Source of the DNA: Rhodoferax sp.
Lineage (GTDB): Bacteria; Pseudomonadota; Gammaproteobacteria; Burkholderiales; Burkholderiaceae_C
DNA: 64,000 bases
Reading direction: 5' to 3'
NCBI RefSeq assembly: GCF_012927445.1
Contig: NZ_JABBPD010000003.1
Coordinates: 183,973 to 247,972 of the forward strand
The position numbers and the translations under genes were made by a program. Positions within the stretch are counted from its first letter, which is position 1, and each line of letters begins with the position of its first letter. The notes beneath the pieces are model-generated. The model was not told the DNA's origin and did no database searches. It worked only from the letters and a program-made list of their open reading frames with translations. Below are positions 1 to 64,000 of this stretch, piece after piece.

Positions 1-560
1 GACATGGCAGACGGATTTGCATAAGCCTGTTGCGCCATGGGTGCAGACAAGGGTTTTTTACGCGTCAAAAAGAGAGCAAGCGCAATCGCACCACCTCCCA
101 GTGCCAAAGCCAATGGCCAAGGAAAAGACGAAGCCGGGGCCGCAGGTGCTGAATACGCAGCAGGTGCGGCCGTCGCATTTGCCCGGTTGGGAGTGGCATT
201 GTTGGCGGGTGCGTTGCTTTTGGCGGCCAGCTGGGTACGCAGCGCTTGCACCGCTTCAGGTTTGGCAAAAGGCAGGGCCGGAGCCAGCTTTTCGGCCATC
301 GCCAGCGATTCACGCGCATGGCTTACCTTGCCTTGGCGCGCGAACAGTTCGGCCTGGACAAAATGGGCCTTGGCACTGCCCGGATGGGCGACCAGCACTT
401 GTTGCATCATGACCTGCGCCTGCTCCAAGCGCCCGGCCTGGGCCTCCGCGTAGACCTGTTTCAGGGTGGGTTCTGACTGCGCCATGGCGAAGCCAGCGCC
501 CAGCAATGCGCCGACCAGCAGCCATTTGCCCAAGCGCTGCTTGATTGATCCGTTGAACAT
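1..560 (-). CDS. TPR-like exported protein, C-terminus runs off the left edge of the window (partial)
   Basis: Reading minus strand from ATG at 560: MFNGSIKQRLGKWLLVGALLGAGFAMAQSEPTLKQVYAEAQAGRLEQAQVMMQQVLVAHPGSAKAHFVQAELFARQGK...; signal peptide and TPR-like helices; no stop before the window edge. Confidence 0.7.
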   Translation of the reverse strand, partial: MFNGSIKQRLGKWLLVGALLGAGFAMAQSEPTLKQVYAEAQAGRLEQAQVMMQQVLVAHPGSAKAHFVQAELFARQGKVSHARESLAMAEKLAPALPFAKPEAVQALRTQLAAKSNAPANNATPNRANATAAPAAYSAPAAPASSFPWPLALALGGGAIALALFLTRKKPLSAPMAQQAYANPSAM

Positions 561-663
561 AACGTTTTAGCCCTTAAAAGGAAGTTAACTGACTTGGCCG
601 AGATGGTGGCACTTGTTCGAAAAACAAGTGTGCGAGTGACGTTGCTTAATCAAAACCTGAAGC

Positions 664-722
664 CAAACAGGCCTCCAGCCCTCAGTCAGATTGCGCAATG
701 CGCTATTGTTTATATAGCAAAC
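664..722 (-). repeat. Dispersed Comamonadaceae-type repeat, copy A
   Basis: Minus strand TTGCTATATAAACAATAGCGCATTGCGCAATCTGACTGAGGGCTGGAGGCCTGTTT. Confidence 0.7.
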
Positions 723-1772
723 TCAAAACTCTTCGGTATCGACTTCGCTGTTACCCAGCGCGTTGTAGCGGCTGCCGACCACCGTGTTTTGATTGATCAA
801 CGCGTCCAGCTTGGCCAGCGTGGCCGGGCTTAGGCGCACATCCGCCGCCGCCAGGTCTTCGCCCAAGTGCGACAAACTGGTGGTGCCGGGGATAGGAATG
901 ATGTGCGCCGCTTTGTGCAGCAACCAGGCCAGCGCCAACTGCGAGGGGCTGCATCCAACGTCTTTCGCCACGGCGTTGTAAGCAGGCAATAGCTTGAGAT
1001 TGGCTGCGTAGTTGCCAGGCGCAAAACGCGGCATGGTGCGACGGATATCTTTGGCATCCAGCGTGCTCACGTCGTGCAACTGACCACACAGGAAGCCACG
1101 CGCCACCGGGCTGAAGGCCACAAAGGCCACGCCGAGTTCTTTGCAGGCGTCAAGCACGGCAATTTCGGGGTTACGTGTCCACAGCGAATACTCAGTTTGC
1201 AGCGCCGCAATCGGGTGAACGGCATGCGCTTTGCGCAGGGTCGCGGCCGACACTTCGCTCAGGCCAATGCTCTGGATGTAGCCTTTACGTACCAGGTCAC
1301 TCAACGCGCCCACACTGTCTTCAATCGGTACTTTTTTGTCCCAGCGGTGCAGGTAATACAGGTCAATCACATTGGTCTGCAGGCGGCGCAGGCTGTCTTC
1401 GCAAGACTTTCGGATGACATCCGGGCGACCGTCGATGACGCGCACCAGTTTGCCGTCGCCGTTCAAGTCCAGCCCCTGCATGCCGCATTTGCTGGCCAGA
1501 GTGAACTTCTGCCGGTGCGGCTTCAAGACCTTGCCGACCAGCGTTTCATTGGCGCCAAAACCGTAAAGCGTGGCGGTGTCGAACAGCGTCACTCCGGCGT
1601 CGAGTGCGGTCAGCAGCACGCGCTCGCCCTGCTCTGCCGACACCGGCGCGCCGTAGGCATGGCTCAGGTTCATGCAGCCCAGGCCGATGGCAGAGACTTG
1701 GAAGGGGCCGAGTTTTCTTGTTTGCATACTTATTCCTTGAGAGGGTTTGCCCGAGAGTTTAGGGGCGCTCAC
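723..1772 (-). CDS. Aldo/keto reductase
   Basis: 349 aa ORF with AKR motifs (GLGCMNLSHAYG, DTATLYG, YYLHRWD, GLSEV, IPIPGTT). Confidence 0.9.
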   Translation of the reverse strand: MSAPKLSGKPSQGISMQTRKLGPFQVSAIGLGCMNLSHAYGAPVSAEQGERVLLTALDAGVTLFDTATLYGFGANETLVGKVLKPHRQKFTLASKCGMQGLDLNGDGKLVRVIDGRPDVIRKSCEDSLRRLQTNVIDLYYLHRWDKKVPIEDSVGALSDLVRKGYIQSIGLSEVSAATLRKAHAVHPIAALQTEYSLWTRNPEIAVLDACKELGVAFVAFSPVARGFLCGQLHDVSTLDAKDIRRTMPRFAPGNYAANLKLLPAYNAVAKDVGCSPSQLALAWLLHKAAHIIPIPGTTSLSHLGEDLAAADVRLSPATLAKLDALINQNTVVGSRYNALGNSEVDTEEF

Positions 1773-1845
1773 CCTGAATATCTGCCATAAATCCGGTTAA
1801 TATGAACAATATTTAGCACACTTATCTGTACAAAGGAGATTGATC

Positions 1846-2163
1846 ATGGGAATTGCCGTCCGCGACATCGTCGCTTTTTCAGAAGCCCGCACCCATTTTT
1901 CCCGCCTGGTGGACGAGGTGTGCCAGGGGGCTGAAAAAATCATCACCAGAAACGGCGAACCCGCTGTCGCCATGATCGACGCCAAACGGCTCGACTACTA
2001 CCACCAACTGGAGCGTGACCGGGGCCACCTGATGCTGATTGACGAGGTGGAGAAAGGCTTGGCCGACATTGCTGCGGGGCGTACGGGTGATGCCGAGGAG
2101 TATCTGGCCGCAATCAAGACGCGCCGCGCCAACCGGAATCTTCCAGCCAAGACCGGCTCTTGA
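1846..2163 (+). CDS. Type II toxin-antitoxin antitoxin, Phd/YefM family
   Basis: MGIAVRDIVAFSEARTHFSRLVDEVCQGAEKIITRNGEPAVAMIDAKRLDYY; directly upstream of and overlapping a RelE/ParE-like ORF. Confidence 0.8.
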   Translation: MGIAVRDIVAFSEARTHFSRLVDEVCQGAEKIITRNGEPAVAMIDAKRLDYYHQLERDRGHLMLIDEVEKGLADIAAGRTGDAEEYLAAIKTRRANRNLPAKTGS

Positions 2164-2549
2164 TGCAAATCCGCTACACCAACAACCTCACGGCCAATCT
2201 GCAAGGCATTGAAGCTTTTTGGGACGAATGCCAGTTTCCCAACGGCTTTGACCGATTGGTCAATGAACTTAGCGAGCCGGTTATTGCCAACCTGAAGCGC
2301 CACCCGCGTCTGGGCCGCAACTTTTTGCAGCGTCAAACCAAGTCCATTGAGACCCAGGCGCGGCTGCAAAAGCTCGATGCGCTGCTGAGCACCTTGAACA
2401 CCGACATAAAAGCCGCCGAAATCCGTGAGTACGTGATGACGGACTACCTGCTGCTGTATGCACTGGTGAGTGACGTGATTTACCTGCTGGCGATCAAGCG
2501 TCAAAAGCAACTGTCGTTTGCATTGGACGACGTTTTATCTGAAACGTGA
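2163..2549 (+). CDS. RelE/ParE-like toxin of type II TA system
   Basis: TGATG overlap with the antitoxin stop; ParE-like C-terminus (REYVMTDYLLLYALVSDVIYLLAIKRQKQLSFAL). Confidence 0.7.
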   Translation: MQIRYTNNLTANLQGIEAFWDECQFPNGFDRLVNELSEPVIANLKRHPRLGRNFLQRQTKSIETQARLQKLDALLSTLNTDIKAAEIREYVMTDYLLLYALVSDVIYLLAIKRQKQLSFALDDVLSET

Positions 2550-2550
2550 T

Positions 2551-2601
2551 TCAAAAACGATAGCAGCTTACGCAAAGCGCATAAGGGCTAGAGGCCTAAA
2601 A
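2551..2601 (+). repeat. Dispersed Comamonadaceae-type repeat, copy B
   Basis: GATAGCAGCTTACGCAAAGCGCATAAGGGCTAGAGGCCTAAAA. Confidence 0.7.
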
Positions 2602-2675
2602 CACTCGCAAAAATTGCAACACTGGCCGATGTTCATGCGCAAAAGGTGTTCACTGAACAAGGGCATTTAGTCGCG

Positions 2676-3635
2676 TCAGCCCGCGTTGAGTTGCTGCGCC
2701 AGATCGTGCAGCACCTGGTAGCACGGCAGCACATTGGCGACGCTGCTGTTGGGCTCACGGCCTTCGCGGATGGCCGCAAAAAACTCGCGGTCTTGCAGCT
2801 CAATGCCGTTCATGGAGACATCGACCTGGCTGACGTCGATTTTTTCGTCCTTGCCGTTGAACAGGTCGTCGTAGCGGGCCAGGTAGGTGGCGGTGTCGCC
2901 GATGTAGCGGAAGAAGGTGCCGAGCGGGCCGTCATTGTTAAACGACAGGCTCAAGGTGCAGATCGCGCCATTGGCGGCCTTGAGTTGAATGCTCATGTCC
3001 ATCGCAATGCCCAGAACCGGGTGAATCGGACCCTGCATGGCATTGGCCTTGACGATCGGGCTGCCGCACTGGTAGGCGAACAAATCCACGGTGTGCGCCG
3101 CGTGGTGCCACAGCAGGTGATCGGTCCATGAGCGGGCCTGGCCAAGCGCGTTCATGTTGCTGCGGCGAAAAAAGTAGGTTTGTACATCCATTTGCTGGAT
3201 GTTGAAGCGGCCGGCCGCGATTTCTTGGTGCACGTACTGATGGCTGGGGTTGAAGCGGCGGGTGTGGCCGCACATCGCCACCAGACCGCTGGTCTTGGCG
3301 AGCGCTGCCACGTCTTGCGCACCTTGCAGCGTATCGGCCAGGGGAATTTCAACTTGCACATGCTTGCCGGCCTTCAGGCAGGCGATGCTTTGCGCGGCGT
3401 GCATTTGGGTTGGTGTGCACAAGATGACAGCATCCACCTCTTTCAACGCCAGACTGTCTTCGAGCTGGGTGGTGACGTGGCCGATGCCGTATTGGGCCGC
3501 GATTTGCAGGGTCTTTTCCAGATCGCGGCTGATCAGCGAGACGACCTCGACACCGTCAATTTTTTGGATACCGTCGAGGTGTTTGATGCCGAAGGCACCG
3601 GCGCCCGCGAGGGCGACTTTGATGGTTTTGCTCAT
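2676..3635 (-). CDS. ligC: 4-carboxy-2-hydroxymuconate-6-semialdehyde dehydrogenase (Gfo/Idh/MocA fold)
   Basis: 319 aa; KVALAGAGAFGIKHLDGIQ Rossmann start; adjacent to ligAB. Confidence 0.88.
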   Translation of the reverse strand: MSKTIKVALAGAGAFGIKHLDGIQKIDGVEVVSLISRDLEKTLQIAAQYGIGHVTTQLEDSLALKEVDAVILCTPTQMHAAQSIACLKAGKHVQVEIPLADTLQGAQDVAALAKTSGLVAMCGHTRRFNPSHQYVHQEIAAGRFNIQQMDVQTYFFRRSNMNALGQARSWTDHLLWHHAAHTVDLFAYQCGSPIVKANAMQGPIHPVLGIAMDMSIQLKAANGAICTLSLSFNNDGPLGTFFRYIGDTATYLARYDDLFNGKDEKIDVSQVDVSMNGIELQDREFFAAIREGREPNSSVANVLPCYQVLHDLAQQLNAG

Positions 3636-4935
<1,300 letters not shown>

Positions 4936-4944
4936 GGAGCATCC

Positions 4945-5907
4945 TTAATCAGTTGAGGACCGAGCTTGCACTGCGTGCTGCGGTCCGTCCCGCAAGGCCT
5001 CATCATTCCAGTACAGACGCGTTGGATTGTCGACCAGCAGTTTTTGCTGCAACTCGGGCGTGGTGGCGATGTGGGGGATGAAGTCCACCAGCAGGCCGTC
5101 GTCGGGCATGTGGTCTTTCAGATTCGGGTGTGGCCAGTCGGTGCCCCACAACACGCGATCGGGAAAGGTTTCGACCAGACGCTTGGCAAAAGGCACCACA
5201 TCAGCGTAAGCGTTTTGTTCGCCATTCAGGGCTTTGGGGCCACTCAGGCTCAGGCGCTCGGGACAGCTGACCTTGCTCCAGATGTTGCCGTGTTCGCGCA
5301 TCATCTTGACGAACAACTCAAACTCGGGGCCGTCCACCGGCTTGCTCACATCGGGGCGACCCATGTGGTCCACCACCACGGTGGTGGGCAGCGCGGTGAA
5401 GAAATCGTACAACTCGGGCAGGTCTTGCGCCTCAAAGTAGACCACCACATGCCAGCCCAGCGGCGCGATGCGGTTGGCAATCTCCAGCAACACCTCACGC
5501 GGCGTGAAGTCGGCCAGCCGTTTGACGAAGTTGAAGCGCGTGCCGCGCACCCCGGCGGCGTGCATGGCTTGCAGCTCGGCATCGGTCACCTGGCGGTTGA
5601 CGGTGGCGACGCCGCGCGCCTTGTTGTTGGAAGCTTTCAACGCATCGACCAGGGCCCGGTTGTCGCTGCCGTGGCAGGTGGCCTGCACGATCACGTTCTT
5701 GTCAAAGCCCAGGTGGTCGCGCAAGGCGAACAGTTGTTCTTTGGATGCATCGCAGGGCGTGTACTTGCGCTCCGGTGCGTAGGGGAACTGGTCACCGGGG
5801 CCAAACACGTGGCAGTGCGCATCAACCGCGCCGGCAGGCAGGTTGAAGCGGGGTTGGCTCGGGCCGGCATACCAGTCCAGCCAGCCGGGGGTTTTCGTGA
5901 ATTCCAT
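4945..5907 (-). CDS. ligI: 2-pyrone-4,6-dicarboxylate lactonase (amidohydrolase family)
   Basis: 320 aa; VDAHCHVFGPGDQFPYAPERKYTP, VVDHMGRPD, LWGTDWPHPN. Confidence 0.92.
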   Translation of the reverse strand: MEFTKTPGWLDWYAGPSQPRFNLPAGAVDAHCHVFGPGDQFPYAPERKYTPCDASKEQLFALRDHLGFDKNVIVQATCHGSDNRALVDALKASNNKARGVATVNRQVTDAELQAMHAAGVRGTRFNFVKRLADFTPREVLLEIANRIAPLGWHVVVYFEAQDLPELYDFFTALPTTVVVDHMGRPDVSKPVDGPEFELFVKMMREHGNIWSKVSCPERLSLSGPKALNGEQNAYADVVPFAKRLVETFPDRVLWGTDWPHPNLKDHMPDDGLLVDFIPHIATTPELQQKLLVDNPTRLYWNDEALRDGPQHAVQARSSTD

Positions 5908-5920
5908 GTGTTTTCTGAAT

Positions 5921-5986
5921 TATTGCTATCAAATAAATAGCTTCTTACGCAATATTTGCGGGGGCTATAGGCTTATTTGTTCAAAT
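5921..5986 (+). repeat. Dispersed Comamonadaceae-type repeat, copy C
   Basis: TTGCTATCAAATAAATAGCTTCTTACGCAATATTTGCGGGGGCTATAGGCTTATTTGTTCAAATG. Confidence 0.8.
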
Positions 5987-5994
5987 GCCATGAG

Positions 5995-6077
5995 CCTGGG
6001 CGGTAGAGCGTTCTGTGCAGGTAAAAGGAGAAGGCCACAGGCCGGGGGACACGGAACAGAACGCTCTGCCGCCCAGG
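5995..6077 (-). other. Long inverted repeat / stem-loop between the ligK and ligI homologues
   Basis: CCTGGGCGGTAGAGCGTTCTG (5995-6015) vs CAGAACGCTCTGCCGCCCAGG (6057-6077): 21-bp arms, one mismatch, 41-nt loop. Confidence 0.85.
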
Positions 6078-6080
6078 CGC

Positions 6081-6776
6081 TTAGTCAACATAACGCAGCC
6101 CGGCTTTCTCCAGGCCTTCACGCATCTTGTAGTAATCCAGCCCCAGCACGCCGGAGGCAAAGATGGCGCGCTTGTCGCCTTCGAAGCTCTCCCGTTTTTC
6201 AGCCGCATCGGCCACTTGCTGGGCAATGGCGGCAGGCACCACAACCACACCGTCCACATCGGCAATCACCACATCACCAGGGTTGACGATGGCGCCCGCG
6301 CACACGATCTGGATGTTGACCGAGCCCAAGGTGGCCTTGATCGTGCCTTTGGCGTGAATGGCTTTGCTGAACACCGGGAAACCCATCTTTTCCAGGTCCG
6401 CCACATCGCGCACGCCTGCGTCAATGATCAAACCCATGGCGCCACGCGCCTGAAAACTGGTGGCCAGCAGGTCGCCAAAGAAACCATCTTCGTTGTCGGT
6501 GGTGCAGGCGGCCACGGCCACGTCACCGGGCTGCAGTTGTTCGGCCGCGACGTGCATCATCCAGTTGTCGCCAGGTTGCAGCAGGATGGTGACCGCGGTG
6601 CCACAGATTTTGGCGCCGCTGTAAATCGGGCGCATACAGGGCTTCATCAGCCCGACGCGGCCCATGGCCTCGTGGATGGTGGCCACGCCAAAGCGGGAGA
6701 GTTTTTCCACCGCTGCTTTGTCGGCGCGGACGATCTTGCGGTTGACGATACCGAGGTTGTTCATGGGGGTGCTCAT
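6081..6776 (-). CDS. ligK: 4-carboxy-4-hydroxy-2-oxoadipate aldolase / oxaloacetate decarboxylase (RraA-like)
   Basis: 231 aa RraA-like fold; [29 protein letters not shown]; operon context. Confidence 0.9.
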
Positions 6777-6806
6777 GGTGATTTCCAGCTGGTCGGATTG
6801 AATAGA

Positions 6807-7874
6807 TTACTTGTTTTTCGCCTTCAGCGCCGCATCCAGACGCGGGAACACGCGGCGCGCGTTGCCTTCGTAAATCTGGAAACGGTCTGCGTCGCTCAGA
6901 ATTTTGGACGCTTCGATGTAGCGCTTGGTGTCATCAAAGTAATGGCCGGTTTCCGGGTCAATGCCGCGCACCGCACCAATCATCTCGCTGGCAAACAACA
7001 CGTTTTTCACCGGGATCACGGTGTTGAGCAAGTCGATACCGGGCTGGTGGTAAACGCAGGTGTCAAAAAAGATATTGTTCAGCAGGTGGTCTTGCAACAG
7101 CGGCTTTTTCAGCTCTTGCGCCAGGCCGCGGAAGCGACCCCAGTGGTAAGGCACGGCGCCGCCGCCATGCGGGATCAGGAACTTGAGCGTCGGAAATTCC
7201 TTGAACAAATCACTGGTCAGGCACTGCATGAAGGCCGTCGTGTCGGCATTCAGGTAATGGGCGCCGGTGGTATGAAAGCAGCTGTTGCAGCTGGTGCTGA
7301 CGTGAATCATGGCCGGGATGTCGTACTCCACCATCTTCTCGTAAATCGGGTACCAAGCCTTGTCGCTCAGCGGCGGCGAGGTCCAGTGGCCACCGCTCGG
7401 GTCCGGGTTCAGGTTGATGCCGACGTTGCCGTATTCCTTGACGCATTTTTCCAGCTCGGGGATGCAAGTGGCGGGGTCCACGCCGGGACTCTGCGGCAGC
7501 ATGGCGGCGGGCACGAAGTTGTCGGGGAACAGCTGCGCCACGCGGTAGCACAACTCGTTGCAGATCGCCGCCCAGGTGCTGGAGACATTGAAGTCGCCGA
7601 TGTGGTGCGCCATGAAGCTGGCACGCGGGCTGAAGATGGTGAGGTCGCTGCCACGCTCTTTCATCAGGCGCAACTGGTTGAGTTCGATGGTCTCAATCAG
7701 CTCGTCGTCGCTGATTTTGAGGTCCGCCACCTTGGGCATCAGGGCGGCGTCCTTGATGCCGGCAATCTGCTGGTTGCGCCAGTTTTCCAGCGACTTGGGG
7801 GCGGTGGTGTAGTGGCCGTGGCAATCGATGATGAGGGGCTTGGCTTGGCTCATGGGGGTCTCCGAAATGTTCAT
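6807..7874 (-). CDS. ligJ: 4-oxalomesaconate hydratase (amidohydrolase family)
   Basis: 355 aa; LIIDCHGHYTTAPK, FLIPHGGGAVPYHWGRFRG; operon context. Confidence 0.9.
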   Translation of the reverse strand: MNISETPMSQAKPLIIDCHGHYTTAPKSLENWRNQQIAGIKDAALMPKVADLKISDDELIETIELNQLRLMKERGSDLTIFSPRASFMAHHIGDFNVSSTWAAICNELCYRVAQLFPDNFVPAAMLPQSPGVDPATCIPELEKCVKEYGNVGINLNPDPSGGHWTSPPLSDKAWYPIYEKMVEYDIPAMIHVSTSCNSCFHTTGAHYLNADTTAFMQCLTSDLFKEFPTLKFLIPHGGGAVPYHWGRFRGLAQELKKPLLQDHLLNNIFFDTCVYHQPGIDLLNTVIPVKNVLFASEMIGAVRGIDPETGHYFDDTKRYIEASKILSDADRFQIYEGNARRVFPRLDAALKAKNK

Positions 7875-7884
7875 GTGACGTCAA

Positions 7885-7947
7885 AATTTATAAGAAATAG
7901 GGCTCTAGCTCTTATGGACAGTGCGCATACAGCTATCATTTTTGAGT
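7885..7947 (-). repeat. Dispersed Comamonadaceae-type repeat, copy D
   Basis: Minus strand ATGATAGCTGTATGCGCACTGTCCATAAGAGCTAGAGCCCTATTTCTTATAA. Confidence 0.6.
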
Positions 7948-9060
7948 AAACACAGCGCTGGGTACCATCACTTCACCCCGCATGATCAGGCGTGCGGTGC
8001 GCAGCAGCGCAGCGCGCGTCACCTTTTGCGGATCGGCCGGGTCCAAGCCCAGCTCGACGCTGAATTCCCCGCTGGGGTGCTCCACCGACACGACCTTGGT
8101 GTCGCCTGCGTTGATCACCGCCACACCGTCGCAGACCGAGCCCGTGAGCACGCAAGCCGTGCCCACGGTGACAGCCGCCAACACGCCAATGGCGTCATGG
8201 CACACATGCGGAATGAAGCTGCGGGTACACAAACTGCCGCCTTCGCGCGGCGCAGCAATCAGCGTCATCTTGGGGTAATTCTTGGTAGTCACATCGCCCA
8301 GGCCCATCAAATGCCCGGTTTGGATGCGCAGCGCTTCGATGCGGGTTTTGAGTGCCATGTCGGCATTCAACTCGGCCACCGTCTCGTAGCCGGTGCGCCC
8401 CACATCGCTGGCTTTGAACATCACCAAAGGCATGCCGTTGTCGATGCAGGTCACGGGCAAAGTAAACGGCTCAAAGCCGTCGCCCGCCACCGTCACCACA
8501 TCCAGCACCTTGCCCGTCGGCAGCAAGCCGGCGCACACCGAGCCGGCGGTGTCCAGAAAATTGATGGTGATGGGTGCCGCAGTGCCGGGCACGCCGTCAA
8601 TTTTGGCGTCGCCGTCGTACCGCACCTGGCGGCCACTTGGGGTCATGGGGGTTTGCACCGTCACGTCGCATTGCATGTCGGTGTTCAGCGTCAGCACGCG
8701 CACCGTGGTGGTGTCGCCTTGTGCCTCAATCAAGCCGCGCTCCAGCGCAAACGGCACCACGGCCGCCAGCATGTTGCCGCAGTTGGGGGTGGTGTCCACG
8801 GTCGCCTTGTCGGGCTGCAACTGCGCAAACAAGAAATCCAGCGCCACACCAGGCACCTTGCTGCGGCTCACAATACCGACCTTGCTGGTCAGGGGGTGGG
8901 CACCGCCCAAACCGTCTATTTGCCGCTTGTCGGGCGAGCCCATGACGGCCAGCAGAACGCGGTCACGGGTGGCGATGTCAGCCGGCAGGTCCGAGGCTAA
9001 AAAGAAGGGGCCGCGCGAACTGCCGCCGCGCATGAATAAGGTGGGGATTGCGGTTTGCAT
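7936..9060 (-). CDS. galD: 4-oxalomesaconate tautomerase (PrpF family)
   Basis: 374 aa; PrpF-type MRGGSSRGPFFLASDLP, PNCGNMLAAVVPFALE; first gene of the operon (pmdU position). Confidence 0.88.
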   Translation of the reverse strand: MQTAIPTLFMRGGSSRGPFFLASDLPADIATRDRVLLAVMGSPDKRQIDGLGGAHPLTSKVGIVSRSKVPGVALDFLFAQLQPDKATVDTTPNCGNMLAAVVPFALERGLIEAQGDTTTVRVLTLNTDMQCDVTVQTPMTPSGRQVRYDGDAKIDGVPGTAAPITINFLDTAGSVCAGLLPTGKVLDVVTVAGDGFEPFTLPVTCIDNGMPLVMFKASDVGRTGYETVAELNADMALKTRIEALRIQTGHLMGLGDVTTKNYPKMTLIAAPREGGSLCTRSFIPHVCHDAIGVLAAVTVGTACVLTGSVCDGVAVINAGDTKVVSVEHPSGEFSVELGLDPADPQKVTRAALLRTARLIMRGEVMVPSAVFTQK

Positions 9061-9152
9061 GGCGGTATTTTGTCCAGAAGGGCTACCGCTGTTAAGCCAG
9101 TGAAGCGACTAGCAGTTATCTCAAATCGACATAACGATGAATAAGCTATTCA
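9050..9152. repeat. Direct repeat DR-1: galD start plus upstream region
   Basis: gcggtttgcatggcggtattttgtccagaa...gttaag...gactagcagttat...cataacgatgaataagctattc, matched at 13988-14092. Confidence 0.75.
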
Positions 9153-9203
9153 ATCCAAGAGTGATATTGCCGATTGAATACATTCGTGTCTATTTCAGAT
9201 GCA

Positions 9204-9911
9204 TCAGTGCGCCGTCACGCCCAGCCAACTGTCGAGCAAGGCTCGATCATTGAGCAAGGTGTCGCTGCTCCCCTGGAAAACGCCCTTGCCTCGTTCCAGC
9301 ACCAAGGCCTGGCGCGTCAGCGGCAGAATCTGACGGGCATGCTGCTCCACCAGAATGACCGCCATGCCACTTTCCTCGGTCAGCCGCTTGATGATGGACA
9401 GCAATTCCTGCACGATCAGCGGCGCCAGGCCTTCCAGCGGCTCATCCAGCAGCAGCAGTTTGGGGTTCAGCATCAAGGCCCGCCCAATGGCCAGCATCTG
9501 CTGCTCGCCACCGGAGAGCTGGTTGCCCATGTTCTTGCGCCGCTCGTTCAGGCGCGGGAACATCGCATAGATTTTTTCCAGGTTCCAGGCACCCTTGGTG
9601 GCCACCACGGTCAGGTTCTCTTCGACCGAGAGCGAGGGGAAGATGTCTCTTTCTTGCGGCACCCAGCCCAGGCCCAGGTGCGCCCGGGCGTGAGCCGGCA
9701 CTTTGCTGAGGTCTTGCCCAGCAAAGCGCATGCTCCCGGATTTGTAGTGGGTCGCGCCCATCAGGGTGGACAGCAAGGTGGTCTTGCCCATGCCGTTGCG
9801 GCCCAGCAGGGAGAGACTGTCGCCCTCCTCCAGCGTGAACGAAATGCCTTCCAGCACCACGGCCTCACCGTAGCCGGCCCACACGTTGTCAAGTCGCAGT
9901 AATTCAGCCAC
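9204..9911 (-). CDS. livF: Branched-chain-type ABC transporter ATP-binding protein (LivF)
   Basis: Walker A GRNGMGKTT, signature LSGGEQQM, Walker B LLLLDEP. Confidence 0.92.
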   Translation of the reverse strand: MAELLRLDNVWAGYGEAVVLEGISFTLEEGDSLSLLGRNGMGKTTLLSTLMGATHYKSGSMRFAGQDLSKVPAHARAHLGLGWVPQERDIFPSLSVEENLTVVATKGAWNLEKIYAMFPRLNERRKNMGNQLSGGEQQMLAIGRALMLNPKLLLLDEPLEGLAPLIVQELLSIIKRLTEESGMAVILVEQHARQILPLTRQALVLERGKGVFQGSSDTLLNDRALLDSWLGVTAH

Positions 9912-10656
9912 AAACGGCCTCCCCTAAATAAACTTCTTTCACCTTGGGATCATTGGCAATGGCCTCGGGCGTGCCCTGTGTCAGCAAGGCGCCGTTGACC
10001 AGCACCGAGATTTGATCGGCAAAGCGGAACACCAAGTCCATGTCATGCTCAATCAGCAAAATGGTCACCTCGCGCGGCAAAGCGGCGATGGACTCAAACA
10101 GCTCCCGGCTTTCAGACGTCGGCACACCGGCGGCGGGTTCATCCAGTAGCAGTACTTGCGGTTTGGCCGCCAGGGCCAGGGCAATTTCAATCAGACGTTG
10201 CTTGCCATAGGCCAGGCTACGGGTTGGCGCATGCGCCACATCCAACAGACGCAGTTGCTCCAGCAGCTTGACGGCCTCGTCAATCGCGTCCGGATAGGCG
10301 CCCACCGGTTTCCAGAAACGGGCACCCAGTCCCAGCCGCTCATTGACCGCCATGATCACGGACTCCAGCACGGTCAGGTCGGCAAACAGCCGGTTGATCT
10401 GGAAGGTGCGCGCCAGACCCCGCTTGACGCGTTGGTGCTGGCCGAGCTGCGTGACATCGTCACCTTTCAGGATGACTTGCCCGCTGGTCGGTTCCAGAAA
10501 CCCGGTCAACAGGTTGATCAGTGTCGTCTTGCCGGCACCGTTGGGGCCGATCAAGGCGTGTCGCGCGCCCGCCTCGACATTCAGGTTGACCTCGTTGGTG
10601 GCAACGAAGCCGCCAAATTTTTTGATCAGGTTGCGGGTCTGCAGGGCGTAGTTCAT
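9904..10656 (-). CDS. livG: Branched-chain-type ABC transporter ATP-binding protein (LivG); start trimmed to MNYALQTRN
   Basis: Walker A GPNGAGKTT; the longer ORF overlaps livM, so the internal ATG is preferred. Confidence 0.9.
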   Translation of the reverse strand: MNYALQTRNLIKKFGGFVATNEVNLNVEAGARHALIGPNGAGKTTLINLLTGFLEPTSGQVILKGDDVTQLGQHQRVKRGLARTFQINRLFADLTVLESVIMAVNERLGLGARFWKPVGAYPDAIDEAVKLLEQLRLLDVAHAPTRSLAYGKQRLIEIALALAAKPQVLLLDEPAAGVPTSESRELFESIAALPREVTILLIEHDMDLVFRFADQISVLVNGALLTQGTPEAIANDPKVKEVYLGEAVCG

Positions 10657-11651
10657 TGGGCGGCCTCCACTTGGTTGCGGGACAGCCGCGTCATCAGGCG
10701 CTGCAGTCCGCCCATCACGCCGTCGCGGGCAAACAGCACGATCAGCACCAGCAAGGCACCGAGCCAGAACTGCCAGTACTCTGGATTGATGTCTGACAGC
10801 AGGTGGTGCGCCGTCATAAAGACGATGGTGCCGACCAAAGCGCCATACAGCCTGCCGGAGCCGCCCAGAACGAGGATCAACATCAGCTCGGCCGAACGAT
10901 TGAAAGACAACACATCGAGGGCCACAAACTGGGTGGTTTGCGCCAGCAGTGCACCCGCCACCCCGGCGTAAGCGGCTCCGATCGTGTAGACGGCCGAGAG
11001 CCGGGCATTGACCGGCGCCCCAATCGCCGGCATGCGGCCGACGTTGAGCCGGATGCCCTTGAGACTGAGGCCAAACGGGCTGTGCACCAGTTTGCGCGCC
11101 ACCCAGAAGAGACCGAACAAGATCACCAGGACATACCAATAAGCGGTTTTTCCGTAAAGGTCAAAGCGGAACTGGCCCAGGATTGGCTTCATCTCGATGC
11201 CTTGCAGGCCATCGACGCCGCCAGTGATAAAGGTGAGTTTGTTGGCCACCTCGTACAGCATCATCGCCACGCCGAGGGTCACCATCAAACGCGTCAGGTC
11301 GGTGCCGCGCAGCACCAAAAAGCTGCAAACAAAACCCAGCACGGCACTGACCAAGGCCGCCACCAGCAACCCCATGAGCGGGTCACCAAAACCCTGGGAC
11401 GCCAGCAGCCCGGCAGCGTAAGCGCCGACCCCGAAGAAGGCGGCATGCCCGAGGGAAACGATGCCCGCGTAGCCCAGAATCAAGTCCAGCGACAAACAGA
11501 ACAGCGCCATGATGGCGATCTGCGACAACAGCACCAGATTTTCTGGAAAAACAAAGTAAGCCAGCACCGGCAAGAGCCAGAACGCCAGTTCGGCAGGCTG
11601 CCAGCGATCAGCGCGCTTGAGCGGGGACAGGTCAATAGTTGGAAGACTCAT
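10653..11651 (-). CDS. livM: Branched-chain-type ABC transporter permease (LivM)
   Basis: Multi-TM protein with LGYAGIVSLGHAAFFGVGAYAAG; start MSLPTIDLSP follows the livH stop. Confidence 0.9.
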   Translation of the reverse strand: MSLPTIDLSPLKRADRWQPAELAFWLLPVLAYFVFPENLVLLSQIAIMALFCLSLDLILGYAGIVSLGHAAFFGVGAYAAGLLASQGFGDPLMGLLVAALVSAVLGFVCSFLVLRGTDLTRLMVTLGVAMMLYEVANKLTFITGGVDGLQGIEMKPILGQFRFDLYGKTAYWYVLVILFGLFWVARKLVHSPFGLSLKGIRLNVGRMPAIGAPVNARLSAVYTIGAAYAGVAGALLAQTTQFVALDVLSFNRSAELMLILVLGGSGRLYGALVGTIVFMTAHHLLSDINPEYWQFWLGALLVLIVLFARDGVMGGLQRLMTRLSRNQVEAAQ

Positions 11652-11661
11652 GTTGATGTCC

Positions 11662-12519
11662 TTAATGGGCCGCACGGCGGCCAAACAGGCCTTGCGGGCG
11701 CAACACCAGCATCACCACCATGACGGCGTAAATAACGAAGGCGCCAACCTGGGGCACGTAATATTTGCCGACCACATCGACCACCCCTAACACCAGCGAC
11801 GCCACCAACGAACCGGTGATGCTGCCACTGCCCCCGACCGCGACAACGATCAAAAAGTAAACAAGGTACTTGACCGGAAAACCGGGATCGAGGCCCAACA
11901 TTTCCACGCCCAATGCGCCACCCAGCCCGGCTAAGCCCGAACCCAGCGCGAAGGTCAGGGTAAAGATGCGCTCCACGTTGATGCCAACGCCACGGGCCGC
12001 ACGCGGGTTATCCACCGAGGCCCGCAACTGGGCGCCAAAACGCGTGCCGCTCACCATGCGTTGCAGGCCAAAAGCAATGGCCAGACTGAGAACAATCAGG
12101 AACAGGCGGTACACCCCCATGTCCAGCCCGGGTAATTTGATTTGTCCGCGCAGGAAGTCAGGCAGGGTCAGGGGCTGCTGCTGTGGTCCAAAAAAGTAAT
12201 GGGCGGTCGCCATCGACATGAACACCAGGCCGATGGAAAACAGCACCTGATCGAGGTGCGTGGCCGAATAGAGCCGACGGTACAAGGTGCGTTCGAAGAT
12301 CACGCCGACCAGCGCCGTCAGCAGACCGGCCAGCGGCAAGGAAAGCAGAAAAGGCACGCCAAGCTGGTTGAGCAAGGTGACGCAGACATAGCCCCCCACC
12401 ATGGCAAAGGCGCCGTGAGCGAGGTTGACGAAATTCATCAGACCGAGGGTGACCGAAAGGCCCACGCTGATCAGGAATAACAACATCCCCGAGGCGATGC
12501 CGTCGAACAGAATAGTCAT
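11662..12519 (-). CDS. livH: Branched-chain-type ABC transporter permease (LivH)
   Basis: GLMNFVNLAHGAFAMVGGYV; multi-TM. Confidence 0.9.
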   Translation of the reverse strand: MTILFDGIASGMLLFLISVGLSVTLGLMNFVNLAHGAFAMVGGYVCVTLLNQLGVPFLLSLPLAGLLTALVGVIFERTLYRRLYSATHLDQVLFSIGLVFMSMATAHYFFGPQQQPLTLPDFLRGQIKLPGLDMGVYRLFLIVLSLAIAFGLQRMVSGTRFGAQLRASVDNPRAARGVGINVERIFTLTFALGSGLAGLGGALGVEMLGLDPGFPVKYLVYFLIVVAVGGSGSITGSLVASLVLGVVDVVGKYYVPQVGAFVIYAVMVVMLVLRPQGLFGRRAAH

Positions 12520-12602
12520 GGTGATTACCTATGGCTGGGAAACATGAATAGATCACGCCGGGAGATGGTGGGCACCTCCCGGGCAAGGCTGACAAAACCG
12601 GT

Positions 12603-13775
12603 TTAAGGCTTGCCAGGGTCTCTGAAATTGGCAGTCTGCTCAAACTCGACGTTTTGCAGTTTGTCCGCCACCTTCTCCACCTTGCGGATGTAAATAGTCT
12701 GGACGATGTCGCGCGTCACAGGGTCGATGCTGATGGGGCCGCGCGGGCTGGTCCAGCCCAGGCCTTTGGCGGCGGCCATGAATTTGTCGCCACTGGCATC
12801 ACCACCGGTTTTTTCCAGCGTCTTGGCAATCAGCTGCATGCCGTCATACCCGCTGACCGCCATGAAATTGGGCCGATCCTTGGGGTAAGCCTTGTAATAG
12901 GCTTGCACGAAAGTCTTGTTCTCGGGCGAGTTGTGCGCTTCGGAGTAATGGAAGGAATTGACAATGCCCAACGCGTTGTCGCCCACGCCGTCCAGCACGT
13001 CTTCAGAGGTCAGGTCACCGGTGGCAATGATGCGAATGCCTGCCTTGGCCAGATCACGCTCGACAAACCCCTTGATGAACGCGATGGTTTGCTCGCCGGG
13101 TGGCACAAACAGGAACACGGCTTCGGGTTTGGCATCCTTGATTTTTTGCAGGAAAGGGGCAAAGTCCGGGCTCTTCACCGGGGTGCGCACTTCGCCGACG
13201 ATCTCACCGCCGGCGGCGGTGAATGTCTTCTTGAACTGGGCTTCGGCATCATGGCCAGGGCCATAGTCGGCCACCAGGGTGTACACCTTCTTGATCTTGT
13301 TTTTGGCGGCCCAGCTGGCCACCGGTGCGGTCACCTGCGGCAGCGTGTGCGAGACGCGCAGGATGTAGTCGGATTTGGTGGTGATCGACGAGGTGGCCGC
13401 GTTCATGACGATCATCGGCGTGTGCGACTCGCTGGCGATGGGGGCTGCAGCAAAGGCCGAGGGGGTCAAGCCGAAGCCGCCGAGCACATGCACCTTGTCT
13501 TTGACGACCAGTTCCTGCGCGGCGCGCTTGCTGATTTCAGGCGCAACACCGGTGTCGTCCTTGATGATCAGCTCGACCTTGCGGCCAGAGAATGTGCCAC
13601 CGGACTGTTCCAAATAGAGCCGCGCACCGTGTTCGATCTGCTTGCCATAAGAGGCAAACGGGCCGGACATCGGCAACACCAGTCCAATTTTCAGGGGTTC
13701 AGCGGCGGATGCCGCCAGACTGAGCGCGCATGCGCCCAGTGCGGCGAGCCAGACTTTGGATTTCTTGATTTGCAT
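12603..13775 (-). CDS. ABC transporter substrate-binding protein (LivK-like), probably for an aromatic acid
   Basis: Signal peptide; LKIGLVLPMSGPFASYGKQIEHGARLYLEQSGG; aromatic catabolic context. Confidence 0.88.
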   Translation of the reverse strand: MQIKKSKVWLAALGACALSLAASAAEPLKIGLVLPMSGPFASYGKQIEHGARLYLEQSGGTFSGRKVELIIKDDTGVAPEISKRAAQELVVKDKVHVLGGFGLTPSAFAAAPIASESHTPMIVMNAATSSITTKSDYILRVSHTLPQVTAPVASWAAKNKIKKVYTLVADYGPGHDAEAQFKKTFTAAGGEIVGEVRTPVKSPDFAPFLQKIKDAKPEAVFLFVPPGEQTIAFIKGFVERDLAKAGIRIIATGDLTSEDVLDGVGDNALGIVNSFHYSEAHNSPENKTFVQAYYKAYPKDRPNFMAVSGYDGMQLIAKTLEKTGGDASGDKFMAAAKGLGWTSPRGPISIDPVTRDIVQTIYIRKVEKVADKLQNVEFEQTANFRDPGKP

Positions 13776-13987
13776 GTTTGTCTCCTATTCACTCGAGGGC
13801 CTGGCGCGGCAAAATTACCACGTCAGTGGGGAAATTTTTATTGTTGACGATGAAACTGGCGTGAGGGCGCGAATCGTAGAAGCAGACCAAATTACTGTAA
13901 ATGCATCGAAACCAATATGAGGTATTTGAAATTCGCATAGTGCAGTCATACAGCGATTATGAGCAGCATCTCCAGACAGTCGTTCCA

Positions 13988-14092
13988 GCGGTTTGCATGG
14001 GCGGTATTTTGTCTAGAACTCCCCCTGTTGTTAAGTCGGGGAAACTACTAGCAGTTATTGCAAGTTGGCATAATTGATAACTAGATATTCAC
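13988..14092. repeat. Direct repeat DR-2: relic of galD start plus upstream region, in front of the LysR gene
   Basis: gcggtttgcatgggcggtattttgtctagaa...gttaag...actagcagttat...cataattgataactagatattc; same order as DR-1. Confidence 0.75.
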
Positions 14093-14104
14093 TTGTGGTA
14101 AAAA

Positions 14105-15016
14105 ATGGACCTCAAACAACTGGAATACTTTGTGCGTGTCGCCGAACTGGGTAGTTTTACCCGCGCCTCCATTGCCCTGGACATCGCGCAACCCGCGCTG
14201 AGCCGTCAGGTGCGGCTGCTGGAGGTGGAGTTGCATCAAAGCCTGCTGACGCGCAATGGTCGCGGCGCCGTGCCCACGGAAGCAGGCAAGCTGTTGCTGG
14301 CGCATGGGCGCGGCATTTTGCACCAGGTTGAACGGGCCCGGGAGGAACTGGGGCGGGTGCGGGGTTCGCTTGCCGGGCGCGTTGCCGTGGGTTTGCCCAC
14401 CAGCCTGGCACGCGTGCTCACCGTACCGCTGACCAAGGCTTTTCGTCAGCAAATGCCGGATGCAACCATCTCCATCAGCGAAGGCTTGTCCGTGCCCATG
14501 CAAGAGTCGCTGGTGAATGGGCGACTGGACATTGCGGTGCTGTACAACACCCAGCCCAGCCATGAGATTGAAATCTCGCCCTTGCCGGATGAAGACTTGC
14601 TGCTGGTGCAGGCGCGTCCGCCGGGTTTACAGGAAGAACCGCCGCCCGGACCGATCTCACTGAAAGAAGTCGCGCAATTGTCTTTGGTGATTCCGAGTCG
14701 GCCTAATGCTATTCGGATGCAAGTCGAGTCAGAAATGGCGAACATTGGCTGCCGCCTGAAAATTGCGCTCGAAATCGACGGCGTATTCGCCATTCTTGAT
14801 CTGGTGGCTGACGGCGCAGGCAGTGCCGTGTTGTCGCGCAACGCGGTCGCCACCTCGGTCAGACCTTCGGCGTTTTCGGTGCGCACGATCAATGCACCGG
14901 AACTGCGCACCAAGGTGTCACTCGCTACCAGCTCGTTGCGCCCGGCCACGCTGACACAGCAGGCCACCCTGACACTGATTCGCCAAACCATGGCAAAGCT
15001 TGCGAAACCCGACTAA
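14105..15016 (+). CDS. LysR-family regulator, likely of the protocatechuate 4,5-cleavage operon
   Basis: N-terminal HTH MDLKQLEYFVRVAELGSFTRASIALDIAQPALSRQVRLLE. Confidence 0.88.
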   Translation: MDLKQLEYFVRVAELGSFTRASIALDIAQPALSRQVRLLEVELHQSLLTRNGRGAVPTEAGKLLLAHGRGILHQVERAREELGRVRGSLAGRVAVGLPTSLARVLTVPLTKAFRQQMPDATISISEGLSVPMQESLVNGRLDIAVLYNTQPSHEIEISPLPDEDLLLVQARPPGLQEEPPPGPISLKEVAQLSLVIPSRPNAIRMQVESEMANIGCRLKIALEIDGVFAILDLVADGAGSAVLSRNAVATSVRPSAFSVRTINAPELRTKVSLATSSLRPATLTQQATLTLIRQTMAKLAKPD

Positions 15017-15041
15017 GTGACCGCTCGCCCGGCACTGATAA

Positions 15042-15099
15042 CTTGCTGCAATATTGATAGCTTATTACGCATATTTCATGCGGGCTAGAGGCCAAAAAC
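15042..15099 (+). repeat. Dispersed Comamonadaceae-type repeat, copy E
   Basis: TTGCTGCAATATTGATAGCTTATTACGCATATTTCATGCGGGCTAGAGGCC. Confidence 0.75.
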
Positions 15100-15130
15100 A
15101 CTACTTTTTTACTTACAAAGAGACAAGCGA

Positions 15131-16039
15131 ATGAAACTTGAACATATTGGCATGGTGGGCTACGGCGAGGTTGGTAAAATTTTCACTGAGGGGCTCAAAA
15201 GTAAGGTGATTGACGTCAGCGCATGGGATCTCAAGTTCGACGCCACCATCACCCCCGCTATGGCGCGTGATGCCGAGCTGGCCCATGCGGCGCAAGCCGG
15301 CGTGCTGGCAAGGGACTCAATGAAAGCGCTGTGCGAAAAAGCTGACTTTTTGATTTCTGCCGTGACGGCCTCCAACACGCTGGCGGTGGCGCAGGCGGCC
15401 GCGTTGCACATTCGCCCGGGTGCCATTTTTCTGGATCTCAATTCAGCGTCACCGGGGACCAAACAGCAGGCGGCGCAGGTCATTGAGGCGGCCGGGGCGC
15501 ACTACGTGGAGGCCGGTGTCATGACCTCGGTGCCACCCTATGGCATTCGGGTGCCGATGCTGCTGGGCGGGGCCCAAGCGCAGGCACTGGCTGAAAAATT
15601 AGCCGCCTTCGGCATGGACGCCAAAGCCGTGGCGACCGAGATCGGGATGGCCTCCGCGATCAAAATGTGCCGCAGCGTGATGATCAAGGGACTGGAAGCG
15701 CTGGTGATTGAGAGCTACACCACCGCCCGAAAATACGGCGTCGAAAGCCACATGATCCCGACCTTGGCCGAGACGTTCCCATCTATCGACTGGGAAGCGA
15801 CCGGCGCTTACTTCTTCAGCCGCGTGGCGCAGCATGGCAAGCGCCGGGCCGAGGAAATGCGCGAAGCCGCCAATACGGTACAAGAGGCCGGCTTTGAACC
15901 CTGGATGTCAACCGCTATCGCCGGGAAACACGATTGGATGGCGCAACAAACCCGTGATGGCGTGTTTGACGACTTGCCCAAAGGCGCTCGTTGGGAAGAG
16001 TTTGCAGACCGGCTGATTGCCGGCACAAACCATAGGTAA
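15131..16039 (+). CDS. NAD(P)-dependent 6-phosphogluconate-dehydrogenase-like protein with DUF1932-type C-terminal domain
   Basis: IGMVGYGEVGKIFTEGLK Rossmann motif; AIKMCRSVMIKGLEALVIES. Confidence 0.75.
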   Translation: MKLEHIGMVGYGEVGKIFTEGLKSKVIDVSAWDLKFDATITPAMARDAELAHAAQAGVLARDSMKALCEKADFLISAVTASNTLAVAQAAALHIRPGAIFLDLNSASPGTKQQAAQVIEAAGAHYVEAGVMTSVPPYGIRVPMLLGGAQAQALAEKLAAFGMDAKAVATEIGMASAIKMCRSVMIKGLEALVIESYTTARKYGVESHMIPTLAETFPSIDWEATGAYFFSRVAQHGKRRAEEMREAANTVQEAGFEPWMSTAIAGKHDWMAQQTRDGVFDDLPKGARWEEFADRLIAGTNHR

Positions 16040-16045
16040 AACAAT

Positions 16046-16831
16046 CTACAACAGCGGACGCAGCTCCCGGGCCGCTTCAAACAGTAAAGGAAGCAAGTCC
16101 CGTTGCATCGCCAATGTTGACAAGCGATCGTGGGATGCCACCACGTTAAGCGCCGCGACCGTCACCCCTTTGGTATTGCGCAACGGCACCGCCAAGGCGT
16201 GAACGCCCAGTTCGTGTTCTTCGCTGGACAGGCAAAAATCATCTTGGCGAACTTTTTCGATGAGCGCGCGAAATTCCTTGGTGTCCGTGGTGGTCATGGG
16301 CGTCATGCGGGCCAGGTTGCGCCCCTTCATCCATGCACTGAACGCCGCTTTGGTTTTAGCGGCCAGCAACACCCGCCCGGTAGATGTGACATGGGCCGGT
16401 AACCTCGCCCCCATGTGCAGTCCGTAGGCAATCACGCGCCCCGTCCCGGTGGCCGATGAGGTGCGGTCATTGCCGCTGCGCGCCACGATCACCACCTCGT
16501 CAGCGTCCAGCACCACTGCCGAGAAAGATTCTTGCGCCTGCACGGCGAGCCGGTTCAACGTGGGTTGTATCGCACGAGGCAAGCGAGAGGATGCCAGATA
16601 GCTGCCCGAAAAACGCAACACTTTGCTGGACAACCAAAAATAGCTGCCATCCGTCTCCAGGTAGCCGAGGTGCGCCAGTGTCAGTAAATGGCGCCGCGCC
16701 GCCGCCCGCGTGATGCCGGCCCGTGCCGCGGCGAGTGTGGCGTTCAGGCGCTGGCGTTCGGTGTCAAAACTTTCCAGCACCGCCATGCCCTTGGCCATGC
16801 CCTCGATGAAATCTGCTTTGGCGATGGTCAT
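16046..16831 (-). CDS. IclR-family regulator (PobR/PcaR-like), start MTIAKADFIEGMAKG
   Basis: GMAVLESFDTERQRLNATLAAARAGITRAAARRHLLTLAHLGYL; divergent from pobA. Confidence 0.85.
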   Translation of the reverse strand: MTIAKADFIEGMAKGMAVLESFDTERQRLNATLAAARAGITRAAARRHLLTLAHLGYLETDGSYFWLSSKVLRFSGSYLASSRLPRAIQPTLNRLAVQAQESFSAVVLDADEVVIVARSGNDRTSSATGTGRVIAYGLHMGARLPAHVTSTGRVLLAAKTKAAFSAWMKGRNLARMTPMTTTDTKEFRALIEKVRQDDFCLSSEEHELGVHALAVPLRNTKGVTVAALNVVASHDRLSTLAMQRDLLPLLFEAARELRPLL

Positions 16832-16848
16832 CCCATAAATCCGATATG

Positions 16849-16867
16849 TTGCGCGACTATCGCGCAA
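16849..16867. promoter_or_regulatory. Candidate operator, perfect inverted repeat
   Basis: TTGCGCG-ACTAT-CGCGCAA in the IclR/pobA intergenic region. Confidence 0.5.
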
Positions 16868-16870
16868 TGG

Positions 16871-16885
16871 GTGCAATCATCGCAC
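16871..16885. promoter_or_regulatory. Candidate second operator, near-palindrome
   Basis: GTGCAATCATCGCAC, centred about 20 bp from the first. Confidence 0.4.
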
Positions 16886-16894
16886 AAATATTGA

Positions 16895-18142
<1,248 letters not shown>

Positions 18143-18240
18143 GCGCCTCGACATGCCGCCAGATGCTGCGTATTGGGTCGCTTGAATCAGGTGGTTTTAG
18201 TTATCATCTGTCACTACTTTTAAAACAGGGGAGACGCATC

Positions 18241-18822
18241 ATGGCGCACGAAAGCATTCGAATTATTCACGACGAGCACGCTGCGTTGGCGGCGATGTTG
18301 CGTTCCATTGGCATGATGGTTGAACGTGGTCCTGGCAACGAGCCTGAAAGTTTTTTTGATGTATTGCGGGCCATGCTGTTCTACATTGACGAGTTTCCGG
18401 AACGGCTGCATCACCCCAAGGAATCAGAACTGCTCTTCCCCCGCGTCGCCCGATTGGCGCCCGAGACCACGGAGGCCATTGACCGACTGGAAAATGACCA
18501 TGTCAAGGGCGAATCGGCAGTGCGCGAGTTACAGCATTTGTTGTTGGCGTGGGAGTTGGTTGGTGAATCCAGACGTGTCGCTTTTGAGAAAGCGGCAAAA
18601 CAGTATCTTGCTTTTTATCTGGAACACATGCGGCTGGAAGAGACCGTGATTCTGCCCGCAGCCCAAAAGGTATTGAGCGACGCCGACTGGAAAGAACTCG
18701 ATGCCGCATTTGCCACCAATTGCGATCCCCTCACCGGCAAGTACCCGCGTGACCCGGTGTACGACCGGCTGTTCACGCGTATTGTGTCGCGCGCGCCCGC
18801 ACCAATTGGCTTGGGGGATTAA
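18241..18822 (+). CDS. Hemerythrin-domain protein
   Basis: IRIIHDEHAALAAML...ERLHHPKESELLFPRV...YLEHMRLEETVILP. Confidence 0.85.
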   Translation: MAHESIRIIHDEHAALAAMLRSIGMMVERGPGNEPESFFDVLRAMLFYIDEFPERLHHPKESELLFPRVARLAPETTEAIDRLENDHVKGESAVRELQHLLLAWELVGESRRVAFEKAAKQYLAFYLEHMRLEETVILPAAQKVLSDADWKELDAAFATNCDPLTGKYPRDPVYDRLFTRIVSRAPAPIGLGD

Positions 18823-18832
18823 CCCCCCAATA

Positions 18833-18950
18833 TCAGACGCGTTCGATGATCACCGCAATGCCTTGGCCGACGCCAATGCACATGGTGCACAGCGCGTAGC
18901 GGCCGCCAATGCGGTGCAATTGATTGATGGCCGTCGTTACCTGCGCCTGC
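18833..18950 (-). pseudogene. C-terminal remnant of a thiolase (beta-ketoadipyl-CoA thiolase-like)
   Basis: Minus strand AQVTTAINQLHRIGGRYALCTMCIGVGQGIAVIIERV*; the rest of the enzyme is missing. Confidence 0.8.
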
Positions 18951-18959
18951 ACCTCTCGC

Positions 18960-19677
18960 CCCAGCAGTGCAGTGGGCGACTCAGGCTGGAGAAAGCCATC
19001 AGCATCAGTGCCGAGTGCATTTACCAACACGCCTACCAAGACAAGGCGACAGGCGGGGACTTGGTGAGTTACCTGCGCTGTCAAAAGGTACGCCGCAAAC
19101 GCTACGCCAGTGGCCAGGAGCGCCGAGGCGTGCTGAAGAATCGCATCGGTATTGAGCAGCGTCCCACCGTGGTGGACAAACGCAGCCGTATTGGCGACTG
19201 GGAGGGGGACACCGTCATTGGCAAAGGGCACCAGGGTGTGCTGGTCACGCTGGTGGGGCGAAAATCTCGCTATACCCTGGCCTGCCAGTTGGACTCGCGC
19301 CACAGCGCGAAGGTCACACCGGCCATCATCGCGCTGCTACGGCCCCACAAGGCCAAGTGCAAGACCTTGACCTTTGACAATGGCAAAGAGTTCTCCGAGC
19401 ATGAATTCATCGCCCAGTGCTTGAAGGCCCGGGTGTACTTTGCGCATCCGTACTGCTCCTGGGAGCATGGGCTCAATGAAAACCACAATGGCTTGTTGCG
19501 CCAGTTCTTTCCCAAGCAGACCAACCTGCTCAAGGTGAGCCAGGATGAGGTCAATGAGGCGGTGTATCGGCTTAACCACCGACCTCGCAAGTGCCTGGGC
19601 TATCGCACCCCGCATGAGGTCTTTTATCGCTTGAAAATGACTCCGCTTAAACTTCCTACTGATGCACTTTGTAGTTG
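18960..19677 (+). mobile_element. 5'-truncated IS30-family transposase
   Basis: AISISAECIYQHAYQDK...IGDWEGDTVIGKGHQGVLVTLVGRKSRYTLA...TFDNGKEFSEHEFIAQCL...NGLLRQFFPK...NHRPRKCLGYRTPHEVF; N-terminal HTH absent. Confidence 0.88.
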
Positions 19678-19685
19678 AATCTGCG

Positions 19686-19750
19686 ACGTTTTAGGCCTCT
19701 AGCCCCCGTACAACATGCGCATGAGGCTATGTATTTTATAGCGATTCAAT
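19686..19750 (-). repeat. Dispersed Comamonadaceae-type repeat, copy F
   Basis: Minus strand CGCTATAAAATACATAGCCTCATGCGCATGTTGTACGGGGGCTAGAGGCCTAAAACG. Confidence 0.75.
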
Positions 19751-19777
19751 GGCTGTCCATTGGAACCGGTCGGTCCC

Positions 19778-20044
19778 TTAGCTCTCGAGGAAGTAAATGT
19801 CTGGCTTGTCGACCACCCCAACTTCTTGCATCTTCTCGCGTAGGTCTGCGGAAGCTGCAAACGCCTTCGCTCGATTGATATCTTGCACTTCAAAAAGAAT
19901 AACAACCTCGTTGGCATCGTCCGAGTTTCGAAGTAGATATTTCTCTGTGAGACCTGCTTCGGTGCGTTTTGACTGGTGGCCGTCGTAACCAGTCTTCCAA
20001 GTCTTGAATTCCTTGACTTTGTGCCTTATCAGCAAGAATGCCAT
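19778..20044 (-). CDS. Small dimeric alpha/beta-barrel-like (ABM-type) hypothetical protein
   Basis: 88 aa MAFLLIRHKVKEFKTWKTGYDGHQSKRTEAGLTEKYLLRNSDDANEVVILFEVQD. Confidence 0.6.
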   Translation of the reverse strand: MAFLLIRHKVKEFKTWKTGYDGHQSKRTEAGLTEKYLLRNSDDANEVVILFEVQDINRAKAFAASADLREKMQEVGVVDKPDIYFLES

Positions 20045-20219
20045 GAGGTACTCCTTTTGTAGCGGGTGCCAGCAGATTACGGGTGTCCAGGCGTTGCTGA
20101 CAAATGCCTAGGCTGTTAAATCCTGAACCAATTGAAGACGAATCGCTTGATAAATCTCATAGGAACGAAGTGAGTGGCAAACAAAAAATACGTAACGCAC
20201 GTCGCTTGAATGACTGCAA

Positions 20220-20308
20220 CCGTTTAGGTTTGTGGAATGCCAGCCCGTAACCACTGACCGGAGCGACTCAGCCCAAGCCTGAGGGCAGGCGTCGTAAAAC
20301 CTAAACGG
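20220..20308. other. Long-range inverted repeat in a noncoding stretch
   Basis: CCGTTTAGGTTT (20220-20231) and AAACCTAAACGG (20297-20308), perfect 12-bp arms. Confidence 0.7.
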
Positions 20309-20544
20309 AAGCGGTCAGTCGAAGTGCTCCTCCAATTTCAAAATTGGCTTGTTTGAAGCCTAGAATCAAAAAAGAACAATCTGCGGGGTTTGTCGAAATT
20401 TTTATATCTGCAAATAATCCGAGAAAACCACTAAAACCAAGGCTAAAAGCCACTCTCAGGGGAAATTCATGACCAGTATATGGAGCAAGGTTCAGTATAT
20501 ATAGCATGTTTTTCTCTATACATTACGTTAGAACTGGAGAAATA

Positions 20545-20967
20545 ATGCACTGTGATCTTGTAGTTAGTACATCAATCGCTCCAAAAACTATATCAGCTAC
20601 AAATATTGATGATTTCAAAGCCCAACTTGAAGCGTTGTTAATAGAATCAAAGCAACAAAGGGGAATTGTGTACATATGGAAAACACAATCTGATATACCA
20701 AGATTAAAAGGGAAAAACCCCATTATTTATATCGGGAAAGCTGATGGAAGCTTGTACGATCGCTATATAAATAAAATTACCCATGAGGCAAATGAGTACT
20801 GGGACAGGTACCATCAAATAATATCCGCCTACGGAAATATATATATAGAAATATTTGAGTCAAAAGATCCAAAAAAAACTGAAAACAATTTCTTATACCA
20901 ATATCATCAGCAATTTATGGAGTTGCCGCCTATCAATTTGCAAAGTTACAAATATGGCCTGCTCTAA
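20545..20967 (+). CDS. GIY-YIG nuclease-like protein, candidate gene-cassette ORF
   Basis: RGIVYIWKT...NPIIYIGKADGSLYDRYINKI...ENNFLYQYHQQFMELPPIN; AT-rich; 18 nt after a GTTAGAA core and ends inside an attC-like site. Confidence 0.6.
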   Translation: MHCDLVVSTSIAPKTISATNIDDFKAQLEALLIESKQQRGIVYIWKTQSDIPRLKGKNPIIYIGKADGSLYDRYINKITHEANEYWDRYHQIISAYGNIYIEIFESKDPKKTENNFLYQYHQQFMELPPINLQSYKYGLL

Positions 20968-21019
20968 CCCATCATTCAAGCGGGACGCCTAACGGCGCCC
21001 CTTAATTCAAACGTTAACG
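20963..21019. other. Integron attC-like recombination site
   Basis: TCTAACCCATCATTCAAGCGGGACGCCTAACGGCGCCCCTTAATTCAAACGTTAACG: R''/L''/L'/R' layout, inverted ATTCAAG/CTTAAT halves with one unpaired base. Confidence 0.7.
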
Positions 21020-21286
21020 ACTGCTTAGTAGCGAAGTGAATGGCTGCAATCAGTCTACTAAAGTCAGTGCCCGAAGCGGTCGGCCATAAGCCTGAGTCTG
21101 AGTGTCGGCAATGGAATGTAAAGCCGACTGCCAGTTCCCTCTGATGAGGTTTGCTTGCCGAGCAGAAGCAACCTAACAGCGTGAATGAAGTATTCGGTTT
21201 TTGATAAAAATCACCCCACAGGCGACACATCTCATCGCAGTGTTGATCCATAGTCTTCTCTTATCAAATTAATCAGAGAACTCACA

Positions 21287-21640
21287 ATGAATCGCCGCCT
21301 TTGCATTCACACACTCATGTCAGTCACGGTCTGTGCATTGCTACCTAGTGCAACATTTTTTGCTGAACGGCAACCGCTTGCAGCCTCATTGCCACGCACC
21401 TCCAACGAACCCACTGAACCGGGCGCGCAAGAAATTGCGCCAGACCCGTTGTACGCCCAAGCAGTGGCTGTGGTGATGATCAATCAAAAGGCCAGTATTG
21501 GCCTGGTTCAGCGCCACCTCAAGTTGGGCTACAACCATGCAGCCCGCTTGCTTGAGGCGATGGAACAAGCCGGACTGATTGGTTCAAGGTATGTGAATGG
21601 TTATCGCCAAATTTTGGACTGTGGCATCCGGGAAACTTAA
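21287..21640 (+). CDS. Orphan FtsK gamma-domain-like protein with N-terminal hydrophobic segment
   Basis: DPLYAQAVAVVMINQKASIGLVQRHLKLGYNHAARLLEAMEQAGLIGS matches the FtsK gamma (KOPS-reading) winged-helix pattern. Confidence 0.7.
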   Translation: MNRRLCIHTLMSVTVCALLPSATFFAERQPLAASLPRTSNEPTEPGAQEIAPDPLYAQAVAVVMINQKASIGLVQRHLKLGYNHAARLLEAMEQAGLIGSRYVNGYRQILDCGIRET

Positions 21641-22491
21641 CCGTACTCAGCGACACACGCCAGCATCGTATTGCGGTGAATTTCCAGCACGCGGGCCAAT
21701 GGCTCTTGATAGCCACCGGCCAGATTCCACACCACCGGGATGCCGATTGACTTTGCCACAGAAAAAACGATACGGTCACGCACGGCCAATTCGTTGGTGG
21801 TAAGAAAACCGCCCAGCGGGTCATTGATGTGCGGGTCAGAACCTGCCTGGTAAATCAGCAAGTCGCAGTCAGCAAAGCTGCGTACCACTTGGGGCAACTG
21901 ATCAATGAATGGCTCCGCGTCAGTTGGACTCCAGTGTTCTTGCGAAACAAGTCGAATCCAATCAATATTCAGCACAGCCATGATTTCAGCCGTGCCATCG
22001 CCATAGTGTTGGTCGCAGTCAAGAATGCCGACGCGTTGAACTTTTCCCTCCAGCTTTAAGGCCAATGCCGTCACCATCAGCCCATTGAAGGTGCAGTAAC
22101 CGTAGCCGGTTTCATACCCCGCATGATGAAACCCTGAAGTTGGGGAACAGGTGACCAGTCCATTGTTCAAGGCACCACGTGCGGCTGACAGCAGTGATCC
22201 GCAAGTCCAGGGTAACGAGTCCGCCACGTCCCGCTGACGGCCACGAAATCCATTCATCAGTTCGCAATTCAGGATGCCATCCACGTACTCGTGTGAATGG
22301 GCCAGCGCAATCTGATCGCGACTGGTCGGCAGGGGCTCCACGATGTGGATAGGTAAACCTTGCTCGATCCAGTTCGCCACCACCAAAGCCGGTTTACGTG
22401 GGCTGGGGGACGAACTGTCCGGGCAGGATACCTGTTTAGGTGAGTAATAGACGTCGATGCAATCCATAAGTGCCTCGTTGTGTTGGGTCAA
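21637..22491 (-). CDS. Histone-deacetylase/acetylpolyamine-amidohydrolase superfamily protein
   Basis: GFHHAGYETGYGYCTFNGLMVTALAL, GILDCDQHYGDGT, YQAGSDPHINDPLGG. Confidence 0.85.
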   Translation of the reverse strand: MTQHNEALMDCIDVYYSPKQVSCPDSSSPSPRKPALVVANWIEQGLPIHIVEPLPTSRDQIALAHSHEYVDGILNCELMNGFRGRQRDVADSLPWTCGSLLSAARGALNNGLVTCSPTSGFHHAGYETGYGYCTFNGLMVTALALKLEGKVQRVGILDCDQHYGDGTAEIMAVLNIDWIRLVSQEHWSPTDAEPFIDQLPQVVRSFADCDLLIYQAGSDPHINDPLGGFLTTNELAVRDRIVFSVAKSIGIPVVWNLAGGYQEPLARVLEIHRNTMLACVAEYG

Positions 22492-22571
22492 TGTGCCAAG
22501 TATTCACAGACGTACGACACAGTGTGACGCACCCATCCTGACAATGACGTCAATCTCTCAAAACCATCGCC

Positions 22572-22817
22572 ATGACAAACCACCCCACATCCAGCTGGTC
22601 TGAAAGACTGCAACAACAAACCCGTGACGCTCTTGAACAACTGCCCGTCACTGCGGACGGCGGTCTGCACTTCAAGCACATAACACTGGGCGGTGCTTAT
22701 GCGACTTACGACGATCTTTGCAATGACCGTCTGATATTGCTCGCCCAAAAAGGAGGCAATGCATACCGTTTTGCAGAGGTAGATGCCCTGCTGCAGGCGG
22801 GCTGGGCGTTAGACTGA
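22572..22817 (+). CDS. Hypothetical protein (81 aa) upstream of DUF2779 gene
   Basis: Intact ORF, short gap to the next gene, same strand. Confidence 0.55.
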   Translation: MTNHPTSSWSERLQQQTRDALEQLPVTADGGLHFKHITLGGAYATYDDLCNDRLILLAQKGGNAYRFAEVDALLQAGWALD

Positions 22818-22843
22818 CAAAAAAAAACAGGGAGGTGCGCACT

Positions 22844-24340
22844 ATGCGCAATTTTTCAAAATCAAAACTGCTGGCGCTACGCCAGTGTCCCAAGCGTCTG
22901 TGGCTGGAAATTCATCGTCCGGATCTGCGCGAGGACTCTGATGCCACGCAGGCGAGCTTTCAGATCGGCTACCAGGTGGGCGACATCGCCCATCAAATTT
23001 ACGACCCAGAAAATCTGGGTGCGCTCATTGACGTGCAAAGCGAGGGGTTCCCTCGTGCGTTCGAGCGCACCACGGAACTGCTTGGCACCCCACAGCCCAT
23101 CTTTGAAGCCGGTTTCTGTGCCGGTGGCGCACTGGCCTTTGCTGACGTCATGCTGCCTGAACAACAAGATGGCCAACAGGTCTGGCGCATGGTCGAAGTC
23201 AAATCCTCCACCAGCGTCAAGGACTACCACCGCGACGACGTGGCGGTACAAGCTTTCATCGCCAAGTCAGCCGGCGTGCTATTGCAGTCCATCGCCCTGG
23301 CGCACATTGACAGTTCGTGGACCTATCCGGGTAATGGGGACTACAGTGGGCTTTTGGTCGAGGCCGACCTTACGGCAGAAGCCTTCTCCCGCACCGACGA
23401 AGTCAAAGGCTGGATTGCGCAGGCGCAAAGCGTGGACGCCATGCCATCCGAGCCAGTCATCGACATTGGTGCCCATTGCGAAACGCCTTTTTCCTGTGGC
23501 TTTTATGACTATTGCAGCCGCGACGAACCGAAAGCACAATATCCAGTCTATTGGCTGCCTTACTTTGGCGCCAAAGCACAGCAGTTAGCCGCCCAGTGTG
23601 TGATTGAGCTGGCAGACGTGTCCGACGATCTGCTCAACGCCAGGCAACTACGGGTGAAGACCCATACCTTGGCCAACACCGTGTTCTTCGATGCGGATGG
23701 CGCCGCCGCCGAGTTGGCGATTCATTGCCTGCCCGCATATTTTCTGGACTTCGAGACCATTCAGTTTGCCGTGCCCATCTGGCAAGGCACGCGCCCTTAC
23801 CAACAAAACACCTTTCAGTTCAGCCTACACACCTTGTCGGAAGCGGGCCAGCTTGAGCACACCGAGTTTCTTGATATTTCTGGCGGCGACCCGGCCGAGC
23901 CATTCGCCCAAGCTTTAATCGCTGCCTGCGGTGAAAGCGGGCCAGTGTATGTGTACAACGCCGGGTTTGAAACATCGCGCATGAGTGAGCTGGCCACGCG
24001 CTATCCGCAATTCAGCGCATCGCTGCTGGCCATTAACGCCCGCGTCGTGGACTTGCTGCCCATTGCCCGTGAGCGCTACTACCACCCGAGCCAGCAAGGC
24101 AGTTGGAGCATCAAGAAAGTGCTGCCTGCCGTGGTACCAGAACTGCGTTATGACGCTCTCGATGGAGTGCAAGACGGCGGCATGGCGATGGAGGCTTTTC
24201 TGGAAGCGATTCACCCCGACACCCCAGCCGAACGCAAAAACCAGATCGAGCAACAACTGCTGGCCTATTGCAAGCTCGATACCTACGCCATGGTGCGCCT
24301 GTGGCAGGTGTTTGCTGGTCGCACTGACCTGAAACTGTAG
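22844..24340 (+). CDS. DUF2779-type protein with Cas4/PD-(D/E)XK-like N-terminus
   Basis: MRNFSKSKLLALRQCPKRLWLEIHRPDL; WRMVEVKSSTSVKDYHRDDVAVQAF; YFLDFETIQFAVPIWQGTRPYQQNTFQFSLH. Confidence 0.8.
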   Translation: MRNFSKSKLLALRQCPKRLWLEIHRPDLREDSDATQASFQIGYQVGDIAHQIYDPENLGALIDVQSEGFPRAFERTTELLGTPQPIFEAGFCAGGALAFADVMLPEQQDGQQVWRMVEVKSSTSVKDYHRDDVAVQAFIAKSAGVLLQSIALAHIDSSWTYPGNGDYSGLLVEADLTAEAFSRTDEVKGWIAQAQSVDAMPSEPVIDIGAHCETPFSCGFYDYCSRDEPKAQYPVYWLPYFGAKAQQLAAQCVIELADVSDDLLNARQLRVKTHTLANTVFFDADGAAAELAIHCLPAYFLDFETIQFAVPIWQGTRPYQQNTFQFSLHTLSEAGQLEHTEFLDISGGDPAEPFAQALIAACGESGPVYVYNAGFETSRMSELATRYPQFSASLLAINARVVDLLPIARERYYHPSQQGSWSIKKVLPAVVPELRYDALDGVQDGGMAMEAFLEAIHPDTPAERKNQIEQQLLAYCKLDTYAMVRLWQVFAGRTDLKL

Positions 24341-24353
24341 GCCCTACATCTGT

Positions 24354-25325
24354 ATGTCCAAACGACCGAGCCCCCACGAAACATTGCAGCTTTCAATCGA
24401 ACTGCTGCATTCCATCCCCAAGCGCGGAACCATCACCGCCACTGAGCTACAGAAGAAACTGGCGAATGATGGCTTTGCCCGCGAGCCGAGAACGATTCAG
24501 CGTCTGCTCGAAAGCCTGTGCGATGCTGACCTGTACGGCATCGAGCGGGACATGAGCAGCAAACCCTACCGTTACCGCTGGAAAGAGTCAGCCAGGGGCT
24601 TGACCATTGGCAGCCTGAGCCCGCAGGAATGCCTATTACTCACGCTGGCTGAGCAACAACTGGGCAGCTTGCTGCCGACCAAGTTGGTGAAGTCGATGGA
24701 CGGGTTTTTTGATCAGGCCCGCAGCCAGTTGGGCGAGACGACCAAAACCCAGCGCGAACGCGAATGGCTGGACAAAGTGCGCGTGGTCAGCACCAGCCAG
24801 CCGCTGCTGCCGCCCAAAATTGACCACGACGTGTTTGAGCAAGTCAGCAATGCGCTGTACGGCAACCAGTGGCTGGACGTGGATTACCAAAATGCGGCGG
24901 GTAATAAGACCAATTCCAAGGTCATGCCGTTGGGTCTGGCACAACAGGGGCCGCGGATGTACCTGGTTTGCCGGTTTGATGGCTACGACGATGAACGCTG
25001 CCTGGCGCTGCACCGCATGATTTCGGCCAAGGCATCTACCCTGACGTTCGAGCGGCCCAAGGATTTCGACCTCAAACACTTCGATGACGATGGTCACTTT
25101 GGTTATGGCGATGGCACACAGATTCGCCTGAGTTTTCGGATTGAGAAAAGCGCAGGGCTACACATCGTGGAATGCCCGCTGTCTGTTGATCAGCAGGTGG
25201 TGGAACTGGATGACGCTTACGAGATCACGGCAACGGTGGTGGACTCGGATATGTTGGACTGGTGGTTGCTGGGGTTTGGGGATGCAATGTGCAAGGTCTC
25301 ACGGAGTTCGTTGACGGGTCAATAG
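24354..25325 (+). CDS. WYL-domain transcriptional regulator
   Basis: N-terminal HTH (KRGTITATELQKKLANDGFAREPRTIQRLLESL) and WYL-like C-terminal half. Confidence 0.8.
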   Translation: MSKRPSPHETLQLSIELLHSIPKRGTITATELQKKLANDGFAREPRTIQRLLESLCDADLYGIERDMSSKPYRYRWKESARGLTIGSLSPQECLLLTLAEQQLGSLLPTKLVKSMDGFFDQARSQLGETTKTQREREWLDKVRVVSTSQPLLPPKIDHDVFEQVSNALYGNQWLDVDYQNAAGNKTNSKVMPLGLAQQGPRMYLVCRFDGYDDERCLALHRMISAKASTLTFERPKDFDLKHFDDDGHFGYGDGTQIRLSFRIEKSAGLHIVECPLSVDQQVVELDDAYEITATVVDSDMLDWWLLGFGDAMCKVSRSSLTGQ

Positions 25326-25371
25326 ATTCCGGAGTTAGATGTTTGATTAGCAATAGTTACTGGAGACATAA

Positions 25372-25815
25372 ATGGCACGATTCACGCGTGAAGAATTACA
25401 AAAACGAGCTTTTTTTCGGACTGCTTGGGTTTTACAGAATTTTTGGGAAGAGCAACAAGATGAGAATCCGCGGGGAACGAAGGCAGATGTGCATTCGCGT
25501 TTATTTGACACGTTGGTTCATGAACCTTTAATTCTGATCGGGAAATCAACAAAGGGCGGTGGTCATAAAGAGCATCTTGTTCCGTGTGCACTAATACGCA
25601 ACCGTGCCTTTGAAATGTTTCACGATGGGAAGCAAGTAGAAGATGTCGCTGAAATGATTGGTACGTTCTTACGAATAGCTCACATCTCTCCAGATGAGGC
25701 GCGTTTACTTGACATTGAACTTAAATTAAAAACAACAATGCCAGTTGACTGGAGTTTCGAGACTGGGTCCGTTTTGAGTCGACTGGAAAAGGCTGGCATT
25801 AAGCTGGTCGAATGA
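25372..25815 (+). CDS. Hypothetical protein (147 aa)
   Basis: Intact lower-GC ORF; KGGGHKEHLVPCALIRNRAFEMF segment. Confidence 0.55.
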   Translation: MARFTREELQKRAFFRTAWVLQNFWEEQQDENPRGTKADVHSRLFDTLVHEPLILIGKSTKGGGHKEHLVPCALIRNRAFEMFHDGKQVEDVAEMIGTFLRIAHISPDEARLLDIELKLKTTMPVDWSFETGSVLSRLEKAGIKLVE

Positions 25816-25966
25816 CCCAAACTAATATGAATAGCCACTTCATGGATTGCGCAATGCAGTTCTCAGCCTTGATTCGGCGCTGGCATCTAAGCTGTGACAA
25901 AAACATCAGCATGATTCCTAGGTCAAGTGAAGCGTTAATCTGGAATCAACATTAAGGAGATTTGAA

Positions 25967-26236
25967 ATGGGAACTAAATGTAAGTTTTGCGGTTCGTCAA
26001 GTTTTGGAACTACATCCAACTCTGGTCATCCTCATGGATGCCATGAACATACAGGCGTAGATTTGAAGCACTGCGTATTCTGCAACTCAACCAGTTACGG
26101 AACCACGTCAAACTCGGGTCATCCCGATGGATGCCACAAACATGGAAGTGATGGTCAACATTGCATCTATTGTGGATCGACAAGCACCGGTACAACCTCC
26201 AGCTCAGGTCATCCAAATCGGTGTCATGAAAGATAG
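25967..26236 (+). CDS. Small protein of three tandem Cys/His-rich repeats
   Basis: CKFCGSSSFGTTSNSGHPHGCHEH / CVFCNSTSYGTTSNSGHPDGCHKH / CIYCGSTSTGTTSSSGHPNRCHER; AAGGAG upstream of ATG. Confidence 0.8.
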   Translation: MGTKCKFCGSSSFGTTSNSGHPHGCHEHTGVDLKHCVFCNSTSYGTTSNSGHPDGCHKHGSDGQHCIYCGSTSTGTTSSSGHPNRCHER

Positions 26237-26297
26237 CCCTTGTATATGGGGCAACTAAGCTCGTCTGCGTCATTTATTGATAAACCGGAGCAAAGCG

Positions 26298-26741
26298 ATG
26301 CAAGCTCAATTTCAGACGGAATTTCTCCAGCGGTATCCAAATTTTTTCCGCTCACCGGGAATGCGTTTGGTTGACCCTGATGTCATTCCCGGTCTTTTGG
26401 TGGATGACCTGGCCCCGTTTGATCAGCGTGGCATCGAATGCGAAGACGGCTGGTTCGACTTGATTGATCGGTTGAGTCGTGCCTGTGAAAACGAAATCGG
26501 AATGCTTATTGCGAAGGACGTGCCCAAGGAGCGCTGGCCGCGCGTCGCTCAGATCAAAGAAAAAATGGGTGGCTTGCGTTTTTACGTCAATGGCCCACTC
26601 TCTGACGAATTACGGACGCTGATTTTGCAGGTCGAAAATATTGATAGCCTTTGCACATGCGAACGCTGTGGCGCACCTGGCAAATTACGTGAAGGCCGGT
26701 GGCGGCACACTCATTGCGACAACTGCGCCGCTACAGAATAG
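26298..26741 (+). CDS. Hypothetical protein with C-terminal zinc-ribbon-like motif
   Basis: CTCERCGAPGKLREGRWRHTHCDNC. Confidence 0.6.
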   Translation: MQAQFQTEFLQRYPNFFRSPGMRLVDPDVIPGLLVDDLAPFDQRGIECEDGWFDLIDRLSRACENEIGMLIAKDVPKERWPRVAQIKEKMGGLRFYVNGPLSDELRTLILQVENIDSLCTCERCGAPGKLREGRWRHTHCDNCAATE

Positions 26742-27018
26742 GCGACCCTTCGTTTCGGTGCCGACCATTTGCCGCAGGTCGGCGTCGGCTTTGAGGTGTA
26801 GACCGGACTTTCAATGGAACCATCGTGGATTACTGGAGTTGGTCGAGTCCGGATACCTAATTGGTTGAAATCGTGGCGACACAGCTGACTGTCGGGCTAC
26901 TGATGGCAACGTCAGGTCTCGGGCGGGAATTTTGAATTTCTGTAGACCCGCTAACGCTACAAACCTGTCCTTCACTTCTTGCAGGTAACTGATATGTAAT
27001 CTGCCAAGACTAAGCATG

Positions 27019-27075
27019 AAATAGGCCTCCAGCCCCCGTGTATTCTACGCAATACGCTATTAATTAAATAGCAAA
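27019..27075 (-). repeat. Dispersed Comamonadaceae-type repeat, copy G
   Basis: ATAGGCCTCCAGCCCCCGTGTATTCTACGCAATACGCTATTAATTAAATAGCAA (minus orientation). Confidence 0.8.
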
Positions 27076-27108
27076 CTCTCCTAGACAGGAATAGGCCCGG
27101 CGTGATGC

Positions 27109-27963
27109 ATGATCTGCCCATTGATTTCCCCAACCATTCGCCCCTCGGAGTTTTCTGTGACCCTTGCCAATCGTTCTCTCAAAATGGCGGCGCTCGCCGC
27201 CGGTTTGACCCTGACCACCCCTCTGGTGTTCGCCCAGGCCTTTGACGCCGTGCGTCTTTACGGTGCCGCACCCGGTAGCGACGGTGGCACCGTGGGCGCC
27301 GCCGTGCTCGCCACCCGCCAATACCAGGGCTCCGACGAGCACCGCAACCTGCTTGTTCCGCTGCTGGACTACCAGTGGAAGAATGGCTGGTTTGCCGGCA
27401 CAACCAACGGCATCGGCGTCAACTTGTCCAGCCGCCCGGACCTGGACTATGGCTTGCGCGTAACCGCCGATTTGGGCCGCGCACAAAGCCGCTCCAGCGC
27501 GCTCAACGGCATGGGTGACATTGATGCCAAGCCGGAGTTGGGTGGCTTCTTCAACTACGCCATCAATCCCCAGATGGTGCTGACCTCATCGCTGCGCTAT
27601 GGCGCGGGCAATAACAGTCGGGGCATGTTGCTCGATCTGGGTGCGGCTTACGCCCGGGCGCTGGCGCCGCAGTGGCGCCTGGGCCTGGGCGTGGCCGCCA
27701 CTTTTGCCAACGCCGAATACCAGCAGTCCTACTTCGGGGTCGATGCGGTGCAAAGCCTGAGCAGCGGCTACGCCGTCTACACCCCTGGCGCCGGTCTGCG
27801 CGATGTGCATGCCAACGTGTCCGTGACCTACCAGCTGAACCCCCGCACGGCGATTACGACGGCCGTATCGGCCAGCAGCCTTCAGGGCGATGCCCAGAAC
27901 AGTCCACTGACGCGCCAGCGCGATAGCGCCACCGGCATCGTGGCTGTTTCCTACGGTTTCTAG
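27109..27963 (+). CDS. MipA/OmpV-family outer membrane protein (start may be internal)
   Basis: Signal peptide and beta-barrel pattern ending in VSYGF. Confidence 0.8.
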   Translation: MICPLISPTIRPSEFSVTLANRSLKMAALAAGLTLTTPLVFAQAFDAVRLYGAAPGSDGGTVGAAVLATRQYQGSDEHRNLLVPLLDYQWKNGWFAGTTNGIGVNLSSRPDLDYGLRVTADLGRAQSRSSALNGMGDIDAKPELGGFFNYAINPQMVLTSSLRYGAGNNSRGMLLDLGAAYARALAPQWRLGLGVAATFANAEYQQSYFGVDAVQSLSSGYAVYTPGAGLRDVHANVSVTYQLNPRTAITTAVSASSLQGDAQNSPLTRQRDSATGIVAVSYGF

Positions 27964-27976
27964 CGCAACGGGGCCT

Positions 27977-28876
27977 TCAGGCGGCGTCAGACAACAGCTC
28001 TGAAATCACGCCCCGCAACCAGCGCGATCCCGGGTCGTGGTGGTAGCGCTCATGCCAGTGTTGCTTAACCGCGTAATCGGGCAGCGCAAACGGCACCGGC
28101 AGAATCCGGAACGCACCGCGTCCCTGCAGCACATCACCCAGACGCTTGGGGATGGTGATGAGGAGATCGGTGTGTTCCACCACGAACGCCGCGCCGAGAA
28201 AATTCGGGATTTGCAGCGCAATTCGCCGCTTGATGCCTTGCCGCGTAATTTCGCGGTCGACGATCAAGGGCGCTGACCCCGATGAGCTGATCACCACATG
28301 GTCCTCCGCTTCGTACTGTTGCAGGCTGAGTTGATCGGTGATGCGGGGATGATCCGCGCCCAGCATGCAGACAAAACTCTGCCTGAACAGCAGTTGCTGA
28401 TAAAAACCGGCTTCCAATTGCGGCATGAGTCCGAGCGCCAGATCGGCCTCGCCGCTCTGCAGCATACGTGCTGTGTCTTTGGACAGCGGAAAAATCTCGA
28501 TGCGGATGGCCGGGGCCGCCACCCGCAGCTTTTCCCACAACTTGCGCAGCAGCACCAGCTGGCTGATGTCGGTCATGCAGATGCGAAAAATTCGCTCCGA
28601 TGATTGCGGGTCAAAGTCATCGCGGTGACCGAGCACCACGTCGAGTGCGTCCAGCACCGCGCGCACCGGCCGCACCAGCCCCTCGCCAAACGGTGTGGGC
28701 TCCATGCCGCTGGCGGTGCGCACAAACAGCGGGTCACCAAACTGATGACGCAACTTGGACAGGGCGACACTGGCCGCCGGCTGGCCCAGTTCAAGCGCTT
28801 CCGCCGCCCCCGAGACGCTGCGGGTCTTGTAGATTTCATCAAACACGGACAACAGGCGGATATCGATGGAGTTCAT
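27977..28876 (-). CDS. LysR-family regulator of the gentisate cluster
   Basis: MNSIDIRLLSVFDEIYKTRSVSGAAEALELGQPAASVALSKLRHQFGDPLFVRT; divergent from the dioxygenase gene. Confidence 0.88.
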   Translation of the reverse strand: MNSIDIRLLSVFDEIYKTRSVSGAAEALELGQPAASVALSKLRHQFGDPLFVRTASGMEPTPFGEGLVRPVRAVLDALDVVLGHRDDFDPQSSERIFRICMTDISQLVLLRKLWEKLRVAAPAIRIEIFPLSKDTARMLQSGEADLALGLMPQLEAGFYQQLLFRQSFVCMLGADHPRITDQLSLQQYEAEDHVVISSSGSAPLIVDREITRQGIKRRIALQIPNFLGAAFVVEHTDLLITIPKRLGDVLQGRGAFRILPVPFALPDYAVKQHWHERYHHDPGSRWLRGVISELLSDAA

Positions 28877-28983
28877 GGTGGCAGCACTATGCGAATTTTG
28901 AATACGACATATTAACTTCATTGGATTTACAGTAATTTGGTCCGCTTCTACGATCCACTCCATCACACAATGAAGGAGACAAC

Positions 28984-30021
28984 ATGCAGGAACTTGGTCG
29001 TCTGGAAGACCTCCCCGAGGCCTATCGCGCGGCGCTGACCGAGCAGAACCTGGTGCCGCTGTGGCCCAGCTTGCGTGCGGTTTTGCCACCGGGCAAGCCG
29101 ATTCCGCGCACCCGTCCGATTTGCTGGCCCTACCAGGGCTTGCGCTCGCTCTTGCTCCAGGCGGGCGAACTGACCCCGATTGAAAAAGCGGAACGCCGCG
29201 TGCTGGTGCTGGCCAACCCGGGCCATGGCCTGGAAAAGATGCAGGCCAGCGCCACCATTTATCTCGGCATGCAACTGTTGTTGCCCGGCGAATGGGCGCC
29301 CGCCCACCGGCACACGCCGAACGCCGTGCGCATGATCGTGGAAGGTGATGGCGCCTACACCACGGTCGAAGGCGAAAAGTGCCCGATGAGCCGCGGCGAC
29401 CTGATTCTGACCCCGACCGGCCTCTGGCACGAGCATGGTCACGATGGCGACCAACCCGTGGTCTGGCTTGATGTGCTGGATCTGCCACTGGTCTATTACA
29501 TGGAGGCCTCCTATGTGACCGAAGGCAAGGCGCAAACCGTCACCTCAGAGGCTAACGATCAGGCTTACCAGCGTGGCGGTGTGGTGCCGACGCCGATGTT
29601 CAACCGCGCTGGCCAACCGTTCCCGATGCTGCGCTATCCGTGGGTGGATGTTCGCGCGGTGCTTGAAGCGCTGGCACTCAGTCAACCAGACATCGAAGCG
29701 GTTCAGGTGGCTTATGTGAACCCGGAAACCGGTGCCGACTGCCAGAAGATTCTGGGTTTCTCGGCCCTGATGCTGCGCCCCGGTGAGCGGCTGCAACTGC
29801 CCGCCCGCTCCTGCGCGATGGTGTTTCATCAAATAGAGGGCGGCGCCGATGTCAGCCTGGAGGGGCATCAGTTCAGCCTGGCGGAAGCCGACACCTGCTG
29901 TATTCCCGGCTACACGCCGGTGACCTTGGCCAACCGTTCCAAAGACCACGCCGCCTTTGTCTTCATCGCCGATGACGCGCCGCTGCAGAAGAAGCTCGGC
30001 CTGTACGAAGTACGCACTTAA
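28984..30021 (+). CDS. Gentisate 1,2-dioxygenase
   Basis: 345 aa bicupin; HRHTPNAVRMIVEGDGAYTTVEGEKCPMSRGDLILTPTGLWHEHGHDG. Confidence 0.92.
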   Translation: MQELGRLEDLPEAYRAALTEQNLVPLWPSLRAVLPPGKPIPRTRPICWPYQGLRSLLLQAGELTPIEKAERRVLVLANPGHGLEKMQASATIYLGMQLLLPGEWAPAHRHTPNAVRMIVEGDGAYTTVEGEKCPMSRGDLILTPTGLWHEHGHDGDQPVVWLDVLDLPLVYYMEASYVTEGKAQTVTSEANDQAYQRGGVVPTPMFNRAGQPFPMLRYPWVDVRAVLEALALSQPDIEAVQVAYVNPETGADCQKILGFSALMLRPGERLQLPARSCAMVFHQIEGGADVSLEGHQFSLAEADTCCIPGYTPVTLANRSKDHAAFVFIADDAPLQKKLGLYEVRT

Positions 30022-30042
30022 TTTAATTTCAGGACAGAAAAA

Positions 30043-30753
30043 ATGACTCAAACCAACTTTTTATGGAACCCTCCGCTCGTCAACTCACTGCCGGTGCAAG
30101 GCAGCGATGCGCGTTTTCCGGTCAATCGCATCTTCTGCGTTGGCCGCAATTACCACGCGCACGCCATCGAGATGGGTCGCCCGGTGGACAAGACCACGGC
30201 CCGGCCTTTTTACTTCACAAAAACGCCCTCCGCGTTGGTGGAGTCGGGTGCGACCGTGCCTTATCCGGCCGGCACCAGCAACTACCACTTCGAGATGGAA
30301 CTGGTGGTCGCCATCGGCGCGCCTGGTTTTCGGGTGAAGGAAGCGGATGCGCAGCGCCTGATTTACGGCTACGCCGCCGGCCTAGACATGACACGTCGCG
30401 ACCTGCAACTGGTGGCCCGCGATCAGGGCCGTCCTTGGGATCTGGGCAAGGATTTTGAGAAGTCTGCCGTCTGCACCGAGATCGTGCCCATCGGCAATCT
30501 CGGCGTATTGAGCAAGGGTGCCATCAACCTGCAGGTCAATGGTGAAACCAAACAAACCGGCGATCTCAGCCAGTTGATCTGGAATATCCCGGAACTGCTG
30601 GTTGACCTGTCCCAGTTCTATCACTTGGTGCCGGGCGACCTGATCTACACCGGCACGCCCGAAGGTGTGGGCGCCGTTAAGAGCGGCGACAAGATCACCG
30701 GCCATATCGATGGCGTGGGTGATGTGGCCCTCACCATCGGCGAAGCCGAATAA
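30043..30753 (+). CDS. Fumarylpyruvate hydrolase (FAH family)
   Basis: FCVGRNYHAHAIEMG, YGYAAGLDMTRRDLQ, DLIYTGTPEGVGAVKSGD. Confidence 0.88.
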   Translation: MTQTNFLWNPPLVNSLPVQGSDARFPVNRIFCVGRNYHAHAIEMGRPVDKTTARPFYFTKTPSALVESGATVPYPAGTSNYHFEMELVVAIGAPGFRVKEADAQRLIYGYAAGLDMTRRDLQLVARDQGRPWDLGKDFEKSAVCTEIVPIGNLGVLSKGAINLQVNGETKQTGDLSQLIWNIPELLVDLSQFYHLVPGDLIYTGTPEGVGAVKSGDKITGHIDGVGDVALTIGEAE

Positions 30754-30772
30754 GAACGAGAGAGACAAAAAA

Positions 30773-31966
30773 ATGACCGAACAACTTCCCGTTATCGTCG
30801 CCGGCGGCGGCATCGGTGGCCTGGCCGCCGCGCTGGCATTGGTCCGGCAGGGCTTTACCGTCAAAGTGCTGGAGCAGGCGCCCGAGATTGGTGAAATCGG
30901 AGCCGGCATCCAGCTTGGCCCCAACGCCTTTCACGCTTTTGATGCCCTGGGTGTGGGCGACAAGACCCGCAGCCGCTCGGTCTTCACCGACGAGATGGTG
31001 ATGCATGACGCACTCGACGAAACCCTGGTCGGGCGCATCCCGACGGGCGAAGCTTTCCGCCAGCGCTTCGGCAATCCCTATGCCGTGATCCATCGGGTCG
31101 ATGTGCACCTGTCGCTGCTGGAAGGCGCGCAGGAAACCGGCAAGGTCGAGTTCCTGACCTCGACCCGGGTAGAACGCATCGAGCAAGACGCGGACAGCGT
31201 GACGGTTTATGACCAGCATGGCACGGCCCACCGTGGTGTTGCCCTGATCGGCGCCGACGGCGTGAAGTCGGTGGTGCGCCAGCACTACGTGAACGACCCG
31301 CCGCGCGTCACCGGCCACGTGGTGTACCGCTCGGTGATTGACAAAAAAGACTTTCCGCAAGACTTGCAGTGGAACGCGGCCAGCATCTGGGTCGGCCCCA
31401 ACTGTCACCTGGTGCATTACCCCTTGCGCGGCGGCGAGCAGTACAACGTGGTGGTGACCTTTCATAGCCGCAAACAGGAAGAATGGGGTGTCACCGAAGG
31501 CAGCGCGGAAGAAGTGCAAAGCTACTTCCAGGGCATCTGCCCCAAAGCACGCCAACTGATCGATCTGCCCAAGCAATGGAAACGCTGGGCCACCGCCGAC
31601 CGCGAGCCGATTGGCCAGTGGTCTTTTGGCCGCGCCACCTTGCTCGGCGATGCCGCGCACCCGACCACGCAATACATGGCGCAAGGCGCCTGCATGGCGC
31701 TGGAAGACGCGGTGACACTGGGTGAAGCGCTGCGCGTTTGCAACAACGACTTCGTCAAAGCCTTCGATCTGTATCAGCGTTCACGCATCACCCGCACCGC
31801 ACGCATCGTGCTCTCCGGTCGCGAGATGGGCCGTATCTACCACGCCAAGGGCGTCGAGCGACTGGTGCGCAACTCCCTGTGGAAGGGCCGTACCCCCGAG
31901 CGTTTTTATGATGCGATGGAATGGTTGTACGGCTGGAATGTCGGCAACTGCCTGGCGACAGACTGA
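30773..31966 (+). CDS. 3-hydroxybenzoate 6-monooxygenase / salicylate-hydroxylase-like FAD monooxygenase
   Basis: VIVAGGGIGGLAAALALVRQGF...LLGDAAHPTTQYMAQGACMALEDAVTL; gentisate context. Confidence 0.85.
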   Translation: MTEQLPVIVAGGGIGGLAAALALVRQGFTVKVLEQAPEIGEIGAGIQLGPNAFHAFDALGVGDKTRSRSVFTDEMVMHDALDETLVGRIPTGEAFRQRFGNPYAVIHRVDVHLSLLEGAQETGKVEFLTSTRVERIEQDADSVTVYDQHGTAHRGVALIGADGVKSVVRQHYVNDPPRVTGHVVYRSVIDKKDFPQDLQWNAASIWVGPNCHLVHYPLRGGEQYNVVVTFHSRKQEEWGVTEGSAEEVQSYFQGICPKARQLIDLPKQWKRWATADREPIGQWSFGRATLLGDAAHPTTQYMAQGACMALEDAVTLGEALRVCNNDFVKAFDLYQRSRITRTARIVLSGREMGRIYHAKGVERLVRNSLWKGRTPERFYDAMEWLYGWNVGNCLATD

Positions 31967-31980
31967 CAAGGAAAGCATTT

Positions 31981-32616
31981 ATGCAGCTCTACAATTTTTT
32001 CCGCAGCGGCACCTCGCACCGCTTGCGCATCGCACTCAACCTGAAAGGGCTTGACTACGCGTACGTGGCGGTTGACCTGCGCACTGAAGAACACCTCGGT
32101 GCCGCGTTCAAGGCACTGAATCCGCAAGGGCTGGTGCCCGCCTTGGTGAACGGCGACCTGACCCTGACACAGTCTCCCGCCATCATCGAGTGGCTGGAGG
32201 AACGCTACCCCACTTCGCCGCTTCTCCCCGCTGACCTCAATGACCGCGCCAAAGTACGGGCCATGGCGGCGCTCATCGGTTGCGACATCCATCCCATCAA
32301 CAACCGCCGCATTTTGGAGTACCTGCGCAAGGTCTTGGGCTGCGATGAGGCCGCCGTTCTTGCCTGGTGCAGCACCTGGATTCAGGATGGGTTTCAGGCG
32401 CTGGAAGTCATGCTGGCTGCGGACCCACAACGCGGCAACTTCTGCTTTGGTCACAGTCCAACGCTGGCCGATGCCTATCTGGTGCCGCAGGTGGAAAGCG
32501 CACGGCGCTTTAAAGTCGACCTGACCCCGTATCCGCTCATTGTGGCCATTGACCAGGCTTGTGCCGAACTGGACGCCTTCAAACGTGCCGCCCCTGCGGC
32601 ACAGCCGGACGCATAA
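31981..32616 (+). CDS. Maleylpyruvate/maleylacetoacetate isomerase (zeta-GST)
   Basis: MQLYNFFRSGTSHRLRIALNLKGLDY; DIHPINNRRIL. Confidence 0.85.
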   Translation: MQLYNFFRSGTSHRLRIALNLKGLDYAYVAVDLRTEEHLGAAFKALNPQGLVPALVNGDLTLTQSPAIIEWLEERYPTSPLLPADLNDRAKVRAMAALIGCDIHPINNRRILEYLRKVLGCDEAAVLAWCSTWIQDGFQALEVMLAADPQRGNFCFGHSPTLADAYLVPQVESARRFKVDLTPYPLIVAIDQACAELDAFKRAAPAAQPDA

Positions 32617-32646
32617 CGCTCCGGGCCTGAGCAATCAACCGTCACC

Positions 32647-35600
32647 TCACCCTAACTGCGCCCACGCCTTCTCCAGCCGCTTCACACTCACCGGCTGCGG
32701 CGTGCGCAGCTCTTGCGCGAAGAAGCTGACGCGCAGCTCTTCCAGCAGCCAGCGGAACTCCTGCATGCGCTCATCAACCACGCCTTTGCGCTCGGCCACC
32801 AGACGCCAGTAGCGTTGCTCCAGCGGGCGCAACTCGGCCAGACGGGCGGCGTCGCGGGCCGGGTCGGCGCGGTATTTTTCCAGCCGGGCAGTGATGGCTT
32901 TCTGGTAGCGGGCAAAGTGCTGCAACGGACCCCACGGCGAAGTGGCCAAAAAGCGTTTGGGCATCAGGCGCGCCAGTTGTTGGGCCGCATCCGTAGTGGC
33001 ATCCGGCGCGTTCTTGGTGTCCTTGATTTTGCGCGCGGCAGTGGCGTATTCAGCCAGGATGATGGCGGCCAGGCGCGCCACTTCATTGGCAATCAGGGTC
33101 AGGCGCCCCCTGCCCTCGTCCACCCGGCGTTTGAAGTCGAATTCATTGGTCGGCAACGGGTCCAGCAGAAAAGCCCGGTCCAGCGCCACGGCAATGATTT
33201 GTTCTCGTAACTCTTCAATAGTGCCGCCGCCGCTGCCGTCGGCGCTTTTGCCGACTTGCATGAAGGTGACCGCCATTTTTTGCAGGTCAGGAATATTCTT
33301 TTCCAGGTACTTGAGCGCGTCCTTGATCTGCAGCGAGAACAGGCGACGCAAGCCAGCGCGGTGTTTGGCGGTGGCAACATCGGGTTCGTCAAACACCTCA
33401 ATCGTAACGGCGTCACCGACATCGATCAGACCGGGATAGCCAATCAGCGTTTGGCCGCCTTTCTGGATTTCGAGCAGCTCGGGCAGCTCGCCAAAGGTCC
33501 AAGCGGTGTAGCGCTGGCCGGCGGGCGTGGCGGGATTTGCTACGTTTTTTATAGCTTCTTTCGAACTATTGACGCGGGCTACAGGCTGATTTTCCTTGAA
33601 AATTGGCAAGGCAGCGGCGTCCTTTGCCATCTTGAGTCCAGCCAACGCCTGAAAGGCGCCGCGCGCTTGCGCGCCCAATTCGGACTTCAAAGCACCCAGA
33701 TTGCGCCCGGTGCCGAGCTGACGGCCATGTTCGTCCACCACGCGGAAGTTCATGAAGAAGTGCGGGCTCAGCATGTCGGCTTTGATGTCGGCGCGCACCA
33801 CGTCAATGGAGGTCGCCAGGCGCACCAGTTTCAGCACCGCATCCAGCAGTGAGCCGTGGCCAAAGACCTCGGGCGCGTTCAGCGTCTCGGCCATTTTGCT
33901 GGCGGACTCCGGCAGCGGCACCAGCCGCGAGCGCGGGCGCTGGTGCAAGGTCTTGATCAGCGCCTGAATTTTGTCTTTCAGCATGCCGGGCACCAGCCAT
34001 TCGCAGCGCTCTTCGTTGACCTGGTTCAGCACGAACAGCGGCACCGTCACGGTCAGGCCGTCTTTGGCATCGCCCGGTTCGTGCAGGTAGATGGCGGCGC
34101 AGTCCACGCCGCCGAGGCGGATATTTTTCGGAAAGGACTGGGTGGTGATGCCGGCCGCCTCGTGGCGCATCAACTCTTCGCGCGTCAGCAGCAAGAGCTG
34201 CGGATTTTTTTTGATTTCCTCGCGGTACCAGTTCTCAAAGCTGAAACCACTGCACACATCGGCGGGCAACTGCTGGTCGTAAAAGGCAAAGATCAACTCT
34301 TCGTCCACCAGCACGTCTTGCCGGCGCGCCTTGTGCTCCAGGTCTTCCACTTGCTTGATGAGTTTCTGGTTGGCTTCCAGAAATGGCAGTTTGGTTTCCC
34401 ATTGCCCGTCCACCAAGGCTTGGCGAATGAAAATCTCACGCGCCGCCACCATGTCCACCCGGCCAAAGTTGACCCGGCGACCGCTGTAAATAACGATGCC
34501 GTAGAGCGTGGCGCGCTCCAGCGCCGTGACCTCGGCCACTTTCTTTTCCCAATGCGGATCGAGCAGTTGCTTTTTCAACAGATGGCCGGCCACCTGTTCC
34601 AGCCATTGCGGCTCGATGGCAGCAACGCCGCGGCCAAACAGTCGCGTGGTCTCCACCAGCTCGGCGGCCACAATCCAGCGGCCCGGTTTTTTGACCAGAT
34701 GCGCGCCCGGATGCGGGTAAAACTTGATGCCGCGGGCGCCCAAGTACTCGCCGGAGGCGCCTTCGGTTTCCAGCTTGCAGCCGATGTTGCCCAGCAGGCC
34801 CGACAACATCGACAGGTGCAGTTGTTCGTAATTGGCGGGCAGCGTATTGAGCCGCCATTTGTGCTCGGCCACCACCGTGTGCAGCTGCGAATGAATATCA
34901 CGCCATTCGCGCACGCGCCGGATATTGACGAAATTCTGTCGCAGCAGTTGTTCGTATTGGCGGTTGGACAGTTTGTGCTGCCCTTCGCCGCCTTTGCCGT
35001 CATTGATCCACTTCCACAGCCTCAAATAGCCGCTGAATTCACTTTTCTCGTCATCAAACTTGACGTGCGCCGCATCGGCCTGTTGCTGCGCTTCCATCGG
35101 CCGGTCGCGCACATCCTGCACACTCAAAGCCGAGGCTATGACCAGCACTTCGTCCAGCGCGCCGCGTTCGCGCGCCTCCAGAATCATGCGACCGACCCGC
35201 GGATCGAGCGGCAGTTTGGCCAGTTCCTGGCCCATCGGCGTCAGCTCATTGGCGTCGTCCACGGCACCGAGTTCGTTGAGCAGCTGGTAACCGTCGGCAA
35301 TGGCGCGGCCGGACGGGCGTTCGATGAACGGAAAGTCCTCCACCAAACCCATGTGCAGCGACTTCATGCGCAATATCACGCCGGCCAGTGAGCTGCGCAG
35401 AATTTCGGGATCGGTAAAACGCGGTCGACCGTTGAAGTCTTTCTCGTCGTAGAGCCGGATACAAATACCGTTGGCGACCCGGCCGCAACGCCCGGCGCGC
35501 TGGTTGGCCGAACTCTGGCTGATCGGTTCCACCAGCAACTGCTCCACCTTGCTACGGAAACTGTAGCGCTTCATGCGCGCGGTACCGGCGTCTATGACGT

Positions 35601-36540
35601 AGCGAATGCCCGGCACGGTGAGCGAGGTTTCGGCCACGTTGGTGGCCAGGATGATGCGGCGCCCGGTGTGGCCGTCAAAAATACGGTCCTGCTCGGCTTG
35701 GCTCAAGCGCGCAAACAAAGGCAACACTTCGGCATTGCGAAATACGGGCTGGTGGCTCAAATGCTTGCGCAAATGGTCGGCCGCCTCGCGGATTTCACGC
35801 TCGCCGGGCAAGAACACCAGAATGTCGCCGCCGTTGTGCACGTCGCGCCACAACTCGTCCACGCCATCGGCAATCGCCGAATTCAGGTCATAGTCACGCG
35901 ACTCTTCAAACGGCCGGTAACGTTGCTCGACCGGGAACATGCGTCCCGACACCATGATGACCGGCGCGGGCCCGCTACGTGAGGCAAAGTGATCGGCAAA
36001 ACGCTGCGCATCGATGGTGGCCGAGGTCACCACGATTTTTAGATCGGGCCGACGCGGCAGGATCTGGCGCAGGTAGCCCAGCAAAAAGTCAATATTGAGC
36101 GATCGCTCATGCGCCTCGTCAATGATGATGGTGTCGTAGGCTTTGAGCAGCGGATCGGTTTGTGTTTCGGCCAGCAAAATGCCGTCCGTCATCAACTTGA
36201 CCGAGGTGTCGCGGCTCAGGCGGTCCTGAAACCGCACCTTGAAGCCCACCACATCGCCCAGCGTCGTTTTCAACTCTTCGGCAATGCGCTTGGCCACGCT
36301 GCTGGCGGCGATGCGGCGCGGCTGGGTATGACCAATCAGCTTGCCCTTGCCGGGCGGGTAGTTCAGCTTGCCGCGCCCCATGGCAAGGGCGATTTTGGGC
36401 AGCTGAGTGGTTTTGCCGGACCCGGTCTCCCCGCAGACGATGATGACCTGATGCGCTTCAAGCGCGGCCATGATTTCGTCGCGTTTGCCCGACACGGGCA
36501 GGGATTCGGGAAACTCGATTTGTAAGGGCTGAACTGTCAA
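32647..36540 (-). CDS. hrpA: ATP-dependent RNA helicase HrpA
   Basis: 1297 aa; GETGSGKTTQLPK, DEAH box, HrpA-type C-terminus. Confidence 0.95.
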   Translation of the reverse strand: MTVQPLQIEFPESLPVSGKRDEIMAALEAHQVIIVCGETGSGKTTQLPKIALAMGRGKLNYPPGKGKLIGHTQPRRIAASSVAKRIAEELKTTLGDVVGFKVRFQDRLSRDTSVKLMTDGILLAETQTDPLLKAYDTIIIDEAHERSLNIDFLLGYLRQILPRRPDLKIVVTSATIDAQRFADHFASRSGPAPVIMVSGRMFPVEQRYRPFEESRDYDLNSAIADGVDELWRDVHNGGDILVFLPGEREIREAADHLRKHLSHQPVFRNAEVLPLFARLSQAEQDRIFDGHTGRRIILATNVAETSLTVPGIRYVIDAGTARMKRYSFRSKVEQLLVEPISQSSANQRAGRCGRVANGICIRLYDEKDFNGRPRFTDPEILRSSLAGVILRMKSLHMGLVEDFPFIERPSGRAIADGYQLLNELGAVDDANELTPMGQELAKLPLDPRVGRMILEARERGALDEVLVIASALSVQDVRDRPMEAQQQADAAHVKFDDEKSEFSGYLRLWKWINDGKGGEGQHKLSNRQYEQLLRQNFVNIRRVREWRDIHSQLHTVVAEHKWRLNTLPANYEQLHLSMLSGLLGNIGCKLETEGASGEYLGARGIKFYPHPGAHLVKKPGRWIVAAELVETTRLFGRGVAAIEPQWLEQVAGHLLKKQLLDPHWEKKVAEVTALERATLYGIVIYSGRRVNFGRVDMVAAREIFIRQALVDGQWETKLPFLEANQKLIKQVEDLEHKARRQDVLVDEELIFAFYDQQLPADVCSGFSFENWYREEIKKNPQLLLLTREELMRHEAAGITTQSFPKNIRLGGVDCAAIYLHEPGDAKDGLTVTVPLFVLNQVNEERCEWLVPGMLKDKIQALIKTLHQRPRSRLVPLPESASKMAETLNAPEVFGHGSLLDAVLKLVRLATSIDVVRADIKADMLSPHFFMNFRVVDEHGRQLGTGRNLGALKSELGAQARGAFQALAGLKMAKDAAALPIFKENQPVARVNSSKEAIKNVANPATPAGQRYTAWTFGELPELLEIQKGGQTLIGYPGLIDVGDAVTIEVFDEPDVATAKHRAGLRRLFSLQIKDALKYLEKNIPDLQKMAVTFMQVGKSADGSGGGTIEELREQIIAVALDRAFLLDPLPTNEFDFKRRVDEGRGRLTLIANEVARLAAIILAEYATAARKIKDTKNAPDATTDAAQQLARLMPKRFLATSPWGPLQHFARYQKAITARLEKYRADPARDAARLAELRPLEQRYWRLVAERKGVVDERMQEFRWLLEELRVSFFAQELRTPQPVSVKRLEKAWAQLG
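33545..33600 (+). repeat. Dispersed Comamonadaceae-type repeat, copy H, inside hrpA
   Basis: TTATAGCTTCTTTCGAACTATTGACGCGGGCTACAGGCTGATTTTCC; closely matches copy C. Confidence 0.7.
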
Positions 36541-36607
36541 AGCAATAACTTCGTAGAGAATCGGAGATTATCCCAGTCCCAGCACTCTTAATTCAATCTA
36601 CGTCCGC

Positions 36608-37957
36608 ATGTCCGCAGTTTTCAACTTCACCTTTGTTCCCTGGTTCCGTTCGGTGGCGCCTTACATCCACAAATTTCGCAACCAGACTTTTGTGGTTGGC
36701 ATTGCCGGCGAGGCCATTGCGGCCGGCAAGTTGCAGCACCTGGCGCAAGACCTGGCCATGATCCAGAGCATGGGGGTGAAAGTGGTGCTGGTGCACGGTT
36801 TTCGACCGCAAGTGAATGAGCAACTCAAGGCCAAGGGCCATACACCGCGTTATTCGCATGGCATGCGGATCACCGACGAAGTCGCGCTGGACTGCGCCCA
36901 GGAAGCGGCAGGCCAGCTGCGCTACGAAATTGAGGCTGCGTTCAGCCAGGGCCTGCCCAACACGCCGATGGCCGACTCCACGGTACGGGTGATTTCGGGC
37001 AATTTCATTACAGCGCGGCCGGTGGGGATTGTGGACGGTGTTGATTTTCAGCACTCCGGTTTGGTGCGCAAGGTCGATACGGCGGGCATCTTGCGCACGC
37101 TGGACTTTGGCGCCATGCTGCTGTTGTCGCCCTTTGGTTTTTCGCCGACCGGCGAAGCTTTCAACCTGACGATGGAAGAGGTGGCCACTTCAGTAGCCGT
37201 GGCGTTGCAAGCCGACAAGCTTATTTTTGTCACTGAAATACCGGGCATTCGTGTGCACCCCACCGAACCGGAACACGAAGAAAACCCAATTGATACCGAG
37301 CTGCCCCTGGCGGCGGCCGAGAAGCTGCTGGCCGAGTTGCCCGCGGCCAACCACCCGACAGACACGGCGTTTTACCTGCAGCACTGCGTCAAGGCCTGCA
37401 AACATGGGGTGGAACGCAGCCACATCATTCCCTTTGCGGTCGACGGCGCCATCCTGCTGGAGGTGTACGTGCACGATGGCATTGGCACCATGGTGGTGGA
37501 CGAAAAGCTGGAAAGTCTGCGCGAAGCGACAGTGGACGACGTGGGCGGTATTCTGCAATTGATTGAACCGTTTGAGAAAGACGGCACACTGGTCAAACGC
37601 AGCCGCACCGAGATCGAACGCGATGTGGGTCTCTACACGGTGATCGAGCACGACGGCGTTATTTTTGCCTGTGCCGCACTTTATTCTTACCCGGAAGCGC
37701 GCACCGCCGAAATGGCCGCGCTTACCGTGTCGCCGCAGGTGCAAGGCCAAGGCGATGGAGAACGGGTCTTGAAACGCATTGAACAACGTGCCAGAGCCGC
37801 TGGACTGGACAGTATTTTTGTACTGACAACCCGCACCACCCACTGGTTTCTCAAACGGGGCTTCGTGCTGGTCGACCCGGAATGGCTGCCCGAGGCCCGC
37901 AAGCGCAAATACAACTGGGATCGAAAAAGCCAGGTGCTGGTGAAAAAGATCGGCTAG
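36608..37957 (+). CDS. argA: Amino-acid N-acetyltransferase
   Basis: 449 aa AAK domain plus GNAT domain. Confidence 0.92.
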   Translation: MSAVFNFTFVPWFRSVAPYIHKFRNQTFVVGIAGEAIAAGKLQHLAQDLAMIQSMGVKVVLVHGFRPQVNEQLKAKGHTPRYSHGMRITDEVALDCAQEAAGQLRYEIEAAFSQGLPNTPMADSTVRVISGNFITARPVGIVDGVDFQHSGLVRKVDTAGILRTLDFGAMLLLSPFGFSPTGEAFNLTMEEVATSVAVALQADKLIFVTEIPGIRVHPTEPEHEENPIDTELPLAAAEKLLAELPAANHPTDTAFYLQHCVKACKHGVERSHIIPFAVDGAILLEVYVHDGIGTMVVDEKLESLREATVDDVGGILQLIEPFEKDGTLVKRSRTEIERDVGLYTVIEHDGVIFACAALYSYPEARTAEMAALTVSPQVQGQGDGERVLKRIEQRARAAGLDSIFVLTTRTTHWFLKRGFVLVDPEWLPEARKRKYNWDRKSQVLVKKIG

Positions 37958-38071
37958 GACGCCAACGCAACTTCCTGCCGTGTCGATTGCCACCTGTAAC
38001 TGCTTGATGTGCATCAAGATTTATCATGCTGATCAGGTACAAAATACGACTTTGACAAGCAGGAAGTGTTC

Positions 38072-39301
38072 ATGAGCGAGAAAATTCAAGCACCGCGGGC
38101 GCCCGAAACCGTTTCGGTGCCAGTGACAACCCCCAAGGCCATTGCGCCCCAGCTAAAGGCAGCACCCCAAGCCCCTGTCAATCGCGCCAAAACGTCACCC
38201 CGCAAGTCCACCGTTGTTACGCCACGCCGTGTGGCGCAAGGCGATACCACCGGGGCAAAAACCGTCAGCGGCATTGCAAAAAAAGTAGCCAAAACCAAGC
38301 TGGATGCTGCGCAAGGCGCGCAACAGAGTGCCTTGAAAGATATCCTGAAGCAGACGGATGACAAGGTTTCTGCGCTCAAGGCCTTGCTGGCGGGCAGTTC
38401 TCCCGATGATGTAACCGCCATTCGCAATATGCTGCTGGACGACCAGAATCTGGCCAACGATAAAGTGGGCAAGCCGGACGAAGAACTCGCCGGTGACTGG
38501 CGCACAGGCGCTTACCCGTACAAGAACCTGATGTCTCGCAAACGATACGAGACACAAAAATACCAACTGCAGGTTGAATTGCTCAAGTTGCAAAATTGGG
38601 CCAAGGAAACCGGGCAACGCATCGTGATCCTGTTTGAAGGGCGCGACGCGGCTGGCAAGGGCGGCGCGATCAAGCGCTTTATGGAGCACCTGAATCCGCG
38701 CGGTGCACGCTTGGTGGCGCTGGAAAAGCCCACCGATACCGAGCGCGGTCAATGGTATTTTCAGCGCTACGTGCAGCACCTCCCCACTTCCGGTGAAATC
38801 GTCATGTTTGACCGTTCCTGGTACAACCGCGCCGGGGTGGAACGGGTAATGGGGTTTTGCAGCGAGGTGGAATACCAGGAATTCATCCGCCAGGCCCCGC
38901 TGTTTGAGCGCCAGTTGGTGAGCAGTGGCGTGCACCTGATCAAGTTCTGGTTCTCCGTCAGTAGCAAAGAGCAACGTCGTCGTTTCAAGGAACGCGAACT
39001 GCATCCCTTGAAACAATGGAAACTCAGTCCGATTGATTTGGCCTCGCTGGACAAATGGAATGACTACACCAAGGCCAAAGAAGCCATGTTTTTTGAAACC
39101 GACACGGCCGATGCACCTTGGACCGTCATCAAATCGGATTGCAAGAAACGGGCGCGCCTGAACGCCATGCGCTACGTTTTACACAAACTGCCTTATGCCA
39201 ACAAGGATTTGGCCAATATTGGCACGCTGGATAACTTGCTGGTAGGCCGCGCGCATGTGGTGTATGAGCGGGGTGAACACCCAGGTAGCGCGATTTTGTA
39301 G
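38072..39301 (+). CDS. ppk2: Polyphosphate kinase 2
   Basis: VILFEGRDAAGKGGAIKRFMEHLNPRGARLVAL; FDRSWYNRAGVERVMGFCS. Confidence 0.92.
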   Translation: MSEKIQAPRAPETVSVPVTTPKAIAPQLKAAPQAPVNRAKTSPRKSTVVTPRRVAQGDTTGAKTVSGIAKKVAKTKLDAAQGAQQSALKDILKQTDDKVSALKALLAGSSPDDVTAIRNMLLDDQNLANDKVGKPDEELAGDWRTGAYPYKNLMSRKRYETQKYQLQVELLKLQNWAKETGQRIVILFEGRDAAGKGGAIKRFMEHLNPRGARLVALEKPTDTERGQWYFQRYVQHLPTSGEIVMFDRSWYNRAGVERVMGFCSEVEYQEFIRQAPLFERQLVSSGVHLIKFWFSVSSKEQRRRFKERELHPLKQWKLSPIDLASLDKWNDYTKAKEAMFFETDTADAPWTVIKSDCKKRARLNAMRYVLHKLPYANKDLANIGTLDNLLVGRAHVVYERGEHPGSAIL

Positions 39302-39312
39302 AGCGACTGGGC

Positions 39313-39831
39313 TCAGCGGCGTTTGATCAATCCTAAGATCAGCGCCAGTGCCAGCACGGCAATGCCGCTGAAACACAAAAATGACCAATTGGCGATAGAG
39401 CCACCAAGGAAAGTCCAGTCGACCTTGCTGCAATCGCCACCGCCCTTGAAGATCATGGGAATGACGCGCTGCAGCGGAAAAGTCTCGATCATTCCGTAAA
39501 AGTCACGCCCACAAGACACAACTTCAGGCGGATACCATTGCAACCAGCTTTGCCGAGCCGCCACATAGGCGCCGAAACCGGCCGTAACCAGCAACAGCAC
39601 AGCGCCACCAATATGGATGCCTTTTTTGTTGCTAGTCGCCGTCAAACCTGCGATCAATGCTATCAAAACAAGAGCATAGCGCTGAACGATGCACATGGGA
39701 CAGGGCACCAGTCCCACTGCATGTTGCAAATACAGGCCAAACGCCAGCAAACCAAGACAAACTACGCTGAGCAGTACAAAGATGCGGCGCGCAGAGTTAC
39801 CCGGCCAGCCCCGCGGAGCCTGGGAAAACAT
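39313..39831 (-). CDS. dsbB: Disulfide bond formation protein B
   Basis: CPMCIVQRYALVLIALIAG; TM helices. Confidence 0.9.
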   Translation of the reverse strand: MFSQAPRGWPGNSARRIFVLLSVVCLGLLAFGLYLQHAVGLVPCPMCIVQRYALVLIALIAGLTATSNKKGIHIGGAVLLLVTAGFGAYVAARQSWLQWYPPEVVSCGRDFYGMIETFPLQRVIPMIFKGGGDCSKVDWTFLGGSIANWSFLCFSGIAVLALALILGLIKRR

Positions 39832-39834
39832 GGA

Positions 39835-40068
39835 TTAGCCTGCGGCTGCCTCGTCCGCCGCCTTGCAGGACGGTGAACACACGGCTTGGGATTTGCCGAG
39901 AATTTTGCGCGTGACCATCTGTGAGCGAGCGCGATGCTTGCCACACAGAAAACACGACATGGTCGCGGCCCCAAACGACGTTGCCGCCGTGAAGGGTGAT
40001 CCGGATACTTTGGATTTGTAACGCAGGCCGTCGGCCAACATTTTGGTTTTTGTGTCTGCTTTTGCCAT
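39835..40068 (-). CDS. Hypothetical protein with Cys pairs (77 aa)
   Basis: SCFLCGKHRARSQMVTRKILGKSQAVCSPSCK. Confidence 0.55.
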   Translation of the reverse strand: MAKADTKTKMLADGLRYKSKVSGSPFTAATSFGAATMSCFLCGKHRARSQMVTRKILGKSQAVCSPSCKAADEAAAG

Positions 40069-40308
40069 AAACTACATTTTACTTCAGTGCGCACAAGCCG
40101 GTATTGATAGATGCTTACTTTGCAGCCCCGAATGCTGCCGGCGGCAAAGCTGCATGGGCGATCAACAGCATGTTCTGGGTTAAATCAATTCCCCCTTTAT
40201 ATTGGGCCGCACCGTAAAAATGCAAGTCCTCCCTGACCCTGCCCGCCCGACGGCCACTGAAAGCTTGCTAAAGTTACGCCCTTTATAAGAATTCGGAAAA
40301 GGCTTCAA

Positions 40309-40581
40309 ATGGCACGCACTGTAAATTGCATCAAACTCGGTAAAGAAGCGGAAGGCCTGGACTTTCCGCCCTATCCCGGCGAACTCGGCAAGCGTATCTG
40401 GGAGAGCGTGAGCAAAGAAGCATGGGCCGCCTGGCTCAAGCATCAGACCATGCTGGTCAATGAAAACCGCCTGAATCTGGCTGACGCGCGCGCGCGCCAG
40501 TACCTGGCCCGCCAGATGGAAAACCACTTTTTTGGCTCTGGCGCCGACGCTGCCCAGGGCTACGTGCCTCCCAGCCCTTAA
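40309..40581 (+). CDS. yggX: Oxidative damage protection / Fe(2+)-trafficking protein YggX
   Basis: [55 protein letters not shown]. Confidence 0.93.
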
Positions 40582-40593
40582 TGTTTCTGACGC

Positions 40594-42441
40594 ATGGTTG
40601 AACCGGCAACAGCCGTGTTGTGGCAGCAGGGGGGGTTACCGCAAGCTTGGGCTGGGCAGACGGCTTGGCGCATTCTGGACACCCATTTTTCTCTGGGTTT
40701 CAATTTTTTGAGCACCTGGCAGGCCTGGAAAAGCGACCGCTTGCGACCGCACATGCTGCACTATGTGTCGCTGACTTCAGCGCCGCCCTCGCTGGATGAC
40801 TTACGGGCCTCTGCAGAGAATTTTCCCGAACTGCGGGAGTTGCTGCAAGAGCTGGCACCCCAATGGTTCGGGTTGCTGCCCGGCTTTCATCGTTTCACGC
40901 TCGACAACGGGCGGGTGTTGTTGACGCTGTGCGTGGGCGACTTGACGGCCATGCTGCGGCAACAGCAATTTAATGCCGATACGGTTTACCTGGATCCAGG
41001 TCAAGCGGCCCCGTTAGACCGCACGGCGGCTTCGACCTGGGATATCTGGGCGGTCAAAGCCTTGGCACGCTGCTGCCGCCGAGGCACGGGTCTGGTCACT
41101 GCGACCGATGCTTCTGACTTGTTGGCTAATTTGACGCAATGCGGCTTTGAGTTGCAGCCCAGCGAGACCCCGCCCCAAAGTGGTCTACTGAGCGGCCACT
41201 TCAATCCGCGCTGGACTATCAAGAACTCACGAGAACAGTCGGTGGCGCCTTCGGTGCCGGTTGAAACTTGTGCCGTTATTGGCGCCGGACTGGCGGGCGC
41301 CAGTGTTGCCGCCGCGCTGGCCAGGCGTGGCTGGCAGGTGCGGGTGCTCGACCAGGGCGACGCGCCCGCCGCCGGTGCTTCCGGACTGCCCGTGGGCTTG
41401 GTGGTGCCGCATGTCTCTGCCGACGATTGTCCGCTGTCGCGCTTGTCACGCAGTGGCGTGCGGTTGATGCTGCAGCAGGCCCGCAGCCTGCTTGAACAAG
41501 GCCAGGACTGGGAGGCCACAGGCACGCTGGAACACCGGGTCGATGGCACGCCGGGGCTCCCCGCCAACTGGCCGGTGCCGGGCCTGGACTGGTCGCAAAT
41601 GACAACACCAGATAAAGCCACGCAGCAACTCGCCGACACGACATGGAATCATGGGATTGCCGCAGACGACCCGACCATCTGGCACGCCCAGGCGGCGTGG
41701 CTCAAGCCAGTCCAATTGGTGCGGGCCTGGCTGTCGCAGCCCGGCGTCACTTTTCAGGGCGGCGCCCGGGTGGCCGCCCTTCGGCAAAACGGGGATCAAT
41801 GGGAACTGCTGGACGCACAGGGCCAGGTTCTCACCAGCGCCAGCCGGGTGGTTTTTGCCAATGCCAGCGGCGCGAAGCCGTTGATTGAAAGCCTGCAAAC
41901 CGTCTTGCCGTCTTTGGGCATTTGCGTCCAGCAGTTGTCCGGCATGCACGGTTTACTGGGGCAGTTGTCGTGGTCCCTGCACCGAGGGGCCGCAGACGCC
42001 GCCTCCCCGCCCTTTCCGGTCAACGGGGCGGGCAGCGTGGTACCTATGGTGCCCGTTGAAGGGGGCGCCGCCTGGTTCATTGGTTCGAGCTACCAACCCG
42101 ATAACAAACCAGCCCTGCCGGATGATAAAAACCACGCTGCCAACCTCGGCCGGCTGAACAAGTTAATCCCCCAATTGGGGCAGGCCTTGGCTGCACAGTT
42201 TGATGCCGGCGACATTAACGGCTGGAAAAACACCCGCTGTGTCACGGCTGACCGTCTGCCGATGGTGGGGCCCTTGTACAAAGCAGACAACCCCAGTTTG
42301 TGGATTTGTGCTGGCATGGGGTCACGCGGCATGAGCTTTTCGGTCCTGTGCGCCGAATTGCTGGCGGCCCGCTGGGGTGCCGAGCCGCTGGCGGTGGAAG
42401 CCAGTTTGGCGCAGTCTGTTTACGCCCTGCGCGGCACTTAG
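40594..42441 (+). CDS. mnmC: tRNA 5-methylaminomethyl-2-thiouridine biosynthesis bifunctional protein MnmC
   Basis: 615 aa; methyltransferase N-half plus FAD oxidoreductase (CAVIGAGLAGASVAAALARRGW). Confidence 0.9.
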   Translation: MVEPATAVLWQQGGLPQAWAGQTAWRILDTHFSLGFNFLSTWQAWKSDRLRPHMLHYVSLTSAPPSLDDLRASAENFPELRELLQELAPQWFGLLPGFHRFTLDNGRVLLTLCVGDLTAMLRQQQFNADTVYLDPGQAAPLDRTAASTWDIWAVKALARCCRRGTGLVTATDASDLLANLTQCGFELQPSETPPQSGLLSGHFNPRWTIKNSREQSVAPSVPVETCAVIGAGLAGASVAAALARRGWQVRVLDQGDAPAAGASGLPVGLVVPHVSADDCPLSRLSRSGVRLMLQQARSLLEQGQDWEATGTLEHRVDGTPGLPANWPVPGLDWSQMTTPDKATQQLADTTWNHGIAADDPTIWHAQAAWLKPVQLVRAWLSQPGVTFQGGARVAALRQNGDQWELLDAQGQVLTSASRVVFANASGAKPLIESLQTVLPSLGICVQQLSGMHGLLGQLSWSLHRGAADAASPPFPVNGAGSVVPMVPVEGGAAWFIGSSYQPDNKPALPDDKNHAANLGRLNKLIPQLGQALAAQFDAGDINGWKNTRCVTADRLPMVGPLYKADNPSLWICAGMGSRGMSFSVLCAELLAARWGAEPLAVEASLAQSVYALRGT

Positions 42442-42524
42442 CTGCCCTGGCTGGATTACCGCATCATTGCGGCCAGGCGCGGTCATTCACATCGTGCCAT
42501 CGTTACTCTTTTTGGGACTTCGCC

Positions 42525-43472
42525 ATGATCCTTGTTGCCGGTTCTGCCAATCTCGACTTTGTCGTTCGCGCCCCGCACATTCCAGCGCCGGGTGAAACCG
42601 TGTTGGGACGGGATTTCAAAACATTCCCCGGCGGCAAAGGGGCCAATCAGGCGGTGGCATGCGCCCGCGCAGGTGGCGCAACCACACACATGCTGCTTGC
42701 GCTGGGCGAAGATACCTTTGCGGCTCCGCTGGAAGCCTCCCTGCATGCGGCCGGCGTGCAGATGCACCTCGTGCGCGTCAAAGACCAGGCCACCGGCACC
42801 GCCTTTATCTGCGTATCGGATGACGCAGAAAACGCCATCACGGTCGCGCCGGGCGCCAACCATGCATTGCGCGCGGCAGACTTGCCACCCTTGACGGGCT
42901 TCACCCACTTGTTGCTGCAACTCGAAATACCGCTGGAAAGCGTCATGGCGTATGCCCACACCGCCCGACAAAGCGGCGTCAAGGTGATTCTCAATGCCGC
43001 GCCGGCGCAAGCCTTGCCCCCAGAATTGCTGGCATTGCTTGATGTGCTGATCGTCAACGAGGGGGAACTGGCCGTTGTTGCCCAACATGCAGGAAGCATG
43101 GCCCAGTGTCTGGCCCGTCTCGAGGTGCCGTGCGTGGTGGTGACATTGGGGCATCGTGGCTGTTGTGCCCGCCTGGACGGTGTGTTTTCATACCAACCGG
43201 CGTTCAAAGTCACACCGATCGACAGCACCGGCGCCGGAGACACTTTCTGTGGCGTGCTGGTCGCCGCGCTCAGTCTGGGACACACCTTGCCGCAGGCCCT
43301 GCAACTGGGCAGCGCCGCAGGCGCCCTGGCCTGCACCCGGCTCGGCGCCCAGTCCAGTATTCCCAATCAGGCTGAAGTGACGGCCTTTTTAGCCACCCAG
43401 CCAAAAACTAGCGAAACCCAAAACGCAGAACTCCGGCGATTTTGTGGTTTCGACATGCCGACACAACTCTGA
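42525..43472 (+). CDS. rbsK: Ribokinase-like PfkB sugar kinase
   Basis: FPGGKGANQAVACARAGG; DSTGAGDTFCGVLVAALS. Confidence 0.85.
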   Translation: MILVAGSANLDFVVRAPHIPAPGETVLGRDFKTFPGGKGANQAVACARAGGATTHMLLALGEDTFAAPLEASLHAAGVQMHLVRVKDQATGTAFICVSDDAENAITVAPGANHALRAADLPPLTGFTHLLLQLEIPLESVMAYAHTARQSGVKVILNAAPAQALPPELLALLDVLIVNEGELAVVAQHAGSMAQCLARLEVPCVVVTLGHRGCCARLDGVFSYQPAFKVTPIDSTGAGDTFCGVLVAALSLGHTLPQALQLGSAAGALACTRLGAQSSIPNQAEVTAFLATQPKTSETQNAELRRFCGFDMPTQL

Positions 43473-43485
43473 GCCCTCAAATTCC

Positions 43486-44478
43486 ATGCCGACACCCCAC
43501 CCCCACAAAGTTATTTACGACACCGACCCCGGCGTGGATGACGCCATGGCGCTTTACTTTGCCTTGGCGCACCCGGCGATTGACGTGCTGGGCATCACCA
43601 CCACTTTTGGCAATGTCACCGTAGAGCAGGCAGCCATCAATGCCCTCTATTTGACTTCCATCGCGGGCAAAAATGTTCCGGTTACCCAAGGCGTGGCGAC
43701 GCCCTGGTGCAAGCCCGCCGAAGCCCCGCCCGCCCATATTCATGGCGCCGATGGACTGGGTAACCTACCCGTGCGGCTGCCGAGCAAGGCCCAGCTTGAT
43801 CCCCGGTCTTCCGCGCAATTCATCGTCGACATGGCATGCGCCCAACCGGGCGAAATCACGCTGGTGGCGGTGGGCCCGTTGGGCAACCTGAGCCTGGCGC
43901 TCAAGCTCGAACCCAAGCTGCCGCAACTGCTGCGCCAGGTCATCCTCATGGGCGGTACGATCCTGGAGTCCGGCAACGTCTCGCCGGTGGCCGAGGCCAA
44001 TGTCTGGAACGACCCGCACGCCGCCGATCAGGTGTTCACTGCCGGCTGGAAGCTCACCATGGTTGGCCTGGATGTCACCCACCGCGTTATCCTGCCGGTC
44101 GCCTTGTTCAAAAAAATTGCCGCGCAACACCAGCATGTAGCCACCGACACGCTGCTTCATGCCGTTGAGTTTTACGCCCAACATTACAGCGGGCTCTATC
44201 CCCATGTGGCCGAAATTCACGGCTGTTTTGCCCATGACCTGCTGGCGTTCATTTTTTTGGTCAACCCTGAACTGTTCACCCTGGAGCACGGCCGCATCCG
44301 CGTGGCCACCGAAGGACTGGCCCAAGGCCAGACCATCATGAAGCGCAAGGACTTCATCGACTACCCGCACGCGGGCTGGGGCCAGGAGCAACCCGTCACC
44401 CAGGTCTGCATGCAGGTCCAGGCGCAAGCCTGCAATGCCGTGCTGGAGAACACCCTGATGGGATCGTGGCTGAAATGA
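43486..44478 (+). CDS. Nucleoside hydrolase
   Basis: KVIYDTDPGVDDAMALYFAL. Confidence 0.9.
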   Translation: MPTPHPHKVIYDTDPGVDDAMALYFALAHPAIDVLGITTTFGNVTVEQAAINALYLTSIAGKNVPVTQGVATPWCKPAEAPPAHIHGADGLGNLPVRLPSKAQLDPRSSAQFIVDMACAQPGEITLVAVGPLGNLSLALKLEPKLPQLLRQVILMGGTILESGNVSPVAEANVWNDPHAADQVFTAGWKLTMVGLDVTHRVILPVALFKKIAAQHQHVATDTLLHAVEFYAQHYSGLYPHVAEIHGCFAHDLLAFIFLVNPELFTLEHGRIRVATEGLAQGQTIMKRKDFIDYPHAGWGQEQPVTQVCMQVQAQACNAVLENTLMGSWLK

Positions 44479-44540
44479 ACACAGGGCGCGAAAAAGACGG
44501 ATGACAACGGGACAGTGCCACGCCGGCTCTCTATATAGCC

Positions 44541-44580
44541 ATATTGCATATAGATCAAATAAAAATATATTTAGCAATAT
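44541..44580. promoter_or_regulatory. AT-rich dyad upstream of the sulfur assimilation cluster
   Basis: ATATTGC (44541-44547) ... GCAATAT (44574-44580), embedded in an AT-rich patch. Confidence 0.4.
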
Positions 44581-44607
44581 AACGATGCACCTTTACAGTC
44601 TGCATCC

Positions 44608-45399
44608 ATGCATGACTTAGCGTTTATCTTTGCCGGTTTTTTTGTCGGCCTTGTCATCGGTCTCACCGGTGTCGGGGGCGGCTCGCTCATGACGCCGATC
44701 CTGATTTTCTTTTTTGGCGTCAAGCCGTATCTGGCGGTGGGCACCGACCTGCTGTTCGCCGCCTTCACCAAAATGGGCGGCACCGTCAAGCTGGCACGCG
44801 CTCACGTAGTGGATTGGCGTGTGGTGCTTCATCTGTCGGCCGGCAGCATTCCGGCCGCCCTGATCACCTTGTTTTTACTTAAACAGGTGGGGGCCGCCAG
44901 TGCCACGGTGCAAAGTCTGATGACCACCACCCTGGGTGTTGCCCTGCTGCTGACGGCGGTGGCCACTTTGTATAAGGCCCTGCGCGGCAAAGCGGCACCG
45001 ACTTCGGTGGCACGCGGCCAGGAAGCCAAGGCGGCCACAGCGCGCCACTGGAGCCTGCCACTGCTGTTTGGCGCAGTCATCGGCTCTCTGGTCACGCTGA
45101 CCTCTGTTGGCGCCGGGGCGATTGGTGTCACCGTGCTGATGATCTTGTACCCTCTGCTGCCCTTGCCCCGCATCGTGGCCGCCGATATTGCCTACGCCGT
45201 GCCGTTGACGCTGGTGGCGGGACTGGGCCACGCCTCGATGGGTTCCGTGGATTGGCCTTTGCTGGCCAAACTGCTGGCCGGTTCGCTGCCCGGCATCTGG
45301 GTCGGTTCGCACTTGATGTCACGCATTCCGGAACGCGTCATCCGCTCCCTTCTTTCCGTGCTGCTGGCCTATGCCGGCATCAAATTAATTGCTTTATAA
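44608..45399 (+). CDS. TauE/SafE-family sulfite exporter-like permease
   Basis: FFVGLVIGLTGVGGGSLMTPILIFFFGVKPYLAVGTDLLFA. Confidence 0.88.
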   Translation: MHDLAFIFAGFFVGLVIGLTGVGGGSLMTPILIFFFGVKPYLAVGTDLLFAAFTKMGGTVKLARAHVVDWRVVLHLSAGSIPAALITLFLLKQVGAASATVQSLMTTTLGVALLLTAVATLYKALRGKAAPTSVARGQEAKAATARHWSLPLLFGAVIGSLVTLTSVGAGAIGVTVLMILYPLLPLPRIVAADIAYAVPLTLVAGLGHASMGSVDWPLLAKLLAGSLPGIWVGSHLMSRIPERVIRSLLSVLLAYAGIKLIAL

Positions 45400-45420
45400 A
45401 TCCTTGCGGCCTAATTAACC

Positions 45421-47238
45421 ATGTACCAATACACCGACTTCGACCGCCAGTTCGTGCGCGCCCGCGCCGATCAATACCGCGACCAGCTTGAGCGCAACTT
45501 GGCCGGCACGCTCACCGACGATGATTTCCGCCCGCTGCGCCTGCAAAACGGCTGGTATGTGCAACGCTACGCGCCGATGCTGCGCGTGGCGGTACCGTAC
45601 GGCGAATTGGCCAGCAACCAGCTGCGCGTGCTGGCCAAAATCGCCCGCGACTACGACCAGCCCAGCGCCGAGGTTTACGAGAAAGCACAAAGCACCCAGG
45701 CCGGTTTCGGCACCGGCAAAATGCCCACCGGCTACGGTCACTTCACCACGCGCCAGAACGTGCAATTCAACTGGATTCCGCTGGACAAGAGCGCCGATGT
45801 GATGGACTTGCTGGCGACGGTCAACATGCACGGCATCCAGACCAGCGGCAACTGCATTCGCAACATCACCAGCGACGAGCGCGCCGGCATTGCGGCCGAT
45901 GAGCTGGTCGACCCGCGCCCATTTGCCGAAATCATGCGCCAGTGGAGCACGCTGCAGCCCGAGTTCGCGTTTTTGCCGCGCAAGTTCAAGATTGCCATCT
46001 CGGGCGCGCTGGAAGACCGTGCCGCCACCCATTGGCATGACGTCGGCCTGCATGTGCAGCGCAATGCCGAGGGCGAGATTGGCTTCAAGGTGCTGGTTGG
46101 CGGCGGCATGGGCCGCACCCCGGTGATTGCCAGCACCATCCGCGACTTTTTGCCCTGGAACCAGATCCTGAATTTCCTGGAAGCCGTGGTGCGCGTTTAC
46201 AACCGCTGGGGTCGTCGCGACAACATGTACAAGGCGCGCATCAAGATTCTGGTCAAGGCCGAAGGCCAGCGCTTTATTGACGAAGTGGAAGCCGAGTACC
46301 AGCAAATCCTCACACTGGACGGCGCACCGCACACCATCACGCAAGCCGAGTTGGACCGGGTTACTGCCTCATTTGTGCCGCCAGCCCTTTCTGCACCGGC
46401 GCAAGAAGCTATTAAATCAGCAGCACCCAGCTTGACTGCCGCGCAAGAGATCGACTACGCCCGCTGGCTGAAGCAGAACGTGGCTGAGCACAAAAACCCG
46501 GAGTTGCGTGCCGTTACCCTGTCGTTCAAGCGCCTGGGCTATGCCCCCGGCGACGCCACCGCCGAACAACTCGACATCGCCGCCGACCTGGCCGACCAAT
46601 TCTCCGCCGGTGAGGCCCGGGTCTCGCACGACCAGAACCTGGTGTTGCCCTGGGTCCGTGCCGACCAGTTGCCCGCTTTGTGGCAAGCGGCGCGCCAAGC
46701 CGGTTTTGCCAAGTCCAACATCCGGCTGCTGACCGACATGATCGCCTGCCCCGGCGGCGACTTTTGCGCCCTGGCCAACGCCCGCTCGATCCCGATCGCC
46801 GAAGCCATCAGCGAGCGCTACCAGGACATGGACGAGCTGCACGACCTGGGTGAAATCGACCTGCACATCAGCGGTTGCATCAACTCCTGCGGCCACCACC
46901 ACAGCGGCCACATTGGCATTTTGGGCGTCGACAAGGACGGCCGCGAGTGGTACCAGGTGTCGCTCGGCGGTTCCGACGGCTCCACGCTGAGCGGCACGCC
47001 CGTGGCCGGCAAGGTGATTGGGCCCTCATTTGCCGCGGCTGAAGTGCCCGACGTGGTGGAGGCCCTGCTGGACACCTACCGGGAACTGCGCCAATCCGGT
47101 GAAACCTTCATCAGCGCCGTGCGCCGTATCGGTGCGCAGCCGTTTAAAGACGCCGCCAATCGGGCGCGGTCGGAGACCGGCAATGCGGCGGCCCCGCACA
47201 ACATCCACCTCAAAACCGCTGATGCATTGACTGACTGA
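45421..47238 (+). CDS. cysI: Nitrite/sulfite reductase (hemoprotein)
   Basis: 605 aa; siroheme-[4Fe-4S] cysteines CPGGDFCALANA and ISGCINSCGHHHSGHIG. Confidence 0.9.
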   Translation: MYQYTDFDRQFVRARADQYRDQLERNLAGTLTDDDFRPLRLQNGWYVQRYAPMLRVAVPYGELASNQLRVLAKIARDYDQPSAEVYEKAQSTQAGFGTGKMPTGYGHFTTRQNVQFNWIPLDKSADVMDLLATVNMHGIQTSGNCIRNITSDERAGIAADELVDPRPFAEIMRQWSTLQPEFAFLPRKFKIAISGALEDRAATHWHDVGLHVQRNAEGEIGFKVLVGGGMGRTPVIASTIRDFLPWNQILNFLEAVVRVYNRWGRRDNMYKARIKILVKAEGQRFIDEVEAEYQQILTLDGAPHTITQAELDRVTASFVPPALSAPAQEAIKSAAPSLTAAQEIDYARWLKQNVAEHKNPELRAVTLSFKRLGYAPGDATAEQLDIAADLADQFSAGEARVSHDQNLVLPWVRADQLPALWQAARQAGFAKSNIRLLTDMIACPGGDFCALANARSIPIAEAISERYQDMDELHDLGEIDLHISGCINSCGHHHSGHIGILGVDKDGREWYQVSLGGSDGSTLSGTPVAGKVIGPSFAAAEVPDVVEALLDTYRELRQSGETFISAVRRIGAQPFKDAANRARSETGNAAAPHNIHLKTADALTD

Positions 47239-47249
47239 GCCTGACGACC

Positions 47250-47648
47250 ATGCAAACTACTCTTAAATTAATAGCTGCTCACGCCCATTCCACGGGGGCT
47301 ACGGACCTAAATGTCATTGAACTGGCGAATGATGCCGATCCCCGCACGCTCAAGCTGGAAGGGATTGAGCGCATCGACCTGAATTTTCCGAAATTCACCG
47401 ATGGTCGCGCCTACAGCCAGGCCTTTTTGCTGCGCCGCCGTCTCGGTTTCAAGGGTGAAATTCGCGCCACCGGCGACGTGCTGATTGACCAGCTGGTGCA
47501 AATGCAGCGCAGCGGTTTTGATGTCGCCGTGTTGCGCGCAGACCAGAACCTGGACTTTGCCCAACGCCAGTTTGACCGTTTCCAGGCGTTTTACCAAGGC
47601 GACGCGGTCACCGTGCAACCCCATTTCCTGACAGGAGTCGCCGCATGA
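47250..47648 (+). CDS. DUF934 protein of the cys operon
   Basis: IDLNFPKFTDGRAYSQAFLLRRRLGFKGEIRATGDVLIDQ. Confidence 0.85.
   Translation: MQTTLKLIAAHAHSTGATDLNVIELANDADPRTLKLEGIERIDLNFPKFTDGRAYSQAFLLRRRLGFKGEIRATGDVLIDQLVQMQRSGFDVAVLRADQNLDFAQRQFDRFQAFYQGDAVTVQPHFLTGVAA
47255..47316 (+). repeat. Dispersed Comamonadaceae-type repeat, copy J, in the N-terminus of the DUF934 gene
   Basis: CTCTTAAATTAATAGCTGCTCACGCCCATTCCACGGGGGCTACGGACCTAAATG. Confidence 0.75.
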
Positions 47649-48406
47649 ACGCCATTGAACTGAACGCCCACGCCTCCAACGACTTTGACGCCAAGCTGGC
47701 AGAGACCACCGCCTTGCTGCAACAAGCCGCCCGTGACTATGCGCCGCTGAGTGCCGGTGGCGCCCTGCGCATCACCCAGGCCTCCAGTCTGGGGGCGGAA
47801 GATGTGGTGGTCAGCCACCTGATCAATGCCTTGCAGTTGGACATCGGCATCTTTGTGCTGGAAACCGGCATGCTGCATCCCGAAACGCTGGACTTGCTGG
47901 CCCGCTTGAAAGCCACCTCCCGCGCCCCGGTGGAGGTCTTCACGCCGGTCAACGAATCGGTGGTGCATTTCGTGGCGCGCGAAGGCAAAGACGCGATGTA
48001 CAAAAGCATCGAGCTGCGCAAAGCCTGCTGCCACATTCGTAAAATGGAGCCTTTATCGCGGGCACTGGCCGGCAAGGACGCCTGGATCACCGGCCTGCGC
48101 CGCGAACAGTCGGGCGCCCGCGCCGAGGTGCCCTTGATCGACAAATCGGACGCCAGCCGCGTCAAACTCAACCCCCTGGCCAACTGGACTTGGGGCGATG
48201 TCTGGCACTTTATTGCCTTGCATAAAATTGACTACAACCCCTTGCATGACCAGTTTTACCCCAGCATCGGCTGCGCCCCCTGCACCCGGGCTGTGTCCGC
48301 GGGCGAAGACTTTCGCGCTGGCCGCTGGTGGTGGGAGAACGAGACGGCCAAAGAATGTGGCCTGCACGTGACTCAGTCCAGCCCCCTTGAGAAAGCGCCC
48401 GGATGA
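47645..48406 (+). CDS. cysH: Phosphoadenylyl-/adenylyl-sulfate reductase
   Basis: ASSLGAEDVVVSHLIN...KACCHIRKMEPL...GCAPCTRAV. Confidence 0.92.
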   Translation: MNAIELNAHASNDFDAKLAETTALLQQAARDYAPLSAGGALRITQASSLGAEDVVVSHLINALQLDIGIFVLETGMLHPETLDLLARLKATSRAPVEVFTPVNESVVHFVAREGKDAMYKSIELRKACCHIRKMEPLSRALAGKDAWITGLRREQSGARAEVPLIDKSDASRVKLNPLANWTWGDVWHFIALHKIDYNPLHDQFYPSIGCAPCTRAVSAGEDFRAGRWWWENETAKECGLHVTQSSPLEKAPG

Positions 48407-48438
48407 ACGCCCGAACCCCTCCCGAACAACTTGAACCC

Positions 48439-49383
48439 ATGACCCATACGCATCGCCCCGATCATTTAAGCAACGCGCATCTGGACGCGCTGGAGGAAGA
48501 AACCATCTTCATCCTGCGCGAAGTAGCGGCTGCGTTCGAACGCCCCACCCTGCTGTTTTCGGGTGGCAAAGACTCGCTGGTCATGCTGAAGTGCGCCGAA
48601 AAGGCCTTTGGGGGCCGGGACGGCACCTCCGGTGCTGGCCGCATTCCCTACCCGCTGCTGATGATCGACACCGGCCACAACTTCAAGGAAGTGACCGATT
48701 TCCGCGATTCACGCGCCAAGGAGCTGGGCGCGGAACTGATCGTGCGCAGTGTCGAAGACTCGATGAAACGCGGCACCGTGCGGCTGGCGCACCCCGGCGA
48801 ATCGCGCAACGTGCACCAGTCAGTCACCTTGCTGGAAGCGATTGAAGAGTTTCGCTTTGACGCGCTGATTGGCGGCGCCCGCCGTGACGAAGAGAAAGCC
48901 CGCGCCAAAGAGCGCATCTTCTCGCACCGCGACAGCTTTGGTCAGTGGCAACCAAAGGCGCAGCGCCCCGAGCTGTGGACGCTGTTCAACACCCGGTTGC
49001 AACCGGGCGAACATTTCCGAGTCTTCCCGATCTCCAACTGGACCGAACTCGACGTCTGGCAATACATCGATCGCGAACAAATCGCCCTGCCCTCGCTCTA
49101 CTACACGCACAAGCGTGAGGTGGTCGAGCGTAAGGGTCTGCTGGTGCCGGTGACCGAACTGACGCCGGCCAAAGAAGGTGAAAAAGTCGAATCCCGCGAC
49201 GTGCGTTTTCGCACCGTGGGCGACATCACCTGCACCTGCCCGGTGGAAAGCACCGCCGCCACGGCGGCTGAGATCGTGATCGAAACGCTGGCGGCTGACG
49301 TGAGCGAACGCGGCGCCACCCGCATGGACGACAAAACCTCCGAGGCTTCGATGGAGAAGCGCAAGAAAGATGGGTACTTCTAG
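48439..49383 (+). CDS. cysD: Sulfate adenylyltransferase subunit 2
   Basis: LLFSGGKDSLVMLKCAEKAF; IGGARRDEEKARAKER. Confidence 0.95.
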   Translation: MTHTHRPDHLSNAHLDALEEETIFILREVAAAFERPTLLFSGGKDSLVMLKCAEKAFGGRDGTSGAGRIPYPLLMIDTGHNFKEVTDFRDSRAKELGAELIVRSVEDSMKRGTVRLAHPGESRNVHQSVTLLEAIEEFRFDALIGGARRDEEKARAKERIFSHRDSFGQWQPKAQRPELWTLFNTRLQPGEHFRVFPISNWTELDVWQYIDREQIALPSLYYTHKREVVERKGLLVPVTELTPAKEGEKVESRDVRFRTVGDITCTCPVESTAATAAEIVIETLAADVSERGATRMDDKTSEASMEKRKKDGYF

Positions 49384-50781
49384 ATGAACGCTACAACTTC
49401 TATAGCTACTCCCGTAGGTGATACGGGGGCTACAGGTCAAATTGATACAAAATCGGCACTGAAGTTCATCACCTGCGGCTCCGTCGATGATGGCAAAAGC
49501 ACGCTGATTGGCCGCCTGCTGATCGACAGCCGCTCGGTGCTGCTGGACCAGTTGGCCAACGTCTCCAAAAGCGGCGAGGCCGACTTGGCGCTGTTCACCG
49601 ACGGCCTCTCTGCCGAACGCGAGCAAGGCATCACCATCGACGTGGCCTACCGCTACTTCAACACGGCCGAGCGCAAGTTCATCATTGGCGATGCGCCGGG
49701 CCACGAGCAGTACACCCGCAACATGGTGACCGCCGCCTCCAGCGCCGATGCTGCCGTGGTGCTGGTCGATGCCACCAAACTGCAATGGCAAAGCACCGCG
49801 CTGGAGTTGTTGCCGCAAACCCGGCGCCATTCGCTGCTGGTAAACCTGCTGCGCGTGCCGTCCATCGTGTTTGCCGTCAACAAGCTGGACGCGCTGGAAG
49901 ATGCCGCCAAGCCCGAGACCGCCGGTCGAGCGGCACTGGCCTTTGCCAACATCAGCCATGCGTTGCAGGCGTTTGCCCAAGCCGCCGGCATCAACGTGAC
50001 CGCCATCGTGCCGATCTCGGCGCTCAAGGGCCACAACGTGGTCGAGCCGGCTGCCGGTTGGTGTGGCTACCAAGGCCCGAGCCTGCTGGACATTCTGGAA
50101 CTGCTGCCCGCCACGCCGGCCGAAACCGAGATTCCTTTTGCCTTCCCGGTGCAGTGGGTGGAGAAATTCTCCTCGTCCAGCGACACCTCGCAAGGTCGCC
50201 GCATTTTCTGGGGCCGCGTCGCCACCGGTGGCGTACAGATCGGTCAACAAGTCTCGATCCTGCCCAGCGGCCAGACCGCCACGGTGGCCCAGGTACTGAG
50301 CGCAACGCGTCAACCCGGCCCGGTGCAAGCCGGCCACAGTGCCGGTATCGTGCTGGACCGCGAGGTCGATGTCTCGCGTGGTGACTGGTTGCTGGCCGTG
50401 GCGCCAAAGGCCGAAGCCCAAGCGGACGCCGACGAGTTTGATACCGAAGTCAAGCCCGGCATCTTCAACCCGAGCCGTGAGTTGAAAGCCACGGTCGCCT
50501 GGATGGACGACGAACCGCTGGTGGCGGGTCGCGTCTACTGGGCACTGCACGGGCACCGCTGGATCAAAGCCAAAATCAAACGCATTGTTCACAAGCTTGA
50601 CATCAATACCCTGGCGGAAGAAGATGCCACCCAGTTGGATGCCAATGCCATCGGCCACGTTGAATTGACGCTGCAAGAAGCCATCGCGACCTTGCCTTAC
50701 CAGCAGTCGCGCGTCCTTGGATCGTTGATTTTGGTGGACACCGCATCGCATAAAACAGCAGGTGCCGTGCTGATCAATTGA
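49384..50781 (+). CDS. cysN: Sulfate adenylyltransferase subunit 1
   Basis: FITCGSVDDGKSTLIGRLLID GTPase P-loop; IIGDAPGHEQYTRNM. Confidence 0.95.
   Translation: MNATTSIATPVGDTGATGQIDTKSALKFITCGSVDDGKSTLIGRLLIDSRSVLLDQLANVSKSGEADLALFTDGLSAEREQGITIDVAYRYFNTAERKFIIGDAPGHEQYTRNMVTAASSADAAVVLVDATKLQWQSTALELLPQTRRHSLLVNLLRVPSIVFAVNKLDALEDAAKPETAGRAALAFANISHALQAFAQAAGINVTAIVPISALKGHNVVEPAAGWCGYQGPSLLDILELLPATPAETEIPFAFPVQWVEKFSSSSDTSQGRRIFWGRVATGGVQIGQQVSILPSGQTATVAQVLSATRQPGPVQAGHSAGIVLDREVDVSRGDWLLAVAPKAEAQADADEFDTEVKPGIFNPSRELKATVAWMDDEPLVAGRVYWALHGHRWIKAKIKRIVHKLDINTLAEEDATQLDANAIGHVELTLQEAIATLPYQQSRVLGSLILVDTASHKTAGAVLIN
49389..49455 (+). repeat. Dispersed Comamonadaceae-type repeat, copy K, in the N-terminus of cysN
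   Basis: CGCTACAACTTCTATAGCTACTCCCGTAGGTGATACGGGGGCTACAGGTCAAATTG. Confidence 0.7.
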
Positions 50782-50885
50782 CCCACCTCAATCAACACCG
50801 CTAGCCTTGAAGGTTAATTTGAACCAAAGGGATTTGGAAACCCAATAAAATCTAGGGTTTCCACCCACTCGTCGAAAACCACAAA

Positions 50886-51215
50886 ATGACCCATACCGTT
50901 ACAGAAGCCTGCATCAAATGCAAGTACACCGATTGCGTCGACGTTTGCCCCGTGGACTGCTTCCGCGAAGGCCCCAACTTTTTGACCATCGATCCCGATG
51001 AGTGCATTGACTGCGCTGTGTGCATTCCCGAGTGCCCCGTGAACGCCATCTACGCCGAAGAAGATGTGCCGGCCGACCAGCAGCACATGACCAAGCTCAA
51101 TGCCGAGTTGGCCAAGTTGCCTACCTGGAAAAGCATTACCAAACGCAAAGCGCCGTTGCCGGACGCCGAAGAATGGAAAGACAAGACGGGCAAGCTCTCG
51201 ATGCTTGTCAAATAA
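50886..51215 (+). CDS. fdxA: 7Fe ferredoxin FdxA
   Basis: [56 protein letters not shown]. Confidence 0.95.
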
Positions 51216-51230
51216 ATTCCAAACAGAGTT

Positions 51231-52331
51231 ATGGAACCTCAATTGAACCAAGAAGTGATCAACACCGCACTAGCCCACCAAGGCCCCATTGAAACCGACG
51301 CTGTCATCGTGGGCGCTGGCCCGGTGGGACTGTTCCAGGTTTTCGAACTCGGTCTGCTGGAAATCAAGGCCCACGTCATCGATTCACTCGCCCACCCCGG
51401 TGGTCAGTGCGTTGAGTTGTACCCGGACAAGCCGATTTACGACATTCCCGCCGTACCGGTCTGTACCGGCCAGGAGCTGACAGACAACCTGCTCAAGCAG
51501 ATTGAGCCGTTTGGCGCCACTTTTCATTACGGCCAGGAAGTGACCGTTGTGCAAAAACAGGACGATGGCCGTTTCTTTGTTGAAACGTCAAAGGGTACCC
51601 AGTTTCTGACCAAAACCATTTTCATTGCCGCTGGCGTGGGTGCTTTCCAGCCCCGTACGCTCAAGGTTGAGGGTCTGGATGCCTTTGATGGCACGCAGCT
51701 GTTCTACAGCGTCAAAAACCCGGATGACTTTGCAGGTAAAAACCTGGTCATCGTCGGCGGTGGTGACTCGGCATTGGACTGGGCACTGGACTTTGTCAAG
51801 GAAGGCCCGCACAAGGCTGAAAGCGTGATCCTGATTCACCGCCGTGACGGCTTCAAAGCGGCCCCGGCGAACGTGGCCAAGATGCGTGAGTTGTGCGAAG
51901 CCTACGAGATGCAATTCATCGTCGGCCAAGTGACCGGCTATGACGAAAAAGACGGCAAGCTCTCTGGTGTCAAAGTCACCGGCGCCGATGGCGTAACCCG
52001 CGTTGTGCCCTTGGATGTGTTGCTGGTGTTCTTTGGCCTGAGCCCGAAACTCGGACCGATTGCCCTGTGGGGTCTGGACATTGAACGCAAACAGCTCAAG
52101 GTCGACACCGAGAAATTCTCAACCAGTGTGCCGGGCATTTTTGCGGTGGGTGATATCAACATTTACCCCGGCAAAAAGAAACTGATTTTGAGTGGTTTCC
52201 ATGAATGCGCCTTGGCGGCTTTTGGCGCCATGCCCATCATCTCGCCTGAGAAAAAGGTCTTTTTGCAGTACACGACTACCAGTCCCAAACTGCACAAGGT
52301 ACTGGGTGTTGATACACCCGTGTTTGACTAA
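51231..52331 (+). CDS. Thioredoxin-reductase-like ferredoxin--NADP reductase
   Basis: [50 protein letters not shown]. Confidence 0.9.
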
Positions 52332-52364
52332 GTAAAATTACAAACTGTGCTCATCTGAGCACAT

Positions 52365-52456
52365 TCGCTAGGGGTGTTGCCCGGCTTCTTATGGAGGCCT
52401 GGCGACTGAGAAAGTCCCTTTGAACCTGATTGAGGTAATCCTCGCGCAGGGAAGCA
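52365..52456 (+). ncRNA. TPP riboswitch (THI element)
   Basis: GCTAGGGGTGTTGCCC...CTGAGAAAGTCCCTTTGAACCTGATTGAGGTAATCCTCGCGCAGGGAAGC. Confidence 0.93.
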
Positions 52457-52549
52457 TGTCCGGTTTGGGGGCGCCGCCGAATTTTTTGGTAGCGCATCTC
52501 CCCGTCCAGATCAAGCCCACCTGCCAACTCTTTTGCTTGGAGCAAATGG

Positions 52550-53833
52550 ATGGCACACACAAACAGTCCCAACGCCCAAAACAAGGCCTTGACGCCGGTG
52601 GCTGACTTTGAGCGGGTTTTTCGCTGGCATGAGCATGCCTCGCTCTGGTTCAGCCTGGGTGTCGGTTTGCTGGTCATGCAAATTGGCGCTTACCTTGTCC
52701 CCGCCGTGGGCAGCCGAGATGCCGTGATCGCCATCGTGCTGGGTTCGTTGCTGGGCTCTGGCCTGCTGGCCTGGACCGCCAAACTGGGGTGCGATAGCGG
52801 CCTGACCAGCGCCGGGTTGATGCACACCACCTATGGCAGCTACTTTGCACGGCTGCCGGTGCTGTTGAACATTGCGCAGCTGATCGGCTGGACCACGTTC
52901 GAGCTGGTGATCATGCGCGACGGCACCGCGGCCATCGGCAAACAGTCGTTTGGGCTGGCGCTTGACGGCCCGGGCGGCATCGCCATCACCACCCTGTTGT
53001 GGGGTGCCGTGCTGACCTTGTTGCTGGCCGGCTCCATGACGCAACTGGTGCGCAAAATCATCAGCCGCTTCGGCTTGCCACTGGTGATTGCCTCACTCTT
53101 GTGGCTCACCTGGCAATTTGGGGGGCAACTGCACACTACCGGCCTGGACGCTTTCTGGGCCAGGGAAGGTGACGGCAGCATGAGCCTGTTGTCTGCCATG
53201 GACCTGGTGATCGCGATGCCGGTGTCGTGGTTGCCGCTGGTGGCCGACTATGCCCGTCACGGCCGCTCGGGTCGCAGTGCCATGAGCGGCACCTGGCTGG
53301 GCTACGCCATGGCCAACATCTGGTGTTACGCCCTCGGTGTGATGGTGGTCAGCGTGGCGCAGCCGGATGCCAATCTGGTCAGCGCCCTGCTGCTGGCGCA
53401 AGGCGGCCTGATCGCCCTAAGCCTGATCCTTATTGATGAAATTGACAACGCTTATGGCGATGTTTATTCGGGTGCGGTGTCGGCGCACAGCATCAAGCCG
53501 TCCTGGACCATCCGGCAATGGGGGTTGGCACTGGCGGTGCTGTGCACCGGGCTGGCACTGGTGCTGCCGATGCACAGTCTGGAGCCATTTTTGCTCTTGT
53601 TGAGCTCGGTTTTTGTCCCTCTGTATGGGGTCATTCTGGGCCGATTGGGTGTCGGCCAGCCCAGCTTCGCGCCACCCCAACGCAAGATTGACCTCACGGC
53701 GGCGCTGCTGTGGCTGGGCGGCGTGGCAACCTATCACGTTATCGCCAAATGGGCGCCCCAATGGGGGGCAGCCCTGCCAACGCTTGCGCTGACTTTCACA
53801 CTAGCTTGGCTCACGCGTCCCAAGCACTCGTAA
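52550..53833 (+). CDS. cytX: CytX-type purine-cytosine permease family transporter (probable HMP transporter)
   Basis: NCS1-like multi-TM protein directly under the TPP riboswitch. Confidence 0.82.
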   Translation: MAHTNSPNAQNKALTPVADFERVFRWHEHASLWFSLGVGLLVMQIGAYLVPAVGSRDAVIAIVLGSLLGSGLLAWTAKLGCDSGLTSAGLMHTTYGSYFARLPVLLNIAQLIGWTTFELVIMRDGTAAIGKQSFGLALDGPGGIAITTLLWGAVLTLLLAGSMTQLVRKIISRFGLPLVIASLLWLTWQFGGQLHTTGLDAFWAREGDGSMSLLSAMDLVIAMPVSWLPLVADYARHGRSGRSAMSGTWLGYAMANIWCYALGVMVVSVAQPDANLVSALLLAQGGLIALSLILIDEIDNAYGDVYSGAVSAHSIKPSWTIRQWGLALAVLCTGLALVLPMHSLEPFLLLLSSVFVPLYGVILGRLGVGQPSFAPPQRKIDLTAALLWLGGVATYHVIAKWAPQWGAALPTLALTFTLAWLTRPKHS

Positions 53834-53848
53834 AACCATCAACGGAGA

Positions 53849-54934
53849 ATGAATATGAATATCGTTATTTTGGGCGCAGGCCTGATGGGGCGACTGCTGG
53901 CATGCCAGTTGGCGCGTGCGGGTCACAGCCTTGAATTGTTTGAGTCCGGTGGTCCCGATGCACAAACCTCGGCCGCCCGCGCGGCGGCGGCCATGTTGGC
54001 GCCATTGGCCGAATCGGCCATCACCGAGACCCCTGTGGTGCAAATGGGCATGCACGCGTTACAACGCTGGCCTGAACTGATTGCGCAACTTGATGAACCA
54101 GTCTTTTTTCAGCAGGAAGGAACGATGGTTTTGTGGCATCGGCAGGATGCGGCGGAGGCCGACCGGTTTTCACGTCTGTTGGATGCCACAACTTTGAAGC
54201 TGCCCGCCCTGCCGAAGGCGCAACGACTGGATGCCAACGGCTTGGCACAGCTTGAGCCTTCCTTGGGCGCACGCTTTGCCCAAGGTCTCTATTTGCCGGG
54301 CGAGGGGCAACTGGACAATCACCAGCTGTTGGCCGCCATGCTGCACCAGCTACAGAGTCGGGGTGCCAAGCTGCACTGGAACAGCCCACGTTCCCCCGGT
54401 GACTTTGCACCTGGCAATCCAGGGCAACCGGACTGGGTGTTTGACTGTCGCGGGCTGGGTGCACGCGAACAATGGCCCGCCCTGCGCGGGGTACGCGGTG
54501 AAGTCATCATGCTGCATGCCCCAGAGGTGAAGTTGAGCCGCCCCACCCGTCTGATCCACCCCCGCTACCCGATCTACATCGCGCCCAAAGAAAATGGCAT
54601 TTTTCGAATCGGCGCCACTGAAATTGAATCCGATGACCTGTCACCGGCCAGTGTGCGCTCCACCCTGGAATTGCTGAGTGCCGCTTATTCGGTCGACAGT
54701 GGCTTTGCAGAAGCACGGATTCTGGATCTGGTGACACAATGTCGCCCTACTTTGCCGGACAACCTGCCGTCCATCCGTCGGCTCGGCGACCGCGTGCTGC
54801 AAATCAACGGGCTGTATCGTCACGGTTTTCTCATTGCACCGGCCATGCTGGATGTGGTGATGGAGCTGTTTAATCAGCAAACATCGCCACTGGCGAGTAC
54901 TTTTTCTTTGACCATCCAGAATGCACAAGACTGA
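53849..54934 (+). CDS. thiO: Glycine oxidase-like FAD oxidoreductase ThiO
   Basis: IVILGAGLMGRLLACQLARAGHSLELFE; thiamine operon position. Confidence 0.85.
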   Translation: MNMNIVILGAGLMGRLLACQLARAGHSLELFESGGPDAQTSAARAAAAMLAPLAESAITETPVVQMGMHALQRWPELIAQLDEPVFFQQEGTMVLWHRQDAAEADRFSRLLDATTLKLPALPKAQRLDANGLAQLEPSLGARFAQGLYLPGEGQLDNHQLLAAMLHQLQSRGAKLHWNSPRSPGDFAPGNPGQPDWVFDCRGLGAREQWPALRGVRGEVIMLHAPEVKLSRPTRLIHPRYPIYIAPKENGIFRIGATEIESDDLSPASVRSTLELLSAAYSVDSGFAEARILDLVTQCRPTLPDNLPSIRRLGDRVLQINGLYRHGFLIAPAMLDVVMELFNQQTSPLASTFSLTIQNAQD

Positions 54935-54938
54935 TTCC

Positions 54939-55136
54939 ATGCACGTCTTCATCAACCAGGTTGAACAAGAACTGCCGGTCGGGGCGACGCTGGCAGATGC
55001 GATTGCCCTGTTGCAAGCGCGGCTCCCGTTTGCGGCGGCCGTGAACCTGCAGTTCGTCCCCAACACCCAGTACACCCAAAAACTGCTCCAGCCAGACGAC
55101 CGCATTGACATCATTGCGCCGGTCACTGGCGGTTAA
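54939..55136 (+). CDS. thiS: Sulfur carrier protein ThiS
   Basis: ends DRIDIIAPVTGG. Confidence 0.92.
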   Translation: MHVFINQVEQELPVGATLADAIALLQARLPFAAAVNLQFVPNTQYTQKLLQPDDRIDIIAPVTGG

Positions 55137-55148
55137 CTGCTTCATATC

Positions 55149-55964
55149 ATGACCACTGCACCTTCCACCGTCACGTCTGTCGACCCACTGATTCTGTACG
55201 GAGAGACCTTCTCAAGCCGCCTGCTGCTGGGCACCTCCCGTTACCCGTCACCCCGTATTCTGGAAGATGCGGTGCGCAAGGCGCAACCCGCCATGCTGAC
55301 CGCGTCGCTGCGCCGACAGAATGTGAGCACCAATGACAGCCCTAACCGTTTCTGGGACATGCTGCGACAGCTTGATGTGCCGGTGCTACCCAACACGGCC
55401 GGTTGTCACAGCGTTCAGGAGGTCATCACCACGGCCCAAATGGCACGCGAGGTGTTTGAAACCTCCTGGATCAAGCTGGAGCTGATTGGTGACGACTACA
55501 CCTTGCAGCCTGACACGCTCAACCTGGTGGACGCAGCCAGCCGTCTGATCAAGGATGGGTTCAAGGTACTGCCCTATTGCACCGAAGATCTTGTTTTGTG
55601 CCAACGACTGGTCGATGTTGGCTGCCAGGCCATCATGCCGTGGGCGGCTCCCATCGGCACCGGCAAAGGCCCCATCAACCCCTACGCCCTGAGAACCTTG
55701 CGCGAACGACTGTCGGTTCCCATGATCGTGGATGCTGGCCTGGGATTGCCCTCGCACGCCTGCCAGGTGATGGAATGGGGTTTTGATGGGGTGTTGCTCA
55801 ACACGGCGGTTGCCTTGGCGCAAGACCCGATCCGCATGGCCGGCGCTTTCGCCAGTGCGACGCAGGCAGGCCGCGACGCCTATCGGAGCGGCACCATGAC
55901 CGAGCAGCACGCCGCGCAACCCAGCACCCCGGTGCTGGGCACCCCTTTTTGGCATCAGGCTTGA
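55149..55964 (+). CDS. thiG: Thiazole synthase ThiG
   Basis: LLGTSRYPSPRILEDAVRKAQP; PIGTGKGPINPYALRTLRER; DAGLGLPSHACQVMEWGFDGVLLNTAVA. Confidence 0.95.
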   Translation: MTTAPSTVTSVDPLILYGETFSSRLLLGTSRYPSPRILEDAVRKAQPAMLTASLRRQNVSTNDSPNRFWDMLRQLDVPVLPNTAGCHSVQEVITTAQMAREVFETSWIKLELIGDDYTLQPDTLNLVDAASRLIKDGFKVLPYCTEDLVLCQRLVDVGCQAIMPWAAPIGTGKGPINPYALRTLRERLSVPMIVDAGLGLPSHACQVMEWGFDGVLLNTAVALAQDPIRMAGAFASATQAGRDAYRSGTMTEQHAAQPSTPVLGTPFWHQA

Positions 55965-55972
55965 GCAGGTCC

Positions 55973-56875
55973 ATGCACATGATCACGCACAACCTCATGG
56001 TGAACGCCATCATCGCGGCCCATCCAGGCCTGGCGCTGACGGCTGACACCACCCAGCCGGAAGTCTTCCATAGCGACGCCCCGGTTTACCGCGCCGCCAA
56101 ACAGGCCTGCCTGGCCCTGGGCTTCATCGAGCCTGACGCCGAATGCCTGGCCAACGCGTGGCAAGCCATGACCGAACGCACCGGCCACGTCAACGCCAGC
56201 GCCTGGCCGGACGATCCTGCCGACTTCGGCATGCGACCGTGGCCACGGCAAGATGCGTTCGCCGCTTGTCCCCACAAACTGGGTTTGTATGCGGTGCTGC
56301 CTGATGCGGCGTGGGTGGCGCGCATGGCGCGGGCCGGTGTGCCGACGGTGCAACTGCGCTTCAAGTCGGACGACACGCGGGCCATTGAACGGGAGGTCAG
56401 CGCTGCCGTGCAAGCCGTGCAAGGGACGGACGCCTTGCTCTTTATCAACGACCATTGGCAAGCGGCTATTGCCGCAGGCGCATATGGCGTGCATTTGGGG
56501 CAGGAAGACCTTGAACTGGCGGATTTGCAAGCCATCCGTGCCGCCGGGTTACGTCTGGGTCTGAGCAGTCATGGCTATGCCGAGATGCTGCGTGCCGACC
56601 GCTTCAGTCCCAGCTACCTGGCCATGGGGGCCGTATTTCCCACCACCCTCAAGCGCATGGTGACCGCCCCACAGGGCACGGGACGACTGAGTGCCTATGC
56701 CCGCCTGATGCGCGACTGTCCACTGGTCGCCATCGGCGGCATTGACCACAGCACACTGCCGGATGTACTCGTCAGCGGCGTGGGCTCGGTGGCCGTGGTG
56801 CGTGCCTTGGTCGCCGCTGAGCAGCCGGAGGCCATGGCAGCCAGCCTGCAAGCGGCGATCAACGCAGCGGTATAA
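55973..56875 (+). CDS. thiE: ThiE-like thiamine phosphate synthase with N-terminal extension
   Basis: LFINDHWQAAIAAGAYGVHLGQEDL, GLSSHGYAEM, LVAIGGIDH. Confidence 0.82.
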   Translation: MHMITHNLMVNAIIAAHPGLALTADTTQPEVFHSDAPVYRAAKQACLALGFIEPDAECLANAWQAMTERTGHVNASAWPDDPADFGMRPWPRQDAFAACPHKLGLYAVLPDAAWVARMARAGVPTVQLRFKSDDTRAIEREVSAAVQAVQGTDALLFINDHWQAAIAAGAYGVHLGQEDLELADLQAIRAAGLRLGLSSHGYAEMLRADRFSPSYLAMGAVFPTTLKRMVTAPQGTGRLSAYARLMRDCPLVAIGGIDHSTLPDVLVSGVGSVAVVRALVAAEQPEAMAASLQAAINAAV

Positions 56876-57707
56876 GTCGCATCGCGACTGGGGCATGGCC
56901 GTGGTTCAGCGGACCACTGCCCTTGCCAGTGCGCACCTGTGCGCCAGCCTGCAAAGCCTCCCGTACAAAGGCACGGGCGTGCTGCACGGCCTCCACCAGC
57001 GAAGCACCCAAGGCCAGATGCGCCGCCATGGCACTGGAGAGCGTGCAGCCGGTGCCGTGGGTGTTGGGACTGTGAATGCGCGGCGCCTGCATCCAGAATT
57101 TTTCGCCACTCTTCATCACCAGCAAATCGATGACGGTGTCGCCCGGCAAATGGCCGCCTTTGATCAATACGGCACGCGCGCCTTTGTCCAGCAGGGTAAG
57201 TGCGGCCTGCTCCATATCTTGGGAAGTGGTTAAAGCTCGCCCCACCAGCAACGCGGCCTCATCCAGGTTGGGGGTAATCACCGTTGCACGCGGAAACAGC
57301 TCGCGCACCAACACATCCAAAGCTGTGTTGTCGATTAAAACCGCACCACTGGTAGCGACCATCACGGGGTCGAACACCACATTTGTCATTGCATACCGGT
57401 CAATCGCCTCGGCTACCGTCAGCACAATCTCCGGCGAGTGCAGCATGCCAATCTTGACGGCATCGGCGCCAATGTCTTCCATCACGGCATCAATCTGGTC
57501 GCGCAGCATCTGCGGCGGTACAGCGTGAATGGCGCGCACGCCGCAGGTGTTTTGCGCCGTGAGCGCGGTGATGGCGGTCATACCGAAGCAACCCAGCGCC
57601 GAAAAGGTTTTCAGATCGGCCTGTATGCCTGCACCGCCGCCGCTGTCCGAGCCGGCAATGGAAAGGACTCTAGGGTACTCAAATTTGAAAGAATCAACAG
57701 TCATCAA
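56859..57707 (-). CDS. thiD: Hydroxymethylpyrimidine/phosphomethylpyrimidine kinase
   Basis: [41 protein letters not shown]. Confidence 0.95.
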
Positions 57708-57746
57708 TTTATCCTTGCGTAACGGGTCTGGTGAGAGTTTGAAATT

Positions 57747-58406
57747 TCATTGCGCGTCAATGAGTTTTCTAAGCGCCGCCGCCGCCGCGCAGGGGTCTTG
57801 CGCCGCACAGAGCGCGCTGACCACCGCCAGGCCGTCGGCCCCGGCCAACAACACAGCCCGCGCATTAGCGGCATGAATACCACCAATGGCCACCAGCGGC
57901 AAAGCGGTCGCGGACCGCACTTGACGCAAGCCCTCCAATCCCCAAGGTTTTTGGGTATCGATTTTGGTCGGCGTGGCGTGAATTGGGCTCACCCCGAGAT
58001 AGTCCACCGGAAGCGAGGCACTGCGGGCAACATCTTCCATTGTCTCCACCGACCATCCGATGAACACCTCCGGCGGCAACAGTTGACGCGCCTGCAATAC
58101 ATGCATATCACTCTGTCCCAGATGCACGCCTTGTGCGCCACAAGCCAGCGCCACGTCAATCCGGTCATTGATCACCAGTGGAATGTCATGGGGGGCCAGC
58201 AACGCTTTCAACATCATTGCCTGGGCCAAGAAATCGCGGGTGTTGAGCTGCTTCTCGCGCAACTGAACACAGGTCACGCCCCCCTGCACCGCAGCCGCCA
58301 CCACATCCATCAGCGTGCGCTCCCCGGCGCTGGACTGGTCGGTGACCAGATACAAGCGCAGGGCCTGCCGGGGCAGGCCCTGCGTCGAACGAATCGCGTT
58401 TACCAC
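57747..58406 (-). CDS. thiE: Thiamine phosphate synthase
   Basis: [53 protein letters not shown]. Confidence 0.93.
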
Positions 58407-59242
58407 TCGGCGACTTCCAGCTTCAAGCGCTGCTCAAACGTGCCCGCATCCAGCAGCTGCAAGCCATCCAGCAAGGCCATCTGCATGCTGCCCACCCCGC
58501 AAGCACGCGCGATCACTTTTTCAGCGGCCACTTCGCCGACAACGCCCAGATAAGCCATGGCGGCGACCGTGGCCCGCCAGGCATCGGACTGAACCGCACA
58601 AAAAGCGCCAATGAGCGCCGTTGCAGAGCAACCCACCCCGGTGATACGGGTCATCCACTCATGTCCATTGGAGAGGCGTGCCCAACGACGATTGGCATCC
58701 AGTATGTGATCCGTTTGTCCGCTAACGCAGACAACGCCCTGGGTCCGCTGCGCAAGCGCCTGGGCTGCGCCCAGCGCATCGCTGACCACCGCACTGCTGT
58801 CCACGCCACGGGTTTGCACCGCCACGCCGGCCACGCCGGCCACGCTCATGATTTCCGAAGCGTTGCCCCGCACCACCGTCGGCAAAGCCGCCTTCAAGAG
58901 AAGCTCAATGCTCGCGTTTCGGTACGCCGTGGCGCCCGCGCCCACCGGGTCCAGCACCACCGGAATGCCTCGCTTGGAGGCCGCGATCAACGCCAACCGC
59001 ATGCTTTCGATCCAATAGGGATCCAGCGTGCCAATATTGAGTACCAGCGCCTGGGCAATACCCACCATGTCAGCCACTTCCTCGTGGGCATGCGCCATCA
59101 CCGGGGAAGCGCCGCAGGCCAGCAGCGTGTTGGCGTTGAAATTGATGACCACCAAATTCGTGATGTTGTGCACCAGTGGGGAGCGCTCGCGCACGGCGAT
59201 CACATCGGACCAAAGATCAGCAAAAGAGAGTTGTGTGGCCAT
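58400..59242 (-). CDS. thiM: Hydroxyethylthiazole kinase
   Basis: [47 protein letters not shown]. Confidence 0.95.
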
Positions 59243-59284
59243 GTAATTCCCAAATTAGTAAGACATGGGCCAGACAGGCGACAG

Positions 59285-59368
59285 AGGAAGAAGCTTCCCT
59301 CCGCTGGAACGACCCAGATCAGGTTCAAAGAGTATGTCTCAGTCACCCGAAGGCGACACCTCTAGCAA
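59285..59368 (-). ncRNA. TPP riboswitch (THI element) upstream of thiM
   Basis: Minus strand CTAGAGGTGTCGCCTTCGGGTGACTGAGACATACTCTTTGAACCTGATCTGGGTCGTTCCAGCGGAGGGAAGCTT. Confidence 0.93.
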
Positions 59369-59488
59369 TTGTGAATTATCCGGGAATTCATGTCTGAACA
59401 AATGATTGATTTTTGGCAAGCTTTTGATACGAATCGTTATAAGCGGGCAAAGAGAGCGAAACAAAGCACGCTATAATTTAAAGCTTAT

Positions 59489-59564
59489 TCCTCGATAGCT
59501 CAGTTGGTAGAGCGCCGGACTGTTAATCCGTAGGTCCCTGGTTCGAGCCCAGGTCGAGGAGCCA
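59489..59564 (+). tRNA. tRNA-Asn(GTT)
   Basis: TCCTCGATAGCTCAGTTGGTAGAGCGCCGGACTGTTAATCCGTAGGTCCCTGGTTCGAGCCCAGGTCGAGGAGCCA; anticodon GTT, encoded CCA. Confidence 0.97.
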
Positions 59565-59617
59565 AAATTTCAGCTTTATTTAAAAGACCTTCTTCACAAG
59601 GTCTTTATTTTTAATAT

Positions 59618-59693
59618 TCCTCGATAGCTCAGTTGGTAGAGCGCCGGACTGTTAATCCGTAGGTCCCTGGTTCGAGCCCAGGTCGAGGAGCCA
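59618..59693 (+). tRNA. tRNA-Asn(GTT), identical second copy
   Basis: Same 76-nt sequence as 59489-59564. Confidence 0.97.
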
Positions 59694-59709
59694 AATATAG
59701 TAATGTATC

Positions 59710-59743
59710 AAGTACTTAGGTCTTACGACTTAGGTGCTTTTTT
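59710..59743 (+). terminator. Rho-independent terminator after the tRNA pair
   Basis: AAGTACTTAGGTC-TTAC-GACTTAGGTGCTT then TTTT. Confidence 0.75.
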
Positions 59744-59898
59744 CATTTCTGGGTTGAGCTAAACAACTCTTTAGGTTCTGCATTGGTTCGGTGGTGGTGG
59801 ATTCAGAAGTATGTCCCACCGCTGCCGATGGCTTGGACCGCTCAGCTTTGGCGGGTCGCCCCGCTAAACTAAAACACATTCAATTACCGAAAGAAAAC

Positions 59899-60141
59899 AT
59901 GTTTGATAAAAGCGGCCAATGGATTTACCTTGAAACGTTCGAAGATTTTGACAATGGCCTGTCAGACCTGATCGAACTCTGGTCAAGTACAGCTACCCAA
60001 GCGGTCAAAGAATCAGCACTCGCTCACTTTAAAGAAAACTTGGAGGGTGCCATGCTTAATTGGGCTGACAACCGAGCCAAGTTGAAAAAATACACAGCCA
60101 TTGGTAAAGAGTTGGCTGAGTTTGAAGAAGCACTGAAGTAA
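59899..60141 (+). CDS. Hypothetical protein (80 aa)
   Basis: MFDKSGQWIYLETFEDFDNGLSDLIELWSS...; intact ORF with AAAGAAA-rich leader. Confidence 0.5.
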   Translation: MFDKSGQWIYLETFEDFDNGLSDLIELWSSTATQAVKESALAHFKENLEGAMLNWADNRAKLKKYTAIGKELAEFEEALK

Positions 60142-60151
60142 GGCTCACCCA

Positions 60152-60406
60152 ATGGAATCCACAAATGAAGCGATCGCTTGGGAGGCATTGAAAAGTCTTG
60201 GCGACACAGCTTTGGCGCGCGGTGGAATTCAAGGCGTTCTTCAGATGTTTGTCAGCGTGCTCACGTCAGCAGAACAAGTGGCGCGAGAAAGTGATGATGC
60301 AGGCCATCCTGAAGAGATGATTTCGGATGCTATATCCACCTGGATCACGTCGACTTATGTCCCTGAAATGCAGCAAGAGCTTTCAAACGGACCGGGTACA
60401 GCATAG
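60152..60406 (+). CDS. Hypothetical protein (84 aa)
   Basis: Intact ORF 10 bp after the previous one. Confidence 0.45.
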   Translation: MESTNEAIAWEALKSLGDTALARGGIQGVLQMFVSVLTSAEQVARESDDAGHPEEMISDAISTWITSTYVPEMQQELSNGPGTA

Positions 60407-60517
60407 GGTCCCATTACGTTGCAATCGGGGTATCCGCAGGATTGCTCTGCACCCCATTGGGGCTCTGCATTGGTTCGGTAGTGGCAATCAGACGAATTTC
60501 ATCAATTTGCTGGAACA

Positions 60518-60673
60518 CTATTTAAGGTGAAGCGCCCCGAAGCCAAACATACCAATGAGTCCGATTGCGATCAGATAGATGGCCACAATGAAGTTCAAGA
60601 GCTTTGGCACGAGCAATATAAGAACCCCTGCAATGAGCGAGATCAGGGGCGTCAGATCAATGTGAATATTCAT
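60518..60673 (-). CDS. Small DUF3096-like membrane protein (51 aa)
   Basis: Below ORF-track cutoff; minus strand MNIHIDLTPLISLIAGVLILLVPKLLNFIVAIYLIAIGLIGMFGFGALHLK*. Confidence 0.75.
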   Translation of the reverse strand: MNIHIDLTPLISLIAGVLILLVPKLLNFIVAIYLIAIGLIGMFGFGALHLK

Positions 60674-60756
60674 GAGATTTCCGAAGTTGTTGAGTCACAA
60701 CAGTAACTTTGAAACTTGAACCTGTGACTCAATGGAAGAAGTGCCACGGCTACATT

Positions 60757-61851
60757 TCACTTGACTAGTTTTTTAGCCAACGTAAAGAGGTCGTTTTGAG
60801 GATTTAGTTCGCCAGAGATGCGCTCTGGTAATTCAACGCTAAATCTCACGCTGTCAAACACCACATGGCTTCGACGCTTGATGTCGCTGCGCCTCAATAT
60901 TTGCACCGCCTCGTCGTTCATATCGTAAACACGTATAAAACCATGTTGCCAACTGGACTGATATTGGGACCAAGTTTGCATTTCGTCATGGATGTACCCG
61001 TGGCCAGCGTCACTTCCGTAGCAAGACAATTTTGATAAAAACAGACTCTGGAGTTCCGAACGTTCAGTGCTCGCTGGATTGCATCCAAGCCACTTAAGAA
61101 TTACTTCTACCTGGCTCGGCAATGTAATACCGATAACGTTGCCGTCAGTCTTCGGCGAAGGCTTAAATCCAAGGCTTAGCAGATCAAGTTGCTCTAGCGG
61201 CTCACTGGATTCAGAGCGTCTAGGGTCAACTTGCATGGGGCTATTTATGTGGTGTACCGATCTATCACCCCGCGTAGATTTAACCTCCACTGCGGCATTG
61301 CCAAAGACGAAATCACGCGATGCTTGCTCGTGCCCACGCCACGCATTCACCGCCAATGCTCTCTGTGTTGAATTTGAAGCGACGCTGAGTAGCACTTCAA
61401 GAAACCTCAATTCACCTATCAGGCCGAGAAGCTCATCTTCGCTCAATGCGGTTCTCCGTAGAATCATCTCAAGGAGGGGTTCCGTTTGTGAGAACCCATT
61501 TTGAAGAGACGCTATGACACCTTTGCGGAAAAGCTCTTCCGCCAAAAAGGCCGTCGCTGCGGTGAAATGCTCTTCGGCTGGCAATACCAATCGGTTTGCT
61601 TTAAACACATCACCTGTAGTCCGAGTCCATTGATCAAATCGTAAATATCGCCTTACCAATGGCGAACTCGCCCTTAATTCCTCGCCACAAAGGAATAACT
61701 CGATGTTGCCGCCTATCTGTCTTGAGAATCCAATCGTGTGGCTAGCTTCGCACCAATGTACCTCACGCTCATTTTCAAACTTTGGAAACGGCAACTCTTC
61801 CGCAAGTCGCAACAAATTTTCAAACGATGTAGTGTAATTATTTTTCAACAT
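60757..61851 (-). CDS. PD-(D/E)XK (DUF4420-type) protein of a Z1-associated defence locus
   Basis: ASRDFVFGNAAVEVKSTRGDRSVHHINSPMQVDP; directly downstream of the Z1 gene. Confidence 0.75.
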   Translation of the reverse strand: MLKNNYTTSFENLLRLAEELPFPKFENEREVHWCEASHTIGFSRQIGGNIELFLCGEELRASSPLVRRYLRFDQWTRTTGDVFKANRLVLPAEEHFTAATAFLAEELFRKGVIASLQNGFSQTEPLLEMILRRTALSEDELLGLIGELRFLEVLLSVASNSTQRALAVNAWRGHEQASRDFVFGNAAVEVKSTRGDRSVHHINSPMQVDPRRSESSEPLEQLDLLSLGFKPSPKTDGNVIGITLPSQVEVILKWLGCNPASTERSELQSLFLSKLSCYGSDAGHGYIHDEMQTWSQYQSSWQHGFIRVYDMNDEAVQILRRSDIKRRSHVVFDSVRFSVELPERISGELNPQNDLFTLAKKLVK

Positions 61852-61859
61852 TGATCCTC

Positions 61860-63882
61860 TTAAGAACCTGGCCTTAGCGCTGCAATATGGTCGGGACCGC
61901 CCAAAGGTAGTGCGAGGCCCACGGTAACAGCGTCTTGTTTCCCATCAATACCACGAATTACATGGAATAGGACCAATCCAGGAGAACCTCTTTTTCTCCA
62001 GATTGGTTCCCCTTCGGTTCGAGTAGGAGGAGTACCACTATGAACGTGATAGTCGAACAGTTGATCTCCGAGATAGGCATCATCACCGTGTCCAGGATTC
62101 CTACTACCCCAAGTAGAAACAAGCACGCCATCCCGAGACCCGCGATCCATCCGAAGTATTCCTTCAGCAGCCAGACGAGGGTCGTCACATTTTCCAGCAG
62201 AGCCGTATCTGATGCCAATATAGAATTTTGGTGCAGACGCAGCGTATTCTTTTAAATTGATCATGGACCATGGAGTAATTCGGTCATCAGTGGGAATAAT
62301 TCCTCTAGCCTTCCTGCTTAGTAATGCACTCCACAGTCGCAAATAAGCACCAACACTGTATGGGCAAGAAGGCGGACTAACAATTTCTGCTCCGCCCAAA
62401 ATATGACTAGGCGGACGGAACAAAGGAGCCTCAGGAAAAGTCAACCCGTTCTGCGCTTCCAATGCTCTCCAACGCTTGTGATTTTCTCCTTCGGGATTTG
62501 GTGAGTGACTTGAATACCTAAACGACTCAAGCAGTTCAGCAACTTGGACCAAACTCAGTTGACGTTGCATGGATTTTCCGCGCAACGTATTTCCAACGAC
62601 CACGTCGAACCATGTGTTACTTTCTAACAGCCTCGCCAAGACGCCAGTGTTGTTTGAGGAAAATGCTGATGTCTCAATAACTCTGATAAATGGATCTGCA
62701 CCTGGACAAAGTGGCAATGCCCTCAAATTTGCAATTTTTCCTGTGGCGCGAAAACCAAGTCCTTGTAAAACAGTCGGCTTGGGTGCAATACCTGGATTAG
62801 CATTCATTTCACCCAGAATTTCTTTGCGCAATGCTTCATCACCCTCGTGGTAAGCAAGAAATAAGTGATACTGGTCCGTGAACAAGAAAACTCTGCACAT
62901 GTTTAGGTAGGTTCCTCGATAACCGAACCAACGCTGCATCTGCATTTGAGTATCTGACGCTGGTTCGTCCGCACTACGTAGAAAGATCGTCGTAGTCAAT
63001 CCCTCTAGAGTAATGCCACGGGACATAACGTTTCCAGAGACAAAAATCGTGAAAATGTCTTTAGCTGCAACAAATAGATCATCGCCAACTTTCTCAGGCT
63101 CAAACTGTGGCCTTTCGTCGGCCCTTGGATTGCTATTTATCACCGTCAATCGCGTATGGGGAAAGACCTCATTCTTGAGTAGCCGCTTAATTTCAGGCCA
63201 ATCTGCATCATCCACTTTGGAACTCAAATTACCATTCGGTAAAAATGAAAGCGAATGCCGCGTTTCATCGAAAAGAGTTAACCATTTTCGCCATTTGCCA
63301 TCCTCAGCTTCCAGGCGATTTAGAAGTCCTTGAACACTCATGATGGATTGACTACTATAGTCAATGTCATCTGCCACGCTCTGAATAACATCAGACAAAA
63401 ATTCCTGTGTCCAATCGATAACTTCTCGCGCTGCTGTAAAGTGAGTATCAATACGAGCAGACGGATGAAAAAGCATCGTGTGCGGTTTGGGCGACCTCAA
63501 TCGAACTCTTTTTTCCGTATCAGACGCTGCATTGCGAGCGTCACAAAGACTTCGTTTAGACAAAAATAGACGAACAGCACCGCTGACAAAATATGACCGA
63601 AGTGCATCTCCTAGCAAATCGCTACGCTCCTTCTCCACTCGAAATCCAAAATCTACCAGAGACTCATTGGGTTCTTGCAACGGAAAATCGCGAGTAATAC
63701 AGGGAGCACCTTGCAATCCAGTAAGGCGCCTGTAAAACAATTCACCTCCCGTGTAGTAACTACTCAAGCCGAGCGGCTCAGTGAAGGTGGAGTCTCTCGG
63801 CGGTTCTATTGATCCAGAATCTAGTGGCACCCGCAGAGCGGCGACAAAATCCGTTGGACTCAATGGGTTGTGGTCAGACCCC
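61860..63882 (-). pseudogene. Z1-domain ATPase, N-terminus removed by an IS element
   Basis: FVSGNVMSRGITLEGLTTTIFLRSADEPASDTQMQMQRWFGYRGTYLNMCRVF; no Walker A; ORF's own ATG lies in IS-end sequence. Confidence 0.75.
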
Positions 63883-64000
63883 TGATGGCCACCCAAATTC
63901 CCCCACTTGTGGCCACCTCAAATTCCCCCACCCCGAGCGCAGCGAGATGACGGGTTAAATCCCGCTGTTTCACAGCCTCGGTCAGTACCAGGCAGGACGT
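63883..64000. mobile_element. End of an IS21-family-like element continuing past the window
   Basis: Tandem TGGCCACCCAAATTCCCCCAC / TGGCCACCTCAAATTCCCCCACC, typical of IS21-type multiple terminal repeats. Confidence 0.65.

Follow-up and report, generated by a model that had tools for sequence, protein, structure and literature searches.

A GIY-YIG-type gene cassette behind an integrase-less attI site in Rhodoferax, and the distribution of such sites in the genus and family

A stretch of 64,000 nucleotides (64 kb) of Rhodoferax sp. DNA, hereafter the window, carries on its forward strand a gene cassette of 486 bp (20528-21013), delimited by two G|TT points and preceded by a 224-bp element that holds an attI site without an integrase gene (20311-20534). 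The attI crossover core GTTAGAA lies at 20527-20533, its recombination point G20527|T20528 being placed by the sequence and by a drop in conservation across 60 copies of the site, and GGAG precedes the ATG (20545) of an open reading frame that encodes a 140-aa protein (20545-20967). The stop codon of this frame (20965-20967) falls within the R'' box (CTCTAAC, 20962-20968) of an attC site at 20962-21019, which continues through L'', a TAAC loop and L', the mirror image of L'', to the R' junction GTTAACG (21013-21019). The letters and positions of the core, the start codon, the embedded stop and the paired boxes agree with an earlier interpretation made from the letters alone (the sequence-only reading). 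In the surroundings, an IS30-like transposase ORF (18701-19678; rve domain, sub-threshold) overlaps the end of a neighbouring gene and lies about 600 bp from the attI element, and on the other side a 117-aa protein (21287-21640) combines an N-terminal hydrophobic stretch with a lone FtsK gamma (DNA-reading) domain and has a homologue of similar length in another genome (G021). Further away, the window holds two TPP riboswitches (52360-52469, forward strand; 59279-59373, reverse strand) and, at 59489 and 59618, two tRNA-Asn genes that score identically.

The attC site was evaluated with a covariance model (R1) whose 15 training sites came from class 1 integrons, from other orders and from a same-genus relative of the window genome; the relative contributed two of them, and the window site was excluded. 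In the window the site at 20962-21019 scored 40.0 bits (E = 4.8e-7) and the second-best match 11.6 bits (E = 1.1), leaving one attC; in the whole 3.9-Mb genome (G000) it was again the sole confident match (E = 3e-5, runner-up 17 bits). Rfam at gathering thresholds reported no attC. The attC is real and stands far above chance, and the same model confirms what the sequence-only reading had claimed. Integron recombination cuts between G and TT, which assigns the right-hand bases of the 3' core to the flank. The R' box GTTAACG, which had been taken as a sign of decay, looks odd because it spans the crossover point, and its last six bases (TTAACG, 21014-21019) are the non-cassette beginning of the right flank. 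In the excised circle, the joined ends restore an R' box GTTAGAA (from 20527-20533) that pairs at six of seven positions with R'' CTCTAAC. The bottom strand of this circular site, folded as ssDNA, gives a canonical attC hairpin (-10.4 kcal/mol, z -2.75) with a 6-bp R stem, an L arm and extrahelical bases on one side only; the fold of the chromosomal junction lacks the R stem (-8.9 kcal/mol, z -2.02). At another orphan attI, that is, one without an integrase (G036b), the attC is followed by GTTAACGACTG. Judged by these features, the DNA between the two G|TT points is a genuine mobile cassette of the integron type, for which excision and integration by the integrase IntI are predicted.

The 140-aa protein shows the motifs GIVYIW and IIYIGK followed by R73, E113 and PPIN131, and it had been described as GIY-YIG-like. 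Searched alone it had no usable family match in Pfam, NCBIfam, PHROGs or PADLOC, and a protein search of 60 relatives and of the genome_contigs and viral_contigs collections returned only itself. A tblastn search of plasmids recovered one relative (32% identity, E 1e-9) on the Vibrio parahaemolyticus plasmid pVPTW011, and a profile made of these two sequences found ten further relatives in GTDB genomes and, in addition, one on a viral contig. Across the 12 family members (alignment A3), Y43, Y62, G64, R73, E113 and N131 are invariant, and the catalytic GIY/YIG pattern of Tyr, Arg, Glu and Asn is present in the family. The Pfam profile PF01541 matches four relatives below its gathering score and leaves the window protein itself unmatched. 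An AlphaFold model of the protein has a pLDDT of 86.4 and a pTM of 0.80, and in a fold search of the PDB the GIY-YIG restriction enzyme Hpy188I takes the top two places with weak scores (E 0.021, TM 0.37), and T4 EndoII comes lower in the same list; a sequence-profile search of the PDB found nothing. Taken together, the motif conservation, the sub-threshold Pfam matches and the weak fold matches make it likely that the protein belongs to the GIY-YIG superfamily, with nuclease activity as a prediction, and it is our guess that this candidate nuclease acts on foreign DNA; a defence role, raised in the sequence-only reading, stays a candidate function, with no match in PADLOC.

Relatives of the gene also occur in cassettes. 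The Vibrio relative (L013) belongs to an array in which a VCR-type attC, up to 124 nt long, recurs about 13 times, and the gene's stop codon leads into an attC-like sequence in the relatives from Pseudomonas borbori, Halomonas, Nitrincola, Idiomarina and a Balneolales MAG, some of these calls lying below the R1 threshold and being judged by eye. An attC context was found at L013, L053, L054, L055, L057 and L060, and none was seen at L052, L056, L059, L061 and L063. In at least four relatives a partner ORF of 116-120 aa lies upstream of the GIY-YIG gene, adjacent to it or slightly overlapping, giving two-gene cassettes (L054:3564-3926, L055:3537-3887, L053:1383-1736 and L060:3537-3887); the window and Vibrio cassettes have no such ORF. 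Two examples of the partner share 35% identity, three have no Pfam match and two no PADLOC match, and it is possibly an operon partner or an antidote of the GIY-YIG gene. Two observations on the arrays may be added: beside its GIY-YIG relative, the P. borbori array encodes an AbiTii-domain protein (L054:2430-3449), and the Idiomarina array holds a second GIY-YIG-type protein with a LEM-3-like domain (L060:1992-2795).

In the flank preceding the cassette, BLAST revealed that 20440-20531, which ends in the GTTAG of the core, is 76% identical to the DNA directly beside an intact intI in a sister species (G033), with further matches in G023 and G026. The attI proper (20383-20534), ending in the crossover core, is homologous to the intI-adjacent attI of these three genomes, and an alignment of five copies (A4) displays the intI start-codon region, a shared block and the core. 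By this homology the roughly 150 bp upstream of the cassette is a true attI, with a putative docking function. The larger element was delimited by its 72% identity (20310-20531) to a second place in G000 on contig 8 (C8), where three attC-like sites, each weak by itself, lie downstream, and by the sharp left limit of conservation seen in 24 orphan copies. The attI sequence model R2 scored the window site at 110.8 bits (E 1.2e-31 in G000), the model being partly trained on the window and C8 copies, so that its weaker family matches need care. No intI remnant was found beside the window attI and no IntI in the whole of G000 reaches the family cut-off; the earlier remark that the window has no integrase is correct and extends to the genome, and an integron-type cassette without an integrase, carrying a GIY-YIG-like gene, is what the attC, the protein motifs and this absence support. 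Of the components of a complete integron, attI is present by homology and an adjacent intI is absent, and the window has one attC where an orphan cassette array (CALIN) is counted from at least two. The description of the cassette as stranded and CALIN-like holds for the missing integrase and is not the whole story, since the cassette sits at an attI of a dispersed family. Within the element, a -10-like hexamer (TAGAAT, 20361-20366, forward strand) is a possible cassette promoter: TAGAAT or TATAGT lies 20-24 nt before the attI block in 32 of 43 orphans as against 1 of 830 flank windows, a motif picked after seeing the data and a count to which shared descent contributes. We would guess that the short conserved upstream block with this hexamer is the cassette promoter (Pc), which would make the element a module for both expression and docking.

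Copies of this attI are numerous. R2 found it in 47 of 81 genomes of the genus, with up to six copies each, and in the family in 83 of 301 genomes and 53 of 141 genera, with up to eight copies each; there were no matches in plasmids. G000 itself has three (C7, C8 and C3), the third of which precedes an FRG-domain gene (L102:3849-5549) that matches the PADLOC candidate defence family PDC-S15, and no clear attC was found there. Among the 119 best-scoring family copies, 15 adjoin intI and 104 have none within 400 bp, counts to be read knowing that draft genomes can hide intI at contig ends and that weak R2 matches may include errors; no IntI at E<=1e-60 occurs in 30 of the 56 genomes concerned. 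Orphan copies also occur in closed or nearly closed genomes (G010, G036, G685, G693 and G766), and since closed ones (G010, G036, G685) are among them, the orphans are not a product of broken assembly. The attC matches follow the copies mostly in one sense: around the 46 genus copies inspected, with equal lengths searched on either side, 39 of 41 lie downstream on the same strand, two upstream and none on the opposite strand, and around 20 copies from other genera, with 15 loci covered, 30 of 32 lie downstream on the same strand and two on the opposite one. In 60 copies with a clear core, conservation is 1.43 bits per position from -8 to +3 but 0.04 bits from +9 to +40: the copies behave like attI, common up to the crossover and different beyond it. 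Two recurrent sequences start at or next to the crossover core, GTTGAACTAAACCGCTG... in G010a, G010b, G441c and G455a and GTTCCGGTCGACGGCAAAAACAGTGGCGC... in G026i, G441b and G428b; they may be insertion sequences with attI as their target, or cassettes that these genomes share.

We consider it probable that the window locus arose when IntI inserted the GIY-YIG cassette at G20527|T20528 by attI x attC recombination, into a site of a dispersed family of integrase-less attI elements of about 150-220 bp. These elements would derive from integrons that lost intI by deletion, and they now stand at many positions in the chromosomes of the genus and family, a genome often having several. An IntI acting in trans, either encoded at another place in the genome or since lost, as in G000, would have loaded the sites, which may still be loadable today. 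Two genomes (G474 and G696) carry an intact intI with its own attI and cassettes together with an orphan attI elsewhere that has its own attC, an arrangement that, as far as gene content goes, permits loading in trans. This attI family is not necessarily a substrate for a given genome's IntI.

The most serious alternative is ordinary decay in place, whereby each orphan is the remnant of a complete integron at that very locus, several ancient integrons having existed per genome and attI never having dispersed. Inactivation of intI is known from Xanthomonas (PMC12444791), and at many copies here graded intI remnants of 22 to about 300 aa persist. Four of the 66 inspected copies have a full-length intI, others have 5' pieces of it, and 43 have no tblastn remnant within 2.6 kb, a few of these (G677a, G766a and G631a) looking by eye like decayed intI; intI pieces, or an assignment to the intI type, mark 23 of the 66, and ordinary integron decay therefore accounts for part of the set. 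The motif at the left end of the orphans is also found just behind intI in a complete integron (G023), and one locus, that behind a biotin-carboxyl-carrier gene, is occupied by a complete integron in G033 and by an orphan in G460, which indicates that deletion in place probably occurs. Against decay as the general account, a block of about 85 bp lying upstream (TTGAAGCCTAGAATCGA...GCGGGGTTTG, also given as TTGAAGCCTAGAATC...GCGGGGTTTG) is common to the genus orphans and absent from intI-bearing copies, pointing to one common deletion, and yet the outer flanks of these orphans are almost all unrelated. In the tree, moreover, copies of one genome often fall in different clades; the window attI is sister to a copy in G467 (88%, support 100/98) and the three G000 copies are placed separately. 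We doubt that decay in place accounts for the family as a whole. A LexA-type box (CTG-N10-CAG) is found in 10 of 19 intI-type copies, and the 27 genus orphans compared all lack it at the corresponding position; its loss as a rule for all orphans was rejected, for it holds only for the genus class and orphans of the G693 and G711 types in other genera keep the box. As to how dispersal of the attI elements came about, neither terminal inverted repeats around them nor a transposase accounting for it was found, the idea that they moved as cassettes was dropped because their left end has no G|TT, and a comparison of flanking DNA and proteins in relatives gave no clean empty site.

Such multiplicity and the discrete left boundary, together with the fact that dispersal is not a known integron activity, could instead suggest that the 150-220 bp sequence has no relation to integrons, being a dispersed repeat or a non-autonomous transposon that lies beside cassettes by accident. 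This is improbable: in complete integrons about 25 bp separate the sequence from the intI start, its conservation ends at the crossover core, and cassettes stand behind it in one orientation only. Insertion at a secondary genomic site of the attG type, a known process (Loot et al. 2024, cited in PMC12901181), had been our initial guess, given that no integrase is nearby and G|TT occurs at both ends; it was abandoned once BLAST showed that 92-224 bp of the left flank share ancestry with the attI beside intI in sister species and with further attI copies, and we now hold it to be very improbable. Chance resemblance without any cassette, which the single attC might invite, has a negligible probability in view of the independently trained R1 match, the attI in front and the cassette-borne homologues elsewhere.

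Integrons are conceived as one integrase, one attI and one array. If attI has multiplied without the integrase, a chromosome could keep cassettes, and perhaps express them, at many separate addresses. Where CALINs come from would then become directly testable, a link to an attI being beyond the reach of common software. Beyond the insertion at an orphan attI favoured above, we tentatively put forward the bolder idea, somewhat short of an even chance in our estimation, of a distributed integron, in which one integrase, present or transient, would serve several dispersed attI platforms, the orphan modules, probably with their promoter, would be the dispersing element, and many CALINs would be parked at orphan attI and not at random attG. 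Dispersed integrase-less platforms may explain many orphan cassette arrays, and in the part of the literature that was covered we found no earlier description of the multi-copy form.

Among known systems, the GIY-YIG superfamily (Hpy188I, T4 EndoII) shares with the window protein its GIY and YIG motifs and the Arg, Glu and Asn pattern, whereas the window protein is too diverged for the Pfam model and belongs to a separate family, with about 30% identity to its relatives. A GIY-YIG gene carried as a cassette, as here, is also represented by orf6 of a class 4-like integron of Aeromonas (PMC10609294). At the level of the locus, CALINs likewise consist of attC-bearing cassettes without intI, and the window differs in having one attC only and a recognisable attI in front. 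IntegronFinder 2 seeks attI only in class 1 integrons and by default reports CALINs from two attC (PMC9024848), and thus a single attC behind an attI not of class 1 would be missed. The sedentary chromosomal integrons of Xanthomonas with an inactivated intI have lost that gene and kept attI and cassettes, as at the window locus, with CALINs at fixed other loci; according to the available part of that account, however, the platform occupies one locus (ilvD) and the CALINs elsewhere are not traced to an attI (PMC12444791), whereas here attI is dispersed, with several copies per genome. Insertions at attG (Loot et al. 2024, cited in PMC12901181) similarly place a cassette outside a complete integron, the difference being that the target here is a genuine relative of attI.
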